This document shows positions 1 through 64,000 of a stretch of DNA of 64,000 nucleotides, in pieces. The stretch's first letter is position 1, and every line of letters starts with the position of its first letter. Source of the DNA: Aeriscardovia sp. (GTDB taxonomy: Bacteria; Actinomycetota; Actinomycetes; Actinomycetales; Bifidobacteriaceae). A program made the position numbers and the translations under genes. The notes beneath the pieces were generated by a model. That model saw nothing but the letters and a program-made list of their open reading frames with translations. It was not told where the DNA came from and did no database searches. The DNA lies in assembly GCA_017632945.1 (NCBI GenBank), contig JAGBQH010000012.1, positions 186,001 through 250,000 on the forward strand. Reading direction: 5' to 3'.

Positions 1-430
1 CTTTAGCCATCTCGATGGATTCTTTTAGCTCCTTTTTCCACTTTTCATCGGTAGGCCTGAAAGCCATAAGATCATTGCTTCCCGCGCAAAGTATCACAAC
101 GTCCCAGTGGTTCCCTTCCAGGGAGGGAAGGAGCCTGTAGCGCACCCGGGTCAGGGTGGCCCCAAACTTTCCCACCAGATTCCATTCCACGTTCCTGTTC
201 ATTCTTTTTGCCAGGAGCCTTAAAAATTGCGGAACGAGCCCGTACTTGGTATTGGAGCAGCCGCAACCCAGAACCATGGAGTCTCCCACTGCCACGACGG
301 TCAGGGGCCTTTGTTCTCCTCCCCCCACTTCTATAAGGCCGCTGGTTTCCCCCGGAGGCTCCTTTGCAAAATCCATATTCTTTAACTTCAGCGCGTCAAT
401 TTGCGCCGCTATCTTTTCCATGGCGTTCAT
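1..430 (-). CDS. SGNH/GDSL-type hydrolase, C-terminus cut by window edge
   Basis: About 143 N-terminal residues are visible; the gene runs off the left edge. Residues 49-52 read GDSM, the nucleophile block of SGNH/GDSL esterases. Gly-90 (GKFGAT) fits the second block and GSND at 117-120 is the oxyanion block. The catalytic Asp/His block would lie in the missing part. No signal peptide is seen, so a cytosolic esterase or lipase-like hydrolase is the best guess; the substrate is unknown. The ATG at 430 has an AGAAGG ribosome-binding site about 7 bases upstream. It follows the ABC-F gene by 22 bases on the same strand and is probably co-transcribed with it. Confidence 0.75.
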   Translation of the reverse strand, partial: MNAMEKIAAQIDALKLKNMDFAKEPPGETSGLIEVGGGEQRPLTVVAVGDSMVLGCGCSNTKYGLVPQFLRLLAKRMNRNVEWNLVGKFGATLTRVRYRLLPSLEGNHWDVVILCAGSNDLMAFRPTDEKWKKELKESIEMAK

Positions 431-452
431 TTTGCCTTCTTTCTGCCTTAAT

Positions 453-2039
453 CTATTCCTCCGCTACGAGGTCTAAGTAATCCTCTTCCCATCTATCTTC
501 AACACCATCGGGGAGCAATAAAATCCTATCGGGTTTCAAAGCCTCCAGAGCTCCCCTGTCGTGGGTGACTAGAATGCAGGCCCCCTTGTACTCGCCTATC
601 GCTTCCAAAATCTTTTCGCGGCTGGCGGGATCCAGGTTGTTTGTGGGTTCGTCCAAAAGTAGCAGGTTGGCCCTCGAATGGGCCAAAGAAGCCAGAGAAA
701 GGCGCGTTTTTTCTCCTCCCGAGAGCACTGCCGCTTTTTTGTACACTTCGTCGTTTGAAAAAAGAAAACTCCCCAAGGCGCCCCTGGCATTTTCCTCGCT
801 CATGTCGCTGCAGGATTCCATCATGTTTTCCAGAATCGTAAGGTCCCCTTTGAGGTTTTCGTGTTCCTGGGAAAAATAGCCTATCTTGCATTTTTCCCCG
901 AGCTCGATTTGTCCCGAATCGGGGCAAAGAAGGCCCGAAAGAAGGCGGAGGAACGTGGTTTTTCCCGCTCCGTTTGCCCCCAAAACGGCGATCCTTGAAT
1001 CTCTTTCCACCGTGAGGTTCAGATTTTTAAATAATGGGCTTCCGTTATACCCGTAAGACAGATCCCGGCATTCTGCCAAAATCCTCTCCCCCTTTTCAGG
1101 CTCTGGAAGGCGGATATTTGCGATCTTTTCCCGCTTTCTTTCAAACCTTCCCTCTTCGAGAAGTTTTTCTGCTCTCCTTTCCATATTCTTTGCCGCCACG
1201 GCTTTGGTGGCCTTGGCCCCCAAAGAAGCGCTCTCTTTAAGAAGCCTTTCCGCTTTTTTCTTTGCAATCTCTGCGGCCTTGGCCTTCCTCTCTTCTTCCG
1301 CCTCCCTTTCCTTTAAAAACGCGCTGTAGCCAAGGGAGTACTTGTCAAAGACGCCGTCGTGAAGGTACCAGATTGAAGTGGCGCACTCGTCTAGAAGTTT
1401 TTTCGAGTGGGAGATTAGAAGCAGGCTTCCCTCAAACTCCTTCAATTTTTCCGTCAGCCATTCGATGGCCTCCGCGTCCAAATGGTTTGTGGGCTCGTCG
1501 AGTATGAGGGTGTCGGCTCCCGCAAAAATAATCCTCGCCAGTTCCACCCTCCTTTTCTGTCCTCCGGAAAGGGCGGAAAGGGGGCAATCCATATACTTTT
1601 CTATTTCGAGCCGGGAGGCCATCTTTGTAGCCACGGCTTTGGCGCTCCAGCCTCCCAGGGCTTCAAACCTCTCCTGGAGCCTGTTTAGTTTCTCTATGTC
1701 TTTTTCCAGGTTCCTTCCCTCTTCTACGGCTTTTTGCGCCTGCTCTATTTTTTTGGCAAGGGAAGAAAGGCCCTTTACCGATAAAATCCTTTCCATCACG
1801 GTCTGAGCCTGATTTTCCACGCGGGTTTCCTGGGGAAGGTAGCCTAAAGTTCCCCGGATTTGAACTTTCCCTCCCTCGGGGGAGAGCTCTCCTACCAAAG
1901 TCCTTACAAAGCTCGTTTTTCCGGCCCCGTTTTTCCCCACCAGGCCTATTTTTTCTCCCGCCCCTATGGAAAAGGAGACGGGATAGAGGATCTGGCGCGC
2001 CCCCCAGCTTATAGATAAGTCGTCGGCTGTGATTGACAT
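453..2039 (-). CDS. ABC-F family ATPase (translation factor or antibiotic-resistance type)
   Basis: This 528-residue protein has two ABC domains in tandem and no membrane segments, the layout of ABC-F proteins. The first Walker A is near residues 35-42 (GKNGAGKT), followed by signature LSGGQ and Walker B LILDEPTNHLD. The second has GANGAGKT near residue 350, LSGGEK and LLLLDEPTNNLD. The two are joined by a lysine/glutamate-rich, probably coiled-coil linker. Known ABC-F proteins bind the ribosomal E site and act on translation or ribosome-targeting drugs; which role applies cannot be told from sequence. An in-frame TTG lies 21 bases upstream, but the AAGGA ribosome-binding site sits before the ATG at 2039, so that start is chosen. 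It is divergent from uvrA. Confidence 0.88.
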   Translation of the reverse strand: MSITADDLSISWGARQILYPVSFSIGAGEKIGLVGKNGAGKTSFVRTLVGELSPEGGKVQIRGTLGYLPQETRVENQAQTVMERILSVKGLSSLAKKIEQAQKAVEEGRNLEKDIEKLNRLQERFEALGGWSAKAVATKMASRLEIEKYMDCPLSALSGGQKRRVELARIIFAGADTLILDEPTNHLDAEAIEWLTEKLKEFEGSLLLISHSKKLLDECATSIWYLHDGVFDKYSLGYSAFLKEREAEEERKAKAAEIAKKKAERLLKESASLGAKATKAVAAKNMERRAEKLLEEGRFERKREKIANIRLPEPEKGERILAECRDLSYGYNGSPLFKNLNLTVERDSRIAVLGANGAGKTTFLRLLSGLLCPDSGQIELGEKCKIGYFSQEHENLKGDLTILENMMESCSDMSEENARGALGSFLFSNDEVYKKAAVLSGGEKTRLSLASLAHSRANLLLLDEPTNNLDPASREKILEAIGEYKGACILVTHDRGALEALKPDRILLLPDGVEDRWEEDYLDLVAEE

Positions 2040-2124
2040 GGAATTTTTCCTTAAATACAAAAGTTAGCTAATTTAGACTTTAGAGTATTTATAAGAAAAC
2101 CTGCAAAAAAATACAGAAGGCGAA

Positions 2125-4986
2125 ATGTTGCAAGAAGAGGGCGTCTTTGTAGACGATCTTTCAAATGTAGAAGCGAATAAAAAAATCGTTATAAAGGGGG
2201 CGGCGGAGCATAATTTAAAGCAAGTGGATTTGGCCATCCCCAAAAATAAGCTCGTGGTTTTTACGGGATTGTCAGGATCGGGCAAGTCCTCTTTGGCTTT
2301 TGACACTCTCTGCGCCGAGGGGCAGAGGCGATACATGCAGTCCCTCTCCTCCTACGCCAGGCAGTTTTTGGGCCAGATTCCCAAGCCCAAAGTGGACTCC
2401 ATAGAGGGCCTTAGCCCCACCATCTCGATAGATCAAAAGACCACCAACCACAACCCGAGATCCACCGTAGGGACCGTAACTGAGATATACGACTACATGC
2501 GCGTGCTTTTCTCCAGAATCTCCATCCCCCACTGCCCGATATGCCTGGAAGAGGTGGGAAGGCAAAGCGCAGAGCAAATAGTGGATGCGATCTTGGATCA
2601 CGGAGGAGAAGTGCAGGTCCTCTCTCCCCTCGCCCGAGAAAAGAAAGGGACGTTTGAGGGCCTTTTCGAGGACTTAAACTCCAAGGGCTTTGTGAGGGTT
2701 GAAGTGGACGGAAAATACTTTAGGACTGACGATCCCCCCACTTTAAAAAAGCAAGAAAAGCACACCATCTACGCCCTAATCGATCAAATCTCCCTAAGCT
2801 CCCAGGAGCGAAGCCGCCTTACAGACTCGGTTGAAACGGCGCTTGAGCTTTCAGGGGGAAGCGTGGTGGCGAGGTTTCTTGAAGGAGAGGGCAGGGAAGA
2901 CGAATTTTTCAGCGAGAAAGTGTCTTGCCCAAACGGGCACAGCTTCGACTTGGATATGGAGCCTCGCAGCTTCTCATTTAACTCCCCTTTGGGAGCCTGC
3001 CCTTCGTGCGGGGGGCTTGGCACAAAAGAAGAAATGGACCTTAAAAGCGTTATAAAAGACCCCTCCCTTTCCTTAGATCAGGGCGCAATAGACCCCTGGA
3101 ACCACCAGATAACCGACCACTCAGAGCAGCTTTACGAGCTAAGCCTTCAGATGGGATTTAAGCTGACTACCCCTTGGAAAGATCTTCCCGACAACGTGAA
3201 GGATGCGATCCTTTACAAAGGGTGGAACTTTAGCGAAGACAAGCCCGTAAAAAACAGATGGGGCCAGAAAAGGAGCAGGATTTACGGCTTTGAACCCCTT
3301 TCCCGCTGGCTAAATCGCAAAATTTCCCAAAGCGACTCGGAAGTTATTAGAAGCTGGTACTCAAAGTGGATGCACTCCACCCTGTGCTCGGAGTGCCATG
3401 GAAAAAGGCTGAGAAAAGAAATACTGGCGGCTTGGATCGACGGAAAGTCGATAGTGGATGTGTGCCAAATGCCCATCAAAGAAGAGGCGGAGTGGATAAA
3501 AAGCCTCTCTCTTACCCCAAAGCAGGAGCTTATCGCCAAAGACGCCCTTAAAGCCATAGGCCAGAGGCTCGAATTCCTCCTTGACATCGGCCTTGACTAC
3601 CTCACCCTTATGCGCTCCGCATCTACCCTTTCGGGAGGGGAGGCGCAGAGGATAAGGCTTGCCAACCAGATAGGCTCCAAGCTCACCGGGGTGATGTACG
3701 TTTTAGACGAGCCCTCCATAGGGCTTCACCAGAGGGATAACGACAAAATGCTCTCCACCCTGCGAAGCCTGCAGGCTTTAGACAACACCGTGATAGTGGT
3801 GGAGCACGACGAAGACACCATACGCAGCGCAGACTGGCTGGTTGACGTGGGGCCTTTGGCCGGAAAAGAAGGGGGAGAAATAATCTACTCCGGGGCGCCG
3901 GAAGGGATTTCAAGAGCCCCCTTGTCCATAACGGGACAGTTTATGACCGGAAAGCGGAAGATAAAAGTCCCCTCTTCCAGAAGGGAGCCGGGCGGATGGC
4001 TCAGGCTAGAAGACGTAAACAAAAACAACCTAAAGCATCTTGACGTCTCCATCCCCCTCCAGGTTTTTTCCACCATCACCGGGGTGTCGGGGTCGGGAAA
4101 GTCCACCCTCATGGATGACATCCTCTACCCCCGCCTTTCAAGGGACCTGAACGGTTCGTCGTGCGAAGTGGATGAAAAGGAAGGGAAGATAAAGGGGGAG
4201 GAAAACCTGGACAAGGTGATTTACATCGACCAGTCCCCCATAGGGCGCACCCCGCGCAGCAACCCTGCCACCTACACCGGGGTGTGGAACGCAATAAGGG
4301 ATCTTTTTGCCAGAACTCCCGAGGCGCAGATAAGGGGATACAAGCCGGGCCGTTTTTCCTTTAACGAAAAAGGAGGAAGATGCGAGACCTGCCACGGGGA
4401 CGGGGTGATAAACATAGAGATGAACTTCCTTCCGGCCGTTCAGATAAAGTGCGATGCCTGCGGGGGCAGGAGGTACAACAGGGAAACTTTGCAGGTGGAG
4501 TACAACGGAAAAAACATTTCCCAGGTCCTCGACATGACCGTAAGCGAAGCCTGCCAATTTTTTAAAAACATCCCCTCCATCCTCCGCTACTTAAAGGCCC
4601 TGGAAGACGTGGGGCTGGGGTACATCAGCCTGGGGCAAAACGCCACCACCCTTTCCGGAGGCGAAGCCCAAAGGGTAAAACTCGCATCCGAACTTCAAAA
4701 AAAGCAGACCGGAAAAACCATCTACCTTTTAGACGAGCCCACGACGGGCCTGCACGCAGAAGACGTCTCCAAGCTTCTTGAAATCTTTAAAAGGCTTGTA
4801 GACAAGAAAAACACCTTAGTAGTGATAGAGCACAACCTGGATGTGATAAAGAGCTGCGACTATGTGATAGACCTGGGCCCCGAAGGGGGAGACAAGGGAG
4901 GGAAGGTGGTTGCCACAGGAACTCCGGAACAGGTGGCCAAGACGGGCACTTGGACCGGGCGCTACCTTAAAAAGGTTCTATGCTAG
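2125..4986 (+). CDS. uvrA: UvrABC system protein A, damage-recognition ATPase
   Basis: This 953-residue protein is the DNA-damage sensor of nucleotide excision repair; it loads UvrB at lesions. The first ATPase half has GLSGSGKSSLAF near residue 50 and a signature STLSGGEAQRIRLA. The second has GVSGSGKSTLM and TTLSGGEAQRVKLA. The first zinc module has the CPNGH form seen in actinobacterial UvrA followed by FSFNSPLGACPSCGGLG. The second reads CETCHGDG then CDACGGRRY. Both are intact. The ATG at 2125 follows AGAAGG. uvrC starts 7 bases inside the end of uvrA, so the two are translationally coupled. Confidence 0.97.
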   Translation: MLQEEGVFVDDLSNVEANKKIVIKGAAEHNLKQVDLAIPKNKLVVFTGLSGSGKSSLAFDTLCAEGQRRYMQSLSSYARQFLGQIPKPKVDSIEGLSPTISIDQKTTNHNPRSTVGTVTEIYDYMRVLFSRISIPHCPICLEEVGRQSAEQIVDAILDHGGEVQVLSPLAREKKGTFEGLFEDLNSKGFVRVEVDGKYFRTDDPPTLKKQEKHTIYALIDQISLSSQERSRLTDSVETALELSGGSVVARFLEGEGREDEFFSEKVSCPNGHSFDLDMEPRSFSFNSPLGACPSCGGLGTKEEMDLKSVIKDPSLSLDQGAIDPWNHQITDHSEQLYELSLQMGFKLTTPWKDLPDNVKDAILYKGWNFSEDKPVKNRWGQKRSRIYGFEPLSRWLNRKISQSDSEVIRSWYSKWMHSTLCSECHGKRLRKEILAAWIDGKSIVDVCQMPIKEEAEWIKSLSLTPKQELIAKDALKAIGQRLEFLLDIGLDYLTLMRSASTLSGGEAQRIRLANQIGSKLTGVMYVLDEPSIGLHQRDNDKMLSTLRSLQALDNTVIVVEHDEDTIRSADWLVDVGPLAGKEGGEIIYSGAPEGISRAPLSITGQFMTGKRKIKVPSSRREPGGWLRLEDVNKNNLKHLDVSIPLQVFSTITGVSGSGKSTLMDDILYPRLSRDLNGSSCEVDEKEGKIKGEENLDKVIYIDQSPIGRTPRSNPATYTGVWNAIRDLFARTPEAQIRGYKPGRFSFNEKGGRCETCHGDGVINIEMNFLPAVQIKCDACGGRRYNRETLQVEYNGKNISQVLDMTVSEACQFFKNIPSILRYLKALEDVGLGYISLGQNATTLSGGEAQRVKLASELQKKQTGKTIYLLDEPTTGLHAEDVSKLLEIFKRLVDKKNTLVVIEHNLDVIKSCDYVIDLGPEGGDKGGKVVATGTPEQVAKTGTWTGRYLKKVLC

Positions 4987-6701
4987 ACCCTCAAAACGCC
5001 CCCAAGAGGGGGGAAATTCCTGAAACTTTCGGCGTATACAAGTGGAAGGACGCCGAGGGGAGGGTGATTTACGTAGGAAAGGCAAAGAACTTAAGAAACC
5101 GCCTCTCTTACTACTTTCAGCCCCTCCCCTCCCTTCCGGCCCGCACGCGCAATATGGTTTTATCTGCCAAAAGCCTTGAGTGGACCGTGGTAGATAACGA
5201 GCTAGAAGCCCTCTCTTTGGAGTACTCCTGGATTAAGGAATTTAACCCCAGGTTCAACGTCGTTTTCAAAGACGACAAAAGCTACCCCTACCTGGCCCTC
5301 TCCTGCAGCCAAAAGTTTCCAAGGCTCTTTGTAACCAGGCGCACCAAAAGAAAGGGTATCCTGCTCTTCGGGCCCTTTGCAAACTTAAAGCTTTATAAAC
5401 TTCTTGGACCTCTGACCCACCTTTACCCCCTGCGCACCTGCAGCGACGAAGTCTTCAAAAGGCATCTGGCCCACAAAAGATCCTGCATTCTTTATGAACT
5501 TGGCCGGTGCTCGGGGCCGTGCATAGGCCAAATCGATCAAAAGGCGTACGCAAAAATCGTGAAGGACTTTTCTTCCGTCCTCTCTTTTCCATCCAAGGCT
5601 TCGCTAGAAGAAGCGAAATTAAAAGCCGAAATCGAAAAGCAGGTTGAAAACTTTAACTTTGAAAAAGCTGCGAGGGCCAGAGACGAGCTTTTAGCCCTTG
5701 GGCAGGTGACGGAAAAAAATTCAGTAATCGGCATGAAAGAGAACGAGGATGTTTTTGGAGTTGCAGAGGGAAAGGAGATGACCTATTTTTACCAGTTTTG
5801 CGTGCGGGATGGGCGCATCCGGGCAGAAAGAAGCTGGGTAGCCGATTTTGTGGAAGACGAATCCAAGGAAGATCTTTTGGGCCGCCTCCTTTTTTCCTTT
5901 TACCAATCCGGAAAGGAAGAAGGGTTTAAGAGGGAAAGGATCTCGGACCCCGATGAGGGTTTCAAAGAAACTTCCCCCTCCCTTCCCGCATCCATCCTCC
6001 TCCCCTTTCTCCCGGAGAACGCAAAAGGGATAGAGGAAATGCTTTGCGCCATGTTTTGCAAAAAAGTGGAACTGAAAATTCCCAAAAGAGGGGAAAAGAA
6101 AAGGCTTTTGGAAGAGGCCCAGAAAAACGCCCTTGAAGGCGAAAAGCGGATGGAAAAGAGCTCCCTTAAAAAGGCGGAATCTAGAAGAAAAAGCCTGGAA
6201 GAGGCAGAGAAGCTCCTTTCCCTTCCTTCCCTCCCCCTCCTCATAGAAGGCTTCGACATTTCCAATTCGGCCAAGGGGGAAAACCAGGTGGGCTCCTGCG
6301 TCTCCTTTGTAAACGGCCTTAAAAACAGCGAGGGGTACAGGAAGTTCAAACTTTCTTCAACAGACGATCTTCACGCCCTCAAAGAAGTGGTGAAGCGAAG
6401 GTTTGAAATGGACCTTCCCTCCCCCGACCTCCTGGTCATAGACGGGGGCCCAGAGCAGCTAAAGGCGGCAAGGGAGGGAATAGAAGAAGCGAAGAAGGAA
6501 GGGGGAAAAGGAAAGAAAGTTTCCATAGTAGCTTTGTCAAAAAAGCTGGAGGAAGTGTGGAGGGAAGAAGATCCCTACCCCCTGATTCTTTCCAGAACCG
6601 ATCCGGTCCTCCTCCTTTTGGAGGAGGTAAGGGACGAATCGCACCGCTTTGCCATCTCCTTCCACCGGGATCTAAGGCGCAAAAATCTTCTTCAAAAGTG
6701 A
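4980..6701 (+). CDS. uvrC: UvrABC system protein C, short form without C-terminal HhH region
   Basis: UvrC makes the dual incision in nucleotide excision repair. This copy has 573 residues. The N-terminal GIY-YIG nuclease domain is present (GVYKW, then VIYVGKAKNLRNRL). A cysteine-rich linker follows (CILYELGRCSGPC), then a UVR domain near residues 220-245 that should bind UvrB. The RNase H-like nuclease has IEGFDISN, VIDGGPEQL and DESHRFAI. The protein stops about a dozen residues after that last block (HRDLRRKNLLQK). Typical UvrC continues into a tandem helix-hairpin-helix DNA-binding region, which is absent here and not seen in another frame downstream. It overlaps the uvrA end by 7 bases. 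Confidence 0.95.
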   Translation: MLDPQNAPKRGEIPETFGVYKWKDAEGRVIYVGKAKNLRNRLSYYFQPLPSLPARTRNMVLSAKSLEWTVVDNELEALSLEYSWIKEFNPRFNVVFKDDKSYPYLALSCSQKFPRLFVTRRTKRKGILLFGPFANLKLYKLLGPLTHLYPLRTCSDEVFKRHLAHKRSCILYELGRCSGPCIGQIDQKAYAKIVKDFSSVLSFPSKASLEEAKLKAEIEKQVENFNFEKAARARDELLALGQVTEKNSVIGMKENEDVFGVAEGKEMTYFYQFCVRDGRIRAERSWVADFVEDESKEDLLGRLLFSFYQSGKEEGFKRERISDPDEGFKETSPSLPASILLPFLPENAKGIEEMLCAMFCKKVELKIPKRGEKKRLLEEAQKNALEGEKRMEKSSLKKAESRRKSLEEAEKLLSLPSLPLLIEGFDISNSAKGENQVGSCVSFVNGLKNSEGYRKFKLSSTDDLHALKEVVKRRFEMDLPSPDLLVIDGGPEQLKAAREGIEEAKKEGGKGKKVSIVALSKKLEEVWREEDPYPLILSRTDPVLLLLEEVRDESHRFAISFHRDLRRKNLLQK

Positions 6702-6813
6702 GGACTGTAAAATAGAGGCGAAATCCTAATAGTCAAAATTTAAAAAGCATTTAAAGTTTTGCGCTTTTTAGCGCGCTTAGATCCTTTCAAAAAAGCAGCA
6801 AGAGAGGCGAAGA

Positions 6814-7731
6814 GTGAGGGCGGAAGTTTATAGCGAACTTGCACAAGCGAATATAAGCCCTTCCATGCGTGAAATCCAAATAGCCACCATGCTCAGGCTT
6901 TCTATGGTCATAAAAGTTGCAAACGGGGCGCTCGTTTTGGAGTGCCCCTTAAAATCCCAGGATCTGGCCAAGTGGCTGCACGACGCCATAAAAGAGACTT
7001 ACAAAATAGATTCTCAGGTAAAGAAAGAACCTCAGGGAGCAGGCTTTGTCTTCTGCCTTCGCCTTGAGGGAACGAACGCAAAAAAACTGCTGCTGCTCAC
7101 CAGGCTTTTAGACAGGAAGACCAAAAGGATCATTGCAGGCTTTCCCGTTTTTGGAAGCGTCCCGCCGTTTCTTGCGGCCACAGCTGTGTGGAGGGGGGCC
7201 CTCATGGCCCAGGGCGAGCTAAGTTCTGACAAAAAAGAAGGGGCCAAGGTTTACTGCTCCGTGCCGGAGTTGGCCCAGGAGTTGGTAAAAAACGCCTCAA
7301 TTTTAGGGCTGGATGCGCATATAAATACCAAGGGGCGAAGGAAGAGCGTGGAAGTGGAGGCCGACCAGACCTTAAAGCTCTTAAACCTTTTGGGCGCCAA
7401 AGACTGGGCAATAAAGGTGTGTAACACATACGCCCAAAAAGACGAGGACACGAGGCATGTAATTTCCCAGCTCTACAGGGCCAATAAGGACAGAAGCTCG
7501 AAAGCGAGCCAGAGCGCCTGCCAAAGAGCCCAAAGGGCTCTTAAAATTTTGGAGGGAAAGAATGTAAACCCCAACCTCATCGAGGCGGGGCGCCTCAGGC
7601 TCCAATACCCCGATGCCACTTTAACCGAGCTGGGCAGGCTTGCAAATCCGCCTATCAGCAAGGATGCGCTGGCAGGAAGAATGAGGCGCCTTTATAAACT
7701 GGCTATGGACACCCAGGAGGGCCGCGCCTAA
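6814..7731 (+). CDS. whiA: WhiA, sporulation/cell-division regulator family
   Basis: A 305-residue WhiA homologue, found across Gram-positive bacteria. The N-terminal part has the homing-endonuclease-like LAGLIDADG fold region (for example the segment around MIAGFPVFG-like positions 100-115, here IIAGFPVFG). The C-terminal part, from about residue 240, is a helix-turn-helix region containing RLRLQYPDATLTELGRLA. In Streptomyces WhiA activates division and sporulation genes with WhiB; in non-sporulating relatives its role is less clear. The start is GTG at 6814 behind AGAGAGGCGA. It usually follows rapZ and yvcK; here it follows uvrC directly with 112 bases between. Confidence 0.93.
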   Translation: MRAEVYSELAQANISPSMREIQIATMLRLSMVIKVANGALVLECPLKSQDLAKWLHDAIKETYKIDSQVKKEPQGAGFVFCLRLEGTNAKKLLLLTRLLDRKTKRIIAGFPVFGSVPPFLAATAVWRGALMAQGELSSDKKEGAKVYCSVPELAQELVKNASILGLDAHINTKGRRKSVEVEADQTLKLLNLLGAKDWAIKVCNTYAQKDEDTRHVISQLYRANKDRSSKASQSACQRAQRALKILEGKNVNPNLIEAGRLRLQYPDATLTELGRLANPPISKDALAGRMRRLYKLAMDTQEGRA

Positions 7732-7744
7732 AGGCCGCAAAACA

Positions 7745-7764
7745 AATTCAATGCCTTTTGAATT
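7745..7764. repeat. AT-rich inverted repeat upstream of pgk
   Basis: AATTCAA and TTGAATT arms of 7 bases flank a 6-base loop, between the whiA stop and the pgk start. There is no T-tract after it, so a terminator is unlikely. It could be an operator, or chance in AT-rich DNA. Confidence 0.35.
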
Positions 7765-7808
7765 AAACTCTTTATAAATACGCTTGACCCGATTAGAGGG
7801 GAGAAAAT

Positions 7809-9005
7809 ATGGAAAGCATAGAAAAGTTGGGAGATCTGACGGGCAAAACCGCCCTCGTCAGGTGCGATCTCAACGTTCCCTTAAACGAAAAGGGAGAAAT
7901 TACAGACGACAGGAGGATAAGGGAAGCTGTTCCCACCATAAAGGACCTTCTTTCCCGCGGAGCTAAGGTGATTGTAACAGCCCACCTTGGGCGCCCCGGA
8001 GGAAAAGTGGATCCGGCCTTTTCCCTGGCCCCCGTAGCCCAAAGGCTTTCCGAGCTTTTGGGAGCCCCGGTCATCCTCGCAAAAGATGCCGCAGGGGAGG
8101 ATTCAAAGAAGTTGGCCAAGGAGCTTAAGCCCGGAGAAGTCCTCCTTCTTGAAAACATAAGGTTTAGGCCCGAAGAGACGAGCAAAGACGAAGAAGAGAG
8201 GATGAAGCTGGCAAAGGATCTGGCCTCCATGGCAGATCTTTTCGTCTTTGACGGATTTGGAGTGGCCCACCGCAAGCACGCTTCCAGTTACGACGTTTCC
8301 AGACTTTTGCCCAGCTACATGGGCTTTTTGGTAGCCAAGGAAGAAAAGGCGCTTAACAGGGCCCTTGAAGACCCTGCAAGGCCCTATACCGTGGTCATGG
8401 GCGGCGCCAAGGTTTCAGACAAACTCAAAGTCATCGTCCACCTTCTGGATGTGGCTGATAGGATCCTTGTGGCCGGAGGCATGGCCTACACCTTCATCAA
8501 GGCCAACGGAGGGCAGATCGGACAGTCCCTAGTGGAGCTAGACATGCTAGACGAGGCCAGGGAGTGCATGAGGATAGCCAAAGAGAAGGGCGTGGAGTTT
8601 CTTCTCCCCAAAGACCTTGTAGTGGCCGACGCCTTCTCAAACGACGCTTCTACCGAGATAGTGGACGCTTACGAGGTGCCCGAAAACATGATGGGAATGG
8701 ACGTGGGCCCCAAGACCTGCGAGGAATTTGCCGCAAAGATTGCCGATTCCAAAACCGTATTTTGGAACGGCCCGCTTGGCGTGTTTGAGTTCCCCAAGTT
8801 CGCAGAAGGCACCCGCTTTATCGCCCAGGCCATGAAGAAGGCCACTGAAAACGAGGCCTTTACGATAATAGGGGGCGGAGACAGCGCGGCTGCGGTAGAT
8901 GCCTTCGGCTTTAAGGACGGCGACTTTTCCCACATCTCCACCGGAGGCGGAGCTTCGCTGGAGTTTCTTAAGGGAGAAGGGCTTCCCGCTCTGGGGGAAA
9001 AGTAA
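7809..9005 (+). CDS. pgk: Phosphoglycerate kinase
   Basis: This 398-residue enzyme transfers phosphate from 1,3-bisphosphoglycerate to ADP in lower glycolysis, the first substrate-level ATP step after triose phosphate. Family landmarks are VRCDLNVPL near residue 20, HLGRPGGK near 60, TVVMGGAKVSDK near 200, and the C-terminal nucleotide loop GGGDSAAAV near 360. The length is normal. The ATG at 7809 follows a GAGGGGAG ribosome-binding site. tpiA begins 2 bases after the stop, and secG follows, the usual actinobacterial pgk-tpiA-secG run. No gap gene is in the window. Confidence 0.97.
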   Translation: MESIEKLGDLTGKTALVRCDLNVPLNEKGEITDDRRIREAVPTIKDLLSRGAKVIVTAHLGRPGGKVDPAFSLAPVAQRLSELLGAPVILAKDAAGEDSKKLAKELKPGEVLLLENIRFRPEETSKDEEERMKLAKDLASMADLFVFDGFGVAHRKHASSYDVSRLLPSYMGFLVAKEEKALNRALEDPARPYTVVMGGAKVSDKLKVIVHLLDVADRILVAGGMAYTFIKANGGQIGQSLVELDMLDEARECMRIAKEKGVEFLLPKDLVVADAFSNDASTEIVDAYEVPENMMGMDVGPKTCEEFAAKIADSKTVFWNGPLGVFEFPKFAEGTRFIAQAMKKATENEAFTIIGGGDSAAAVDAFGFKDGDFSHISTGGGASLEFLKGEGLPALGEK

Positions 9006-9007
9006 GC

Positions 9008-9784
9008 ATGACCTCTTCCCCTGCGCCCTGCCTTTTGGCGGCCAACTGGAAAATGAATATGGACCACCTTAAGACTTTAGACTTTCTTCGCCAGCTTTCT
9101 TTGCTTCTGCCCGAAGAGAGGGTGTGGAAAGCGGGAGTAGAAATGGCGATTTTCCCGCCTTTTACCAGCCTGCGAACGGCCCAGGTGTTTTCCAATTCCT
9201 ACCGGCTGCCCATATCCCTGGGGGCCCAGGACGTTTCCCCCCACGAATGCGGGGCTTTTACGGGAGAAGTGTCAGCATCTATGCTAGAAAAGCTAGGATG
9301 CCGCTACGTTCTGGTGGGCCACTCCGAAAGCCGGAAAAATCACCACGAGACGCGAGAAGAGCTGGTGGGAAAGGTTAAAAGATCCATTTCCTCTTCTATG
9401 ATTCCGGTGTTGTGCGTAGGAGAAAAGGAAAAGGGAGAAGAAGACTGGGAAGAGATAACTTCCCAGGCGGGCGAGGTCTTTTGCGATCTTGAGCCCGAAG
9501 AGAGGGAAAAAGTGATTGTTTCCTACGAGCCCGTGTGGGCGATAGGCTCTTCCATGACAGCTTCCCCCGATCGCATCAGCAGAGCGACTTTAGCTTTAAA
9601 AGGTAAGATGCAGGAAAAGTTCGGTCTTTGCCCCCGCATTCTTTACGGCGGATCGGTGAACGAGGGCAATATAGATTCACTTATGGGACTTGGCTTAGGG
9701 GGCTTTTTGGTAGGCCATGCCAGCCTGAACCCAGCGGAATTTGCCACAATATTTCAGCGCCTGGCTGAAGAGGGGAGCAGATAG
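9008..9784 (+). CDS. tpiA: Triose-phosphate isomerase
   Basis: This 258-residue TIM barrel interconverts dihydroxyacetone phosphate and glyceraldehyde 3-phosphate. The substrate-binding Asn and Lys are in AANWKMN near residue 15. The catalytic His is in VGHSESR, the catalytic Glu in YEPVWAIG, and the phosphate-binding loop is GGSVNEGN. The motif after the catalytic His reads SESRKNHHET rather than the commoner SERR, a mild variant. It lies between pgk (2-base gap) and secG, whose GTG start overlaps the tpiA stop by one base. Confidence 0.96.
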   Translation: MTSSPAPCLLAANWKMNMDHLKTLDFLRQLSLLLPEERVWKAGVEMAIFPPFTSLRTAQVFSNSYRLPISLGAQDVSPHECGAFTGEVSASMLEKLGCRYVLVGHSESRKNHHETREELVGKVKRSISSSMIPVLCVGEKEKGEEDWEEITSQAGEVFCDLEPEEREKVIVSYEPVWAIGSSMTASPDRISRATLALKGKMQEKFGLCPRILYGGSVNEGNIDSLMGLGLGGFLVGHASLNPAEFATIFQRLAEEGSR

Positions 9785-10041
9785 TGAAGGCGTTGGTAAT
9801 TATTCTAGACATCCTGGTCATAATAACCAGCATCCTCCTTACCCTCCTCATCCTCATGCACAAGGGCAAGGGGGGAGGCCTGTCGGATATGTTCGGAGCC
9901 TCTGCAAGCGGGCAGAGCGCGAGCACTTCCGGGGTCGCCGAAAAGAACTTAAACCGCATAACGGTGATCGTGGCCCTTATTTGGATTGCAACGATAATCG
10001 GCCTCGGACTTTTAACGAGGTTCGGATTTACGGCTTGGTGA
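9784..10041 (+). CDS. secG: Preprotein translocase subunit SecG
   Basis: An 85-residue membrane protein with two predicted transmembrane segments (about residues 2-22 and 58-80). Between them is the conserved cytoplasmic loop HKGKGGGLSDMFG. SecG assists SecYE-SecA protein export. The GTG start shares its G with the tpiA TAG stop. Location directly after tpiA is standard for actinobacteria. The secA gene starts at the far right of this window. Confidence 0.93.
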   Translation: MKALVIILDILVIITSILLTLLILMHKGKGGGLSDMFGASASGQSASTSGVAEKNLNRITVIVALIWIATIIGLGLLTRFGFTAW

Positions 10042-10045
10042 TGAA

Positions 10046-10501
10046 ATGATACGTTACGCTTTGGAAGATGACGCCCAGGAGCTGGTAAAGCTCAGACTTG
10101 CTGAACAAAAGGAACTCCACCCGGATGCAGATGCCACTACAGACAAGGTGAAGGCCATTGAAAAGTGGATTAGACAGTCTATAGGCAACGTAAACACCCT
10201 GATACTGGTGAGCGAAACCGACGGAAAGATTGGCGCTACATGCACTTTTGTGGTGGAGCACAACATTCCGGGCCTGGTAGACAATGGCAACTACGCGTAT
10301 ATGTGCAACGTATACACGGTCCCCGAACAGAGAAAACAGGGCATAATGGCCGATATGATTTCCCAGGGGGAGGTGGAGTTGAAGGCGAGAAATGTGTGCG
10401 CAGTCTATTTTGACAGCGTTTCTGCCTCCATGATTTCCCTTTCCCAAAAGCTGGGCTACGTTCACCGCACCAGCTTCTACTCCAAAGATCTTGTGGACTG
10501 A
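10046..10501 (+). CDS. GNAT family N-acetyltransferase
   Basis: A 151-residue single-domain protein. The acetyl-CoA pyrophosphate loop is recognisable as VPEQRKQGIMADMI near residues 92-105, preceded by the beta-4 strand YMCNVYTV. The C-terminal part has SQKLGYVHRTSFYSKDL, typical of GNAT ends. The substrate cannot be inferred. It begins 4 bases after secG, so it is probably the last gene of the uvrA-to-secG run, which ends at the terminator at 10511. Confidence 0.85.
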   Translation: MIRYALEDDAQELVKLRLAEQKELHPDADATTDKVKAIEKWIRQSIGNVNTLILVSETDGKIGATCTFVVEHNIPGLVDNGNYAYMCNVYTVPEQRKQGIMADMISQGEVELKARNVCAVYFDSVSASMISLSQKLGYVHRTSFYSKDLVD

Positions 10502-10510
10502 AGATATAAT

Positions 10511-10557
10511 AAAAAAAAGTCGGACGGGCTTAAATTCAAAGTCGGTCCGACTTTTTT
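10511..10557. terminator. Bidirectional intrinsic terminator between the GNAT gene and tal
   Basis: AAGTCGGAC pairs with GTCCGACTT across a 19-base loop. An A-tract precedes and a T-tract follows it, so it can end transcription of both convergent units. Confidence 0.88.
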
Positions 10558-10571
10558 GTGCGCCTTTTAGG

Positions 10572-11660
10572 CTACATCTTCTTTTCGATTTCGCTTATCA
10601 AAGAGTTCCAGGAATCTTTGAACTGATCTATCCCGTCCTTTTGAAGGTCTTCGCTTACCTTCTCTATGTCGATTCCAAGAGAGGCAAGTCCCTCTATCAC
10701 CCTGCGGCTTTCGTCGAAGTTGAAATCGGAGGGCTCGCCCTTGCCGTGGTCGGCCTCGGCCTCAAGGGTGGAAAGAGGCATGGTGTTTACGGTCTTGGGC
10801 GCGACTAAAGAATCTACGTACAGGCAGTCGGGGTAGGCGGGATTCTTAACTGAAGTGCTTGCCCAAAGCAGCCTTTGCGGGCGCACTCCAGCCCTTTCAA
10901 GGTCAGCCCACCTGGGGTCTGAACTAAACATCTTTTCAAAGAGGCCGTAGGCCAGGGTGGCGTTGGCTATTGCGGCCTTTCCCTTTAGAGAAAGGGCCTC
11001 TTGGATGCCGATCTTGTCTAGCATGGCGTCGACTTTGGTGTCGATTCTGGAAACAAAGAGGGAGGCAACCGATCCCAAAGGCCTAAGATCCACGTCGCTT
11101 CTGAGTGCATCTTCTGCCCCGTTTAGGAAGGCGTTGATCGCAGCCTGGTAGTGGGGAAGGGAGAAAAGAAGGGTCATGTTTACGCTGATTCCGTGCCCTA
11201 TGCAGAACCTTGCAGCCTCAAATCCGGCGGGGGTGGCCGGAATCTTGATCATGGCGTTCTTTCTTTCTATCTTCTCCCACACTTTTTGGGCGGCGGCTAT
11301 CATGGCTTCAGAATCGCCAGAGATATTGGGGTCTATTTCCAGTGACACCCTTCCGTTCACCCAATCGCTCTTTTCGGCGGTGGGCCTGAAGATGTCGCAG
11401 GCTGTGCGCACATCTTTTACCATCAGGCTGTAAAGGATGTCGGAAGAACTTTTGCCCCCTTCCTTTATTTCTTCGTCGTAGAGGGAGGAACCGTGTATGG
11501 CCTTGTAGAAGATGTTGGGGTTGGTGGTAACGCCGCATACCCCGTCTTCATCAATCAGATTTTGAAGCTTTCCGGATCCCATAAGGTCCCTAGAGAGGCT
11601 GTCTAGCCATACCGACACCCCGTTTGATTCCAGGCGTGCCATATTTTCGTTTTTCGCCAT
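10572..11660 (-). CDS. tal: Transaldolase
   Basis: A 362-residue transaldolase of the longer type found in actinobacteria. It transfers a dihydroxyacetone unit between sugar phosphates. In the bifid shunt it works with transketolase to turn erythrose 4-phosphate plus fructose 6-phosphate into pentose phosphates. The Schiff-base lysine is in NAMIKIPAT near residue 140. The N-terminal GVTTNPNIF and FVSRIDTKVD are further family blocks. The ATG at 11660 follows AGGAGAAAC. It lies 11 bases after tkt, so the two form an operon. Confidence 0.95.
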   Translation of the reverse strand: MAKNENMARLESNGVSVWLDSLSRDLMGSGKLQNLIDEDGVCGVTTNPNIFYKAIHGSSLYDEEIKEGGKSSSDILYSLMVKDVRTACDIFRPTAEKSDWVNGRVSLEIDPNISGDSEAMIAAAQKVWEKIERKNAMIKIPATPAGFEAARFCIGHGISVNMTLLFSLPHYQAAINAFLNGAEDALRSDVDLRPLGSVASLFVSRIDTKVDAMLDKIGIQEALSLKGKAAIANATLAYGLFEKMFSSDPRWADLERAGVRPQRLLWASTSVKNPAYPDCLYVDSLVAPKTVNTMPLSTLEAEADHGKGEPSDFNFDESRRVIEGLASLGIDIEKVSEDLQKDGIDQFKDSWNSLISEIEKKM

Positions 11661-11671
11661 TGTTTCTCCTT

Positions 11672-13732
11672 TTATTCTTCCTTAAGGCTTTCTAAGGCTT
11701 TTTCTACCACGTTCTCCACCGTCATGCCCAGAGCCTTCATATTTTCGCTTCCGCTTCCCTGCAGGCCGAACCGATCTATGCAAACCGTCCTTCCGGAAAG
11801 CCCGACGTACTTGTACCAGCTCATGGCGCTGCCGGCTTCTACGGCAACTCTCGCTCTTATTTCATCGGGGAATACGGATTCCCTGTAGGAAAGGGGCTGG
11901 CGCTCGAACCACTCCATACATGGAACAGATACAACCCTTGCCCTTATTCCCATTTTCTCCAGTTCTTCTCCGGCCTCGAGAATCAAAGAGACCTCTGAGC
12001 CGCTGGCCATGAGGATAAGGTCGTCGTCCTCATGGCCCTTCAGGACGTAGGCTCCCTTGGGCAGGCCCTCCCTGGCCTTTTCTTTTGTAAGGGAGAGGGT
12101 GGGCACTTTCTGGCGGGTAAGGATCAGGGCCGAAGGAGAGGTTCCTTCTTTTTCAAATATTTCCCTCCATGCCTCGCAGGTTTCAAATGCATCGCAGGGC
12201 CTTATTACGTCAAGGTTGGGCATGGCCCTGAGGGAGGAAAGGTGTTCTACGGGCTGGTGGGTAGGCCCGTCCTCTCCCAGGGCCACCGAATCGTGGGTAA
12301 GGACGAAGATATTGGGGATATCCATCAGGGCAGCTAGCCTCACCGCCGCCCTCTCGTAGTCTACAAACTGAAGGAAGGTCCCTCCAAAGCAGCGGGTGGA
12401 AGAACCCAAAAGGATGCCGTTGGTAATGGCGCCCATGGCAAATTCCCTCACCCCAAAGTGGATTACCCTTCCCGAAGGAGAGCAGTTGGGCCACTGCTTG
12501 GTTCCAGATCCCTCGGGCCCAAAGGAAGCTGCCCCTTCGATTATGGTATTGTTGGATCCCCCCAGATCCGCGCTTCCTCCCCACAGCTCCGCCATTACTT
12601 TGGCTATGGCGTTTAGGGCTTTTCCGGAAGAGGCCCTGGTGGGCAGCGGATCTAAAGAGAAGCTTTCTTCAAGATCGTCTAGGGCCTTGTCAAACCCCTC
12701 AGGAAGCTTCCCTTTTTCCATCCTTTCGTGGAGGGCTGCCTTATCGAGGTTTTGATCCTTCCACTCTTCAAATCTCTCTTCCCACTCTCTTTTGTCCTCT
12801 TCTCCCCTCTTTATAGACTGCCTTGCATAGGCCAAAAGATCCGGGTCTACTTGAAACTTTTTGTCAGCATCCAGGCCCAGCTCCTTTTTAAGATCCCTTA
12901 CAGCCTCTTCTCCCAAGGGGGCTCCGTGCGTCTTCTCGCTTCCGGCCTTTCCGGGGGTGGGCCAGGCTATGACGGTGTTTACCTGTATGAAGTGGGGCCT
13001 GTCTTCCACCTTCCTGGCCTTCTTTACGGCCCTGAGGAGGGCCTGAATGTCTTCCTTGTATCCGGAGGGGGTGTTGAAGTCCACGACGTCGGTGTACCAG
13101 CCGTAACTCTTGTAGCGGGCCAAGACGTCTTCGGTTAGGGTGATGGAGGTGTCCCCCTCGATCTGAATTCTGTTGCAGTCGAATATCACAAAGAGATTGC
13201 CAAGTTTTTGAGTCCCTGCCAAAGAAGAGGCTTCAGAGCTAACTCCCTCCTCTATGTCCCCTTCTCCGCACAGCGTCCACACTTCGTGCTTGAACAGATC
13301 GCTTTCCAAAAGGGCAGACTCGAACCTGGAGGCCATGGCAAAGCCTACGGCGGTAGAGATGCCCTGCCCCAGAGGGCCGGTCGTCATCTCAATTCCCTCC
13401 GTCAGGCCGTACTCGGGGTGGCCCGGGGTCTTAGAGTGCATGGTTCTGTAGCCCTTGATGTCGTCTAAAGTGAGGTATCCGGCCAAAAAGAGCTGCACGT
13501 ATTGGGCTAGGGAAGCGTGGCCCGAAGAGAGGATGAACCTGTCTCGGCCTTCCCATTTTGGATCCAAGGGATCGTGACGGAGCACGTGGCGGTAAAGGGC
13601 GTAGACGATGGGCGTCATGGAGATTGCGCTTCCCGGGTGCCCGCTGCCGGCCTTTTGCACAGCATCTGCAATCAGGCCTTTAGACATGGCTATGGTTTTT
13701 TCATCCAAATTGGACTTCTTCAACTCATCCAT
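11672..13732 (-). CDS. tkt: Transketolase
   Basis: A 686-residue thiamine diphosphate enzyme that moves two-carbon units between ketose and aldose phosphates. Visible blocks are SGHPGSAIS near residue 33, the thiamine-binding GEGDIEEGVSSE near 155, the pyrimidine-binding THDSVALGEDGPTHQP near 460, and a C-terminal transketolase domain ending near 680. The length is normal. It supplies xylulose 5-phosphate to the phosphoketolase encoded at 34.3 kb. It is divergent from hrcA, with the CIRCE operator about 105 bases upstream of its start, so heat-shock control could reach it; this is inference. Confidence 0.96.
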   Translation of the reverse strand: MDELKKSNLDEKTIAMSKGLIADAVQKAGSGHPGSAISMTPIVYALYRHVLRHDPLDPKWEGRDRFILSSGHASLAQYVQLFLAGYLTLDDIKGYRTMHSKTPGHPEYGLTEGIEMTTGPLGQGISTAVGFAMASRFESALLESDLFKHEVWTLCGEGDIEEGVSSEASSLAGTQKLGNLFVIFDCNRIQIEGDTSITLTEDVLARYKSYGWYTDVVDFNTPSGYKEDIQALLRAVKKARKVEDRPHFIQVNTVIAWPTPGKAGSEKTHGAPLGEEAVRDLKKELGLDADKKFQVDPDLLAYARQSIKRGEEDKREWEERFEEWKDQNLDKAALHERMEKGKLPEGFDKALDDLEESFSLDPLPTRASSGKALNAIAKVMAELWGGSADLGGSNNTIIEGAASFGPEGSGTKQWPNCSPSGRVIHFGVREFAMGAITNGILLGSSTRCFGGTFLQFVDYERAAVRLAALMDIPNIFVLTHDSVALGEDGPTHQPVEHLSSLRAMPNLDVIRPCDAFETCEAWREIFEKEGTSPSALILTRQKVPTLSLTKEKAREGLPKGAYVLKGHEDDDLILMASGSEVSLILEAGEELEKMGIRARVVSVPCMEWFERQPLSYRESVFPDEIRARVAVEAGSAMSWYKYVGLSGRTVCIDRFGLQGSGSENMKALGMTVENVVEKALESLKEE

Positions 13733-13836
13733 TTCAATCCTTAATTGAAAACCAGTGATGGAGAGGGAAAACTCTCATTTTAAAGATTAGAATGCGGCCC
13801 ATAAATTTAACAGAAAGAATAATTTTTTCAAAAAAT

Positions 13837-13863
13837 ATAGCACTCTCAGGCTTTGAGTGCTAA
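13837..13863. promoter_or_regulatory. CIRCE operator for HrcA
   Basis: The sequence has AGCACTC, a 9-base spacer, then GAGTGCTAA. Against the consensus TTAGCACTC-N9-GAGTGCTAA only the first base differs. It lies 45 bases upstream of the chosen hrcA start. A plausible promoter has its -35 in the right arm (TTTGAG, 13852-13857) and -10 TAATAT at 13874-13879, so bound HrcA would block transcription. Confidence 0.93.
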
Positions 13864-13907
13864 AACGATATATTAATATCTTCCCTTTTGGGCCTAAGGA
13901 GGCAGGA

Positions 13908-14930
13908 GTGCACCAAGATCGCCAGACGCTGGTGCTCAAAATAGTGGTAGAAAGATATATACGCACTCATGAGCCCGTAGCATCGGGCAGTGTAGTAAAG
14001 GAGTTTCCCACCCCCATCAGCTCGGCTACTATACGAAACGACATGGCTGCCTTAGAGAGGGAGGGGTACCTCATGGAGCCCCACACCTCGGCGGGGAGGG
14101 TTCCTACCGACAAGGGATACAGGCAGTTTGTAGACGGGCTCTCCGATCGCGACTTGGCAGACCCGCGCCTCAAACCTTTAAAAAATCTTTTAGCTTCGGC
14201 TCCAAGCATGGAAGAGGGGATAGCGGGGGCGGTAAAGTTTTTATCTAATTTAACCGGACAGGTTGCTATCGGCGTCTCCCCTCCACTTTCCTCCCTCTTT
14301 CTTCACAGGCTTGAAATAGTTGGAAAGGACTTTCTTACAATAATCCTCATTTCCGATAACGGTCAGGTGGAAAAGTGCGCGATGGAAAACCCCGGCCTTT
14401 CCAAAGAGGAAATCAATAAGGAAGTAGAAAGGATAAACGGGGAGCTTTCAGGCCACCCCCTTTCCGATCTCGCCTCCAAAATCTCTTCCATCACCCCCTC
14501 CTGCGCAAAAGAGGAAAAGTTTTTGGAAAAACTTTCAAAAAGCCTGCAGATGAGCGGAGCGAAAAGGGAAGTCTACATATACGGAATAGATCTGGCCTAC
14601 AGGCAGATGCAAAAAGACCTGCTTGCCCCTCTTTTGGACGCCCTGGAAGAGAGAATGGCCCTTTTAAGCCTTATGGCTTCAATCTCTCAAGAGGGAATAG
14701 GAGTGGCAATAGGATCTGAAATCCAAAGCTCCACCCTTTCGCATGTTTCCGTCCTTTCAGCCCGCTATGGAGCGGAGGGCTGGCAAGCTTTGATAGGATC
14801 GATTGGAAATACTTACATGAATTATCCCCGCGCCATTTCCTCTCTGCGGGGCGTAGCCGAATGCCTGTCAGATTTTGCATTCCAACAATTTCCCCCCGCT
14901 TCGGCCGACAGGAGTTTTAATGGAGAATGA
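13908..14930 (+). CDS. hrcA: Heat-inducible transcription repressor HrcA
   Basis: A 340-residue repressor that binds CIRCE and is released on heat or proteotoxic stress. The N-terminal winged-helix domain includes PVASGSVVKEF and SSATIRNDMAALEREGYL, which is near-invariant in HrcA, then HTSAGRVPTDKGYR. The frame is open back to a GTG inside the CIRCE element, but the GTG at 13908 has a strong AAGGAGG six bases before it and is chosen. dnaJ begins 11 bases before the hrcA stop, so the pair is coupled. It is autoregulated through the CIRCE site. Confidence 0.95.
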   Translation: MHQDRQTLVLKIVVERYIRTHEPVASGSVVKEFPTPISSATIRNDMAALEREGYLMEPHTSAGRVPTDKGYRQFVDGLSDRDLADPRLKPLKNLLASAPSMEEGIAGAVKFLSNLTGQVAIGVSPPLSSLFLHRLEIVGKDFLTIILISDNGQVEKCAMENPGLSKEEINKEVERINGELSGHPLSDLASKISSITPSCAKEEKFLEKLSKSLQMSGAKREVYIYGIDLAYRQMQKDLLAPLLDALEERMALLSLMASISQEGIGVAIGSEIQSSTLSHVSVLSARYGAEGWQALIGSIGNTYMNYPRAISSLRGVAECLSDFAFQQFPPASADRSFNGE

Positions 14931-16068
14931 TTATTACAAGATTCTTGGAGTCTCGAGAGATGCTAGCCAAGAGGAAATACAAAAAGCTTACAGGAAACTT
15001 TCGCGCCAGTACCACCCTGACATCGCCGGAAAACAATTTGAAGACAAATTTAAGGAAATAAACGAGGCCTATTCGGTTTTATCCGATCCTGCAAAGCGCC
15101 AGCAATATGATATGGGTGCATCTTCTTTCTCTGGCGGGGGCGCAGGATCCGGGTTTTCCTCCATGGATTTTTCCAATCTTGGAGATATTTTTGGGCAGTT
15201 CTTTGGGGAGGGGAGCCCATTTGGTGCTCCCCCAAGTTCTCCTATCCCCCGTGAAAGTCGCGGAGGGGACGACCTGGTTTCCCTTACCATCAGCCTAAAG
15301 GATGCAGTCTTTGGAGCGGAAAAACAAATTGAAGTGACGACCTTTGCAAAATGCAAAGCCTGCGATGGAACGGGATCTAAGAGTAAAAGCGCCCCCATCG
15401 TTTGTCCCTCCTGCCACGGCACGGGCTTAAAGAGGCAGGTTCAAAGAAGCATTTTAGGCCAGATTTTAACCACAGTGCCCTGCCCTCAGTGCCAGGGCCA
15501 CGGAACCATCATCCCCGATCCTTGCTCTGAGTGCCAGGGGACCGGCCGCGTGAGGGTAAGAAGGACTATAGAGGTAAAGATTCCGGCCGGAATAGAAGAC
15601 GGCACGCGCATAAAGATTGTAGGGCAAGGAGAAGCGGGGCCGCTTGGAGGCCCCGCGGGAGACCTTTACGTGGAAGTGCATATTGCACCAAACAAGGAAT
15701 TTACTCGCAAGGGTCAGGATCTTCACTGCTGGCTTTCCATTCCTATGACGTGGGCCGCGCTGGGAACCAAGACTTCCATCTCAACTTTTGACGGCGAAAA
15801 AGAGCTTGAAATACCCGCCGGCACCCAGTACGGCCAGACCGTAGTAATGCCCGGGCTCGGCCTTCCTAAATCCGAAAAGGAAAGGGGGGATATAGTCGTC
15901 CATATTCAAATTGAAATTCCGACCGGCCTCTCAGGAGAGCAAAAAGAAGTTTTGGAAAAGTTTGCCTCCCTCCACGATGCGGGGGCTGGGGCCAATATGC
16001 AGGCAGCCCAGGAAATGAAGCCTAAAAAGAATATTTTTGCCAGAATGAAAGACGCTTTCAAAGGTTAA
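14920..16068 (+). CDS. dnaJ: Chaperone protein DnaJ
   Basis: A 382-residue type I DnaJ, co-chaperone of DnaK. The J domain occupies residues 1-70 with HPD at 32-34. A Gly/Phe-rich stretch follows (about 68-110). Four zinc-binding repeats come next: CKACDGTGS, CPSCHGTGL, CPQCQGHGT and CSECQGTGR. The C-terminal substrate-binding domains complete it. The start ATG at 14920 has AGGAG before it and overlaps hrcA by 11 bases. The hrcA-dnaJ arrangement without dnaK or grpE suggests this is the DnaJ2 copy of actinobacteria. Its end overlaps the convergent NUDIX gene by 4 bases. Confidence 0.95.
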   Translation: MENDYYKILGVSRDASQEEIQKAYRKLSRQYHPDIAGKQFEDKFKEINEAYSVLSDPAKRQQYDMGASSFSGGGAGSGFSSMDFSNLGDIFGQFFGEGSPFGAPPSSPIPRESRGGDDLVSLTISLKDAVFGAEKQIEVTTFAKCKACDGTGSKSKSAPIVCPSCHGTGLKRQVQRSILGQILTTVPCPQCQGHGTIIPDPCSECQGTGRVRVRRTIEVKIPAGIEDGTRIKIVGQGEAGPLGGPAGDLYVEVHIAPNKEFTRKGQDLHCWLSIPMTWAALGTKTSISTFDGEKELEIPAGTQYGQTVVMPGLGLPKSEKERGDIVVHIQIEIPTGLSGEQKEVLEKFASLHDAGAGANMQAAQEMKPKKNIFARMKDAFKG

Positions 16069-16841
16069 TAGAGCCTTTTGGGAAGCTTTGGGAAAGGGGA
16101 AAAGGGCACTACTGAGACGGAACAAAGCCCATCTCTTCCAATCTGCGAGCAGTAAATCCCGGGCCCTTCGGGAGCAACCGCAAATTTCTTGAGATCGAAT
16201 TCGCTTTCCCTGCTCAAGACCAAAAACCTTCCCTCCGGCCCTTTAAACCTTTTCAGCGGCGCAATCGGAGTGGAGCAAAGCTTTGAATAAAAAGAAGCTA
16301 AAGAGAGGGAGGATGGGGAAAAGAAGATGCGCTCGGGGGCAAAACAGGAAAGGGTTCTAGAAAAAGAAAGCATGGATGATGGGGGAACCAAATCGGGATT
16401 TGCCCAAAAAAGGGCGCTTGAAGGAAGGGGGAGGAGAGTTGAAACTAAATTGCGATCTGCGTTGTAACTTAAAAGCTTTATTGCCTCCTCTTTTCCCACA
16501 ATACGGATTTCTTCCGTCTCGCTGTCCTTCCACCTTTTGGTGCCAAGCCCTTTTTGAACCTTTGAGGCCAAGAGGGGGGGGATTTTTTCTCCAGAAAAGT
16601 AGAAGACGCTTTTTTCTCCAAAGCGGGTGGGGTAAAAAGTAGATCCCAAAAACCCTAAAAGCCTAAGGCTAAGGCCAGTTTCTTCCTCAGCCTCGCGCAG
16701 CGCGCAGTGGGCTACGCTTTCCCCTTCTTCGATTTGGCCCTTAGGAAGGCTCCAGTCCTTATAGAGCCCCCGGTGCACCACGGCTACGCATCCCTCATCT
16801 TGCAGAACTACTCCTGCCGCTTTCGTCCTTAGACTTGCCAT
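16065..16841 (-). CDS. NUDIX hydrolase with degenerate histidine-phosphatase-like C-terminal half
   Basis: A 258-residue protein. Residues about 1-125 form a NUDIX domain with a complete NUDIX box (GQIEEGESVAHCALREAEEE then TGL). The layout recalls actinobacterial MutT1, a sanitiser of oxidised nucleotides with a C-terminal histidine phosphatase domain. Here the C-terminal half is present but its RHG motif is not: the aligned place reads LFWANPD. ERIFFSPSSLSLASF matches the DRIVSSPALRC-like region only loosely. Phosphatase activity is therefore unlikely. The ATG at 16841 follows AAAAGGGGGGG; an in-frame TTG lies 18 bases upstream. NUDIX identification is firm, the tail assignment is inference. 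Confidence 0.85.
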   Translation of the reverse strand: MASLRTKAAGVVLQDEGCVAVVHRGLYKDWSLPKGQIEEGESVAHCALREAEEETGLSLRLLGFLGSTFYPTRFGEKSVFYFSGEKIPPLLASKVQKGLGTKRWKDSETEEIRIVGKEEAIKLLSYNADRNLVSTLLPLPSSALFWANPDLVPPSSMLSFSRTLSCFAPERIFFSPSSLSLASFYSKLCSTPIAPLKRFKGPEGRFLVLSRESEFDLKKFAVAPEGPGIYCSQIGRDGLCSVSVVPFSPFPKLPKRLY

Positions 16842-16910
16842 TGCCCCCCCTTTTCCCAAATTTTGTATACCATTTTTTTATATCAAATCTACAGGAAGGC
16901 TAAATAGAGA

Positions 16911-18455
16911 ATGTCGCTTTATGGCAAATACCGACCCGAAACTTTCCCCGAGGTCATAGGTCAAGACCTTATAACGAGCGCTCTTTCCAACGCCATAGAC
17001 AATTCTAGAATTTCTCAGGCCTACCTTTTTTCCGGGCCCAGAGGATGTGGGAAAACAAGCTGCGCCCGCATTTTGGCAAGGTGTCTAAACTGCGCCAAAG
17101 GCCCCACTTCCCACCCCTGCGGAGAGTGCGAAAGCTGTATAGAGCTGGGAAGAGGGGGCTCGGGCTCGCTAGACGTTATGGAAATCGACGCGGCAAGCCA
17201 CAACAGCGTAGAGGATGCTAGGAGCCTAAGGGAGCAAGTCCAGTTTTCCCCCCTAAGAGACAGGTACAAAATATTTATTTTGGACGAAGCCCATATGATC
17301 AGCACCCAGGGCTTCAATGCCCTTTTAAAAGTGGTCGAGGAACCTCCCAAAAACACCATCTTCATTTTCGCCACCACTGCCCCCGAAAAGGTTCTGGCCA
17401 CCATCCGATCTAGGACCGTGCACTATTCCTTTAAGTTGGTAGAGGCCGGCGTAATGAAAAAACACCTGCGAGACGTCTGTGCAAAGGAAGGGGTAGAGGC
17501 CGGGGACGAAGTTTTGGACATGGTCGTCAAACAGGGAAGAGGGAGCGTGAGAGATTGTTTATCTGTACTGGAAGAACTTATAAACGGCCGTTTTGGAGAG
17601 GAGCTAGATCCTGAAAGGTGCAGGAAGATTTTGGGCCTCCTTCCCTCTGAACTTGTAGAAGGATACCTTGGGGCCATTTTGAAATCTGAAGCTGAAACGG
17701 CCTACGATCTGGGAGAAAAAATGGGCGATTTTGAGCCCTCGGCCATGATGGAAGCCCTGCTAGAAAGCATCCGAGAAAAGCTGGTGGAAAACTTTAAAAA
17801 GGGGGAGGAGGAAAAAGAAGCGTCGCAGCTTCTTTTTATGTCTGAATCCATAAAGGACTATTCTTCGCTTTTCAAGCTTTCTTTATCCCAAAGCCTTTCT
17901 TTGGACCTTTTAACATCCAAGCTTCTCTCTTTTTCGCTCACCGGATCCCAGGGTGCTTCTCCTAAGATTTCCCCCTCCCCCGCCCTTCCTTCTTCCTTCC
18001 CGTACCCTTCTCCTGCGCCTTTGCCCCGCAAAGCCGCCGCGCCCTCCCAAAGCAAGGAGGAACTCAAGGAGAAGTGGAAAAAGGTGCTTTCGGATTTGCC
18101 GGAGGAAGTAAAAGAGAATGTGGTAGAGGAAAAAATTCCAGACATAGATTTTGAAGGGGGGCAGGGCAGAACCGCCATCCTCCTCACTTTCGCCACTCCC
18201 TTAGATCAGCACGCCTTTGCCCTGCGCCTAAACAGGTCGATCCCGAAAATAGTGGGGGAGGCGGTGAAAAAAGAATTCGGCCCCAACTTTTTCATCCAGC
18301 CCGCAAAGAGGGCCGCAAACGGCGAAGTGGTCACAAAAGTAAAAGATATGAGCACTGAAGAGCTTTCCATGCTTTCAAGGGAAATGATCAAGGAAAAACC
18401 CCTGAGCGTGGAAGAAATTGCAAAAAAAGTTGAAGGAAAGGTGATAGAGGGTTAA
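16911..18455 (+). CDS. dnaX: DNA polymerase III subunits gamma and tau
   Basis: A 514-residue clamp-loader ATPase. The Walker A is GPRGCGKTSC near residue 45. The zinc module is CLNC, then CGECESC. Walker B and sensor are ILDEAHMIS and TTAPEKV with an IRSRT arginine finger. The middle carries the domain III collar, followed by a Pro/Ser-rich linker near 355-385 and a short tau-like tail. I could not identify a programmed frameshift site that would make gamma. The ATG at 16911 follows AGGAAGG. recR begins right after the stop. Confidence 0.94.
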   Translation: MSLYGKYRPETFPEVIGQDLITSALSNAIDNSRISQAYLFSGPRGCGKTSCARILARCLNCAKGPTSHPCGECESCIELGRGGSGSLDVMEIDAASHNSVEDARSLREQVQFSPLRDRYKIFILDEAHMISTQGFNALLKVVEEPPKNTIFIFATTAPEKVLATIRSRTVHYSFKLVEAGVMKKHLRDVCAKEGVEAGDEVLDMVVKQGRGSVRDCLSVLEELINGRFGEELDPERCRKILGLLPSELVEGYLGAILKSEAETAYDLGEKMGDFEPSAMMEALLESIREKLVENFKKGEEEKEASQLLFMSESIKDYSSLFKLSLSQSLSLDLLTSKLLSFSLTGSQGASPKISPSPALPSSFPYPSPAPLPRKAAAPSQSKEELKEKWKKVLSDLPEEVKENVVEEKIPDIDFEGGQGRTAILLTFATPLDQHAFALRLNRSIPKIVGEAVKKEFGPNFFIQPAKRAANGEVVTKVKDMSTEELSMLSREMIKEKPLSVEEIAKKVEGKVIEG

Positions 18456-19037
18456 ATGGACATCATAGAAGAAGCGATAGAAGCCTTCAGCCAGCTTCCG
18501 GGGATAGGGCCTAAAAGCGCGAAAAGAATCGTCTACTCCCTCATTTCCTCGCCACAAAAAGGAAAGAGAATCGAGGGGGCGATAGAGAGGCTTTCAAACG
18601 ATCTGACCTTTTGCAAAATCTGCGGGAACGTGTCGGACGGGGAAGTGTGCAAAATCTGCTCGGATCCGAATAGGGAAAACACGATTTGCGTAGTAGGAAA
18701 GCCGCTGGATGTGATGAGCTTTGAAAAGACGGGGGTTTACAGGGGAAAGTACCACGTTTTGGGAGGCCTTATAGATCCTTTGAGCGGCATAGGCCCCCAG
18801 GACCTGAGGATAGCGGAGCTGAAAAAAAGGGTGGAAGAAGAAAAAGCGCCGGAAGTAATTTTGGCCTTGGATTCTACCGTGGAGGGGGAGGCCACTTCAA
18901 CCTTCATCTCTTCCCTCCTTCGCGGGAGTGCCAAAATTTCCCGCCTGGCCTCGGGGATACCTGTAGGATCCGAACTTGAATACACAGACCAGCTCACCCT
19001 TTCCAAGGCCCTCACCGACAGAATGAGGGAAAACTAG
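18456..19037 (+). CDS. recR: Recombination protein RecR
   Basis: A 193-residue protein of the RecFOR pathway that helps RecA load on gapped DNA. The N-terminal helix-hairpin-helix is QLPGIGPKSAKRI (residues about 12-24). The zinc finger is CKICGNVSDGEVCKIC (about 52-67). The Toprim motif is DSTVEGEATS near residue 137. It starts immediately after the dnaX stop. The ybaB-like gene that sits between dnaX and recR in many bacteria is absent. The stop overlaps the convergent ABC gene by 4 bases. Confidence 0.96.
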   Translation: MDIIEEAIEAFSQLPGIGPKSAKRIVYSLISSPQKGKRIEGAIERLSNDLTFCKICGNVSDGEVCKICSDPNRENTICVVGKPLDVMSFEKTGVYRGKYHVLGGLIDPLSGIGPQDLRIAELKKRVEEEKAPEVILALDSTVEGEATSTFISSLLRGSAKISRLASGIPVGSELEYTDQLTLSKALTDRMREN

Positions 19038-20950
19038 TCCGCAAACTGCGAGCGGTAGAGCTTGGCGTATTCGCCGTTTTTCTTCAGCAGCTCTTCGTGG
19101 TTCCCCTTTTCTACGATATTTCCGTGGTTCACCACGAGGATGGTGTCTGCATCCCTTATGGTAGAAAGCCTGTGGGCTATTACAAAACTCGTCCTGTTTT
19201 GGCTAAGGCTGTTCATGGCCTGCTGGACCAGCATTTCGGTGCGGGTGTCTACAGAACTTGTGGCCTCATCCAAGATGAGGATGTCTGGCTGGGAAATATA
19301 GGCTCTGCAAATTGTAAGCAGCTGCCTTTCTCCCTGAGAAAGCTGGGAAGCGTCCGAATCTAGCATGGTCTGGTAACCGTTCTTGAGGGAGGATACAAAG
19401 TCGTCTACGTGCGTCTTCTTGCACGCCTCCATGAACTCTTCTTCGCTGATCTCTTTTCCGGGCTTTAGGCCGTAAAGCAGGTTGTCCTTTATGGTTCCCC
19501 TGAAAAGCCAGGTGTCTTGGAGCACCATGCCAAAGTGAGATCTCAAATCCTGGCGGCTGACATTTTTGGTATTTATCCCCGATACCTTTATCTCGCCCTT
19601 TTGAATTTCGTAGAAGCGCATGAGAAGGTTTACTATCGTGGTTTTTCCGGCGCCCGTGGGGCCTACGATAGCTATCATCTGGCCCGGGGAGGCTGCAAAA
19701 TTCAGGTCTTCTATGAGCGGGTCTTCGGGAAGGTAGGAGAAGTAGACGTTTTCAAATGCTACTTTGCCTTCAAACTTCTTCCCATCCTCCCCAAAGTGCT
19801 CTGTGGCCTTGTCCTCTTCCTCGTTTTTCGCATCCAAAAAGTCGAAAAACCTTTTGCAGGAAGCCAGGGCGGACTGGACGTTTGTAGACATGGATGCCAG
19901 CTGCACGACGGGCCTTTGAATCTGGCGGGAGTACTGGGCGAAAGCCTGCAGGTCTCCCAGGCTAATCTGGCCCCTTATAACTGCAATTCCTCCGATGATT
20001 ACAATCGCCACAAATATCAGGTTCCCCAGAAAGCCGTCTACCGGGTTCACGGCTCCTGAAAGGGCCTGGGCCTTGTAAGTGACCTTGTAGAAGTGGTGGT
20101 TTCTTTTGTCAAAGGATTTTTCCACTTCCTTTTGCTGGTTGTAGGCCTTTATAACTTCGTTTCCCGAGTACACTTCCTCGACCTGGGACTGGATGTCTCC
20201 AGTTGCCTGCCACTGGGCGACAAAGGAGGGCTTGGACTTGTTTATGAAAATTTTCGTAATCAGAACCACTATGCACAAAGCCCCTATTGTGCACAGGGTA
20301 AAAATCCAGGAAATCGTAAACATCATGATTACGACCCCGAAAATCATAAAACTCGAAAAGAGGAGCTGGGAGAGGATTTGCTGAAGGGAGGTGGTGATGT
20401 TGTCTACGTCATTTGTCGTAGTCGACATTATCTCCCCCCTGGGAACCGAATCGAAGTAGCGCAGGGGAAGGTGGTTGATCTTTTCCTCTATCTGCCTTCT
20501 CATTTCAAAGACGGACTTGGCGATCACTCTGGCCAAAAGCCAGTTCTCAAATATCCTCAGGGCTACGGCTATAAGGTAAATGACCCCCACCCATACCAAA
20601 AGGATCGCAAAATACTTCCAGTCCATCCCTATTTTGAGGTTTATGGACATGGCCTTGACCATATCGGCAAGCTTTCCCATGCCGTGCAAATCCATCATGT
20701 GGATTATGACAGATTTGGGGGTGCCCGGCTTGAAGCCCGCGTCCATAAGTTTTTGGCTCATGAGGCCGGAAAAGAGGACATTTGTGGCGGTGCCCAAAAG
20801 CCTTGGCCCAAGCACCGTCAAAAATACGCCCACAAGGCCCGAAGCAATGGTCAATATCAGGGCCAGTTTGTACTTAAAAAGGTAGGAGCAAAGCCTTTTT
20901 ATAAGGGTCCTTTGCTCTTTTCCCGTAATCAGCTTTTTGTATCCGGCCAT
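19034..20950 (-). CDS. ABC exporter half-transporter with canonical catalytic site
   Basis: A 638-residue type I ABC exporter: six predicted membrane segments in residues 25-340, then an ATPase domain. Walker A is GPTGAGKTTIV, signature LSQGERQLL and Walker B LILDEATSSVD with the catalytic Glu, then the switch AHRLSTI. It has a long loop after TM1 (about residues 60-120). It starts one base after the partner gene, with AGGAA inside the partner's last codons. The pair resembles heterodimeric multidrug exporters such as LmrCD, BmrCD and TmrAB; the substrate is unknown. Confidence 0.93.
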   Translation of the reverse strand: MAGYKKLITGKEQRTLIKRLCSYLFKYKLALILTIASGLVGVFLTVLGPRLLGTATNVLFSGLMSQKLMDAGFKPGTPKSVIIHMMDLHGMGKLADMVKAMSINLKIGMDWKYFAILLVWVGVIYLIAVALRIFENWLLARVIAKSVFEMRRQIEEKINHLPLRYFDSVPRGEIMSTTTNDVDNITTSLQQILSQLLFSSFMIFGVVIMMFTISWIFTLCTIGALCIVVLITKIFINKSKPSFVAQWQATGDIQSQVEEVYSGNEVIKAYNQQKEVEKSFDKRNHHFYKVTYKAQALSGAVNPVDGFLGNLIFVAIVIIGGIAVIRGQISLGDLQAFAQYSRQIQRPVVQLASMSTNVQSALASCKRFFDFLDAKNEEEDKATEHFGEDGKKFEGKVAFENVYFSYLPEDPLIEDLNFAASPGQMIAIVGPTGAGKTTIVNLLMRFYEIQKGEIKVSGINTKNVSRQDLRSHFGMVLQDTWLFRGTIKDNLLYGLKPGKEISEEEFMEACKKTHVDDFVSSLKNGYQTMLDSDASQLSQGERQLLTICRAYISQPDILILDEATSSVDTRTEMLVQQAMNSLSQNRTSFVIAHRLSTIRDADTILVVNHGNIVEKGNHEELLKKNGEYAKLYRSQFAD

Positions 20951-20951
20951 C

Positions 20952-22685
20952 TTATTCCTGCATTGTCCCGCTTTGGGAGGCCACTATCTGTTCATAGGTC
21001 TCGCAATTTTCCATGAGCTGCTCGTGAGTTCCCTCTCCGACAATTCTTCCCCGCTCCAAAACGATTATCTTTTCAGCAGTCATTATGGAGCTAAACCTTT
21101 GGGCCACAAGGAGCATGGAGGAGGTTTTAATTACAGGCTTCAAAGCTTCCCTCAGCTTTTTATCTGTAGCCATGTCGAGGGCCGAAAAGGCATCGTCGAA
21201 GGTATAGACGGGAGCGCCCCTAAGGATCGCTCTTGCGATGCACAGCCTTTGCTTTTGTCCGCCCGAAAAGTTCGTTCCTCCCTCTGAGACCTTGTAATCC
21301 AGTCCTTCCCCGAAGCCCTCTACAAAGTCTTTGGCCTGAGCGATTTGCAAAGCTTTCCAAATTTCTTCATCCGTCGCATCCTCTTTTCCAAAGAGCATAT
21401 TGCTTCGGATGGTTCCGGTGAAAAGTTTGGCCGTCTGAAAGACGGGGGCAAAGAGGGTAGAAAGGTAAGATGGGTCGAACTCCTTTAAGTTGTGGCCATC
21501 TAGCAAAACTTCCCCTTCGTCGGGATCGTAGATCCTTTGGGCAAGGGAGAGAATCGTACTTTTTCCGCTTCCGGTGGCGCCTATGAAGGCGGTAGTTTCA
21601 CCCACATTTGCCTTAAAGCTTATGTGTTCCACCGCTTCGTGCTTATCGGAAGAGGGGTAGGAGAAAGAGACGTCTTTAAACTCTATTTCGCCCCTGACTT
21701 TTTCAGGCTTATAGGGGTTTTGAGGGCAGGTGAGGCTGCTTTTATCGTCTATTACCTGTAGCAGCCTTCCGCTGGAAACTGAAGCTCTTGGCAGCCTGAC
21801 CGACATCATTGCAGCCATCATAAAGCCCATAAGCACAATCATGAGGTACTGAATGAAAGCCTGAAGGGCGCCTATGGGCATGTGGCCAGCTTCTATCAGC
21901 TTTCCTCCAAACCACATTATCGCCACGTCTGCAATGGAAGTGATGAACCAGAGGATAGGCCCCATGGACCCCATCCAAAAGCCTATGGGGACCAGAAGGT
22001 CGTAGGTGTCCTTGTTTACCTTCCCAAACCTTTTTTCCTCCGTCCCTTCCCTTGTGAAGGCTCTAATCACGCGCACCCCCGTAATCTGTTCGCGGATGAC
22101 GGAGTTTAAAGAATCAAAGATTTTTTGAAGTTTTCTAAATAGCGGCCCCATCCTTCTAAAGATCAGGGCTACAACCACCATGATCACGGGAAGCACCAGG
22201 GCGAGGGACCATGTTAGTGGTCCGTTTTGCTCCACTGCCATTACAAGGCCGCCTATAAACATGACGGGAGCCTGAAGGACGAAAAGAAAAGCCTGGAAAG
22301 TGGCGCTTTGTACCTGCTGGACGTCGTTGGTGGACCTGGTGATAAGGGAATCTACCGAGTACTTGTCGGTCTCCTTCTTGCTAAGGTTCTCCACGGAATA
22401 GAAAAAGTCTTTCCTTGCCAGAAATCCTATTCTGGTGCTCAAAAAGGAGGAAATCATAACGGCTGCGACATTGCACGCCCCTTGGACGAGGGCGATTATT
22501 ATCATAATCCAGCCTATTCGGTAGATGGCCTTTTCGTCGCCTACCGCTACGCCCTTGTCGATGATTTCTGCTTGCAGATTGGGAAGGTAGAGATTTAAAC
22601 AGGCCTGCGCGATCTGAAAAAGCAGCAGGCCCAGAAGCGCCAACTTATAAGGCCTAAGGTAGCGCCTCAAAAGTTTGACGAGCAT
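20952..22685 (-). CDS. ABC exporter half-transporter with a degenerate catalytic site
   Basis: A 577-residue type I ABC exporter with an N-terminal six-helix domain and a C-terminal ATPase. Walker A is GATGSGKSTIL and the signature is FSGGQKQRLCIARAI. Walker B reads VYTFDDAFSALD, with Asp where the catalytic Glu is expected, and the switch His region reads AQRFSSI with Gln. Both changes mark the non-catalytic site of heterodimeric exporters, so this and the downstream gene should form one asymmetric transporter. No clear Shine-Dalgarno precedes the ATG; it lies 5 bases after the small membrane protein gene and may be coupled to it. Confidence 0.93.
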   Translation of the reverse strand: MLVKLLRRYLRPYKLALLGLLLFQIAQACLNLYLPNLQAEIIDKGVAVGDEKAIYRIGWIMIIIALVQGACNVAAVMISSFLSTRIGFLARKDFFYSVENLSKKETDKYSVDSLITRSTNDVQQVQSATFQAFLFVLQAPVMFIGGLVMAVEQNGPLTWSLALVLPVIMVVVALIFRRMGPLFRKLQKIFDSLNSVIREQITGVRVIRAFTREGTEEKRFGKVNKDTYDLLVPIGFWMGSMGPILWFITSIADVAIMWFGGKLIEAGHMPIGALQAFIQYLMIVLMGFMMAAMMSVRLPRASVSSGRLLQVIDDKSSLTCPQNPYKPEKVRGEIEFKDVSFSYPSSDKHEAVEHISFKANVGETTAFIGATGSGKSTILSLAQRIYDPDEGEVLLDGHNLKEFDPSYLSTLFAPVFQTAKLFTGTIRSNMLFGKEDATDEEIWKALQIAQAKDFVEGFGEGLDYKVSEGGTNFSGGQKQRLCIARAILRGAPVYTFDDAFSALDMATDKKLREALKPVIKTSSMLLVAQRFSSIMTAEKIIVLERGRIVGEGTHEQLMENCETYEQIVASQSGTMQE

Positions 22686-22690
22686 TTTTT

Positions 22691-23005
22691 TTACACAGCC
22701 GTTCCGTTCTCATCCAAATACGGATTTACGTCCTTAGGGCTCTGAAGGATGAAAAGCATGAGGACGGTGGCTATAAATACGGCGCTCACCGAAATCGTAG
22801 CCCACATGGCCAAATGAGGAAGCCAGATTATTACAAAAAATACTATTCCGGCCAGAGCCATGATCACCCAGTTGATGATCTTGGCAATGCCCCACCCGCT
22901 GTGGTAGCGTCTTCCCATTGGATCGGGTCTCTCCGACTGTTCTGCCAGATCCGGGCTCCAACCCGCTTTTGCGCTATCCGGGCGTTGTTTGTTTATTGCA
23001 GCCAT
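22691..23005 (-). CDS. Small two-helix membrane protein, unknown
   Basis: A 104-residue protein I do not recognise. The first 40 residues are polar and cytoplasmic in character. Two hydrophobic segments follow (about 43-63 and 67-88), then a short polar tail. It is the first gene of a run with the two ABC exporter genes (5-base gap), so it may accompany the transporter; this is inference. The ATG at 23005 has no strong ribosome-binding site. A good -10 (TATAAT) lies about 66 bases upstream. Confidence 0.65.
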   Translation of the reverse strand: MAAINKQRPDSAKAGWSPDLAEQSERPDPMGRRYHSGWGIAKIINWVIMALAGIVFFVIIWLPHLAMWATISVSAVFIATVLMLFILQSPKDVNPYLDENGTAV

Positions 23006-23070
23006 GTTCGTTTAATTCCGTACCGGCGACTAACGCCAAAATTACATAAATCCCTAACTTTATCTGATTT

Positions 23071-23076
23071 ATTATA
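23071..23076 (-). promoter_or_regulatory. Probable -10 box for the membrane protein/ABC exporter operon
   Basis: TATAAT on the minus strand in the 115-base gap between hemW and the small membrane protein gene. No good -35 is seen at 17 bases; a leader of about 60 bases would result. Confidence 0.45.
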
Positions 23077-23120
23077 TCCCATGCTTCTGGGCCAATAGGG
23101 TAAAAACTTTGGCTGCGCCG

Positions 23121-24341
23121 CTACTCGAGAAAGTAGTCCATCAAAGATCTGGCTAAAAAGTCATTCAGGAGCCTTCCTCGAAGGGTAGGAAAAAGCGCGC
23201 CTTCTTTTAAGTAGGCAAGGCCATAGAAGGAAGAGATCAGATCGGATTTTGCCTTCTTTCCGCTTTCTTTTTCCAATTTTTCAAGATCCAGCCCGGTTTT
23301 TAACCTTAGGCCCAAAAATATCTCCTCTTCTTCCCTTTCTTTTTGGCCAAGAACTTCCCCTTCCCAGGGAAGATCTCCCTTTTGAACAGCGCTCGCCCAG
23401 GGCCCGGGCCTTGAAAAATCCCAAAAGCGCAGATTGGAGAAGTGAGAATGGGCCCCGGGGCCCAGGCCTATCCAGTCGTCATTTTTCCAGTATCCAATAT
23501 TGTGGAGGCACTCTTTCCCTTCTCTTGCCCAGTTGGAAACTTCGTACCACTTGTAGCCCCTCCTGGAGAGTATGGAGTCTGCAAGTTCGTAGTCCCGGGC
23601 TTGAGCGCCGTCGCTCTCTTCCGCTATCAATCCTTTTTCCAGCTGGCGCCCCATTTTCGTGCGGGGGTAAATGCTTAAAGCGTAGCAGGATACGTGGTCC
23701 AGCCCGAGGCTGGATGTAAGCCTCACCGTCCTTATCCACTCTTTTCTTTTTTCGGATGGTGCGGCATAGATGAGGTCGGCGCTGCAAGAGAGGCCTGCTT
23801 TTCTGGCTTTTCTAATAGACCTCCACGCTGCAGCCGGAGAGTGGGTCCTGTCTAAAATCCTTAAAATCCTGGGTTCCCACGACTGGACCCCGAAAGAGAC
23901 CCTGGTAAATCCCGCCTTTTTTAAGTCGAAGAGCTCTTTTCCCTCTACAGAATCCGGATTTGCTTCCGTGCTGATTTCAGCCCCCTCTTCTATTCCCCAT
24001 GCATCCCTTATGGCTTCAAGAATCTTAGACAGCTGAGAAGGAGAAAGCGCAGTCGGAGTTCCCCCTCCGAAAAATACGCTCGAAGCGGGCTTTAGGGGAA
24101 TGGCATGCTCTTCTTGCCACCTTTTTACCCTCTTTATCTCTCTCTCAAGAAGCGAAGGGTAAGTGTTTTTATCAAAGCCGGGGGCCAGGGAAAAGGAAGT
24201 GAAGGTGTTGAAATTACAGTACCCGCACCTCTTTTTGCAGAAGGGAATGTGGACATAAACCCTAAAAGGACTGTCTGAAAAACTGTATGCATTCCCCAGA
24301 TCGTCTGGAGAATAGGGGGGAAGGGTATTTGAAAAGTTCAC
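23121..24341 (-). CDS. hemW: HemW-like radical SAM protein
   Basis: A 406-residue radical SAM protein of the HemN/HemW family. The iron-sulfur motif is CKKRCGYC near residue 34. FFGGGTPT follows, and the HemW-specific HNxxYW is present as HNIGYW near residue 275. HemW is a heme chaperone and is often mis-annotated as coproporphyrinogen III oxidase. No heme biosynthesis genes are nearby. Its ATG overlaps the lepA stop by 4 bases (ATGA), so it is coupled to lepA, a common pairing in Gram-positives. Confidence 0.92.
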
Positions 24342-26206
24342 TTCTTTGCGTGGGCCTTAAGTTTTTCACGTATGTCTTTGTCATCCAGATCTTCGAGGCT
24401 AAGAGCTGAGATGAAGGCTTCCTGGGGGATGGCGACGTTTCCTATCATCTTCATCTTTTTCTTGCCCTCCCTCTGCTTTTCCAAAAGCTTCCTTTTTCGG
24501 GTGATGTCTCCTCCGTAGCACTTGGCGAGCACATCCTTCCTTAAGGGGCTTATAGTCTCTCTTGCTATGATTCTCTGTCCGATCGCAGCCTGAATGGGGA
24601 TTTCAAACTGCTGGCGGGGGATTAACTTTTTAAGTTTTTTTGTCATTTTCAGGCCGTATTCGTAGGCCTTGTCCTTGTGGCATATGGCGCTTAAGGCATC
24701 TGAAAGCTCGCCGTGGATGAGGATGTCTACCCGGACGAGGTCTGCCTTCTCTTCCCCGGCGGGGGCGTAGTCAAGGGTGGCGTAGCCCTTGGTGCGGCTT
24801 TTAAGCTGGTCAAAGAAGCCGAAAATAATTTCTCCTGTAGGCATCTTGTACCTAAGGCACACCCTGTCGGTCCCAAGGTACTCCATGCCAAGCATCTTGC
24901 CCCTGTGCTCCTGGCACAGTTTCATAACATCCCCCACGTAGTCTTTGGGGGTAATGATGGAGGCTTCAATCACAGGCTCCCAAACTGCCTTTACCTTATT
25001 TTCGGGAAATTGGGTAGGGTTTGTGACAATGACTTCGCTTCCATCCGCCATTTCCACCCTGTAGTGGACGTTGGGGGCCGTGGAGATGAGGTCTACCCCA
25101 AATTCCCTCTCCAGCCTCTCTATCACAATCTGCATGTGAAGGAGGCCCAAAAAGCCGCACCTAAATCCAAATCCCAAAGCGCTGCTGGTTTCGGGAGTGT
25201 AACTTATGGAGGCGTCGTTTAGCCGAAGCTTGTCTAAAGACTGTCTAAGGAGGGGGAACTGGTCTGTTTCCAGCGGAAAGAGGCCTGCATACACCATGCT
25301 CTCGGGGGCCTTGTAGCCTTTCAAGGGCTCTTTAGCTTCGTTTCTTTCACAGGTTATGGTGTCTCCGACCTGCGCCTGCCTTACATCCTTTATGCCCGTT
25401 ATTACGTAGCCCACTTGTCCGGTGGTCAGCATTTCAACCGGCCTCATAAAAGGATCGACTATCCCGAGCTCTAGGGGAACGAGGGAAGAGCCGGACTTCA
25501 TCTGTATGATTCTGTCTCTTGCCTCAATGCTTCCGTCTACTACCCTGATGTAGGTTATTATTCCCCGGTAAGCGTCGTACTGAGAATCAAAAATAAGCGC
25601 CCTGGTGGGCCCTTCGGGATTTCCGGAAGGGGCGGGGATCTTTTCTACTATGGCATCCAGCAGTTCTTTTACTCCAAAGCCCGTTTTGGCCGATACTTCT
25701 AAGACCTCCCCGCTTTCAACTCCCAAAAGATCGCAGAGGGTAGATCTTACTTCCTCGGTCTTCGCCCCGGGCAGGTCAATCTTGTTCAAAACGGGGATTA
25801 TAGTTAGGTCATTTTGCATGGCAAGGTAAAGGTTGGAGAGGGTTTGGGCTTCTATGCCCTGGGTCGCATCCACCAAAAGCACGCACCCTTCGCAGGCCGC
25901 CAGCGCCCTCGACACTTCGTAGTTGAAGTCGACGTGGCCGGGGGTATCAATCATGGAAAGTGCGTAGGTCTTTTTGCCCTTTACCCAGTTGACGGTTACG
26001 GCCTGGGACTTTATGGTAATACCCCTCTCGCGCTCTATATCCATAGAGTCTAGGTATTGCTCCCGCATTTGCCTGTCTGAAAGGGCTCCTGTCAGAGAGA
26101 GAATCCTGTCAGCCAGAGTAGATTTGCCGTGATCTATATGGGCTATAATCGAGAAATTGCGTATGAGTTCCTGCGGGAAAAAGGTTTCAGGTTCAGACTT
26201 TGCCAC
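24338..26206 (-). CDS. lepA: Elongation factor 4 (LepA)
   Basis: A 622-residue translational GTPase that acts on stalled or mispositioned ribosomes. G1 is [13 protein letters not shown] near residue 22, G3 DTPGHVDF and G4 NKIDLPGA. The LepA-specific C-terminal domain with [16 protein letters not shown] and [18 protein letters not shown] is intact. The start is GTG at 26206 behind AAAGGTGG. It is divergent from rpsT and overlaps hemW by 4 bases. Confidence 0.97.
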
Positions 26207-26222
26207 GTGTCCACCTTTAGTA

Positions 26223-26267
26223 TTGACCCGAGCTGTTTTTGAAATTTATCTCAATAAAGTGTAGCAT
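26223..26267 (+). promoter_or_regulatory. Two overlapping candidate promoters for rpsT
   Basis: TTGAAA (26239-26244) is 17 bases from TAGCAT (26262-26267). Upstream, TTGACC (26223-26228) is 17 bases from TTATCT (26246-26251). The first gives a leader of about 25 bases before the rpsT GTG. Confidence 0.55.
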
Positions 26268-26299
26268 TCTAATAAAAAGACTTAGTTTTTGGAGTTGTA

Positions 26300-26560
26300 G
26301 TGGCTAACATCAAACAGCAGAAAAAGCGCGTTCTGACCAACGAAAAGGCTCACGAAAGGAACGTAGCAGTAAAGAGCAGGCTAAAGACCGCGGTAAAGAA
26401 AGTACGCGAGTGCATTGATTCTAACGAAAAAGAGGCCGCTTTAGTCGAATACAGAAACTGCGCCAGACTCCTTGACAAGGCCGTTAGCAAGGGCGTAATC
26501 CACAAGAACCAGGCTGCAGACAGGAAGAGCAACCTGGCCTTGGCAATAAACAAGCTTTAG
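26300..26560 (+). CDS. rpsT: 30S ribosomal protein S20
   Basis: An 86-residue, lysine/arginine-rich S20. The typical start MANIKQQKKRV and RNxxVKSRLKT region are present, as is the C-terminal NQAADRKSNLALAINKL. It binds 16S rRNA early in 30S assembly. The start is GTG at 26300 with TTTGGAG before it; a GTG start may keep its level low, as non-AUG starts do for S20 in some bacteria. A strong terminator follows. Confidence 0.97.
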   Translation: MANIKQQKKRVLTNEKAHERNVAVKSRLKTAVKKVRECIDSNEKEAALVEYRNCARLLDKAVSKGVIHKNQAADRKSNLALAINKL

Positions 26561-26568
26561 CCGCCTAT

Positions 26569-26601
26569 AAAAAAGAGGGGGGTCGCTCCCCCCTTTTTTT
26601 T
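26569..26601. terminator. Bidirectional terminator between rpsT and rplY
   Basis: GGGGGG (26577-26582) and CCCCCC (26588-26593) close a 5-base loop, extended by an A-tract on one side and eight T on the other. It can serve both convergent genes. Confidence 0.93.
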
Positions 26602-26608
26602 GTTTGTT

Positions 26609-27169
26609 TTATTTCTTCTTGCCTTCAGGGCTGACAATTTTTACTAGGGTTTCCTCGGGCCCAACTCCCAGAAGGGTGATTCCTTCATCTAGCTTTATAT
26701 CTTTGCCGCGGATTTCCTGTCCGGCCTGCATTCCTTCTACGGAAAGCACGAGGGACTGAGGAAGGTGCTCTACATCCGCCTTGGCCCTGACTTTCTGAAC
26801 TTCGATGAGGGCGGTGCTGTTTCCCTTGGTGACGCCTTCAATGAAAATGGGAACCGTGACTTCTATCTTTTCGCCCTTTTCCACCTTATAGAAGTCAATG
26901 CTTTCGATTTTGGAGGAGACGGGGTTTTTCTGCACGTCTTTCACTACGGCCATGACTTTTTCTTCTCCGTCAAATCCGATTTCAAGCTCGTAGACAGCGT
27001 TTACGTTTCTGAGGGAGGAAACGGTGGTGTTGTAATCGACGTGGAAGAAGATAGGCTTATTTCCGTGAGAGTAAACGGATGCGGGAATCCTTCCTCTCTG
27101 CCTAAGCCTTCTGGAAAATCCCTTTCCGAACTCTTCCCTTTTTTCACCCTTTAATTCAATTTTTGCCAT
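26609..27169 (-). CDS. rplY: 50S ribosomal protein L25, CTC/TL5 type
   Basis: A 186-residue L25 of the long general-stress CTC type. The N-terminal 90 residues form the 5S rRNA-binding domain (LRQRGRIPASVYS, then a KNPVSSKIESIDFYKV block). The C-terminal beta domain contains VPIFIEGV and the proline-poor end LLGVGPEETLVKI. It is a single gene with a terminator downstream and about 200 bases upstream, shared with the divergent acyl-CoA ligase gene, where I see no confident promoter. Confidence 0.94.
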   Translation of the reverse strand: MAKIELKGEKREEFGKGFSRRLRQRGRIPASVYSHGNKPIFFHVDYNTTVSSLRNVNAVYELEIGFDGEEKVMAVVKDVQKNPVSSKIESIDFYKVEKGEKIEVTVPIFIEGVTKGNSTALIEVQKVRAKADVEHLPQSLVLSVEGMQAGQEIRGKDIKLDEGITLLGVGPEETLVKIVSPEGKKK

Positions 27170-27368
27170 CGGCTTGGCCGCACTTTCAGTAAATCAGGGC
27201 AGGGAAGGCTCGTCTCAACTTCAAACTTAGTCGATAACGGGATTTCTCCCCTCGCCATAGTTTTAATTTATACTTTTCTAAGACTATCCTATTTTTCCGC
27301 GGTTAGTAAAGGTTGGGAAAGTTTCGATAAAATTAGCCCATTAAACCGTATTTGAGAAGGAAGGGCAA

Positions 27369-29330
27369 GTGACAGAATTACGCAGCCTCCTCCCACGATC
27401 TGAAAACGGCGAAAGTGAAATTAGATCTGGAGGCCCGAAGATCCTCTTCGAGACTGACTGGTGCGCCGACGGCTATCCTTCCATAACAAGGGTAGATCGA
27501 TCGGGACTGGTGGAGACGAGTACGCGCGGCATTGGGGAAATTCCGAAGTTTATGACTATTTATTCGCTTTACCGCAGCCGCGCAGAGAGAATGGCAGACA
27601 GACCCCTATACACTTACCGCTCAAAAGACAATCCGAATAAATGGTTGACGAAGACCGCGGCGCAAACCCTGGAAGATATAAGAAAGCTCTGCAAAGGCTT
27701 TATAGGCATGGGCCTGAAGCACGGCGAAGGGGTGGCTCTGATGTGTTCTACCTGCTATGAGTGGAACATAATTGACGCCGGGGTGATGTCGATAGGGGGG
27801 GTGCTTTCCACTATCTACGACACAGATTCCCCAAAGCAAATGAAGGCGATAATAGAAAATTCCGGCGCCAAGATGCTGATAGTGGAAACCAAGGAAATGA
27901 AGGCCAAAGCGGAACTGGCTGAAATTGGCAAAATATGCCAGGTTTTCTGCATGGAAGATGAGGCGCTGGAGGCAATAAAAGCTTACGGCCAATCGGTAAG
28001 CGACGAGGATCTGAACAGAAGGATAGATGCCGTACAAAAAACGGATTTGTGTTCCATCGTCTACACTTCCGGATCCACTTCGGCTCCTAAAGGCGTAGAA
28101 ATAACCCATGAAAATTTCTGCGCCGCAGCCTCGAACCTTGCGGCATACCTGCCAAGCATTATGGCAGATCCCAAGGGATCTGCCCTGCTTTTCTTGCCCA
28201 TGGCCCATGTATTTGCAAGAACCATAAACTACATGTGCGTATTTTCCAGGGTTAGAGCCTATATATCGAGCAACTTTAAAAACCTTGTCTCCGATCTTCA
28301 GTATTCAAAGCCTACCGCCATGATTGGAGTGCCAAGAGTTTACGAAAAACTCTACAACGCCGTCAGCCAGAATGCCGGAATGGGCTGGAAGGGCCGAGTC
28401 TTTGCGATGTCGGTAAAGACGGCAAGAGCGTATATGCAGGAGATAAATAAGAGGGGAAAGCCCAGAATCTACACTTCCTTCCTGCGCACCGCTTTTGATA
28501 CCTCCATATATTCCAGACTACGGGAGCTTTTGGGCGGAAGGGCCAAATGGCTGGTATGCGGAGGTGCTCCCCTCGACCCCAACCTCCTGGCTTTCTACAG
28601 AGGTGCCGGAATACCCGTCTACGAGGGCTATGGCTTGACTGAAACTACGGCGCCTTGCGCCTTTTCGCCTCTAGGCCTCCCCTACAGGCACGGAAGCGTG
28701 GGAATAGCTTTTCCGGGAGCCACGTTAAGGTGCAACGAAGAAGGGGAGATAGAGGTAAAGGGAGATTCGGTCTTTTCCCGCTATCACAACAACGAAGAGG
28801 CCACCAGGGAAGCTTTCGACAAAGACGGATGGTGTCTGACGGGAGACCTGGGGTATATAGACGATCAGGGTTTCTTGTATGTCACGGGACGCAAAAAGAA
28901 CCTCATCATAACGGCCGGAGGAAAAAACGTAGCCCCTGAAGCCATGGAAAAAGAAATAGAAAGATGTCCCCTAGTTTCCCAGGTAGTGGTTTTGGGAGAC
29001 CAGCGCCCCTTTGTTTCCGCCCTTCTTACTTTGGACGAGCCGGCCCTTAGGCTGTGGCTAAAGTCGCAAAAGCTTGACGACCAGATGAGCATGGAAGAGG
29101 CTTGCAAAAACCCGGCGGTAAGGATGGAAATACAAAAGTACATAGACGAGGCGAATAAGGAAGAATCCCAAGCCGAATCAGTGAGGAAGTTCATAATAAT
29201 CCCTGAGGACTTCACGCAGGAAAACGGGCTGCTCACCCCGTCGATGAAAATTATTCGCAACAAGGTGATGGATCGCTACAGCGATCTGCTCAACAAGGAA
29301 ATGTACACTCCCAGGAAGATCAATCAGTAG
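27369..29330 (+). CDS. Long-chain fatty acid-CoA ligase
   Basis: A 653-residue AMP-forming acyl-CoA synthetase. Motif I is YTSGSTSAPKGVEITH near residue 235. The adenylate block is GYGLTETTAP near 425, the hinge DLGYIDDQGFLYVTGRKKN near 500, and the catalytic lysine region ITAGGKNVAPEAME follows. The order and length fit the FadD15-type ligases of actinobacteria that activate fatty acids for lipid synthesis or exogenous uptake. The start is GTG at 27369 after GAAGGAAGGG. Its stop overlaps the era stop by 7 bases, with no room for a terminator. Confidence 0.9.
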   Translation: MTELRSLLPRSENGESEIRSGGPKILFETDWCADGYPSITRVDRSGLVETSTRGIGEIPKFMTIYSLYRSRAERMADRPLYTYRSKDNPNKWLTKTAAQTLEDIRKLCKGFIGMGLKHGEGVALMCSTCYEWNIIDAGVMSIGGVLSTIYDTDSPKQMKAIIENSGAKMLIVETKEMKAKAELAEIGKICQVFCMEDEALEAIKAYGQSVSDEDLNRRIDAVQKTDLCSIVYTSGSTSAPKGVEITHENFCAAASNLAAYLPSIMADPKGSALLFLPMAHVFARTINYMCVFSRVRAYISSNFKNLVSDLQYSKPTAMIGVPRVYEKLYNAVSQNAGMGWKGRVFAMSVKTARAYMQEINKRGKPRIYTSFLRTAFDTSIYSRLRELLGGRAKWLVCGGAPLDPNLLAFYRGAGIPVYEGYGLTETTAPCAFSPLGLPYRHGSVGIAFPGATLRCNEEGEIEVKGDSVFSRYHNNEEATREAFDKDGWCLTGDLGYIDDQGFLYVTGRKKNLIITAGGKNVAPEAMEKEIERCPLVSQVVVLGDQRPFVSALLTLDEPALRLWLKSQKLDDQMSMEEACKNPAVRMEIQKYIDEANKEESQAESVRKFIIIPEDFTQENGLLTPSMKIIRNKVMDRYSDLLNKEMYTPRKINQ

Positions 29331-30226
29331 TAGCCGAAGAAGTCCAACTTTTTGGGATCTTTCTGCCAGTCTTTTGCCACCCTCACTTCAAACCTCACCG
29401 ACGGGTTGAATCCCAAAAAGGCGCGCAGTTCTGGGATGGCTTCGCTCCTAACTTTTGTAAGAACCGATCCCCCTTTGCCTATGACGATTCCTTTCTGGCT
29501 TTCTTTTTCCACGTATACTTTAAAAATCAATCCTCTCTCCCCCACTCTTTCGCACCTCACTACAAGCGAGTGGGGAAGCTCGTCGTGAAGCAGGGGAAGG
29601 AATGCTGAGCGCACAATCTGGGCCGCCTCTTCTTCGAGGGTCTTTTTTTCATCCTCAGGCCCGTAGAGGGCAGGCCCCTCGGGAAGGAAAGATGAGATGA
29701 GTTCCTTTAGTTCTTCCATGTGATAGTGGGTGAAAGAAGAGACGGCAAGAACCTTTGTAAAGTTTGCGGCCTCTTCTACCTCCTCCACCTTTTCCTTTAT
29801 TTCTTCTTTTCCGGCTTCGTCTGCCTTCGTGACCAAGGCGGCCACGGGAATTTGCCATTCGCTTTTTCCGTCCCTTCTTTTTGAAAGAAGGGAGTGAAGG
29901 TTAGTTATTATTCTCCTATCGCCTTTTCCAAGCTCTTCGTCTGCGGGAGTTAAAAATAGCGCCGCATCAGCTGAGGCAATAGACCTTAAAGCTTCTCCGT
30001 TCAGCCTTTCTCCCAGGAGGGTGCGGGGCTTGCCGATGCCGGGGGTGTCAACCAAGATGGCCTGGCAGGAGGGGAGGTTTAAAATGTAGCGATCCTCCCC
30101 GCGGGTAGTCTGAGGAAAGCTGGAAGAAAGGGCCACTTTCCTTCCCATAAGGGAATTTATCAACGTGCTCTTTCCGCTGTTGGGCCTCCCCACGATCGCT
30201 ACAAATCCTGACCTAAATTCACTCAT
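29324..30226 (-). CDS. era: GTPase Era
   Basis: A 300-residue GTPase that binds 16S rRNA and assists 30S maturation. G1 is GRPNSGKST near residue 14, G2 PQTTRG, G3 DTPGIG and G4 TKAD. The C-terminal KH domain has VIGKGGSVLTKVR near residue 240. The ATG lies 8 bases inside the end of the CBS-domain gene, so it is coupled. It is the last gene of the HIT-ybeY-corC-era operon. Confidence 0.96.
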   Translation of the reverse strand: MSEFRSGFVAIVGRPNSGKSTLINSLMGRKVALSSSFPQTTRGEDRYILNLPSCQAILVDTPGIGKPRTLLGERLNGEALRSIASADAALFLTPADEELGKGDRRIITNLHSLLSKRRDGKSEWQIPVAALVTKADEAGKEEIKEKVEEVEEAANFTKVLAVSSFTHYHMEELKELISSFLPEGPALYGPEDEKKTLEEEAAQIVRSAFLPLLHDELPHSLVVRCERVGERGLIFKVYVEKESQKGIVIGKGGSVLTKVRSEAIPELRAFLGFNPSVRFEVRVAKDWQKDPKKLDFFGYY

Positions 30227-31535
30227 CTTCCTCTTCTTCCTCCACTACGGGCTCGGCTACGATATTTGGCACCTTCCTGCTTTTCCCAGCGGCCGCGTAG
30301 AGGATGAGCCCGTGAGTGACGACTTGTTCGTTAATTTTGGGAATGTGGCCCAAAAGCTTGGTTAAAAGGCCGTAGACGGTGTCTACGTCGTCTTCCTGAA
30401 AATCTATCTCAAATATCTCTTCAAGATCCGATATGGGGGTTCTGGCCGGCATGCTCCAGGCCTGCCCTATTTTTATTGGGGCGTCGTGCTGGGATTTGTC
30501 GTGCTCGTCTACCAGGTCTCCCACTATCTGCTCTATTACGTCTTTCATGCTTACCAGGCCTGCAATGCCGCCGTATTCGTCCACCACCACGCTAAAATGC
30601 TGGTTCCTATCCTGCATTTGGTGAAACAGGTCGTCTACGGGCTTGCTTTCAGGAACCAAAAAGGGATCTCTTACTAGGCTCAGCGTTTTTGCATCCTGGG
30701 AAACCGATCCCAAAGTGGTGGCGTAGATAACGTCTTTTAGGTAGAGCACCCCTAAAAGATCGTCTATGTCCTCGCCTATCACGGGCAGCTTGCCAAAACC
30801 GGTCTTTGAAAAAAGCTTTATGGCGTCTGCTATGCTCGCATCTTTTTTTATGCACACTATATCGGTCCTGGGAACCATGATTTCGCGGGTGAGGGTGTCT
30901 GAAAGAGTAACTATATTTTTCAGCATTTCTCCTGCCGAGGCATCCATATTCGTCGCCTCTGCAATCCTGGCCACCATTTCCTTTCCCTGTTCTATCCTTA
31001 TCTGCTCTAGCTCTTCTTCCCCTTCTTCTTCCTTATGCTTTTCGGCAAAGGCTTTTCCGCGCGGGACCAAATGCACCAAAAGAGTCATAAACCCGCAGTG
31101 GCGCAGCATAATTTGAAGAGGCCTGTCGCTAGACATAACGGGCCTGATCAATGCGGAGAAGAGGGCTATAAAGATTGCGCCTATAAAGCCTACAAGAGCC
31201 CCGAACCAGAGCCTGTCGATAAATTGAACGGCCAAAAGGCACAGAGCCACCCCGGAAAAAATATTCATGATGACTCGCCAAAAAGAAGCGGCGGAGGCGG
31301 TAAGGGGCCTCTTATTTATTAAGTGCTGGACTTTTCGCAGCTTTTTTAACTTTTTTGAGCGCTCAAACTCGGTGAGGTTGGTATCAGTCTGGGCATTAAA
31401 GGAAAAATTGTTTATGGCAGTTCGGGTAATCTGCATTACGGCCGCTTCCTGGGCTGCAAGAATCAGAGAAGACCATACAAAGCAAACGGTAAGGAAACTG
31501 CAGACAACTATAAAGATTATGTGGATGGGACTCAT
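30219..31535 (-). CDS. CorC/HlyC-type membrane protein with CBS domains
   Basis: A 438-residue protein. The N-terminal 160 residues have three or four hydrophobic segments (CNNM/DUF21 region). A CBS pair follows (PRTDIVCIKKDASI and VDEYGGIAGLVSMKDVIE), and then the CorC_HlyC domain near residues 345-425. Family members act in magnesium/cobalt handling or as metal exporters; older names call them hemolysins. Position between ybeY and era is conserved in actinobacteria. The ybeY stop and its start overlap by 4 bases. Confidence 0.9.
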   Translation of the reverse strand: MSPIHIIFIVVCSFLTVCFVWSSLILAAQEAAVMQITRTAINNFSFNAQTDTNLTEFERSKKLKKLRKVQHLINKRPLTASAASFWRVIMNIFSGVALCLLAVQFIDRLWFGALVGFIGAIFIALFSALIRPVMSSDRPLQIMLRHCGFMTLLVHLVPRGKAFAEKHKEEEGEEELEQIRIEQGKEMVARIAEATNMDASAGEMLKNIVTLSDTLTREIMVPRTDIVCIKKDASIADAIKLFSKTGFGKLPVIGEDIDDLLGVLYLKDVIYATTLGSVSQDAKTLSLVRDPFLVPESKPVDDLFHQMQDRNQHFSVVVDEYGGIAGLVSMKDVIEQIVGDLVDEHDKSQHDAPIKIGQAWSMPARTPISDLEEIFEIDFQEDDVDTVYGLLTKLLGHIPKINEQVVTHGLILYAAAGKSRKVPNIVAEPVVEEEEEDE

Positions 31536-32017
31536 AAATCGACGTCAGACCGGATAGGTCCGGCATCTGCAATGCCTCCGTACTGGTAAAGGAAGGTGAA
31601 AAGCAGGTAGCGCTGCAGTGCGAACATCTGCTTCTGGAGTTTGTCGCTGTTGTGATCAAATCCTAAAAGATGGAGGATGCCGTGAATTTCCAAAAGTAAA
31701 ATTTCCTCTATCGTCCTGTGGCCCGTGCATTTGGCCTGGATGGAAGCCACTTGGGGGCAGATCATGATGTCTCCCAGCATCCCCTGGCTCCCCTTGCCCG
31801 GCCTAATTTCATCCATAGGGAAGCTCAAAACGTCTGTGGGCCCCTGAAGGCCCATGTACTGCTCGTGAAGAAGGGCTATGGAATCGGGGTCTGTAAAAAG
31901 GATGGAAAGCTCGCAGCGGGGAGAAATCTTAAGGCGCCTGAAAACCCACTTTGCCGCCTCCTCCAGGGCCCTCGAGTCTACCCTCCATCCCGATTCGTTA
32001 TTGATTTCTACGCTCAT
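31532..32017 (-). CDS. ybeY: Endoribonuclease YbeY
   Basis: A 161-residue single-domain metalloprotein for 16S rRNA 3'-end maturation and ribosome quality control. The zinc-binding motif HGILHLLGFDH is at about residues 114-124. The upstream block GPTDVLSFPMDE is also diagnostic. It starts with an ATG sharing one base with the HIT gene stop (TAATG). phoH normally precedes it in actinobacteria but is absent here. Confidence 0.95.
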   Translation of the reverse strand: MSVEINNESGWRVDSRALEEAAKWVFRRLKISPRCELSILFTDPDSIALLHEQYMGLQGPTDVLSFPMDEIRPGKGSQGMLGDIMICPQVASIQAKCTGHRTIEEILLLEIHGILHLLGFDHNSDKLQKQMFALQRYLLFTFLYQYGGIADAGPIRSDVDL

Positions 32018-32355
32018 TACTCTGCCAGTTTCTCCCCCGTCAAAACATGGGCGTGTGCATGAAAAACGGTTTGGCCGGCATCCAGGCCAGTATTAAAAAC
32101 CAGCCTGTAGGATCCGTTGTATTTCTCATTTGCTATTTTTGAGGCCACTTCCACTATGTGGGCCAAAAGGTCAGAATCGGAGGCGGCAATTTCCTCCACA
32201 TTTTTAAAGTGCCTTTTAGGAACAATCAAAACATGCACTTTGGCCATGGGGTGTATATCTTTAAAGGCCAGCACGCTTTCGTCTTCATACACTTTCTGTG
32301 AGGGAATTTCTCTGGCCACTATTTTGCAGAAAATGCAGTCTTTTTCGCTTTCCAT
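32017..32355 (-). CDS. HIT family nucleotide hydrolase (HinT-like)
   Basis: A 112-residue histidine triad protein. The triad HAHAHVL is near residues 99-105. FCKIVAREIPSQKVYED at the N-terminus and PKRHF in the middle are HinT features. HinT proteins hydrolyse AMP-lysine and related nucleotide phosphoramidates, including aminoacyl-adenylates. It is the first gene of the ybeY-corC-era operon, with GGGAG before the ATG. It lies divergent from the tRNA-Leu gene. Confidence 0.93.
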   Translation of the reverse strand: MESEKDCIFCKIVAREIPSQKVYEDESVLAFKDIHPMAKVHVLIVPKRHFKNVEEIAASDSDLLAHIVEVASKIANEKYNGSYRLVFNTGLDAGQTVFHAHAHVLTGEKLAE

Positions 32356-32437
32356 AAATTCTCCCGGAATGATACTTATATAAATTATTCTACAAAGCCT
32401 GTATTCTTCTCCGAATGCGTGATAGAATGAACGTGCT

Positions 32438-32525
32438 GTCCAGGTGGCGGAATGGTAGACGCGCTAGCTTGAGGTGCTAGTGACCAACTATATCGGTCGT
32501 GCGGGTTCAACTCCCGCTCTGGACA
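32438..32525 (+). tRNA. tRNA-Leu (anticodon GAG)
   Basis: An 88-base class II tRNA. Acceptor stem GTCCAGG pairs with TCTGGAC with one G-U pair. The anticodon stem CTAGC/GCTAG encloses TTGAGGT, anticodon GAG at 32471-32473. A long variable arm (GACC/GGTC) is present, as expected for leucine. T-arm GCGGG/CCCGC and discriminator A follow. CCA is not encoded. A possible -10 (TAGAAT) is at 32423-32428, and a T-tract follows the gene. Confidence 0.97.
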
Positions 32526-32632
32526 CTTTTTTTATGCTTTTTTACTTTTTTATCCTTTCTTTTTTGGCTTTCAGACAGATTCGCATTTAAAAGTCATGTC
32601 TAAAATATCTTTGATGAAAGGTCGGTGAGCAT

Positions 32633-34258
32633 ATGGTTTTGGAAAATGCTGACGATAAATCTTTAGACAAATATGAAAAAGACCTGGCCAAACTGGGCAA
32701 TTTTGAAGTGGCATCCTGCCTTGTAAAACTAGCTGAAAAAAATAGCACTAACAGCCCCGTCCTAAATGCCGGCAGGGGAAACCCCAATTGGATACAAACG
32801 GTTTCGCGCCTGGCTTTTTGCCGCCTGGTGGAATTTGGAATTCAGGAAAGCAGGCGCACCATTAACGGAAAAGACCTGGCGGGCTACACCGAAAAGGAGG
32901 GAATGGCAAAGCGACTTCGCTCCTTCCTTTCAGATTCTCCTGCCGACTTATTCCTTTCTAAAGCTCTAGATTACGGAGAAGTGAACCTTGGGTTTAACGG
33001 CGACGAATTTGCATCCGAACTTGTAAACGGGGTTCTGGGAAATGACTACCCTATGCCAAGCAGGGTTTTAAACTGCACCCAAACCGTTATAAACCACTAC
33101 CTGGCCTCCATCCTTTACGCAGGCCATGACGTAAAAAAGCTCATAGACACAACCCAGCTCTTCCCAACTGAAGGAGCCACAGCGGCCATAGCCTACATAT
33201 TCAACTCCCTAAAGGAGAACCACCTCATCGCTCCCGGGGATAAAATCATCTTAAATACCCCCATCTTCTCCCCCTACCTGGCCATTCCGCAGTTAAATGA
33301 TTACAGGCTTAAAACCATAGACCTAAAGTCGATAGAATCTGACCACTGGCAGCTGAAGGCGGAGGCAGTAGAAGCCTTAAACGATTCTGAAGTCAAAGCC
33401 TTGATCCTGGTAAACCCATCCAATCCGGGATCTGTGGCACTTTCCACCCCCACCCTCGAGGCTCTTAAGGATGCGGTAAAGAAGAACCCCCACCTTATGG
33501 TGATTACCGACGACGTCTACAGCACCTTCGCATCCGAATTTCGCAGCGTCTACAACGTCATACCCTATAACACCCTCTTGGTCTACTCCTACTCCAAGCT
33601 TTACGGCGTCACCGGCTGGAGGCTGGGAGTTTTGGGCATAAACGAAAGCAATGTTTTTGATGATTTAATAGCTAACCTTCCAAAGAGGCAGAAGGAAGAA
33701 GTGGACAAGCGCTATTCGCACGACTCTATGGATCCGGAAAACATGAAGTTTATAGACCGAATAGTGGCAGACAGCAGATCCATCGGCCTTTACCACACTG
33801 CGGGCCTTTCCACCCCCCAGCAAATCATGGAAGATCTTTTCTCCCTTGCCCACCTTGTAAACATCGCTCAGGGAGACAAGGACTACTACATAAAGGAAGC
33901 GTGTGATCTGGTGGACGCAAGGTACGCTTCGCTTAACAAGGCCCTGGGCATAGAAGACTTTAACAACTCCAGAAACACGAAGTACTACTCGCTTGTAGAC
34001 GTGTACGCGATCGCAGAAAAGCACTACGGGAAAGAGTTTTCCTCCTGGCTTGCCACTCACTTTGACAGGCTAGACTTCCTCTATAAGCTCGCCTCCCGCT
34101 ACGGGGTCGTTCTTATGGATGGAGTTGGATTTGGATCCAACAGGGGGATTGTGAGGGTTTCCGAAGCCAATCTTCCGGATGCCGCATATCCTCAGATAGG
34201 AGAGAAGGTAAGGAAGCTTCTGGAAGACTACTTTAAGCAGTGGGAAGAAGAAAAATAG
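32633..34258 (+). CDS. aspD: Aspartate 4-decarboxylase (bifunctional with aspartate aminotransferase)
   Basis: A 541-residue PLP enzyme of the aminotransferase I fold, with the extra length typical of L-aspartate beta-decarboxylase, which makes alanine and CO2 from aspartate. The cofactor lysine is in YSYSKLYGVTGWRLG near residue 320. NPSNPGSVALS and DDVYSTFASEF are PLP-contacting blocks. The C-terminal glycine-rich GVGFGSNRGIVRVSEA holds the substrate-binding Arg. In some bacteria the enzyme with an aspartate:alanine antiporter makes a proton-motive cycle; no antiporter gene is seen here. The ATG at 32633 has a weak ribosome-binding site. It lies before xfp, which has its own promoter. Confidence 0.9.
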   Translation: MVLENADDKSLDKYEKDLAKLGNFEVASCLVKLAEKNSTNSPVLNAGRGNPNWIQTVSRLAFCRLVEFGIQESRRTINGKDLAGYTEKEGMAKRLRSFLSDSPADLFLSKALDYGEVNLGFNGDEFASELVNGVLGNDYPMPSRVLNCTQTVINHYLASILYAGHDVKKLIDTTQLFPTEGATAAIAYIFNSLKENHLIAPGDKIILNTPIFSPYLAIPQLNDYRLKTIDLKSIESDHWQLKAEAVEALNDSEVKALILVNPSNPGSVALSTPTLEALKDAVKKNPHLMVITDDVYSTFASEFRSVYNVIPYNTLLVYSYSKLYGVTGWRLGVLGINESNVFDDLIANLPKRQKEEVDKRYSHDSMDPENMKFIDRIVADSRSIGLYHTAGLSTPQQIMEDLFSLAHLVNIAQGDKDYYIKEACDLVDARYASLNKALGIEDFNNSRNTKYYSLVDVYAIAEKHYGKEFSSWLATHFDRLDFLYKLASRYGVVLMDGVGFGSNRGIVRVSEANLPDAAYPQIGEKVRKLLEDYFKQWEEEK

Positions 34259-34274
34259 AGCACTTTAGGTGCCT

Positions 34275-34303
34275 TTGAAAAAGGTGGATGAATTTATAAT
34301 AAT
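34275..34303 (+). promoter_or_regulatory. Probable xfp promoter
   Basis: TTGAAA (34275-34280) and AATAAT (34298-34303) are 17 bases apart; an overlapping TATAAT at 34295-34300 would give a 14-base spacer. It sits about 45 bases before the phosphoketolase start, in the 88-base gap after aspD. Confidence 0.6.
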
Positions 34304-34347
34304 AGACGGATTTTCTTTTATCCAATCAAGAAAAAGGAACGTTTATT

Positions 34348-36816
34348 ATGGATTCTCTACTTGGGACCCCATGGGAAAAGAATGGATCTGGCAGCAATTC
34401 ATTCGAGGACGTAGATAGGTATTTCAGAGCTGCAAATTATATGTCTGTAGGACAAATCTACCTGAAATCAAATCCTCTCATGAGAGAGCCCTTTACGCCT
34501 GAAGACGTAAAGTCCAGGCTGGTAGGACACTGGGGCACTACCCCGGGACTGAATTTTCTCTTCGGCCACGTAAACAGGCTTATAAAGGACCACGGCCAAA
34601 ACACTGTATTTATCATGGGGCCGGGCCATGGAGGCCCTGCCGGGAGAGTCCAATCCTTTATCGATGGAAGTTATGAGCACTTCCACCCTCAAATGCCCAA
34701 GGGAGAAGAGGGTCTGACAAAGTTCTTCCGCCAATTTTCCTGGCCCGGCGGAGACCCCTCCCACTACGGCCCGGAAATCCCCGGAAGCATGCATGAAGGT
34801 GGAGAACTGGGCTACAGCCTCAGCCACGCCTACGGGTCCATCCTCGACAACCCCAGTCTTTTGACGGTGTGCGTAGTAGGAGACGGCGAAGCTGAAACCG
34901 GCGCTCTTGCCACCAGCTGGTGGTCTAACAAGTTCGTCAATCCCAGTACCGATGGAATGGTGCTCCCCATACTGCACCTTAACGGCTACAAGATTGCCAA
35001 CCCCTCCATACTTTCGAGAATCAGCCCCGAAGACAGGGCGCAGTTCTTCAGGGGAATGGGCTACGATCCCCACGAGTTTGTGGCAGGGTTTGATGACGAA
35101 GACATGATGAGCATTCACTCCCGCTTCCACGCCCTGCTCGAAGAAGTTTTCGCCAGAATTTGCGACATAAAAGACTCTGGGAAGGCCGATCGCTATCCTC
35201 TGATAATTTTCAAGACCCCCAAGGGCTGGACCGGCCCCAAAGTCGTAGACAACAAGAAAGTGGAAGGAACCTTCAGGGCCCACCAGGTTCCCCTCACAAA
35301 GCCCAAGAGCAACCAAGAGCAGTTCGAGATGCTTAAAGAGTGGCTCCAATCCTACAGGCCTCAGGATCTGTTCAACTCCGACTGCACCCTCAGTTCAAAG
35401 GTGCGTGAATGCATTCCGGAAGGAGACCTTCGCCTAGGTTTCAACCCCAACACCAACAGGGGATCTGAGAAGCTAAATCTTCCCGACATCGACAACTATG
35501 AAGTAGCGGGAGTGAAAGACTTTGGCCACGGATGGGGCAAAGTGGAAGCCACACGCGTACTTGGATCCTACATTCGAGACATCATCAGCCGAAACCCGGG
35601 GATTTTCAGAGTATTTGGACCCGACGAGACCGCTTCCAACAGGCTCAACGCGGTTTACGAAGTGACTGGCAAGCAGTGGAACGGCCTGTACGAAGACGAG
35701 CAGGTAGACGAATCTATGGGGACCTCCGGGGCCGTCATAGAGCAGCTAAGCGAACACCAGATGGAGGGAATGCTGGAGGGCTACATTCTCACCGGAAGAA
35801 ACGGAATTTGGAGCTCTTACGAGGCGTTTGCCCACGTAGTAGACTCCATGATTAACCAGCACGCCAAGTGGCTAGAACAGATAAAGAAGATCTGGTGGAG
35901 AAAGCCCCTTTCTTCCCTCAACCTTCTCCTTTCCTCCCACGTTTGGAGGCAGGATCACAACGGCTTTACCCACCAAGATCCTGGCATCATAGACATCTTG
36001 CTCAATAAGAACTTCAACAACGACCACGTTGTCAGCATTTACTTTGCAGTAGATCCCAACACCCTGCTTGCAATAGCGGAAAAGTCCTTCAAGGCTGAAA
36101 ACAAGATAAATGCCATAGTGGCAGGAAAGCAGCTCAACTTCTGCTACCTGACAATGGAAGAGGCCAGGAAGGAAGTGGAAAAGGGCCTGGGAGAGTGGAA
36201 GTGGGCTTCCAACTGCCAAAAGGGAGAAGAAGAGATAGTGCTCGTAAGCGCAGGAGACATCCCCACCCAGGAAGTCCTTGCCGCCAGCTGCCTGCTTAAT
36301 GCGGAAGGCGTGAAGTACAGGGTCGTCAACATCCTCGAGCTTTTGAAGATCCAAAATAGGGAAGAAAACGACGAAGCCATAAGCGACGAAGAGTTCGAAA
36401 AGATCTTCTCCAAAGACAAGCCCGTCCTCTTCGCTTACCACTCCTACCCAAGAGAGATCTATTCGCTTATCCACGGCAGGCCCGGATGCGACAACTGGAA
36501 GGTTATGGGCTACAGTGAGCGCGGATCTATCACTACCCCCTTCGACATGCTCAGGAGCAACGACATGGATCGCTACCACCTGGCCGCCCTCGCCCTCCAA
36601 ATGGTGGGATCTGAAAATAAGGAAGCGATCGAGAGGCTGGAAGCAAAGAGGCAAGAGGCATGGGAGTTTGCAAAAGAACACGGCCTCGACATAGACGACT
36701 ACACCAGCTGGCACTGGGGAGAAGTAAAGGAGGAAGATCTCGTGGACTGGAATTCGAGCATAAGCCACGAACACGGAACTTCCGCCGGCGAATCCTCTAA
36801 TTCTTCACAAAAGTAG
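34348..36816 (+). CDS. xfp: Xylulose-5-phosphate/fructose-6-phosphate phosphoketolase
   Basis: An 822-residue thiamine diphosphate enzyme, the key step of the bifid shunt. It splits fructose 6-phosphate or xylulose 5-phosphate with phosphate into acetyl phosphate plus erythrose 4-phosphate or glyceraldehyde 3-phosphate. Phosphoketolase blocks seen are [17 protein letters not shown] near residue 95, the thiamine motif [11 protein letters not shown] near 180, the pyrimidine region [11 protein letters not shown] near 430, and the C-terminal [13 protein letters not shown]. Length matches bifidobacterial Xfp. Dual substrate specificity is assumed from the family. ATG at 34348 follows AAAAAGGAA. 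pta and ackA follow. Confidence 0.97.
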
Positions 36817-36830
36817 ACTGTTTTGTGAAG
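36803..36830. repeat. Perfect 10-bp inverted repeat spanning the xfp stop codon
   Basis: CTTCACAAAA and TTTTGTGAAG flank an 8-base loop that holds the TAG stop region. It lies directly before the terminator hairpin and shares its last three bases with that hairpin. Confidence 0.8.
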
Positions 36831-36854
36831 GGGGGGCAAAGGCCCCTTTTTTTG
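36828..36854 (+). terminator. Intrinsic terminator after xfp
   Basis: AAGGGG and CCCCTT arms around a GC-rich 9-base loop, followed by a run of seven T. It separates xfp from pta. Confidence 0.85.
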
Positions 36855-36891
36855 TTTTATCTTTTAATTTCTACGTGTTAGATATACGTAC

Positions 36892-38616
36892 ATGAGGCAA
36901 TCTTCTTCCAACAAGATAGAGACCACAGACAGAGTGTTCCTTTTTTCTCCTTCAGGCGGGGAAGGAAGGGACACCGTGGCCGTGGGTCTTCTTAAATCGC
37001 TTTCAAAGCGCCATCCCCTGGTATCTTTTTTCCAACCCCTCTTTAGGCAAAATGGGCTTTTGCCCCTCCTTTCAGCTTCCATGGACGAATTGTACCTGGA
37101 GGCCGGAAGGGAAGAAGAGCACGCGGGGGTAAAGGAAGAAGAGTACTACACAAATGAACCCCTGATGAGGAGGGCGATAGTCACAAAGTTCTACACTTCC
37201 CCCGCCATAAAGAAGGCCGACTTTGCGCTGGTTGTGGGATCCGATTACTCTAAAGTGGCCCATCCCAACCGCATGAACACCGACGCCGCCCTCAGCGCTG
37301 ACCTTCAGTGCCCCGTTTTGCTTTCGGTAAGCGGAGAGGAAAGAAGCGCCTTTGAAATAGCAGAGAGCATAAAGGCGTGCGCCAGGACAGTGCAGGAAAA
37401 GGGGAGCAAAATACTTGGCGCCTTCGTCTCCCCCTGCCGTGAAGGGATAGAGGAAAAAGTAAGGCTGGAACTTGTAGACCTTTCAATCCCCGTCTGGTTT
37501 ATAGGAAAAGTAAAGGGGAAAGAAAACCTCAGGCAGAAAGCCGAAGCCTATTTTGAAGCCTACCAAAAAGGGGTAAACGAAGAGGAGCTCTTCCAAGCCC
37601 TTTCAAGGCCCTTTACCGCCCCGGTCACCCCGGCTTGCTTCCAGTACTCCTTAATCAGAAGGGCGTCGGAAAGGAAAAAGACCATAGTCCTTCCCGAGGG
37701 GTCTGAAGAGAGGGTGCTAAGGGCCGCCAACTATGTCCTCTCCCACGACGCCGTCGACATCATCCTCCTTGGAGAGGAAAAATACATCAGAAGGCGCGCG
37801 GAAAACATCAACCTCAGCTTCATTTCAAAGGCGAAAATTCTCTCCATGGACGATGGGCCGCTAAAAGAAAAGCTGGAAGAAGAAATGAAAAAGGCCCTGC
37901 CCACCTGCAGCGATGAACAGATAGGGGAACTCATAAAAGACTGCTCCTATTTTGGGACAATGCTCGTGAAAACCGGAATAGCCGACGGAATGGTGTCTGG
38001 AGCGGTGCACCCCACCGCCCAGACTGTAAGGCCGGCCCTCAGGATTATCCGCACCAGGCCCGGAAGCGAAATCGTGTCGGGATCAATGCTTATGTGCATG
38101 CAAGAGCATGTAGACATCTACGCGGACGTGGCGATAGTTCCAAACCCCACCCCCGCTCAGCTTTCCATCATCGCTTCCCAGACCTGTAAAACGGCCAGAA
38201 TGGTGGGGATAGACCCCATAGTGGGCTTTTTGTCCTACTCCACCTTAGGATCCGGAAAAGGCAAAGACGTGGATATGGTAAAAGAAGCGGTAGAGGATTT
38301 TTCCTCCCTGCACCCCAAAGCCCCCTTCGTAGGCCCCATACAGTTCGACGCGGCCTTTAGCCCCCAGGTTGCCAAATTAAAGGCGCCCAACAACCCATTT
38401 GCAGGAAGGGTGAGCGCGTATATTTGTCCAGATCTGGACTCGGGAAATATCCTTTACAAGGCCGTGGAAAGAACAGGGGGAGCCATAGCTATAGGGCCAG
38501 TACTGCAGGGTCTAAATAAACCCGTAAACGACTTGTCGCGAGGATCGACTATGTGGGATATAGTCAATACTATTGCAATTACTGCTCTAAGCTGCGAAGA
38601 GGAAGACAATGAGTGA
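36892..38616 (+). CDS. pta: Phosphate acetyltransferase
   Basis: A 574-residue Pta that interconverts acetyl-CoA and acetyl phosphate. The C-terminal PTA domain (about residues 245-570) has IVLPEGSEERVLRA, DGMVSGAVHPTAQTVRP and GPVLQGLNKPVNDLSRG. The N-terminal 240 residues resemble the P-loop domain of long Pta, but the loop reads SPSGGEGRDTVAVG where GxxxxGKS is expected, and no DRTGG domain is obvious. The ATG at 36892 has no Shine-Dalgarno; a -10-like TAGATA lies 7 bases before it, so the message may be leaderless. ackA overlaps its end by 8 bases. Confidence 0.94.
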   Translation: MRQSSSNKIETTDRVFLFSPSGGEGRDTVAVGLLKSLSKRHPLVSFFQPLFRQNGLLPLLSASMDELYLEAGREEEHAGVKEEEYYTNEPLMRRAIVTKFYTSPAIKKADFALVVGSDYSKVAHPNRMNTDAALSADLQCPVLLSVSGEERSAFEIAESIKACARTVQEKGSKILGAFVSPCREGIEEKVRLELVDLSIPVWFIGKVKGKENLRQKAEAYFEAYQKGVNEEELFQALSRPFTAPVTPACFQYSLIRRASERKKTIVLPEGSEERVLRAANYVLSHDAVDIILLGEEKYIRRRAENINLSFISKAKILSMDDGPLKEKLEEEMKKALPTCSDEQIGELIKDCSYFGTMLVKTGIADGMVSGAVHPTAQTVRPALRIIRTRPGSEIVSGSMLMCMQEHVDIYADVAIVPNPTPAQLSIIASQTCKTARMVGIDPIVGFLSYSTLGSGKGKDVDMVKEAVEDFSSLHPKAPFVGPIQFDAAFSPQVAKLKAPNNPFAGRVSAYICPDLDSGNILYKAVERTGGAIAIGPVLQGLNKPVNDLSRGSTMWDIVNTIAITALSCEEEDNE

Positions 38617-39802
38617 AAACATTTTAGTTATAAATTCGGGTTCGAGCTCGATAAAGTACCAGCTGCTGAATATGAATGGAGAAAAGCTTCTGGCCTCAGG
38701 AGAAGTGGAAAAAATAGGGCTGGAAGGAAGCAAAATCACTCATGAGGTAGAGGGAAAGGAAACGGTAAAGGAAGAAAAGATTGGCGATCACTTCGTAGCG
38801 TTTAAGGCGGTCTTAGATGCCTTTAAGGAATTGGGGCCCAATCTCGATGAAGTGGGAATTAAGGCCATAGGACACAGGATTGTACAGGGAGCGGACTTGT
38901 TTGCGGGCCCTGCCCTCATAAATGAAGAAGTCCTAAAGGAAATTTGGCAGCTTTCATCCATCGCCCCCCTCCACAACGGCCCCGCAGCCCGCGGAATAGA
39001 AATTATGCAAAAGCTCCTTCCTGACGTGCCCCAGGTCGCAGTCTTTGACACCTCCTTCTTCTTCAACCTTCCAAAGGAGACTAGAACCTACGCCCTTAAG
39101 AAGGAAGTGGCGCAGCAGTACCACATATACCGCTACGGAGCCCACGGCATCAGCCATGAATTTGTGGGATCTGTGGTCCGCTCCATGGAGGCGGAAGAAG
39201 GAAAGGACTTTCGCCAGATAGTTTTACACCTTGGAAATGGAGATAGCTGCAGCGCCCAGTTAAACGAGAAGGCGATAGAAACTTCCATGGGCCTTACCCC
39301 CCTGGAGGGCCTGGTGATGGGAACGAGGACAGGAGACATAGATCCGGCCAGCATTACCTACCTTTTGAAAAACTCCCCCTACACGCCTGAAAGCATAGAA
39401 AAACTCTATAACGAAGAAAGTGGGCTTAAAGGCCTGTGCGGGCACAGCGATATGAGGGAGATAGAGGCCCTCTACAATGCAAAGGACCCTGACGCCACCT
39501 TGGCGGTAAAAGTCTTTTGCCACAGGATTGTGAGCTACATCGGCGCCTATTGGGCCCAGTTAGGCGCCCTTGACGCCCTTACCTTCACCGCAGGCATAGG
39601 TGAGCACCAGGCCTTTATAAGGAGGATAATTGCCGAAAAGCTCTCCTGCTTCGGCGTAAAGCTGGATGAAGAAAAGAATCAAAGCGGACCTAAAAACAGG
39701 CTCATTTCTTCTCCGGACAGTTCCGTAAAGGTCCTAGTCATCCACACCGACGAAGAGCTTTCCATCGCCAGGCAGACCGAAAAGCTCGTCTCCTCGCTTT
39801 AA
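38609..39802 (+). CDS. ackA: Acetate kinase
   Basis: A 397-residue kinase making acetate and ATP from acetyl phosphate, the main extra ATP step of the bifid shunt. Landmarks are INSGSSSIKYQLL at the N-terminus, HNGPAARGI near residue 123, FDTSFFFNLP near 150, the HLGNGDSC phosphate loop near 210, GLTPLEGLVMGTRTGDIDP near 230 and TAGIGEH near 330. It overlaps pta by 8 bases with GAGGAAG before the ATG, so the two are coupled. The products of xfp feed it directly. Confidence 0.97.
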   Translation: MSENILVINSGSSSIKYQLLNMNGEKLLASGEVEKIGLEGSKITHEVEGKETVKEEKIGDHFVAFKAVLDAFKELGPNLDEVGIKAIGHRIVQGADLFAGPALINEEVLKEIWQLSSIAPLHNGPAARGIEIMQKLLPDVPQVAVFDTSFFFNLPKETRTYALKKEVAQQYHIYRYGAHGISHEFVGSVVRSMEAEEGKDFRQIVLHLGNGDSCSAQLNEKAIETSMGLTPLEGLVMGTRTGDIDPASITYLLKNSPYTPESIEKLYNEESGLKGLCGHSDMREIEALYNAKDPDATLAVKVFCHRIVSYIGAYWAQLGALDALTFTAGIGEHQAFIRRIIAEKLSCFGVKLDEEKNQSGPKNRLISSPDSSVKVLVIHTDEELSIARQTEKLVSSL

Positions 39803-39803
39803 A

Positions 39804-39832
39804 TTGGGCAGGCCTGCCCGATAGGGTATAAT
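39804..39832 (+). promoter_or_regulatory. Promoter of the tRNA-Pro gene, with an internal palindrome
   Basis: TTGGGC and TATAAT are exactly 17 bases apart, 12 bases before the tRNA. The spacer side carries the perfect 14-base palindrome GGGCAGGCCTGCCC (39806-39819), overlapping the -35. Confidence 0.75.
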
Positions 39833-39844
39833 GTTGTACGATTT

Positions 39845-39917
39845 CGGGGCGTGGCGCAGTTGGTAGCGCGCTTGCTTTGGGGGCAAGACGTCGCAGGTTC
39901 GAGTCCTGTCGCCCCGA
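39845..39917 (+). tRNA. tRNA-Pro (anticodon TGG)
   Basis: A 73-base tRNA. Acceptor CGGGGCG pairs fully with CGCCCCG. D stem GCGC/GCGC, anticodon stem CTTGC/GCAAG with loop TTTGGGG (anticodon TGG), variable ACGTC, T stem GCAGG/CCTGT and discriminator A. CCA is not encoded. It is convergent with the Nif3-family gene, ending 4 bases before that gene's stop. Confidence 0.97.
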
Positions 39918-39921
39918 CTTT

Positions 39922-40746
39922 TTATATGAAAATTTCGCTCCACGGATCGGTGCAGAGGGAAGAAAGCCTGCACTCCACCCGGGATTCGAGTTTGTTTTTA
40001 ATGTCTTGAAGGGCGAAATCAAACCACGGAAATTCGGAACTGAAGTGGGAAACGTCTATAAGGCCCATAGGCCTTCCCAAGGCTTTGGCTTTTTCCATGG
40101 CGTCTAGCGCGGGGTGATGGCGAAGATCGCTTGTCAAAAAAGCATCGACTCCAAGATCTATGGCCTTGTCTAAGAAGCTGTCTCCCGCCCCGCTCATGAC
40201 GGCCACCCTTCTGACTTTCATTTCCGCATCCCCCGCCATTTTGGCCCCCTGAACGGTTTTGGGCAGTTTTTCTCTGCAAAGATCGGCAAATTCTTCCAGG
40301 CTCATCTCCCTTTCAAGTTCCCCCACTCTTCCCATGCCGGCGGGCAGGCCGTTTACTTCTCCCTTCCCCTCCATGGGTTCGGTGTTTAACAGCCCCAGCC
40401 TCGAACAAATGGCGTCGTTTGTCCCCCTGGGGGCAGAATCGACGTTGGTGTGGCCCACCCAGAGCGCGCAGCCGGAACTTAAAAGGATGGAAGCTACTTT
40501 TCCGTGCGGATCGGTAGAGGGGAGGCGGTGGACGGCTCTAAAGAAGAGGGGGTGGTGGGTAACCATAAGGTCGGCTCCCCATTCTTTTGCTTCCATGGCC
40601 GTTTTTTCAGCGGGATCCAGCGCAAAAAAGATCTTCCTGCATTCCTTTTCTCCGTCTCCCAAAATAAGGCCCGGAAAGTCCCAATCCTCTTTTAGCCACA
40701 AAGGATAAAGTTCTTCTATCGCTTCCACCACTTCTTTTAACTTCAT
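39922..40746 (-). CDS. Nif3/YqfO (DUF34) family metal-binding protein
   Basis: A 274-residue protein of the Nif3-like dinuclear metal family, sometimes labelled GTP cyclohydrolase I type 2. Metal-binding blocks are VTHHPLFF near residue 65, GHTNVDSAPRGTND near 100, and the C-terminal TSDLRHHPALD and IDVSHFSSE. The biochemical role is unsettled. The ATG at 40746 follows a strong AGGAGG; an in-frame extension upstream is not needed. It lies 8 bases after polA. Confidence 0.88.
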   Translation of the reverse strand: MKLKEVVEAIEELYPLWLKEDWDFPGLILGDGEKECRKIFFALDPAEKTAMEAKEWGADLMVTHHPLFFRAVHRLPSTDPHGKVASILLSSGCALWVGHTNVDSAPRGTNDAICSRLGLLNTEPMEGKGEVNGLPAGMGRVGELEREMSLEEFADLCREKLPKTVQGAKMAGDAEMKVRRVAVMSGAGDSFLDKAIDLGVDAFLTSDLRHHPALDAMEKAKALGRPMGLIDVSHFSSEFPWFDFALQDIKNKLESRVECRLSSLCTDPWSEIFI

Positions 40747-40754
40747 TTTTCCTC

Positions 40755-43238
40755 CTAGTGGGCGGCTTCTTGCCAGTTTTTGCCCCACCCCACGGAAACC
40801 GTGAGCGGGACTTTAAGATCGCATGCCCCCTCCATCGCTTCTTTTACGGCTTTTTCAACTTCCGGCCTTTCTTTAGGGGCAACTTCCACTAAAAGCTCGT
40901 CGTGGATTTGAAGGACGATTCTGCTTTTAAGTCCCTTTTCTTCAAGAGAGTTTGCGGCCCTTATCATAGCGATCTTCATTATGTCTGCAGCCGAACCCTG
41001 AATCGGCGCGTTCCTGGCGGCCCTTTCGGCCGCCTTTCTTGCCATGGGGAAAGGAGAGTGGAGGTCCGGGAAATACCTTCTCCTCCCAAAAATTGTCTCG
41101 CTGTACCCGTTTTGGAAGGCCTGCTTTGTCTGCAAGTCCAAGTACTTTTTTACAGAACCAAAGATTGCAAAGTAGCGATCCATCAGTTCTTTGGCAGAAT
41201 TTCTGGAAATATGAAGCCTATTTGCCAGGCCAAAGAGGCCCAGACCATAGGCAAGGCCGTAACTTACCTGCTTTACGCTGCTCCTCTCTTCTAGGCTCAC
41301 CTCTTTTTCCGGAATGCCGTAGACGAGGTGGGCGATGTACTTGTGAAAGTCTCCTCCGGATTTAAAAGCTTCTATCAGCTTTTCGTCTCCCGACAAATCT
41401 GCCATGATCCTAAGCTCTATTTGCGAGTAGTCGCAGCTCAAAAGTTCCCAGCCCTCGGGGGCTATAAAGGCCGATCGCATTTGGCGCCCTTCTTCGGTCC
41501 TGTTGGGGATTGTCTGAAGATTGGGATCCTGGGAGGCGATCCTTCCGGTGCCCGTGGCCTTTTGATCGAAAGTTGAATAAATCCTTCCATCCGGCCTTAC
41601 CGCCTTCAAAAGAGAGGCAGAGATTTCAGAAAGCTTTCCTTCCTCCCTGAACTTTAGAAGGGCCTGAATAAATTTCTCCTCCCTGCTGTCTGGGTCCACA
41701 AGGGAGGAGAGTTTTTCCAGGGTTTGGGCCGATGTCGACTTTCCGGACGCCTTGATTGAAAACTCATCGTAAAGGACTTTAGATACCTGTTTTGGGCTGT
41801 TTAGATTAATTTTTTTGTGGTCCAATCCCAACGCCTCTTGGGCAATGGAGGAAGCCAGAAAACACTGGGAATCAAAAAAATCCTTCAGTTCTTCTAGCTT
41901 GGCCTTATCTACTAAAACACCCCGCCTTTCCATGTCGTAAAGGATTTTTGCCACAGGAATCTCGATGTCTTTAAGAAGTTTTTCTTCCCCCCTGTCCTTT
42001 AAAGTCTTTTCCATCTCTTCTTTTAGGCCAAGGCCCAGGCTTAACTTTTCTTCCCCTTCCTTTTTCTCTGTAGGAAGGAGGGCTTCCTTGGGCTTGTCGG
42101 GGTTTATAAGGTAACTGGCAAGGGAGAGGTCGAAGGAGGGCATGGGGAGGGGGGAAGAGGAGTTTTCCATAGACCCCTTATAGTCGAAAGCGATCCAGTC
42201 CCCCTTTTGCTTTACTGCCTCCGGGATTTGGTTCTGCCAAGTTTCAAACTTTCCCTCTTCCAAAGTAAAGGCGGAAAACCCATCTTCCGTTTTTTCTACA
42301 AAGTAGGCCTTCCCCTCACTTTTTGTCGCGTCAAAAAGGCTTAAGGGCGAAGAGTGCTCGTAACCGAAGCTTTCTTCTATTTTCTTTATCGTCCTTTCTC
42401 CAAAAGAAAGAGACTGCATAAAGGATTTAAAGTCGCCTGAAAGGTTTGAGGGGTGCATATCGCAGACCGGGACCGGAAAAGTGAGATCGCGCACAAGCTC
42501 GTTTACTTTCCTGTTCAAAAGAACCTGATCTTTGTCTTTTCTAAGCTCTTCCCCTTTTACGCCTTTTATAGATTCGGATTGGTCTAGAAGGTTTTTCAAG
42601 GATCCAAATTCTAGGAGCCACTTGGCTGCGATCTTGTCTCCCACGCCCTTAACTCCCGGGATATTGTCAGCCCCCTCCCCGCGCAGCGCCGCAAGGTCGG
42701 GGTAGAGAGAAGGGGGAATAGAATAAGTTTCTTCTATGGAGGCGGGGGTCTTTAGGGAAAAATCCTTAAAATGCCTTCCCGGAAATATCACAGATACTTT
42801 CTCGTCTATCAACTGAAATACGTCTTTGTCTCCGGAAACAATCAGGACCTTAAGCCCTTTTTCTTCCCCCTGGCGGCTTAGGGAGGCCACTATGTCGTCC
42901 CCCTCAAACCCTTGCTTAACGAACCACTTGACATCGAGCAGGCCAAGGGCCGCTTTAACGATTTCCAGCTGCTTTGAAAATCCTTCTGGGGTTTTAGGCC
43001 TTTGCGCCTTGTAACAGGGCAAAAGCTCATTTCTAAAAGTACCTCCCGAAGTATCAAAGGCCACTGCGATGTAGTAGGGTTTGTAGGCCTTTACTACTTC
43101 GCAAAGCATGGTGAAAAAACCGAATACGGCATTTGTGGGAGTTGAGCCCGAACTAAATTTTGATTCGTCTAAGGCGTAAAAAGCCCTGAAAAGCAGGGAA
43201 TGGCCGTCGACTACGAGGAAAGTGTTGTTATCCTTCAC
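40755..43238 (-). CDS. polA: DNA polymerase I
   Basis: An 827-residue family A polymerase for repair and Okazaki fragment processing. The N-terminal 5'-3' exonuclease has VVDGHSLLFRAFYAL, VSGDKDVFQLID and GEGADNIPGVKGVG. The middle lacks the acidic motifs of a proofreading exonuclease (for example FDYKGSMENSSS), as in other actinobacteria. The polymerase domain has YSQIELRIMADLSGD, the O-helix RSSVKQVSYGLAYG and the C-motif QIHDELLVEV. The start is GTG with no close ribosome-binding site. It follows pdtaR by 28 bases. Confidence 0.96.
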   Translation of the reverse strand: MKDNNTFLVVDGHSLLFRAFYALDESKFSSGSTPTNAVFGFFTMLCEVVKAYKPYYIAVAFDTSGGTFRNELLPCYKAQRPKTPEGFSKQLEIVKAALGLLDVKWFVKQGFEGDDIVASLSRQGEEKGLKVLIVSGDKDVFQLIDEKVSVIFPGRHFKDFSLKTPASIEETYSIPPSLYPDLAALRGEGADNIPGVKGVGDKIAAKWLLEFGSLKNLLDQSESIKGVKGEELRKDKDQVLLNRKVNELVRDLTFPVPVCDMHPSNLSGDFKSFMQSLSFGERTIKKIEESFGYEHSSPLSLFDATKSEGKAYFVEKTEDGFSAFTLEEGKFETWQNQIPEAVKQKGDWIAFDYKGSMENSSSPLPMPSFDLSLASYLINPDKPKEALLPTEKKEGEEKLSLGLGLKEEMEKTLKDRGEEKLLKDIEIPVAKILYDMERRGVLVDKAKLEELKDFFDSQCFLASSIAQEALGLDHKKINLNSPKQVSKVLYDEFSIKASGKSTSAQTLEKLSSLVDPDSREEKFIQALLKFREEGKLSEISASLLKAVRPDGRIYSTFDQKATGTGRIASQDPNLQTIPNRTEEGRQMRSAFIAPEGWELLSCDYSQIELRIMADLSGDEKLIEAFKSGGDFHKYIAHLVYGIPEKEVSLEERSSVKQVSYGLAYGLGLFGLANRLHISRNSAKELMDRYFAIFGSVKKYLDLQTKQAFQNGYSETIFGRRRYFPDLHSPFPMARKAAERAARNAPIQGSAADIMKIAMIRAANSLEEKGLKSRIVLQIHDELLVEVAPKERPEVEKAVKEAMEGACDLKVPLTVSVGWGKNWQEAAH

Positions 43239-43266
43239 GTTTTTAGATTAAGCGCCCTTTCCGACA

Positions 43267-43857
43267 CTACCCCAGCTTCAAGATTACGGCCTCTGCAACT
43301 TCTGCCATGCTCAGCCTTTTATCCATGCTGTTTTTCTGTATCCACCTAAAGGCTTCGGGTTCAGAAAGGTTCATATTCTCCATCAACAGCCCCTTTGCCC
43401 TGTCGACCTTTTTGCGAACTTCCACCCTCGCCCTGATATCGGTTATCTGGCTTTCAAGGGCATTTAACTGATCGAATCTGGAGATCGCGATTTCCATTGC
43501 GGGCAAAAGCTGCTCAGGCTCGAAGGGCTTTACTATGTAGGCTCCGGCCCCAGATTCTATAGCCTCGGCTACGAGGGGCTGCTGGGAGTAAGCAGTGAGG
43601 ATTACTACAGGGGCTATTTTTTCCTCCGAAAGGATTTTGGTGGCGCTGATGCCGTCGCCGCCGGGCATTTTGACGTCCATCAAAACCACATCAGGCTTCT
43701 CTTTGCGTGCGACCTCTACGGCTTCTTTTCCATTGGTCACTTGGCCCACAACAATTTGATTGAAAGTTTTAAGAGCTTGAACGATATCTAGCCTAATTAA
43801 AGGCTCATCTTCCGCAACTAATACGCGCCTGGGCGCGCTTGTGCCACTATTTGCCAT
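43267..43857 (-). CDS. pdtaR: ANTAR-domain response regulator (PdtaR-like)
   Basis: A 196-residue two-domain regulator. The receiver (about residues 10-130) has the acidic pair in LVAEDEPLIR, phospho-Asp in LMDVKMPG, Thr in ILTAYS and Lys in VKPF. The C-terminal ANTAR domain (about 138-193) has RKKVDRAKGLLMENMNLSE and EAFRWIQKNSMDKR. ANTAR proteins bind paired RNA hairpins and stop premature termination. In mycobacteria PdtaR works with the kinase PdtaS; no kinase is in this window. It sits between tRNA-Leu and polA, as in Mycobacterium. Confidence 0.93.
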   Translation of the reverse strand: MANSGTSAPRRVLVAEDEPLIRLDIVQALKTFNQIVVGQVTNGKEAVEVARKEKPDVVLMDVKMPGGDGISATKILSEEKIAPVVILTAYSQQPLVAEAIESGAGAYIVKPFEPEQLLPAMEIAISRFDQLNALESQITDIRARVEVRKKVDRAKGLLMENMNLSEPEAFRWIQKNSMDKRLSMAEVAEAVILKLG

Positions 43858-43873
43858 AAGCGCCTACGATTCG

Positions 43874-43947
43874 TACCCTGAGTGGGATTCGAACCCACAC
43901 TGTACAGATTTTGAGGCTGTTTCCTCTACCAATTGGGATACCAGGGC
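43874..43947 (-). tRNA. tRNA-Leu (anticodon CAA) with class I body
   Basis: A 74-base tRNA. Acceptor GCCCTGG pairs with TCAGGGT with G-U pairs at both ends. D-loop contains AATTGG. The anticodon stem is ACAGC/TCTGT with a C-U mismatch next to the loop CTCAAAA, anticodon CAA. The variable loop is only 5 bases, unlike the long arm of normal leucine tRNAs. T stem is GTGGG/CCCAC and the discriminator is A. It lies 18 bases after pyk and 16 bases before pdtaR, inside the operon. Confidence 0.9.
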
Positions 43948-43965
43948 ATCCTAAGCAATTATAGC

Positions 43966-45396
43966 TTAGGAAATGACATGATCAAAAATTGCTCCAGATC
44001 CGGCGCTTTCGGGGCTTCCTTCATTTTCAATTGTCTCTATAAGGACCCTCTCTCCCTTAGAAAGGCCGCATATGCCTTTAAGCTTTTCGTCAATCTTGAA
44101 GAAGACATCCCTGGAGGGGGTGAGAAGATCGGGGGTAAAGACGGCAAAAGTGCCCCAGTAGAGAGAAAGCTGGTAGTAAGTCTCTTCATTTGGGGTAAAA
44201 GCGTAGATCGGAATGGAGGGCCTGAACTTGGAAATGGCAGCTATGGGATCTGTGGAGCTGGCAAGCACCACTATCGCCTTGGCGCGGCGCTCATAGGCCG
44301 CAGGAAGAGCTGCGCAGGAGAGGACTTCCTGTCCATTGTCCTCTCTTGCCTTCACGGATGGGATGTAAGAAATGCCGTGCTCGCAGGTGTACTCAGAAAT
44401 TTTGGCCATAGTCTCTACTACGCGTGCGGGGTCTGACCCTACCGCCGTCTCATTGCTGGTCATGGTCGAGTCGCATCCATCCATGATGGCGTTTGCGCAG
44501 TCAGAAGTTTCTGCCCTTGTGGGGAGGGGGTTTTTAATCATGGAGCTAAGCATTTCGGTGGCCATTATCACAGGCTTTGCCCAGTAGCGGCTCATGGTTA
44601 TGAGCTTTTTGTTTATGATTGGAACCTGCCAGAACGGGAGCTCTACCGCCAGATCGCCTCTGGCGCACATAATCCCCTGGCAGGCCTTTACAATTTCCTC
44701 CATGTTTTCTATGGCTTCCGGCTTTTCCATCTTCACTATGATGGGCAAAACGCATTTCTTTTCTTCCATGATTTTCTTTGCCGGATCCAGATCGGAGGCC
44801 TTCCTTACAAAGCTCAAAGCTATCATGTCTACGCCGTGATCGAGCGCCCAGTTGAGGTCCTCTTCATCTTTTTGCGTGAGGGCCGGGGAAGAAATTTTTA
44901 CTCCGGGAAGGTTAATTCCTTTATGGCTGGAAAGAAAGCCGGGGGTAAGGACTTGGGTGAGGATTTTATCTCCCTCCACGCCTTTAACTTCCAGCCTCAC
45001 CAGGCCGTCATTTAAAAGAAGGATGTCTCCCGGCTTTACGTCTTTGGGAAGATCTTTGTAGGTGCAGCTTACACCCTCTTTAGTTCCTATAATGTCTTGC
45101 GAAGTTATGAAGAAATCCTGGCCTTTGTCGAGGTAGACTTCATCCTTTCCGTCGGCGTTCTTTTCAAACCATCCGCAACGAATCTTGGGGCCCTGAAAGT
45201 CTGCCATGATCCCGACATTCTTCCCAACCTGCTTGCGGGCCTCTTTTATGTTGTTCAAAATTTCCAAGTGTTGCTCGGGAGTGCCGTGCGAGAAGTTGAG
45301 CCTCGCCACATCCATCCCGTTTTGCATAAGAGTTTTAAGCATTTCCAAGCTGTCGCACGCCGGTCCTATGGTGCAGACGATCTTTCCCATCCTCAT
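43966..45396 (-). CDS. pyk: Pyruvate kinase
   Basis: A 476-residue enzyme making pyruvate and ATP from phosphoenolpyruvate. Blocks are CTIGPACDSLEMLK, RLNFSHGTPEQH near residue 35, DFQGPKIRCG near 70, the catalytic-lysine and metal region IIVKMEKPEAIENMEEI near 220, ARGDLAVELP, and MATEMLSSM. The N-terminus has MRMGKIV, and either Met may start it; the outer is chosen. It has the compact form without a C-terminal extension. It lies 21 bases after terC. Confidence 0.96.
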   Translation of the reverse strand: MRMGKIVCTIGPACDSLEMLKTLMQNGMDVARLNFSHGTPEQHLEILNNIKEARKQVGKNVGIMADFQGPKIRCGWFEKNADGKDEVYLDKGQDFFITSQDIIGTKEGVSCTYKDLPKDVKPGDILLLNDGLVRLEVKGVEGDKILTQVLTPGFLSSHKGINLPGVKISSPALTQKDEEDLNWALDHGVDMIALSFVRKASDLDPAKKIMEEKKCVLPIIVKMEKPEAIENMEEIVKACQGIMCARGDLAVELPFWQVPIINKKLITMSRYWAKPVIMATEMLSSMIKNPLPTRAETSDCANAIMDGCDSTMTSNETAVGSDPARVVETMAKISEYTCEHGISYIPSVKAREDNGQEVLSCAALPAAYERRAKAIVVLASSTDPIAAISKFRPSIPIYAFTPNEETYYQLSLYWGTFAVFTPDLLTPSRDVFFKIDEKLKGICGLSKGERVLIETIENEGSPESAGSGAIFDHVIS

Positions 45397-45417
45397 AAGG
45401 AAAACCTCGTTTTCTAG

Positions 45418-46416
45418 TTATCGCTTTTTCTCTTCTTCTCCAATTTTACCCTTTGCCTCTTCCTTATCTTTACTCTTCTCCTTCTTCAAAAATGCCAGGC
45501 TAAGGCCTGCAGAGACGATGAGAATGGAGGCGATAACGCATAAAGTGACCCATGAGGGGATTTGGGCAATGGGCAAGGGGCGGCCGCCGTTTATAAATTT
45601 CAGGGAGTTGTCTGAAAGAGCTTCCAAAAAAAGCTTCACGCCTATAAAGGCTAAAATTGCCGAAACCCCCAGAGGAAGAAACTTTAGGGAGCGAAGGCCT
45701 TTTTTTAGAAGAGAATAAAGTTCTTTTAGGCCTATGAGGGCAAAGAAATTGGATGTGAAGACTACGAAAATATTGGTAGTTATCCCCAGGATGGCCGGAA
45801 TGGAGTCTAAAGAGAAAAAGGCATCGGCGAGCCCCAGGGAAAGGAAAGTCAGAAGAAGGGGAGAAAAAAGCAGCCTCCCCTTTTCTCTGTACCAAAGCCT
45901 TTTGCCTTTCCAGCCTCCGGTTGGAAGGAAGCGGGAGAGCTTTTTAACTATTCCCCCCTCAGGCTCCTTTTCTCCCTTCTTCTTCCAGAAAGAGATGGCG
46001 TTTTTTACAGATACGGCTATCAAAAGGATTGCGCAGGGGATGAAAAGGAAAGAGAAGGCGGAAAGGAGGGAGGATCCTAAAACTATCAGCCCCAGCCTTA
46101 TAAGAACGGCTAAAAAGATCCCCAGAGACAGAACCCAGTCTGAAATGGAATCGGGGACCTTAAAAGAGTCCAAAATCAGGCCGTAGACGAAAAGGTTGTC
46201 TATAGATAGGGAATACTCGGTAATATAACCGGAAAAGAAGTTCAAAGAATCTTTAAGGGAAATGAAAGTTAAAATCCATCCGAAGACCGCCGCGCATCCT
46301 ACTATGGACACCAGCCTTATGGAGGCAGACTTTAATGAATTTGACTTTGCGCTCCAGTACATATCGGCCAGAAAGAGTGCGGAGATGCAAATGAGGGAAA
46401 TGATTTTAAAAGCCAT
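45418..46416 (-). CDS. TerC family membrane protein
   Basis: A 332-residue integral membrane protein with about eight or nine hydrophobic segments and a charged Lys/Glu tail. TerC motifs are SLSIDNLFVYGLI near residue 70, LADAFFSLDSIPAILGI near 205, and TSNFFALIGLKELY. TerC/Alx proteins export manganese or help load metals on exported proteins; tellurite resistance is only a historical name. Its position next to uvrB is common in actinobacteria. It lies 5 bases after uvrB. Confidence 0.92.
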   Translation of the reverse strand: MAFKIISLICISALFLADMYWSAKSNSLKSASIRLVSIVGCAAVFGWILTFISLKDSLNFFSGYITEYSLSIDNLFVYGLILDSFKVPDSISDWVLSLGIFLAVLIRLGLIVLGSSLLSAFSFLFIPCAILLIAVSVKNAISFWKKKGEKEPEGGIVKKLSRFLPTGGWKGKRLWYREKGRLLFSPLLLTFLSLGLADAFFSLDSIPAILGITTNIFVVFTSNFFALIGLKELYSLLKKGLRSLKFLPLGVSAILAFIGVKLFLEALSDNSLKFINGGRPLPIAQIPSWVTLCVIASILIVSAGLSLAFLKKEKSKDKEEAKGKIGEEEKKR

Positions 46417-46421
46417 GGGAG

Positions 46422-48410
46422 TTATTTTTTAAAGTTGCGAAAATCCACTCCCATTTCTTCTAGCTCGTCTCTTAGAGCTGCGGCCTGTTCAAAGTCCATA
46501 TTTTTCGATGCCTCCATCATTTTTTCGTAAAGCTCTTTTGGATCGGAAGTTTTAGGCTGGGTGAAGATGCGCTTTTTGGTGGGATGATCCTTCTTTTTCT
46601 CTACCAAAGCGGAGCCGGATGCCTTCTTTTCAATGGATTTTGGAACTATGCCCTCCTTTTTGTTCCACTCCAGCTGCTTTTTGCGCCTTCGGTTTGTTTC
46701 GTCTATGGCCTCTTTCATGGCTTCGGTTACGCCCGAAGCATACATTATAACCGTCCCGTCAACGTTTCTGGCGGCCCTGCCAATGATTTGGATAAGGCTG
46801 GTGAAAGATCTTAAAAAGCCTTCTTTGTCGGCATCCAAGATAGCTACCAGGGAAACCGACGGAAGATCTAGCCCCTCCCTTAGGAGGTTGATTCCCACTA
46901 CCGCGTCCAGTTTTCCTTCTTGAAGCTTTCCTAGAATTTCTATCCTGTCGAGAGTGGGGATGTCGGAGTGGAGGTATTCCGACCTTATCCCTTCTTCTCT
47001 GAAGAAGGTGGAAAGATCCTCTGCCATTTTTTTGGTGAGGGTGGTTACCAGAGCTTTTTCTCCCTTCTTTTTCCTTTCCTTTATTTCCTTTATGAGATCT
47101 TCTACCTGCCCTTTTTCGCTCCTCACCTCCACCTTGGGGTCCAAAAGCCCCGTGGGCCGGATAATCTGCTCTACAACTTCCCCACCGCTCCTCTCCAGTT
47201 CCGCGGGCCCGGGCGTGGCCGAAAGGTAAAGCGTCTGGCCCCTTTTGGCGTTGAATTCTTCTTCTGTAAGCGGCCTGTTGTCGCAGGCGCTAGGTAGTCT
47301 GAAGCCATAATCCACCAGGGTCCTTTTGCGGGATCTGTCCCCTTCGTACATCGCCCTTATTTGCGGAAGGGTGATATGGGACTCGTCTATTATGGTTAAA
47401 AAGTCGTCCGGGAAAAAATCCATGAGGGTGTTGGGGGCTTCCCCGGGCTGCCTTCCATCAAAAAATCTGGAATAGTTTTCAATCCCGGGGCAAAACCCTA
47501 TATTCTCAATAGATTCCAGATCGTAATTCACTCTCTCTTCCAGCCTCTGGGCCTCAAGAAGCTTCCCGCGGGATCTAAAGTAGGAGAGCTGGTTTTCGAG
47601 CTCGGTTTTAATTTCTTTAATGGCCTTTTTCCGCTGCTTTTCGTTCGATACGTATTCGGTGGCCGGGAAAATGGCCACGCTTGAAGGTTTCTCTTCCACT
47701 TTTCTGGTGACGGGATCCAAAAGCTCTATCCCATCCACCCTGTTCCCAAAAAGCTCTATCCTTACAATCTTGTCCATATAGGCCGGGATTATGTCTACGG
47801 TTCCTCCCCTAACCCTAAAAGAGCCTCTCTGTAAGTTGGCATCGTTTCTTTTGTACTGCATGGAAACAAAGCGCTTCAAAAGGCTCTGCCTGTCTGTTTG
47901 GTCTCCCACGCGGATGCTTAGCATCTGCGCCAGGTATTCTTTTGGAGAACCCAGGCCGTAAAGGCAGGAAACCGTACAAACTACCACGCAGTCATTTCTT
48001 GTAAGGACGGAAGCTGTGGCTGCATGGCGGAGCCTGTCTACCTCTTCGTTTATCGACGCATCTTTTTCTATATGGGTATCGCTTTGCGGTATATAGGCTT
48101 CCGGCTGATAGTAATCGTAGTAACTGACGAAATAATTTACAGAATTTTGCGGGAAAAGGGAACGGAGTTCCTGGCACATTTGCGCAGCCAGGGTCTTATT
48201 GGGCTCTACTACCAGGGTAGGCTTGTTAAGCTTTTCTATCACCCAAGCAGCTGTAGCGCTCTTTCCGGTCCCTGTAGCCCCCATAAGAACTACATCCCTC
48301 TGACCGGAATTAAGCCTTCCGGCGATCTCCGCTATCGCATGGGGCTGATCGCCGGAAGGCTTCCAATTTTCATTAACTTTGAAATCTTTATAAAGTTTCT
48401 CTACTGACAT
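46422..48410 (-). CDS. uvrB: UvrABC system protein B
   Basis: A 662-residue helicase-like damage verifier of excision repair. Walker A is [13 protein letters not shown] near residue 46. The beta-hairpin region [12 protein letters not shown] near 100 is intact. Helicase motifs include [34 protein letters not shown] and [10 protein letters not shown]. The C-terminal UVR domain ([20 protein letters not shown]) should bind UvrC. The ATG at 48410 follows AGGTAG. coaE, usually between rpsA and uvrB, is absent. Confidence 0.97.
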
Positions 48411-48423
48411 ATTTCTACCTATT

Positions 48424-48444
48424 TTGAGGGCGATGCGCCCTCAA
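48424..48444. repeat. Intercistronic hairpin between rpsA and uvrB
   Basis: TTGAGGGCG and CGCCCTCAA pair perfectly over a 3-base loop. No T-tract follows on the minus strand, so it is more likely an mRNA stabiliser or processing site than a terminator. Confidence 0.6.
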
Positions 48445-48462
48445 CAATGGTAGTGCGAGAAA

Positions 48463-49929
48463 CTAAGCTTCTTCGGAAAGCTGCTCTTTAAGCTCGGCGA
48501 GTTTGCCGTTGTTCATCAAAGAGCTCTGTGCGCTCTCTTCTCCCTGGGCCTCTATGGCCTTGGGAGCTTCTTCCTCTTCCTGCTCCTTTTCGGCATTTTC
48601 GAGTTCATAGGCCCTTTGCTTTACCACAAACTGCCTGTGCTCCAGCCAGAGGTTGCGGGCTGCAGCGTATTCTGCCTCCCACTCTTCCCTCTGCTTTTCG
48701 TATCCGGGGAGCCACTCATTGGATTCGGGATCGAACCCTTCGGGATATTTGTAATTTCCATTCTCGTCGTACTCGGCCGTCATGCCGTAAAGGGCAGGGT
48801 CGAAGTCGTTGGAAGCGAGGTTTACAGCCTCGTTTGCCTGCTTGAGGGACAGAGAAACGCGGCACCTGTCGAGATCTACGTCTATTACCTTGACGAAGAT
48901 CTCTTCTCCCGGAGACACCACGGAAGCAGGGTTGGTGATGTGGTGATCGGTGAGCTCGGAAATGTGGATGAGGCCTTCAATTTCGTCAGCCAGAGAAACG
49001 AATACTCCAAACTGGACAATCTTGGTGACTTTGCCTTTGACAATTTGTCCTGGAACATGGGTGCGTGCAAAGCGCTGCCAGGGATCTTCCTGGGTAGCCT
49101 TGAGAGAAAGGCTGATGCGCTCCCTTTCCACATCGATGTCGAGGACTTCCACCGTGACCTTCTGGCCCACTTTCACCACGTCGGAGGGGTGGTCTATGTG
49201 CTTCCAGCTAAGTTCGGAGACATGGATGAGGCCGTCTACCCCGCCAAGATCTACGAAGGCTCCAAACTGCACTATGGAGCTGACAACTCCCTCGCAAATT
49301 TGGCCTTTCTTTAGCTGGTTCATAAAGGCTTCGCGCACTTCGGACTGAGTCTCTTCAAGGTACTGTCTGCGGGAGAGAACTACATTGTTGCGGTTCTTGT
49401 CCAGTTCCAAAATCTTGGCCTTGATGGTCTGGCCTATATAGGGGGCAAGGTCCCTTACCCTCCTCATTTCCACCAGGGAGGCCGGCAAAAAGCCGCGCAG
49501 GCCGATGTCAACTATGAGGCCGCCCTTGACGGTCTCTATGATGGTGCCTTCCACCACACCATCGGCTTCCTTTATCTTCTCTATCTCTCCCCAAGCGCGC
49601 TCGTACTGGGCCCTCTTCTTGGAGAGCATGAGGCGGCCCTCTTTGTCCTCTTTAGTGATGACAAGGGCTTCAATTTCGTCTCCGAGCTTTACCACGTCTT
49701 CAGGATCGGCGTCCTTCTTTATGGAGAGCTCTTTGACAGGAATGACGCCTTCCGTCTTGTAGCCTATATCGAGCAGTACTTCGTCACGCCCAATTCTTAC
49801 TACCGAACCTATTACGAGGTCGCCCTCGTTAAAGTTCTTTACGGTGCTGGTAACGGCCTTTATAAGGTCTTCTTTCGTGCCGATATCATTTACGGCTACC
49901 TGAGGCACGTCATGCAAATTTTCTGTCAT
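48463..49929 (-). CDS. rpsA: 30S ribosomal protein S1
   Basis: A 488-residue S1 with four S1 RNA-binding domains, beginning near residues 37 (GDLVIGSVVRI), 121 (GVVEGTIIETVKGGLIV), 207 (GQICEGVVSSIVQFGAFV) and 294 (GQIVKGKVTKIVQFGVFV). An acidic Glu-rich C-terminal tail follows. This four-domain form is usual in actinobacteria. S1 binds mRNA leaders for translation initiation. The ATG at 49929 lacks a good Shine-Dalgarno, and a 119-base GC-rich leader lies upstream, consistent with structured control of S1. Confidence 0.95.
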   Translation of the reverse strand: MTENLHDVPQVAVNDIGTKEDLIKAVTSTVKNFNEGDLVIGSVVRIGRDEVLLDIGYKTEGVIPVKELSIKKDADPEDVVKLGDEIEALVITKEDKEGRLMLSKKRAQYERAWGEIEKIKEADGVVEGTIIETVKGGLIVDIGLRGFLPASLVEMRRVRDLAPYIGQTIKAKILELDKNRNNVVLSRRQYLEETQSEVREAFMNQLKKGQICEGVVSSIVQFGAFVDLGGVDGLIHVSELSWKHIDHPSDVVKVGQKVTVEVLDIDVERERISLSLKATQEDPWQRFARTHVPGQIVKGKVTKIVQFGVFVSLADEIEGLIHISELTDHHITNPASVVSPGEEIFVKVIDVDLDRCRVSLSLKQANEAVNLASNDFDPALYGMTAEYDENGNYKYPEGFDPESNEWLPGYEKQREEWEAEYAAARNLWLEHRQFVVKQRAYELENAEKEQEEEEAPKAIEAQGEESAQSSLMNNGKLAELKEQLSEEA

Positions 49930-50044
49930 AAAGAGTGTTTCTTTTTAGTCGTGCTACTCTGCCCTCCTCAGAGCCGGGCGACCCAGAAACACGGGAAGCC
50001 GCACGGCCCTAAAAAAGACAGGAAAGCCTCTGGCGAGAACTTAC

Positions 50045-50061
50045 TGACTTATGATAAGTCA
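50045..50061. repeat. Inverted repeat at the folD stop codon, upstream of rpsA
   Basis: TGACTTA and TAAGTCA pair over a 3-base loop, overlapping the folD stop. There is no T-tract next to it. It could be an operator or weak terminator. Confidence 0.45.
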
Positions 50062-50903
50062 TTTTGCGAGTTTACCAAACCTGAGCAAAGTTCTAGCACG
50101 TTATAAATCAGCATCGCCCGAGTCATGGGCCCCACGCCTCCGGGGACGGTCGTATACCATAAAGCCTTTTCAAAGCAGGCGGGATCGAAATCTCCCATCA
50201 GTTTGCCATCCTTTAGGAAAAATCCGACGTCAACCAAAATGGATCCGTGGGAAATGAAGTCAGGCTTAATGAAGTGTCCGCGTCCTACGCATGAAACTAT
50301 GATTTCCGATCTTCTGGTGTACTTTTCAAGTTGAGGGGTATGGCTGTGGGCGAGGGTCACAGTGGCGTTAAGGCATGTGAGGAAAGCTGAAATAGGCCTG
50401 CCGGATGTGAGGCCCCTGCCTATGACGCACACATCCTTTCCTTCTATTTCTATTCCCACCGACTTCAGCATTTCCCATACCGCCAAAGCCGTGCACGGAA
50501 TTACCCGTGGCCTTCCGGCATCGAGGCATGAAACGGAAATTGGGCACAGGCCGTCCGCATCCTTTTTAGGGTCTATCTTTGAAAGGATTGGAAGGGGGTC
50601 GAGGCCGGGAAGCGGGAGCTGGACTATAAAAGCGGAGACACTGGGATCTTCATTGCATTCTTCCACTGCCTCTTTTACTTTTTCTTCACTTGTTCCCTTC
50701 GGCAGCGAAAGGCATGAAAAATTCACACCAACTTTGTTGCAGTCTTTTTCCTTGCCGTGAATATAGGACAAAGATCCCGCGTCTTCTCCCACCATTATCA
50801 CTTTTAAAGACGGTTCGATCCCCCTGGACTTAAGATCATTTGCCCTTGCTTTTAGGGATTCAAAAGTTTTATCGGCCAGAACCCTGCCGTCAATCTTGCC
50901 CAT
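50049..50903 (-). CDS. folD: Bifunctional methylenetetrahydrofolate dehydrogenase/cyclohydrolase
   Basis: A 284-residue FolD that interconverts methylene-, methenyl- and formyl-tetrahydrofolate for one-carbon metabolism. The catalytic lysine region is SYIHGKEKDC near residue 50, with IVQLPLPGLD, DPKKDADGL and the C-terminal VPGGVGPMTRAML intact. VIGRGLTSGRP is the nucleotide-binding loop; in most FolD this is GRSxxVGxP, here GLTSGRP. The ATG is 14 bases inside the carD end, so it is coupled to carD. Confidence 0.95.
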   Translation of the reverse strand: MGKIDGRVLADKTFESLKARANDLKSRGIEPSLKVIMVGEDAGSLSYIHGKEKDCNKVGVNFSCLSLPKGTSEEKVKEAVEECNEDPSVSAFIVQLPLPGLDPLPILSKIDPKKDADGLCPISVSCLDAGRPRVIPCTALAVWEMLKSVGIEIEGKDVCVIGRGLTSGRPISAFLTCLNATVTLAHSHTPQLEKYTRRSEIIVSCVGRGHFIKPDFISHGSILVDVGFFLKDGKLMGDFDPACFEKALWYTTVPGGVGPMTRAMLIYNVLELCSGLVNSQNDLS

Positions 50904-51396
50904 CTTCCCGCTTTGCTTCAGGTTCCTCTAGCTCTTTTTCAAACATCTCCGCAATTTCTGCTTTATCCATGTTTTTGCTGATTGCGATTTCGGTATAGAG
51001 AATATCTTTTGCCTGGGAGAGAATTTTCTTTTCTCCATTGGCCATATCTGCGTCTTTCCTAGACAAATCCCTTACGACTTCGGCGATCTGCTCTAAGTCC
51101 CCGCTGTATATCTTTTCCTGGTTTGCCTTAAACCTTTTAGACCAATTCATCTTCTTCTCTTCCGCCTTCTCGGTTTTGAAAAGCTCTAAGATTTCATCGG
51201 CCTTTTCGGGAGAAATTACGTCTCTTACGCCAATCATGTCCAAATTTTTAACCGGAATCATGATCGTCAAATCATTGTTGAGTTCTGATATAGTTTCGAG
51301 CTTTATGTAAACAGTGTCATTCCTGTTTTCAGTGCCTATTACTTTGCAACATCCGTGTCTTGGATAGACAACGATGTCTCCCTCGTTGTAAGACAT
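50890..51396 (-). CDS. carD: CarD family transcription factor
   Basis: A 168-residue RNA polymerase-binding protein. The N-terminal Tudor-like domain (GDIVVYPRHGCCKVIGTE, residues 6-23) binds the polymerase beta subunit. The C-terminal helical part, with NWSKRFKANQEKIYSGD and EVVRDLS, binds DNA at the promoter. CarD stabilises open complexes, often at rRNA promoters. The second half is shorter in acidic/basic content than in Mycobacterium but normal in length. Its ATG has a GAGGATGGT ribosome-binding site. It is divergent from the response regulator. Confidence 0.95.
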   Translation of the reverse strand: MSYNEGDIVVYPRHGCCKVIGTENRNDTVYIKLETISELNNDLTIMIPVKNLDMIGVRDVISPEKADEILELFKTEKAEEKKMNWSKRFKANQEKIYSGDLEQIAEVVRDLSRKDADMANGEKKILSQAKDILYTEIAISKNMDKAEIAEMFEKELEEPEAKREDGQD

Positions 51397-51467
51397 ACCA
51401 TCCTCTAAATAAATCTTGGAAGGGGGCGCCGGGCGCCCATCTCTTACATCTTAGATGGCCTCTCTGT

Positions 51468-51492
51468 AAATTCATAGAATTTTAATGAATTT
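51468..51492. promoter_or_regulatory. Inverted repeat between carD and the response regulator gene
   Basis: AAATTCAT and ATGAATTT flank a 9-base AT-rich loop, in the 149-base divergent gap. It is a candidate operator; a chance AT-rich match is possible. Confidence 0.4.
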
Positions 51493-51545
51493 TTTAAATT
51501 TATAACATCACAATCATAGTTTAAGTTAAGAGGGAAAGGTGAAAC

Positions 51546-52241
51546 GTGAATGAAAAAGATGAAGGGAATAAAAAGATTCTTCTGGCCGAAAGCTCCCTTG
51601 AAATGCGCACTTGTCTGGCAGAAAGGCTTAAAAGAGCTGAAAAGTGGGATGTAAAAGCGGTGGAAAGCGGAAAAGAAGCTTTGGAAGCCTGCACTGCATT
51701 CGAGCCAGATCTTGTGGTGATTGATAGAGAGCTTTGCGATATGGATGGCAAAGACGCGCTTTATTCCATGATTTCCAATCAAAGTCCTCTGATCGTTCTT
51801 TTCTCTTCCAAAACCGATGAAGCCGACAAAGTGATATGCCTGGGAATGGGGGCGGATGCGTATCTAGAAAAACCCGTCTCGGGCAGAGTCATAGAGGCAC
51901 AATGCATGGCACTTTTTAGGCGCATGGAAAAAACTAGACTGGGGTACGGCAAAAAATCCATTCGGATGGAAAACCTTTATATAAATTCCCTTGGCAGGGA
52001 AGTTGAAGTCGGCGGGAAAAAAGTGGAACTGACTAAAACCGAATTTGAGATCCTACTTTTTTTGGCGAGGCGCCCGGGAGAAGCTTTGGAAAGAAAAGAA
52101 ATAGCTTCCCACCTGCAAACCACCGCTACTTTTCACTCGCTTCGCTTTATAGACACCCATATAAAAAAAATCAGAAAAAAGATTAAACCTATTGCCATAA
52201 AGACGGTTAGAGGCGTGGGATACGCTTTGGAGGAGAAGTAA
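51546..52241 (+). CDS. OmpR/PhoB-type response regulator, orphan
   Basis: A 231-residue regulator. The receiver has phospho-Asp in LVVIDRELCDMDG near residue 58 and Lys in YLEKPVS near 110. The acidic pocket reads ILLAESS, with Ser replacing one of the usual two Asp. The winged-helix DNA-binding domain (about 138-230) has LTKTEFEILLFLARRPGEAL and the C-terminal IKTVRGVGYALEE. No sensor kinase is adjacent, so its signal is unknown. Start GTG at 51546 follows GAGGGAAAGG. Confidence 0.9.
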   Translation: MNEKDEGNKKILLAESSLEMRTCLAERLKRAEKWDVKAVESGKEALEACTAFEPDLVVIDRELCDMDGKDALYSMISNQSPLIVLFSSKTDEADKVICLGMGADAYLEKPVSGRVIEAQCMALFRRMEKTRLGYGKKSIRMENLYINSLGREVEVGGKKVELTKTEFEILLFLARRPGEALERKEIASHLQTTATFHSLRFIDTHIKKIRKKIKPIAIKTVRGVGYALEEK

Positions 52242-52253
52242 AAAGGAAGAAAA

Positions 52254-52649
52254 GTGAAAGACAGGCACGATCGAGGCAGGAAGGGCGCTTTTGCAGGCAA
52301 ACTTCCTTATTACAGGACCAAGACTGGAAAATTTGAAAGGTTGACAGCTTTTCAAATGCGCAGGCTCTGGAGAAAGGATGAAAGGTTTGGGCGCATGGTG
52401 GAAGTGCAAATTCAAGATCTTCCTCCCCTCCTCAGCCTTGAAAGCGGGGAAAATCTTTATTCATCAGTGAAGGAGGGGGGAAAGGAAGGAAAATTTAGAA
52501 TTATTCTCTACAGCAAAACCTTGGCTGAAAACTGCGCAGATGAATCCTCCCTTAGCGAGGCCATAGAAGGGGAAATGGTGGTTAGGCTGGCTGAGATTTT
52601 CAACGAGAGGCCCGAAGACATTGATCCGGATTTTGGATTTGATTCCTAG
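52254..52649 (+). CDS. Zincin-like metallopeptidase family protein lacking HExxH
   Basis: A 131-residue protein like the small actinobacterial 'metallopeptidase family' (PF06262-type) proteins that start with a DRHGRG-like segment, here DRHDRGRKG, and end near DIDPDFGFD. The region where a zincin HExxH would be reads MVVRLAEIF, so no zinc peptidase site is visible. That feature is also missing in many actinobacterial relatives. Function is unknown. Start GTG at 52254 follows AAGGAAG, 12 bases after the response regulator. The family match is from remembered pattern. Confidence 0.6.
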   Translation: MKDRHDRGRKGAFAGKLPYYRTKTGKFERLTAFQMRRLWRKDERFGRMVEVQIQDLPPLLSLESGENLYSSVKEGGKEGKFRIILYSKTLAENCADESSLSEAIEGEMVVRLAEIFNERPEDIDPDFGFDS

Positions 52650-52741
52650 AACAGCGGATTACAAACTTTCCTGTATTTTCTTTACTGTAGAATTTGACTT
52701 GAACTTTTGCAGCCCTGTAGGTGGCCAGAAGAAAGGATGCG

Positions 52742-53926
52742 ATGACGCCAGATTACCCGGATGATGACCCGTTCACCAATCCGCCCAGCTTCTTACCTTC
52801 TTCGGACTCAAATTCGCGCCCTAAAAGATCGCCAGAGGCAAAAGAAGCATACAACCCCTACCTTCACGGTGCCCCCATCCAAGGTCCCAGGGTGGCTGTC
52901 AGCGGGAAAAAGCGAAAGCAGAAAGGGCGCCTGCCCAAAGGCAGCAGCCATGTCAGTTTTACAAGCAAGCTGCCGAGAAAAAAGCATCACATATTTCTGG
53001 CGATATGCACTACCCTTGTTTCAATTATTTTCCTGCTCGTGGGGGCTGCAGGCGGGTTGTACCTGTGGGTGGATCACCAAATCCAGCATTATCAGGCCCT
53101 TACCACCATGCCTAAAAACAGCATTGAAGAGAGCTGGCTTATAACTGGGGTAGATCAGAGAGACGGGGCCGCAGGAACCGGCGCCGCAGGGTCGGTTCCG
53201 GGCTTTAGGACAGACACCATAATGCTTCTAATAGAGCCCAAGCACGGAAAAGATGCCTTAATTTCCATCCCCAGAGACACTTTGGTCTACGAGGACGGCT
53301 ACTACATGAAAATCAACGCTATAGCAGAAGATTACGGCTGGCCGGCCCTCGCCTCCAAAGTAGAGCAGCTTACTGGGGTAAAGATAGATCACGCAGTAAG
53401 GGCAAATTTTGACACTATAGAAGACGTAGTGAACGCTATGGGAGGAGTGTACGTCTGCTTTGACAGAACAGTAGACGACCCATATTCGGGCTTTAAGTGG
53501 AAGGCCGGATGCGGAGTTATGAACGGGCAGACGGCCCTAGCTTTTACAAGGGAAAGGCACTCCGACCCCTTGGGAGATATCGGCCGAGAGCAGCAGCAGC
53601 GCATCCTTATCCGCTACATGTTTAACGCCATCCTCAAGCCCAAGTTCTACCTCAACTTTAAACAAGTGGCCAAGGTCATCCAAATTGGCCTTCAAAACGT
53701 GAAGATAGACGACACTTCGCACGCCAACACCCTTATCAAAATGGCTTACGTCTTTTACGAGGCCACCCACCACGGAATAACGGGGATCCCATATATTTCA
53801 GATCTTGGTTATGAAGTGCCGGGAGTTGGAGACTGCATCCTCTGGAATACCACGGAAACAAAACAGATGTTCCAGAATATAATAAACGGAAAGCTCCCCG
53901 CAGGCACCGTGGGCGGGGTACAGTAA
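52742..53926 (+). CDS. LytR-CpsA-Psr family cell-wall glycopolymer transferase
   Basis: A 394-residue membrane-anchored protein. An N-terminal cytoplasmic Pro/Lys-rich region of about 80 residues precedes one transmembrane segment (about 82-105). The LCP domain follows: GVDQRDG, the RTDT of GFRTDTIML, ISIPRDTLV, NAIAEDYGW, and TRERHSDPLGDIGREQQQ with catalytic Arg residues. LCP enzymes attach wall polymers to peptidoglycan. An in-frame GTG at 52721 is possible but AAGGA lies before the ATG at 52742. Confidence 0.92.
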   Translation: MTPDYPDDDPFTNPPSFLPSSDSNSRPKRSPEAKEAYNPYLHGAPIQGPRVAVSGKKRKQKGRLPKGSSHVSFTSKLPRKKHHIFLAICTTLVSIIFLLVGAAGGLYLWVDHQIQHYQALTTMPKNSIEESWLITGVDQRDGAAGTGAAGSVPGFRTDTIMLLIEPKHGKDALISIPRDTLVYEDGYYMKINAIAEDYGWPALASKVEQLTGVKIDHAVRANFDTIEDVVNAMGGVYVCFDRTVDDPYSGFKWKAGCGVMNGQTALAFTRERHSDPLGDIGREQQQRILIRYMFNAILKPKFYLNFKQVAKVIQIGLQNVKIDDTSHANTLIKMAYVFYEATHHGITGIPYISDLGYEVPGVGDCILWNTTETKQMFQNIINGKLPAGTVGGVQ

Positions 53927-53946
53927 GATTAAAAAGGAAGGGCGAA

Positions 53947-54330
53947 GTGGACAAGTACGATCCGCTGCCTGATTGTACTTTTGGGCAGGCGATTGCAAGG
54001 TTTTTCAAAAAGTACGTGCAATTTAAAGGAGCGGCTTCAAGAAGCGAGTTTTGGTGGGCTTTCCTGTTCACATTTGGAGTGGGCATAATCTTGCGCCTCA
54101 TCTCGCTTCCCTGCCACGTGCTAGACATCCTCGTGGTTCTCTGGGAGTTGGCCATCCTCATTCCTGACCTTTCCATCACGTGCAGGAGGCTTCATGACGG
54201 AGGATTTTCAGGCAAGCTCAACTGGCTCTACCTTGTCCCGATTTTGGGAGGGATAGCCCTGCTTGTAATGTGCGCCCTTCCCACCCGAGACGACCGCTGG
54301 AAAGACGAGTGGTTCGCCGAAATAAATTAG
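53947..54330 (+). CDS. DUF805 family membrane protein
   Basis: A 127-residue inner-membrane protein of the DUF805 group: YVQFKGAASRSEFWWAFLF, then three hydrophobic segments (about 34-52, 55-75, 97-112) and RRLHDGGFSGKLNWLYL, with a C-terminal polar tail. Function is unknown. Start GTG at 53947 behind AAGGAAGGGC, 20 bases after the LCP gene. It is part of a plus-strand run to 55007. Confidence 0.85.
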   Translation: MDKYDPLPDCTFGQAIARFFKKYVQFKGAASRSEFWWAFLFTFGVGIILRLISLPCHVLDILVVLWELAILIPDLSITCRRLHDGGFSGKLNWLYLVPILGGIALLVMCALPTRDDRWKDEWFAEIN

Positions 54331-54345
54331 AAGAAAAGAGTAAAT

Positions 54346-54732
54346 ATGGCAACTAGAAAAATTATGCTTACCAGGCTCGAAGACGGAACCGTAGAAGCCC
54401 GCAGCCAGAGCGGGGCCAGAATGGTTTTAGGCCACATGGAGGGGGTATTTGACCCGGGCGAAGTGGCGCAGATCGCGCTGGCAGGATGTGCCATTCTTAG
54501 CTCCCGGAGGGAAACTGTGGGAGACGAAGTGAGGGCGGAAGTGTCCGGAGAATACAACGAAGAATCAAACCGCTTCGAATCTTTTAGCGAAACCCTCTTC
54601 ATAAAGGGAGAAGAGGAGCCCGGAAAGCTCGAGCAGGCAGTGCAGGATGCCATAAGGACAAACTGCACCATAGCCAGAACCTATGAACACGGCGCCAAGG
54701 TTCAGGTCAATGTCGAGATAGAGAAAAAGTGA
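54346..54732 (+). CDS. OsmC family protein
   Basis: A 128-residue OsmC-like protein. The two redox cysteines are in LAGCAIL near residue 47 and TNCTIARTYEHG near 107. OsmC/Ohr proteins reduce organic hydroperoxides. It starts with an ATG and is followed by the next gene with a 4-base GTGA overlap. This type without flanking regulators is common in bifidobacteria. Confidence 0.85.
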   Translation: MATRKIMLTRLEDGTVEARSQSGARMVLGHMEGVFDPGEVAQIALAGCAILSSRRETVGDEVRAEVSGEYNEESNRFESFSETLFIKGEEEPGKLEQAVQDAIRTNCTIARTYEHGAKVQVNVEIEKK

Positions 54733-55007
54733 GCCTAGCTCCCCTTTTTAATCCCAAAAAAAGAAAACCCGATCCCAAGCCTGCCAGGGTAAACTTGAGG
54801 ATTGTCATTTCGATAGGCTTAATCATATGGGGTCTGGTTTTCCTCTACGTAGCAATCGTAGACATATGGATTAAGCAGATCCTGGCTGTCTATCCCCTAT
54901 TGATAACATGTTTCGGCCTGGTAATCGGGGTGCTTTTGATGCTCTGGGAAGTTGTGTACAGAGATAAGTACTACAGCAAGCCCGAGCGCAAGCACAAAAA
55001 AAGCTGA
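54729..55007 (+). CDS. Small two-helix membrane protein, unknown
   Basis: A 92-residue protein with a basic N-terminus, two hydrophobic segments (about 24-45 and 53-75) and a basic tail. I do not recognise it. The GTG start overlaps the OsmC stop by 4 bases. Its stop abuts the stop of convergent gpmA with no spacer. Confidence 0.6.
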   Translation: MSLAPLFNPKKRKPDPKPARVNLRIVISIGLIIWGLVFLYVAIVDIWIKQILAVYPLLITCFGLVIGVLLMLWEVVYRDKYYSKPERKHKKS

Positions 55008-55685
55008 CTAGAGCTCCAAATGTTTTTCTGACACGACCTCAAGATCGTGGTCGAGCTCAAAAAGCATGGGCTTGGCAGTAGGAAGGTTTAGCTGCTGAAC
55101 TTCCTGGGCGCTCAAGTGGTTCAGCTTTTTTATAAGGGCGCGAAGAGAATTGCCATGAGCACAGACCATTACCAACTTGTTTTCTACAAGCTGGGGCACG
55201 ATTTGTTCGTACCAATAAGGTTCCAGTCGCTCCAACACATCCTTTAGAGACTCGGTTCTGGGTACAAATTCGTACTTAGGGTCGTTTTCCTGGCTGTAAG
55301 GGCTTCCCTCTTCTATTGGGTTGGGGGGAGTGTCGTAAGACCTTCTCCAGAGCATGAACTGCTCTTCGCCCACTTCTTTTCTTACTTCTTCCTTGTTGCG
55401 GCCCTGGAGAGCTCCGTAGTGCCTCTCATTTAATCTCCATGATCTTTTAACGTCTATCCAGCCTCTGCCTTCTACTTGCAGGCAGTAAAAAGCCGTAGCG
55501 ATAGAGCGCTGAAGGAGGGAGGTAAAAAGAAAATCGGGATATAGGTCGTTGGCCTTGAGGATCTGGCCGGCCTTTTTAGCTTCTTCTATGCCGTTTTCGC
55601 TGAGAGGGATATCAACCCATCCGGTAAACCTGTTTTCCAGGTTCCATTGGCTTTCTCCATGCCTCAAAAGAATTAATTTGTACAT
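55008..55685 (-). CDS. gpmA: 2,3-bisphosphoglycerate-dependent phosphoglycerate mutase
   Basis: A 225-residue mutase of the histidine phosphatase superfamily, which interconverts 3- and 2-phosphoglycerate. The active-site block LLRHGESQWNLENRFTGW is at residues 5-22; the second His is in CAHGNSLRAL near 166. RLNERHYGALQG is also diagnostic. The length is a little below the 230-250 usual. It lies 18 bases after menA and may be co-transcribed with it. Confidence 0.96.
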   Translation of the reverse strand: MYKLILLRHGESQWNLENRFTGWVDIPLSENGIEEAKKAGQILKANDLYPDFLFTSLLQRSIATAFYCLQVEGRGWIDVKRSWRLNERHYGALQGRNKEEVRKEVGEEQFMLWRRSYDTPPNPIEEGSPYSQENDPKYEFVPRTESLKDVLERLEPYWYEQIVPQLVENKLVMVCAHGNSLRALIKKLNHLSAQEVQQLNLPTAKPMLFELDHDLEVVSEKHLEL

Positions 55686-55703
55686 GCTCCCATTCTATTT
55701 CTT

Positions 55704-56609
55704 TTATGCCAAGGCAACGGCAAGGAAGAGGCAGATAAGAAGGAGCCGGGAGGAAAGCAACCTCATCCCGCTTTTCCAACGCCTTTTGGCCACGGCCCGG
55801 CAGGAAAAGAAGATAAGGGTAAAATCGCAGACGACATAGGGAGCAACTAGCCACGGAAGCCGGTAGTAGCCCAGGAGAAAGGAAAGGGAGAGGAGGGAGA
55901 AAAAGAGGAAGATGGGAAGGAAAAAGGCGTAACTCATCCCAAGCCATACCGCCAAAGTTATTTTTCCGTGCCTTTTATCTTCCTCTCTGTCCCGGAAGTT
56001 GTTTAAAGCCAGAATTGACACGCTGCTTAAGCCAAAACAGATGGAAAGAATTGCAAATAGGGCCGAATGGAAGTGTAAAAAAGAACTCTGGGCTATAAGG
56101 TAGCCGCTTCCCATAGTGTCTACAAAACCAAAGAAGGTTAAGACCGAAATTTCGCCTAACGCCATATAGCCGTAGGGTCTTTTCCCTCCTACGTAAAACC
56201 AGCCTGCCAAAAAACAGGCAACCCCAATCAGAAGGAACCAAAAGTCTTTTGCAACAGCGCAAGCTGCAATTCCGGAGGCCGCACATGCTACCGCGCATAT
56301 TGCGCAGGCGCAAAGAAGATCTTTTCGTGTTACAAGTCCTGAGGCCAAAAGGCGGATTGGGCCCCGATTTTCCCCCTCGGATCCTGTTCTTTTTTCATCG
56401 GTCCCCTTCACGCCGTCCGAATAATCATTTGCGAAATTGGCAAAAAGCTGCATAAAAAGGGCTGTCAAAAGACACAACAAGGCCTCCAGATAGCCTACAG
56501 GCCTGAAGGTTTTGCAATTTAAGCCCAGGTCTAAAAGAAAAGCTCCTATGACAGGGCAAATTCCGGCCGGGAGCGTGCGCAGTCTAGCCCCCAAAAGCCA
56601 TTTGCGCAT
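55704..56609 (-). CDS. menA: UbiA-family prenyltransferase, likely MenA
   Basis: A 301-residue membrane protein with about eight or nine hydrophobic segments. The first Asp-rich motif is NDYSDGVKGTDE near residue 62, the second NNFRDREEDKRHGKITLAVWLG near 200, close to the MenA pattern. MenA attaches an isoprenoid chain to 1,4-dihydroxy-2-naphthoate for menaquinone. No other men gene is nearby, so the assignment to MenA rather than another UbiA enzyme is not certain. It lies 4 bases after lysS with no Shine-Dalgarno. Confidence 0.8.
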   Translation of the reverse strand: MRKWLLGARLRTLPAGICPVIGAFLLDLGLNCKTFRPVGYLEALLCLLTALFMQLFANFANDYSDGVKGTDEKRTGSEGENRGPIRLLASGLVTRKDLLCACAICAVACAASGIAACAVAKDFWFLLIGVACFLAGWFYVGGKRPYGYMALGEISVLTFFGFVDTMGSGYLIAQSSFLHFHSALFAILSICFGLSSVSILALNNFRDREEDKRHGKITLAVWLGMSYAFFLPIFLFFSLLSLSFLLGYYRLPWLVAPYVVCDFTLIFFSCRAVAKRRWKSGMRLLSSRLLLICLFLAVALA

Positions 56610-56613
56610 TTTA

Positions 56614-58254
56614 TTACAGGGGTTTTACAAGGGGAAAAGTAATGGTATCGCGTATAGTAAGGCCCGTCATGGCTATAAGGAGCCTATCGATGCCCATGCC
56701 CATTCCCCCCGCAGGAGGCATTCCATAACTCATGGCCTCCAAAAAATCTTCATCTACAAGCATGGATTCTTCGTCGCCCATGCTGGCCTGCCTTGCCTGT
56801 TCAACCAGCCTCTTTCTTTGCACTACCGGATCGTTTAATTCGGAATAGGCCGTAGCCAATTCAAATCCCCTGACATAAAGATCCCACTTTTCCGTCACTC
56901 CCGGCCTGGAGGGGGAAGACTTGGTGAGGGGGGAGGTGTCGGTGGGGAAGTTTGCTACGAAAGTAGGCTCCCAAAGCGTAGAGGGATCTTGGGTGTAGAA
57001 GTTTTCCCAAATCTGTTCTACAAGTTTTCCGTGGTTGGTCACTGCCTCTTTTTCTAGGCCCAGCTGATCGCAAATCTTAGAAAGTTTTTCTACGGGGGTC
57101 TGCGGAGTTATTTCCTCTCCCAGTTTTTCCGAGAGGGAGGAGTAGAGATCCATCCACTTCCACTCCCCTGCAAAGCTGTATTCGCTCCCGTCTTTTAAAG
57201 TTACGGTTTCCGATCCGAATACGTCTTTAGCCGCGCTCTTTATGAGGTATTCGGTCAACTCTGCCATGCTCTTATAAGTTCCAAAGGCCTGATAGGCTTC
57301 CAGAGCGGTAAATTCCGGAGCGTGAGTGGCATCTATGCCTTCATTTCTGAAGTTTCTGTTGATCTCAAAAACTTTTTCTACTCCCCCCACGAGCAGCCTT
57401 TTCAAGAAGAGTTCGGGGGCAATCCTGAGGTACAGATCCATATCCAAGGCGTTCATATGGGTTACAAAAGGTTTAGCTGAAGCTCCTCCATGGATAGTCT
57501 GAAGGAGCGGAGTTTCCGCTTCCATATACCCTCTTTGGGCAAAGCGGGAGCGGAGGGAGGAGAGGGTTTTGGACCTTACCTCAAAAGTTCGCTTTTCTTC
57601 TTTGCTCACTATTAAAGCCACGTACGGCTTTCGCGTGCGCTGCTCGTCTGTAAGTTCCTTATGCATTACAGGAAGAGGGCGCAGGGCCTTGGAAGCCATC
57701 TTCCAGTTTTTGGCCATAATGCTTAACTCGCCGGTATTGGAATTTACTATTTCCCCTTCTGCAAACAAAAAGTCCCCAATATCTGCCATTTGCTTGAAGG
57801 AAGAAAGGGACTGCGCACCTACTTCCTTTTTGGAAATCATGATTTGGAGGGAATTAAATTCGCCGTCTTGAAGCTCTACAAAGCAAAGCCCTCCGGCATT
57901 GCGGATAAATACTGCTCTTCCAGCCACGGCCGCGTTCTGCCCGCTTTTCCCTCCCTTCTCCATTTTTCCGGCCCATTTTTCGCGGATGCCTTTTATGGAG
58001 GAAGTTATGGGCAACTCTACGGGATAAGGGTTAATCCCTTCATCAAGCATTTGATCCCTTTTGGCAATTCTTACCAAGGTCTGCTCAGGGAAGGAAACTT
58101 GGCCGAAATCTTTCAGTCCCCGGGCAGAAATTTCTTCAACCCCTTCCCCCTCTTTTACCCAGCGGTCTACAGCTTCCTCTTCTTCCATCAGCTTTTCAGC
58201 TTTGTCCAAGGGAAGCAGTTGCGAAGCTGTGTTTTCTCTATTTTCTTCTGACAT
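56614..58254 (-). CDS. lysS: Lysyl-tRNA synthetase, class II
   Basis: A 546-residue class II LysRS. After a polar Glu-rich extension of about 60 residues, the OB-fold anticodon domain runs to about 200. Catalytic motifs are FAQRGYMEAETPLLQ (motif 1), NRNFRNEGIDATHAPEFT (motif 2) and GMGMGIDRLLIAMTG (motif 3). The ATG at 58254 has no Shine-Dalgarno, and a TATACT lies 7 bases upstream, so the mRNA may be leaderless. An in-frame TTG 21 bases upstream is less likely. menA follows 4 bases after. Confidence 0.95.
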   Translation of the reverse strand: MSEENRENTASQLLPLDKAEKLMEEEEAVDRWVKEGEGVEEISARGLKDFGQVSFPEQTLVRIAKRDQMLDEGINPYPVELPITSSIKGIREKWAGKMEKGGKSGQNAAVAGRAVFIRNAGGLCFVELQDGEFNSLQIMISKKEVGAQSLSSFKQMADIGDFLFAEGEIVNSNTGELSIMAKNWKMASKALRPLPVMHKELTDEQRTRKPYVALIVSKEEKRTFEVRSKTLSSLRSRFAQRGYMEAETPLLQTIHGGASAKPFVTHMNALDMDLYLRIAPELFLKRLLVGGVEKVFEINRNFRNEGIDATHAPEFTALEAYQAFGTYKSMAELTEYLIKSAAKDVFGSETVTLKDGSEYSFAGEWKWMDLYSSLSEKLGEEITPQTPVEKLSKICDQLGLEKEAVTNHGKLVEQIWENFYTQDPSTLWEPTFVANFPTDTSPLTKSSPSRPGVTEKWDLYVRGFELATAYSELNDPVVQRKRLVEQARQASMGDEESMLVDEDFLEAMSYGMPPAGGMGMGIDRLLIAMTGLTIRDTITFPLVKPL

Positions 58255-58261
58255 ACAATAC

Positions 58262-58267
58262 AGTATA
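58262..58267 (-). promoter_or_regulatory. Probable -10 box of lysS
   Basis: TATACT on the minus strand, ending 7 bases before the lysS ATG, which would give a leaderless transcript. No clear -35 is seen. Confidence 0.5.
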
Positions 58268-58363
58268 AAAAACAAGCCAGTCGGGGGCGTTGGGAATTTA
58301 AAGAAGAGTGTTTTAAAGGGATTAAAATAGCCTATGACAACGACGTTTTAGAAAGCAAGAGCG

Positions 58364-59011
58364 ATGGAACCGATCCTCTCTTCAAAAGGACGCTACAAGC
58401 GCATGAGGGAAGAGACTATGACGCCTGCCAACATAGTCACTTATATGCGAATCCTAATGGTAATAGCCATCGTTATTTTGCTAGCATTTGCAGGCCCTGC
58501 CAAAAGTAATACCGAAAGGTGGGTTGCTGCAGCGCTGTTTATAATCGCAGCCAGCACCGATAAGGTAGACGGTTACCTGGCCAGAAGCCGCAACCAAGTT
58601 ACAACTTTAGGGAAGCTTCTTGACCCCGTAGCCGATAAACTCCTCATATGCTCCTGCCTCATAGTCCTTTCCTGCTTTGGAACCGTATGGTGGTGGGTTA
58701 CAATCCTATTTCTCGTTAGAGAAGTGTGGATTACGATTCTTAGAATTTATGCCAAGAGAAGGTATGGCATAGTGGCTGCGGCCGACCTTTTGGGAAAGCT
58801 TAAAACCGTATTTGAATGCGTGGCTATAGGCATGATTCTTTCACCGCTGTGGGCGATCCAAAGAATACCTGAAATCTTGGCCATTTCCTATTACTACCTA
58901 ATGATGGGCATTTTAGGAATTGCTTTAGGTCTTTGTTATGCTTCAGGAGCTAGTTATACGGTCTCCATTTTTTCGCAAATGAGAAAGGCTTCGCGTGCCT
59001 CTAGGAAATAA
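58364..59011 (+). CDS. pgsA: CDP-diacylglycerol-glycerol-3-phosphate 3-phosphatidyltransferase
   Basis: A 215-residue membrane enzyme that makes phosphatidylglycerophosphate. The CDP-alcohol phosphatidyltransferase motif is complete: DKVDGYLAR, an 8-residue gap, GKLLDPVADK (near residues 66-92). It has about five hydrophobic segments. Several ATGs exist (58364, 58403, 58418); the first is used, with only a weak ribosome-binding site. It starts the actinobacterial run pgsA-cinA-clgR-recA-recX. Confidence 0.93.
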   Translation: MEPILSSKGRYKRMREETMTPANIVTYMRILMVIAIVILLAFAGPAKSNTERWVAAALFIIAASTDKVDGYLARSRNQVTTLGKLLDPVADKLLICSCLIVLSCFGTVWWWVTILFLVREVWITILRIYAKRRYGIVAAADLLGKLKTVFECVAIGMILSPLWAIQRIPEILAISYYYLMMGILGIALGLCYASGASYTVSIFSQMRKASRASRK

Positions 59012-59498
59012 GGATGCCGAAAAAATCCTGGAAATATGCTACCGCCTAGGATGGCGCATCGCTTGCGCAGAGAGCCTGACAGGCGGGCTTTTGGCAGATG
59101 CCTTCGTGTCGGTTCCGGGGGCAAGCAAAAGTTTTGTAGGGTCACTGGTAATCTACGACTCCTTAGAAAAAGAAAAAATCCTGGGGGTCGACAAAAACAT
59201 TATTGATGAAAAGGGAGCGGTGGAAGAAAAAGTAGCTCTTGAAATGGCCAGGGGCGCCGGGCGCATCTTCTCTTCCTCTTCTCCCCTTCTTCTTCTCTCC
59301 ACTACCGGCGTAGCCGGACCCTCGTCAGATGGCTTTAAGCCTGTTGGGACAGTTTGCTGTGCTGTTGTTCCCCCTCTTGCTTCCCCCATTCTTCAAACCT
59401 TCCACTTTTCCGGTGGAAGAGAAGAAATAAGAAAATCTACAATTTCTGCGATTCTCAGATCAACTTTAGGTGTTCTTTTACATTCGCCATTGGAATAA
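58995..59498 (+). CDS. CinA C-terminal domain protein (nicotinamide-nucleotide amidase)
   Basis: A 167-residue stand-alone CinA/PncC domain. Visible blocks are CAESLTGGLLAD near residue 21, SFVGSLVIYD near 45, and STTGVAGPSSDGFKPVGTV near 100. PncC deamidates NMN to NaMN. The start is GTG at 58995, 17 bases inside the pgsA end, with GAAAGG upstream; the in-frame reading supports this over the later out-of-frame ATG. It precedes clgR, as in many actinobacteria. Confidence 0.92.
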   Translation: MPLGNKDAEKILEICYRLGWRIACAESLTGGLLADAFVSVPGASKSFVGSLVIYDSLEKEKILGVDKNIIDEKGAVEEKVALEMARGAGRIFSSSSPLLLLSTTGVAGPSSDGFKPVGTVCCAVVPPLASPILQTFHFSGGREEIRKSTISAILRSTLGVLLHSPLE

Positions 59499-59576
59499 TT
59501 GCTGAGTGATAAATGTTTAAGAGCAAAGAATTTAGCCCGTCTTTGACGGAAGTATTCTTAGGCTGAAAGGAGAATA

Positions 59577-60059
59577 GTGGCTAAATTACCCGAACAGGAA
59601 GCTTCTCCCCTGACTCCCTCCCAAGCTACCGCGGTCAGACTGTACAGAAAACAGCTCGATTTAGCTCAGCAGCTTAGAAGACAATATGAGGAGAGAAAAT
59701 CTCTTGCCGGTCGAGAGTCTATGAGGCCTATGCAGAAGCGTCTGATGAGAAGTTCCGCCAATGGTGCGGCAATAGGAAACGGAATACTCTTCCGCGAAGT
59801 CCTGGGGGAGGTTATCCGTTCGCTGCGCACGGAAAGAAAGGAAACTCTGCACGATATAGCTGAAAAAACCGGAGTGTCTTTGGGATACCTTTCTGAAGTG
59901 GAAAGAGGCAAAAAGGAAGCGAGCAGCGAAGTGATGGAATCTATTTCCCTGGCGCTGGGACTTAGGCTTAGTGACACTTTAAGGCTCGTAGCCACTGCGT
60001 TGGATCTCAATGAAACCGACAGGCGCGAGGTTTTAAAGAGCGGGATGCTGCGTAAGTAA
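59577..60059 (+). CDS. clgR: XRE-family regulator, ClgR-like
   Basis: A 160-residue protein with a helix-turn-helix (about residues 70-125) containing LHDIAEKTGVSLGYLSEVERGKK, as in ClgR, which activates clp protease genes in actinobacteria. The first 70 residues are a basic, low-complexity extension not found in short ClgR proteins. Genomic position before recA is conserved. Start GTG at 59577 behind AAGGAG. Confidence 0.85.
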   Translation: MAKLPEQEASPLTPSQATAVRLYRKQLDLAQQLRRQYEERKSLAGRESMRPMQKRLMRSSANGAAIGNGILFREVLGEVIRSLRTERKETLHDIAEKTGVSLGYLSEVERGKKEASSEVMESISLALGLRLSDTLRLVATALDLNETDRREVLKSGMLRK

Positions 60060-60135
60060 TCTTGTTTCTTTCGCATGCTAAAATTAACTCTCAAATAATT
60101 TTTGGCAGAGTATTTTCTAGACTTCAGGAAGTTTT

Positions 60136-61176
60136 ATGCCCTCTAAAGAAAAAGACGAAGAGACGGAAAAAGAAGCGGGAGCGCGTTCCCAACAGGCGGC
60201 CGCTCTAAATAATGCGCTAAGTCAAGTAGAAAAGAGTTTCGGGAAGGGAGCTGTGATGAGGCTGGGAGACAGGCCTCAGTTAGATGTAAAAGCCATCTCC
60301 ACAGGTTCTCTTCCCCTAGATCTCGCTCTTGGAGTGGGAGGGCTGCCCCGGGGTAGAGTGATAGAGATTTACGGCCCCGAGTCTTCCGGAAAAACCACCC
60401 TCGCCCTAGAAGCTATTGCCAATGCGCAAAAAGCCGGAGGCCAGGCCGCATTTATCGATGCGGAGCATGCAATAGACCCCGAATACGCAAGAAATCTCGG
60501 GGTAGATATTGATTCTCTTGTAGTCGCCCAGCCCGACTCGGGAGAGCAGGCCCTAGATATTGCCGACATGCTGATAAGAAGCGGAGCCCTCGACATCATA
60601 GTCATAGATTCGGTGGCAGCCCTCGTCCCCAAGGCGGAAATCGATGGAGACATGGGAGACAGCCATGTAGGCCTTCAGGCCAGGCTCATGAGCCAAGCCC
60701 TTAGAAAGCTCACATCAGTTTTGGATAAAACCGGAACTACTGCTATTTTCATAAATCAGCTGCGCGAAAAGATAGGCGTAATGTTTGGAAATCCTGAGAC
60801 CACCACAGGGGGAAATGCCTTAAAGTACTACTCTTCCGTCAGGCTCGACATCCGAAGGATTGAAACATTAAAAAACAGCTCTGGAAATCCGATGGGAAAC
60901 AGGGTAAGGGTGAAAGTGGCAAAAAACAAGGTAGCCCCGCCCTTCAGAACTGCAGAGTTCGATATCCTCTATGGAAAAGGAATTTCTCAGGAGGGATCGG
61001 TTTTGGACATAGGAGTAGAAAAGGGAATTGTTACCAAGTCCGGCTCGTGGTTCACCTACCAAGGCCAACAGCTGGGCCAGGGCAAGGAAAACGCCCGATC
61101 TTTTTTGGAAAGCCATAAGGAACTTACCTCCCAAATAGAAGAGGAAATAAAGGCGAGCTTCGAAGTGTCGCAATGA
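60136..61176 (+). CDS. recA: Recombinase RecA
   Basis: A 346-residue RecA. Walker A is [10 protein letters not shown] near residue 78. Walker B is [16 protein letters not shown]. The DNA-binding loop L2 region is [22 protein letters not shown]-like near 210. No actinobacterial LexA box was evident in the 76-base gap upstream. The ATG follows CAGGAAG. recX begins in a 4-base overlap. Confidence 0.97.
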
Positions 61177-61694
61177 TAGACAGCTCGCAATTTCTTAAAA
61201 GTCACGCCCCTAAATTTCCGAAGGCATCTGCAAAAAATGAACCCTTCCTCCGTTCAGAGGCCTATAAGTTTGCCCTAAGATCCCTTTCGGCGGCCGGAGC
61301 GAGCGAAAAACGGCTTAGAGAGAGGATGAAAAAGAAGGGATTTTCACAAGAAGAAGCGAGCAAGGCCGTAGAGAATCTAAAAGCCATGGGCTTCTTAAAT
61401 GATAAAGACCTGGCAAGGCAGATTGTCCAAAAGTCTACAAGGGCCATGGAGGGAGAATCTCTTATACGCCTCAGGCTTTTAAAGGCCGGAATCGGCGAAG
61501 AAGATGCAATGGAAGCCATAGAGGAAGGCAGAGAGGAAATAGAAGAGGGAGAGGAGAGGTTCTCCCTGTTTTTAAAGGAAGAATCCGGATCCGATTTTCA
61601 AAAGGCTCTAAAGCTTTGCAAGAAAAAAGGCCAACCCTTAAGGCTGGCCATAAAGATTGGGGCTTCCTATACCCCGGGTTCTGTCACGCCTTGA
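61173..61694 (+). CDS. recX: Regulatory protein RecX
   Basis: A 173-residue helical-repeat protein that restrains RecA. Three-helix repeats include [20 protein letters not shown]-like and [16 protein letters not shown], then a C-terminal acidic part. ATG overlaps the recA stop by 4 bases. The last 11 codons lie antisense to the 3' end of rnpB and the rnpB terminator lies within codons about 150-159, so those bases serve two roles. Confidence 0.9.
61623..61649 (-). terminator. rnpB terminator inside recX
   Basis: On the minus strand an 8-bp stem (GGCCAGCC with GGTTGGCC, one G-U) closes a 5-base loop and is followed by six T. It lies 10 bases after the RNase P RNA end. Confidence 0.85.
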
Positions 61695-62007
61695 AATGAG
61701 GCGCGGGTGGCTATCCATCTAGTTTGCCTGTTGCCAGGCAAATCAAGCGATCTACCCGGATGCGAAGCGAGCAACTTCAATGCATCCTACTTGATCTTGC
61801 TCCCGATGAGGTTTGCCTGCGGCCTTTGTTACCAAAGTGCCCGGTGGTCTCTTACACCGCCTTTTCGCCCTTACCCCCGACAGGGGGGCGGTATGTTTTC
61901 TGTTGCGCTTTCTCTCAGGTTTCCCTGGGCGGGCGTTACCCGCCATCGCGCTCTATGGAGCCCGGAAGTTCCTCGTGGGATTATCCACGCAGCCACCCGG
62001 AAGCCCT
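61659..62007 (-). ncRNA. rnpB: RNase P RNA, bacterial class A
   Basis: About 349 bases. Conserved class A signatures on the minus strand are, in order: GGAACTTCCGGGCTCC (P4 5' side), GGTAACGCCCG, GCGCAACAGAAA, GGTAAGGGCGAAAAGG, GTAAGAGACCACCG, CTTTGGTAACAAAG, CTCATCGGGAGCAAG and GACAGAACCCGGGGTATAG. P1 pairs GGGCTTCC (61999-62006) with GGAAGCCC (61660-61667), fixing both ends. It processes tRNA 5' ends. Minus-strand orientation is opposite to recX and secA. Confidence 0.96.
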
Positions 62008-62451
62008 TAAATCCATGGTATCAAATAACGTCTTTGTATGAGAAACTTAAAGTAAAGGAACGGGATCGGTGAAGGCGTGTGAAGAGAAAAGGTGTAGGAG
62101 CGGATCGGATCTGATTTCCGAGGAGTCTAAGAAAGGAATCGGTAGGAAATTGAAAGCAGATAAATTCGCTTTTAATGCGCAAAGAAATGCCCTAGCACCT
62201 GCCCAATCTGGCCTGTTTGAAAGAGCCTGTAATAGGAAAACAGGAAGCAGCCGCAGAAAAGGAGCGCAAGGCAGAAACGGTCTTAAGAATGCCGTTTATA
62301 AAATGGATTTTTTAGGCCGTGACTTTTCTTGTTTGTATACGGGAAAACCGGGCACCGTCAACGTTTGAGAGGCATGCCAAAATCTGACGGGCGCCAGATG
62401 CAAAATAACCAAATCTTATAGGCCTGGAAATATGAAAAGGAGTGCTCAGCC
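62008..62451. other. 444-base region between rnpB and secA with no confident gene
   Basis: It should hold the rnpB promoter on the minus strand (a possible -10 TACCAT near 62019) and the secA promoter on the plus strand. One short plus-strand reading frame is listed separately. In many actinobacteria an hpf/raiA-type gene precedes secA; I see none. I found no tRNA, tmRNA or other RNA fold I could name. Confidence 0.5.
62069..62368 (+). CDS. Doubtful 99-codon reading frame, unknown
   Basis: Starts with GTG behind AAAGGAA. The product is basic, rich in Lys, Arg, Ser and Ala with four Cys and no hydrophobic segment. It resembles no family I know and its codon pattern does not stand out from a random frame. 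It may not be a gene. Confidence 0.25.
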   Translation: MKACEEKRCRSGSDLISEESKKGIGRKLKADKFAFNAQRNALAPAQSGLFERACNRKTGSSRRKGAQGRNGLKNAVYKMDFLGRDFSCLYTGKPGTVNV

Positions 62452-64000
62452 GTGGTATCCGTGCTCGGAAAAATGCTCAGGATGGGAGAGGGCCATCAAC
62501 TCAAAAAGCTCTCGAATATCGCCCAAGCGGTAAATAACCTAGCCGATGAGACTAAAGCCCTGAGCGATGAAGAGCTCAAAGCCAAAACTGTGGAATTTAA
62601 AGAGAGGCTAGGGCGAAAAGAGAGCCTAGATTCCCTTCTGCCCGAAGCTTTTGCAGTATGCAGGGAAGCTTCTGACAGGGTCTTGGGCCTAAGGCCCTTT
62701 GATGTGCAGCTCATGGGCGGGGCGGCCCTCCACTTTGGAAATATTGCCGAAATGAAAACGGGGGAAGGGAAGACCCTTGTGGCCTCTTTGGCCAGTTACT
62801 TAAACGGACTGACGGGGGAGGGCGTGCATGTAGTTACGGTAAATGACTATCTTGCCAGCTATCAGTCTGAACTTATAGGAAGGGTCCATAAGTTTTTAGG
62901 CCTTTCGGTAGGGTGCATTTTAACTGAGCAAACCCCCTCGGTCAGGGCAAAGCAATATCAGGCCGATATCACCTACGGCACTAATAACGAGTTTGGCTTT
63001 GACTACCTTAGAGACAACATGACGTGGAATAAAGAAGATCTTGTGCAGAGGGGGCACAACTTCGCCATAGTAGATGAGGTAGATTCCATTCTCATAGACG
63101 AAGCCCGCACTCCTCTCATAATTTCAGGGCCTTCTGAGGGCGACGTCACCCGCTGGTACGCCCAGTTTGCCAAGTTGGTTCCCAACCTCTTAAGAGACCA
63201 GGATTACGAAGTAGACGAAAAGAAAAAAGTAGTGGGGATACTTGAGCCCGGGATCGAAAAAGTGGAAGACTACTTGGGTATAGACAACCTCTACGAACCC
63301 TCCAATACGGCCCTTATAAGTTACTTAAACAATGCGATAAAGGCCAAGGAACTGTTTATAAGGGATAAAGACTACGTGGTAAGAGGCGGAGAAGTCCTCA
63401 TAATAGATGAGCATACTGGCAGGATTTTACCCGGAAGGCGTTATAACGAGGGGCTCCACCAGGCATTGGAAGCCAAGGAACACGTAAGGGTCCAAGCCGA
63501 AAACCAGACCTTTGCCACAATTACCCTGCAAAACTATTTCAGGATGTATAAGAAACTTTCCGGAATGACGGGAACCGCAGAAACCGAAGCTGCAGAATTT
63601 ATGAACACCTACAAACTTGGCGTCATCCCCATTCCAACCAACAAACCCGTGATAAGAAAGGATCAAAACGATCTAATCTTTAGAACCAAAAGAGAGAAGC
63701 TGACGGCCATCGTAAGAGACGTGGCAGAGCACTACGAAAAGGGGCAGCCCGTGCTACTCGGCACCGCCTCTGTAGAATCTTCCGAAGTTCTCTCTTCCCT
63801 TTTGGATGCCGCCGGTATTCCCCACACCGTTTTAAACGCCAAGCAGCACGAAAAGGAAGCTGCCGTGGTAGCTGTGGCTGGAAGAAAGGGCATGGTCACA
63901 GTAGCCACCAATATGGCAGGCAGGGGCACCGACATAATGCTCGGGGGGAATGTGGAATTTTTGACCGACAAGGCCCTCAAAGATCAGGGTTACTCTGCAG
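62452..64000 (+). CDS. secA: Preprotein translocase ATPase SecA, C-terminus beyond window
   Basis: The first 516 codons of SecA are visible. Start GTG at 62452 follows AAAAGGAG. Walker A is MKTGEGKTL near residue 103, Walker [17 protein letters not shown] near 210, the preprotein cross-linking domain near 225-350, and motif GRGTDI of the second helicase half near 490. SecA drives Sec export with SecYEG; secG is at 9.8 kb. The N-terminus [10 protein letters not shown] is typical of actinobacterial SecA1. The C-terminal part is off the window. Confidence 0.96.

Follow-up and report, generated by a model that had tools for sequence, protein, structure and literature searches.

The closest described relatives of the gene reported here are the bacterial class II leucine tRNAs, such as E. 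coli leuX (CAA, 85 nt). The determinants recognized by E. coli LeuRS are reported to be A73, A15-U48, G18 G19 and A20a, and tRNA-Leu variants without the long arm are reported to stay active with this enzyme (PMC9976931). The tRNA-Leu(UUR) of animal mitochondria is likewise without a long arm and, by the same account, is charged by its LeuRS essentially via A73 and A14 (PMC9976931). It belongs, however, to an organellar lineage with an organellar synthetase, and we saw no link between it and the tRNAs described below. Among bacteria, a tRNA cluster of the M. mucogenicum clade is described as containing a tRNA-Leu(TAG) with a short variable loop beside the normal isoacceptor (PMC6582537), and three M. 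tuberculosis leucine tRNAs are named as long-loop (PMC11541572), which to us suggests that the other two may not be. Single or implied cases of short-loop leucine tRNAs are, by these accounts, already in print. A Met-scoring tRNA with a CAA anticodon and no long arm shows seven differences from a tRNA-Met, whereas the family described here goes with leucine anticodons. In the open PMC literature we found no account of a compact tRNA-Leu family, of its leucine anticodons, or of its phage spread or switching.

The tRNA-Leu(CAA) gene is also known from tRNA-dependent lysogeny, in which the phages Gaia and Nebkiss are reported to integrate into the M. smegmatis tRNA-Leu-CAA gene and a phage tRNA takes over (PMC10865867). 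The differing classes of host and phage tRNA that we propose below are not remarked on in the portions of that account available to us.

The window, by which we mean the whole stretch of 64,000 nucleotides that was analyzed, carries a 74-nt tRNA-Leu(CAA) gene (75 nt in the ARAGORN print) beside a pdtaR-like gene (Table 1). ARAGORN called it as tRNA-Leu(caa) at 43873-43947 on the minus strand, and Rfam model RF00005 matched 43947-43874 on the same strand with 50.4 bits (gathering score 29, E 7.7e-8), in agreement with the boundaries given by an earlier, sequence-only reading. That reading had described a CAA anticodon, A73, a five-base variable loop, a class I-like body and a mismatch next to the anticodon loop, all of which are borne out by the sequence, ARAGORN and RF00005, and its GAG isoacceptor with a long arm at 32438 is also recovered by Rfam and ARAGORN.

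Table 1. Features of the compact tRNA-Leu(CAA) locus, in window coordinates
Feature	Coordinates	Strand	Evidence
Compact tRNA-Leu(CAA) gene, positions 1-73, CCA not encoded	43874..43947	-	ARAGORN, RF00005, sequence
Anticodon CAA (positions 34-36)	43911..43913	-	Sequence, ARAGORN
Variable loop ACAGU, 5 nt (positions 44-48), where a long variable arm is expected	43899..43903	-	Sequence, Rfam, relatives
Anticodon loop closed by C31.U39 mismatch (C31 at 43916, U39 at 43908)	43908..43916	-	
Discriminator base A73, reported main leucine determinant	43874..43874	-	Sequence; identity rules as reported in PMC9976931
Upstream neighbor gene, 476 aa, 3' end 18 nt before the tRNA	43966..45396	-	
pdtaR-like response regulator gene, 196 aa, start 16 nt past the tRNA; synteny anchor	43267..43857	-	
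Comparison: tRNA-Leu(GAG) from this genome, with long arm	32438..32525	+	ARAGORN, Rfam

Written in segments from its 5' end, the tRNA reads GCCCUGG UA UCC C AAUUGGUAGA GGA A ACAGC CUCAAAA UCUGU ACAGU GUGGG UUCGAAU CCCAC UCAGGGU A. The acceptor stem has seven pairs, two of them wobbles (G1.U72 and G7.U66), the D stem has three pairs with C13.A22 unpaired, the anticodon stem has four pairs in addition to the mismatch, and the T stem has five. Its 5-nt loop falls short of the variable arm of at least 10 nt that defines class II. The loop has the 4-5 nt length of class I, but the 3-bp D stem with C13.A22 departs from the 4-bp class I D stem with its 13-22 pair. The tRNA and the two flanking genes all lie on the same strand, and the 476-aa gene, judging by its sequence, probably encodes pyruvate kinase. 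With only 18 and 16 nt to the neighbors, no integration remnant was seen at the window copy. Elsewhere in the window, positions 61654-62008 of the minus strand encode a bacterial RNase P class A RNA (284 bits).

The genome to which the window belongs comprises 787,826 bases in 12 contigs and is 99.18% complete; its PdtaR is 93% identical to that of an Aeriscardovia MAG. Rfam located 46 tRNA places, 45 over the cut-off plus one weak match at a contig end, and ARAGORN, run on loci or stretches covering all of these places, returned 45 distinct tRNAs. In the leucine set, the CAG, GAG, UAA and UAG tRNAs are 83-89 nt long and all long-armed, while the CAA tRNA is compact. No second CAA tRNA was found among the 45 tRNAs of this 99%-complete genome, and a single LeuRS gene exceeds the family cut-off. 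UUG accounts for 203 of the 1702 leucine codons (12%) in the 34 window open reading frames of at least 250 aa. Were the compact tRNA nonfunctional, UUG would be left to wobble by tRNA-Leu(UAA) alone. As a separate observation on the tRNAs of this genome, several of tRNA-Val(CAC), Val(GAC), Thr(GGU), Met(CAU) and Phe(GAA) (loci L004, L007 and L010) have GTCC rather than GTTC at the T loop, with C at position 55, and the T loop of tRNA-Phe is ATCGTTC.

To see how the structure is maintained among relatives, we analyzed base pairs in 21 compact chromosomal sequences, chosen from 44 distinct ones, with the 15-48 pair counted in. The pairs are formed in 97.7% of all cells, and 12 of the 21 pairs, two D-stem pairs among them, have changed on both sides, a number reached by none of 500 shuffles. 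For covariation, a score of 0.44 was obtained, compared to 0.17 in shuffles, and again none of 500 reach it. One of the five measures, 'further pair types', gave no excess, as 384 of the 500 shuffles attained the observed value. Positions 31 and 39 fail to pair in 7 of the 21 sequences, which indicates that a mismatch here is tolerated in several lineages, and C31.U39 itself is seen again in one Alloscardovia and two Bifidobacterium loci. Given this recurrence, a sequencing slip is unlikely.

These data bear directly on whether the gene is a tRNA pseudogene that is decaying as the genome shrinks, tRNA-Leu(UAA) being the sole reader of UUG. The small genome (0.79 Mb), the C31.U39 mismatch, the two acceptor-stem wobbles and the presence of a long tRNA-Leu(UAA) capable of wobbling to UUG would all fit such a history. 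A pseudogene would be expected to have relaxed pairing and lost conserved positions; instead, pairing is strongly conserved, with both-side changes in over half of the pairs, and the mismatch is common to related genera. We therefore dropped this explanation as very improbable.

All of the reported E. coli LeuRS determinants, A73, A15-U48, G18 G19 and A20a, are kept in the window tRNA. The sequence-only reading had suggested that the tRNA might read UUG with special recognition; reading of UUG is very likely, but with these determinants in place special recognition is not needed. The compact bodies that we collected share a core of U8 A9, C12 C13, a 3-bp D stem, A14 A15, G18 G19, A20a and A73, together with a short variable loop whose last base is U48. 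We define the compact leucine tRNA family by U8 A9 nn C12 C13 A14 R15 .. G18 G19 n A20a, a short variable loop with Y48, A73 and a leucine anticodon, and the window tRNA has this body, A73 and a leucine anticodon. In common with the class II leucine tRNAs, namely leuX and the four others of this genome, compact tRNAs have a leucine anticodon, A73, A14, A15, G18 G19, an A20a-type D loop and a 3-bp D stem. Unlike them, they lack the variable arm (5-6 nt as a rule) and have A9 rather than G9, and C12 C13 where class II has mostly G12 G13; among the long leucine tRNAs of our pool, G9 is present in 78 of 81, and G12 G13 predominate. The compact tRNA would be a tRNA-Leu by function but is not class II by structure.

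The tie between this body and leucine was examined in viral contigs, using a body pattern in which the anticodon, variable loop and base 73 were left free. It gave at least 123 matches in at least 120 stretches. Among the 123 matches listed, 122 have leucine anticodons (UAA 70, CAA 23, UAG 20, GAG 4, CAG 3, AAG 2, with GUG 1 as the remaining anticodon), and A73 and U48, neither specified by the pattern, are each found in 122. The single non-leucine body among those listed (L213, 524-578, minus strand) combines the His anticodon GUG with C73, so the tie is not absolute; this may be a natural switch from a leucine body to histidine identity. In 64 short leucine tRNAs that had not been selected for A15, A15-U48 occurs in 62 and G15-C48 in two, and A73 in all 64. 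Across all 239 parsed short leucine tRNAs, one or the other of these pairs is present in 230 and neither in nine, A73 is present in 233 (of the remainder, four are cut short and two have U), and the variable region measures 5 nt in 218, 6 nt in 15 and 7-14 nt in six.

When the anticodon was masked, the 15 non-CAA tRNAs closest to that of the window, out of 1,254 in a pool enriched in compact ones by the way it was collected, were all compact UAA or UAG leucine tRNAs. With the compact leucine tRNAs removed from the pool, the nearest bodies were those of Arg, Thr and Lys tRNAs, and within its own genome a tRNA-Arg; the 5' acceptor strand is the same as that of the genome's tRNA-Arg(UCU). For this reason, isotype models built on long-arm leucine tRNAs may reject the gene, and the call of a standard model may well conflict with the CAA anticodon. 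These resemblances are also the ground on which one could argue for a different amino acid identity, with UUG being misread. We consider this very unlikely, given the leucine anticodons on 122 of the 123 listed matches of an anticodon-free search and the combination of A73 with A15-U48 or G15-C48 in 64 of 64 unselected relatives, and since misreading of a codon that makes up 12% of the window's leucine codons would be felt throughout.

Compact leucine tRNAs recur in Actinomycetota. A CAA-only pattern found them at 33 places in 32 of 396 genomes, compared to three of 396, once each, for the same pattern run backwards as a control; ARAGORN read all 30 of the matches fetched as compact tRNA-Leu(CAA). 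A wider pattern, N34-A35-R36, which by construction admits leucine or Phe anticodons only, gave 78 places in 66 of the 396 genomes and none in the backwards control, these places being classed by pattern and only in part passed through ARAGORN. Their anticodons are UAA (51), CAA (20) and UAG (7), with no Phe anticodon, and U48 is present in all 78. One complete genome, G150, has 45 tRNAs, of which we read the eight of at least 80 nt and two compact ones. Its leucine UAA and CAA tRNAs are compact and its UAG, GAG and CAG tRNAs long, the other five of at least 80 nt being Ser (4) and Tyr (1). The PdtaR of G150 nearly matches PDB 1s8n, presumably the M. tuberculosis protein, and for this reason we term the genome Mycobacterium-like. 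Having only compact tRNAs for UUA and UUG among those read, it too argues against the compact form being a pseudogene. The tRNA-Leu(TAG) of the M. mucogenicum clade is, judged by its description, very likely a member of the same family, although it is reported as one odd gene of an accessory cluster, neither as a sole decoder nor as part of a family (PMC6582537).

Compact leucine tRNAs also occur in phages. Each of thirteen phage records picked from BLAST matches carries one, their hosts being Erwinia, Pseudomonas, Streptomyces, Mycobacterium, Cytobacillus, Lactobacillus (two), Rhodococcus, Gordonia, Synechococcus, Acinetobacter, E. coli and Enterococcus. The compact tRNA of Felixounavirus, an E. 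coli phage, had no match in 5,426 E. coli genomes at an E limit of 1e-3. That of a Bacillus phage matched 11 plasmid records, eight actinobacterial and three from Priestia. Unannotated places resembling compact leucine tRNAs were seen on an M. intracellulare plasmid (L336) and a Priestia plasmid (L334), with an HNH endonuclease gene about 0.7 kb from one of them. Nearly a full compact leucine set, of four tRNAs (CAG, CAA, GAG and UAG; L159, 2747-3928, minus strand), lies on a 462-kb phage contig. Compact phage tRNA-Leu with the anticodon AAG, which for wide reading in bacteria would need A34-to-inosine editing, occurs in L158 (1957-2031), L191 and L223. In a tree of 149 compact bodies built without the anticodon, phage and chromosomal rows are mixed (13 changes, three forced); the tree is too weak for questions of origin and tests a single chromosomal origin of compact bodies poorly.

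To obtain an evolutionary perspective on the locus, we used pdtaR as an anchor. It had a match in 106 of 198 Actinomycetota genomes, many of them weaker response regulators, and 30 loci were taken, including the window's own. A tRNA-Leu(CAA) lies within about 1.5 kb of pdtaR in 21 of these 30 (11 compact, 10 long), and within 2.5 kb on either side in 78 of 80 named loci (26 compact, 52 long). The sequence-only reading had expected a similar tRNA near pdtaR in other actinobacteria, and this holds, Bifidobacterium being among them; what it did not foresee is that relatives differ in whether this tRNA is compact or long. Compact tRNAs occur at pdtaR in Aeriscardovia, Bifidobacterium, Alloscardovia, Demequina, Cellulosimicrobium, Cellulomonas, Isoptericola, Actinotalea, Puerhibacterium, Actinomyces, Prauserella, Streptomyces and others, and long ones in Arthrobacter, Nesterenkonia, Rothia, Brachybacterium, Kocuria, Actinobaculum, Flaviflexus, Terrabacter and others. 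In the pooled set of 140 loci, which counts overlapping fetches and includes 30 loci picked for their compact tRNA, the tRNA is compact in 67, long in 62 and absent from 11. The T arm of compact tRNAs is often nearly identical to that of the long CAA tRNAs of relatives.

The arrangement of the locus also speaks to a regulatory use, which the sequence-only reading had raised. A role as a tRNA-like RNA that regulates pdtaR, for instance from within its leader, would agree with the position of the window tRNA 16 nt before pdtaR on the same strand and with the widely conserved synteny. In the 127 scored loci, overlaps counted, the tRNA is always upstream of pdtaR, but it is divergent, pointing away from the gene, in 100 and in the same direction in 27, and long-arm CAA tRNAs occupy the same place. 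For these reasons we dropped the regulatory explanation, which we hold to be the least probable of those considered; that the gene is the only CAA tRNA found in the genome and that its stems are under pairing constraint likewise count against it.

A PdtaR tree was built from 108 distinct rows, 53 of them with a compact and 55 with a long tRNA. The state of the tRNA changes 13 times on it, at least seven of these changes being forced on starred branches, compared to about 36.5 changes in shuffles; the state is therefore clustered. This is a quick and weak tree, with 48 of its 105 inner branches open, and gives neither a direction of change nor a first state. Its Streptomyces group (support 99) contains eight compact and two long loci. 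Some record labels look wrong on the tree: a 'Propionibacterium' MAG and the records with the names Xylanimonas and Sanguibacter keddieii are placed within Actinomyces, and a 'Sphaerisporangium' groups with Cellulosimicrobium.

Compact and long CAA tRNAs thus alternate near pdtaR, and the alternation could have arisen by repeated loss and regain of the arm in place, within the host lineage and with no part played by phages. This would concern the evolutionary half of our reading only. It is consistent with the clustering of the state on the PdtaR tree and with the compact-body tree, on which 32 of the 33 chromosomal copies listed are nearest to other chromosomal copies. Simple loss or regain of an arm does not sit well, however, with the linked core changes at A9, C12 and C13, nor with the extent of divergence at the locus. 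No two of the locus tRNAs from nine Streptomyces-like genomes are the same, and they have a mean identity of 0.70 (0.77 among the seven compact ones), whereas control tRNAs for Ile, Met and Asn in eleven Streptomyces-like genomes have identities of 0.967, 0.995 and 0.956. The controls were taken from the best-scoring tRNAs and may exceed average conservation; with that qualification, replacement explains the divergence better than drift does. Together with the presence of integrases or an element at some loci, this leads us to regard change in place as rather unlikely.

The element in question is found in genome G298. There, genes for a tyrosine integrase (PF00589), terminase and portal come after a complete compact tRNA-Leu(CAA) (L369, 1332-1408). 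The prophage-like element spans about 10.4 kb (L369, 1332-11789), and its far end is a repeat of the 3' part of the tRNA, with 62 of 65 bases identical. Its integrase is 41% identical to that of Gaia over 417 aa. Gaia-like integrase matches were obtained in 15 of the 145 loci searched, two of them being this same G298 place; the others are weak (E 2e-14 or worse) and may represent resident recombinases near the locus. PF00589 was confirmed in all five integrase matches tested. With one genome here and the reported phages (PMC10865867), the tRNA-Leu(CAA) gene is an integration target.

The published Gaia junctions allow the exchange to be followed further. Sequencing of these is reported to reveal an 8-bp core and no functional host tRNA at attL, the phage carrying its own tRNA; the need for a phage tRNA is reported to have been demonstrated with another phage, Fionnbharth (PMC10865867). 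The tRNA-Leu(CAA) of Gaia is long-armed, 83 nt as annotated. For cluster J phages, a 44-bp core reaching the 3' end of the tRNA is reported (PMC10865867), and we found that these phages match positions 32-75 of a compact tRNA; in Optimus, a cluster J phage, 46 nt, through A73 and C74, are identical to the compact tRNA of locus L062. Given that a long-arm tRNA would need more than 44 bp from the anticodon to the 3' end, and given the Optimus identity, the M. smegmatis tRNA disrupted by Gaia would itself be compact. If so, a compact host tRNA is traded for a long phage tRNA, which supports equal function of the two. That Gaia supplies a normal long-arm tRNA-Leu(CAA) on disrupting the host copy is also evidence against another amino acid identity.

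From the sequence, a structure under pairing constraint, the kept determinants, the absence of any other CAA tRNA among those found in the genome, and a body type that goes with leucine anticodons, we conclude that the gene is very likely an ordinary leucine tRNA in compact form, accepted by LeuRS and decoding UUG. The class II core and long variable arm would have been exchanged for a class I-like core and a 5-nt variable loop, with the features read by LeuRS kept. The ordinary LeuRS of the cell would charge the compact tRNA via A73 and the elbow (A14, A15-U48, G18, G19 and A20a), and the charged tRNA would decode UUG; we infer both steps. The compact type is common to phages of many hosts and to Actinomycetota. 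In the simplest account of the alternation of compact and long forms at pdtaR, tRNAs borne on elements would have replaced all or the 3' part of this integration target gene. Replacement mediated by phages or other elements as the cause of the alternation is a proposal whose prospects we judge to be about evenly balanced. More tentatively, and here we lean somewhat against the idea, the compact tRNA could be a separate design shaped in phage tRNA clusters that has repeatedly invaded cellular decoding through swaps at the pdtaR-side tRNA-Leu(CAA), such that lineages including Bifidobacteriaceae, Mycobacterium-like, Streptomyces-like and others would read UUG, and some also UUA, with phage-type tRNAs. 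One might guess that the missing arm helps such tRNAs to escape host or toxin enzymes that grip the class II arm.

A family of leucine tRNAs that breaks the class II rule, provides some bacteria with the only reader found for common codons, and is common to phages of unrelated hosts alters the description of leucine identity, and serves as a warning that isotype models may mislabel such genes. The pdtaR locus provides a natural test of LeuRS, in which two tRNA architectures serve the same codon with several exchanges at one place. As such, these observations suggest that phages can replace essential host tRNAs, beyond supplementing them.
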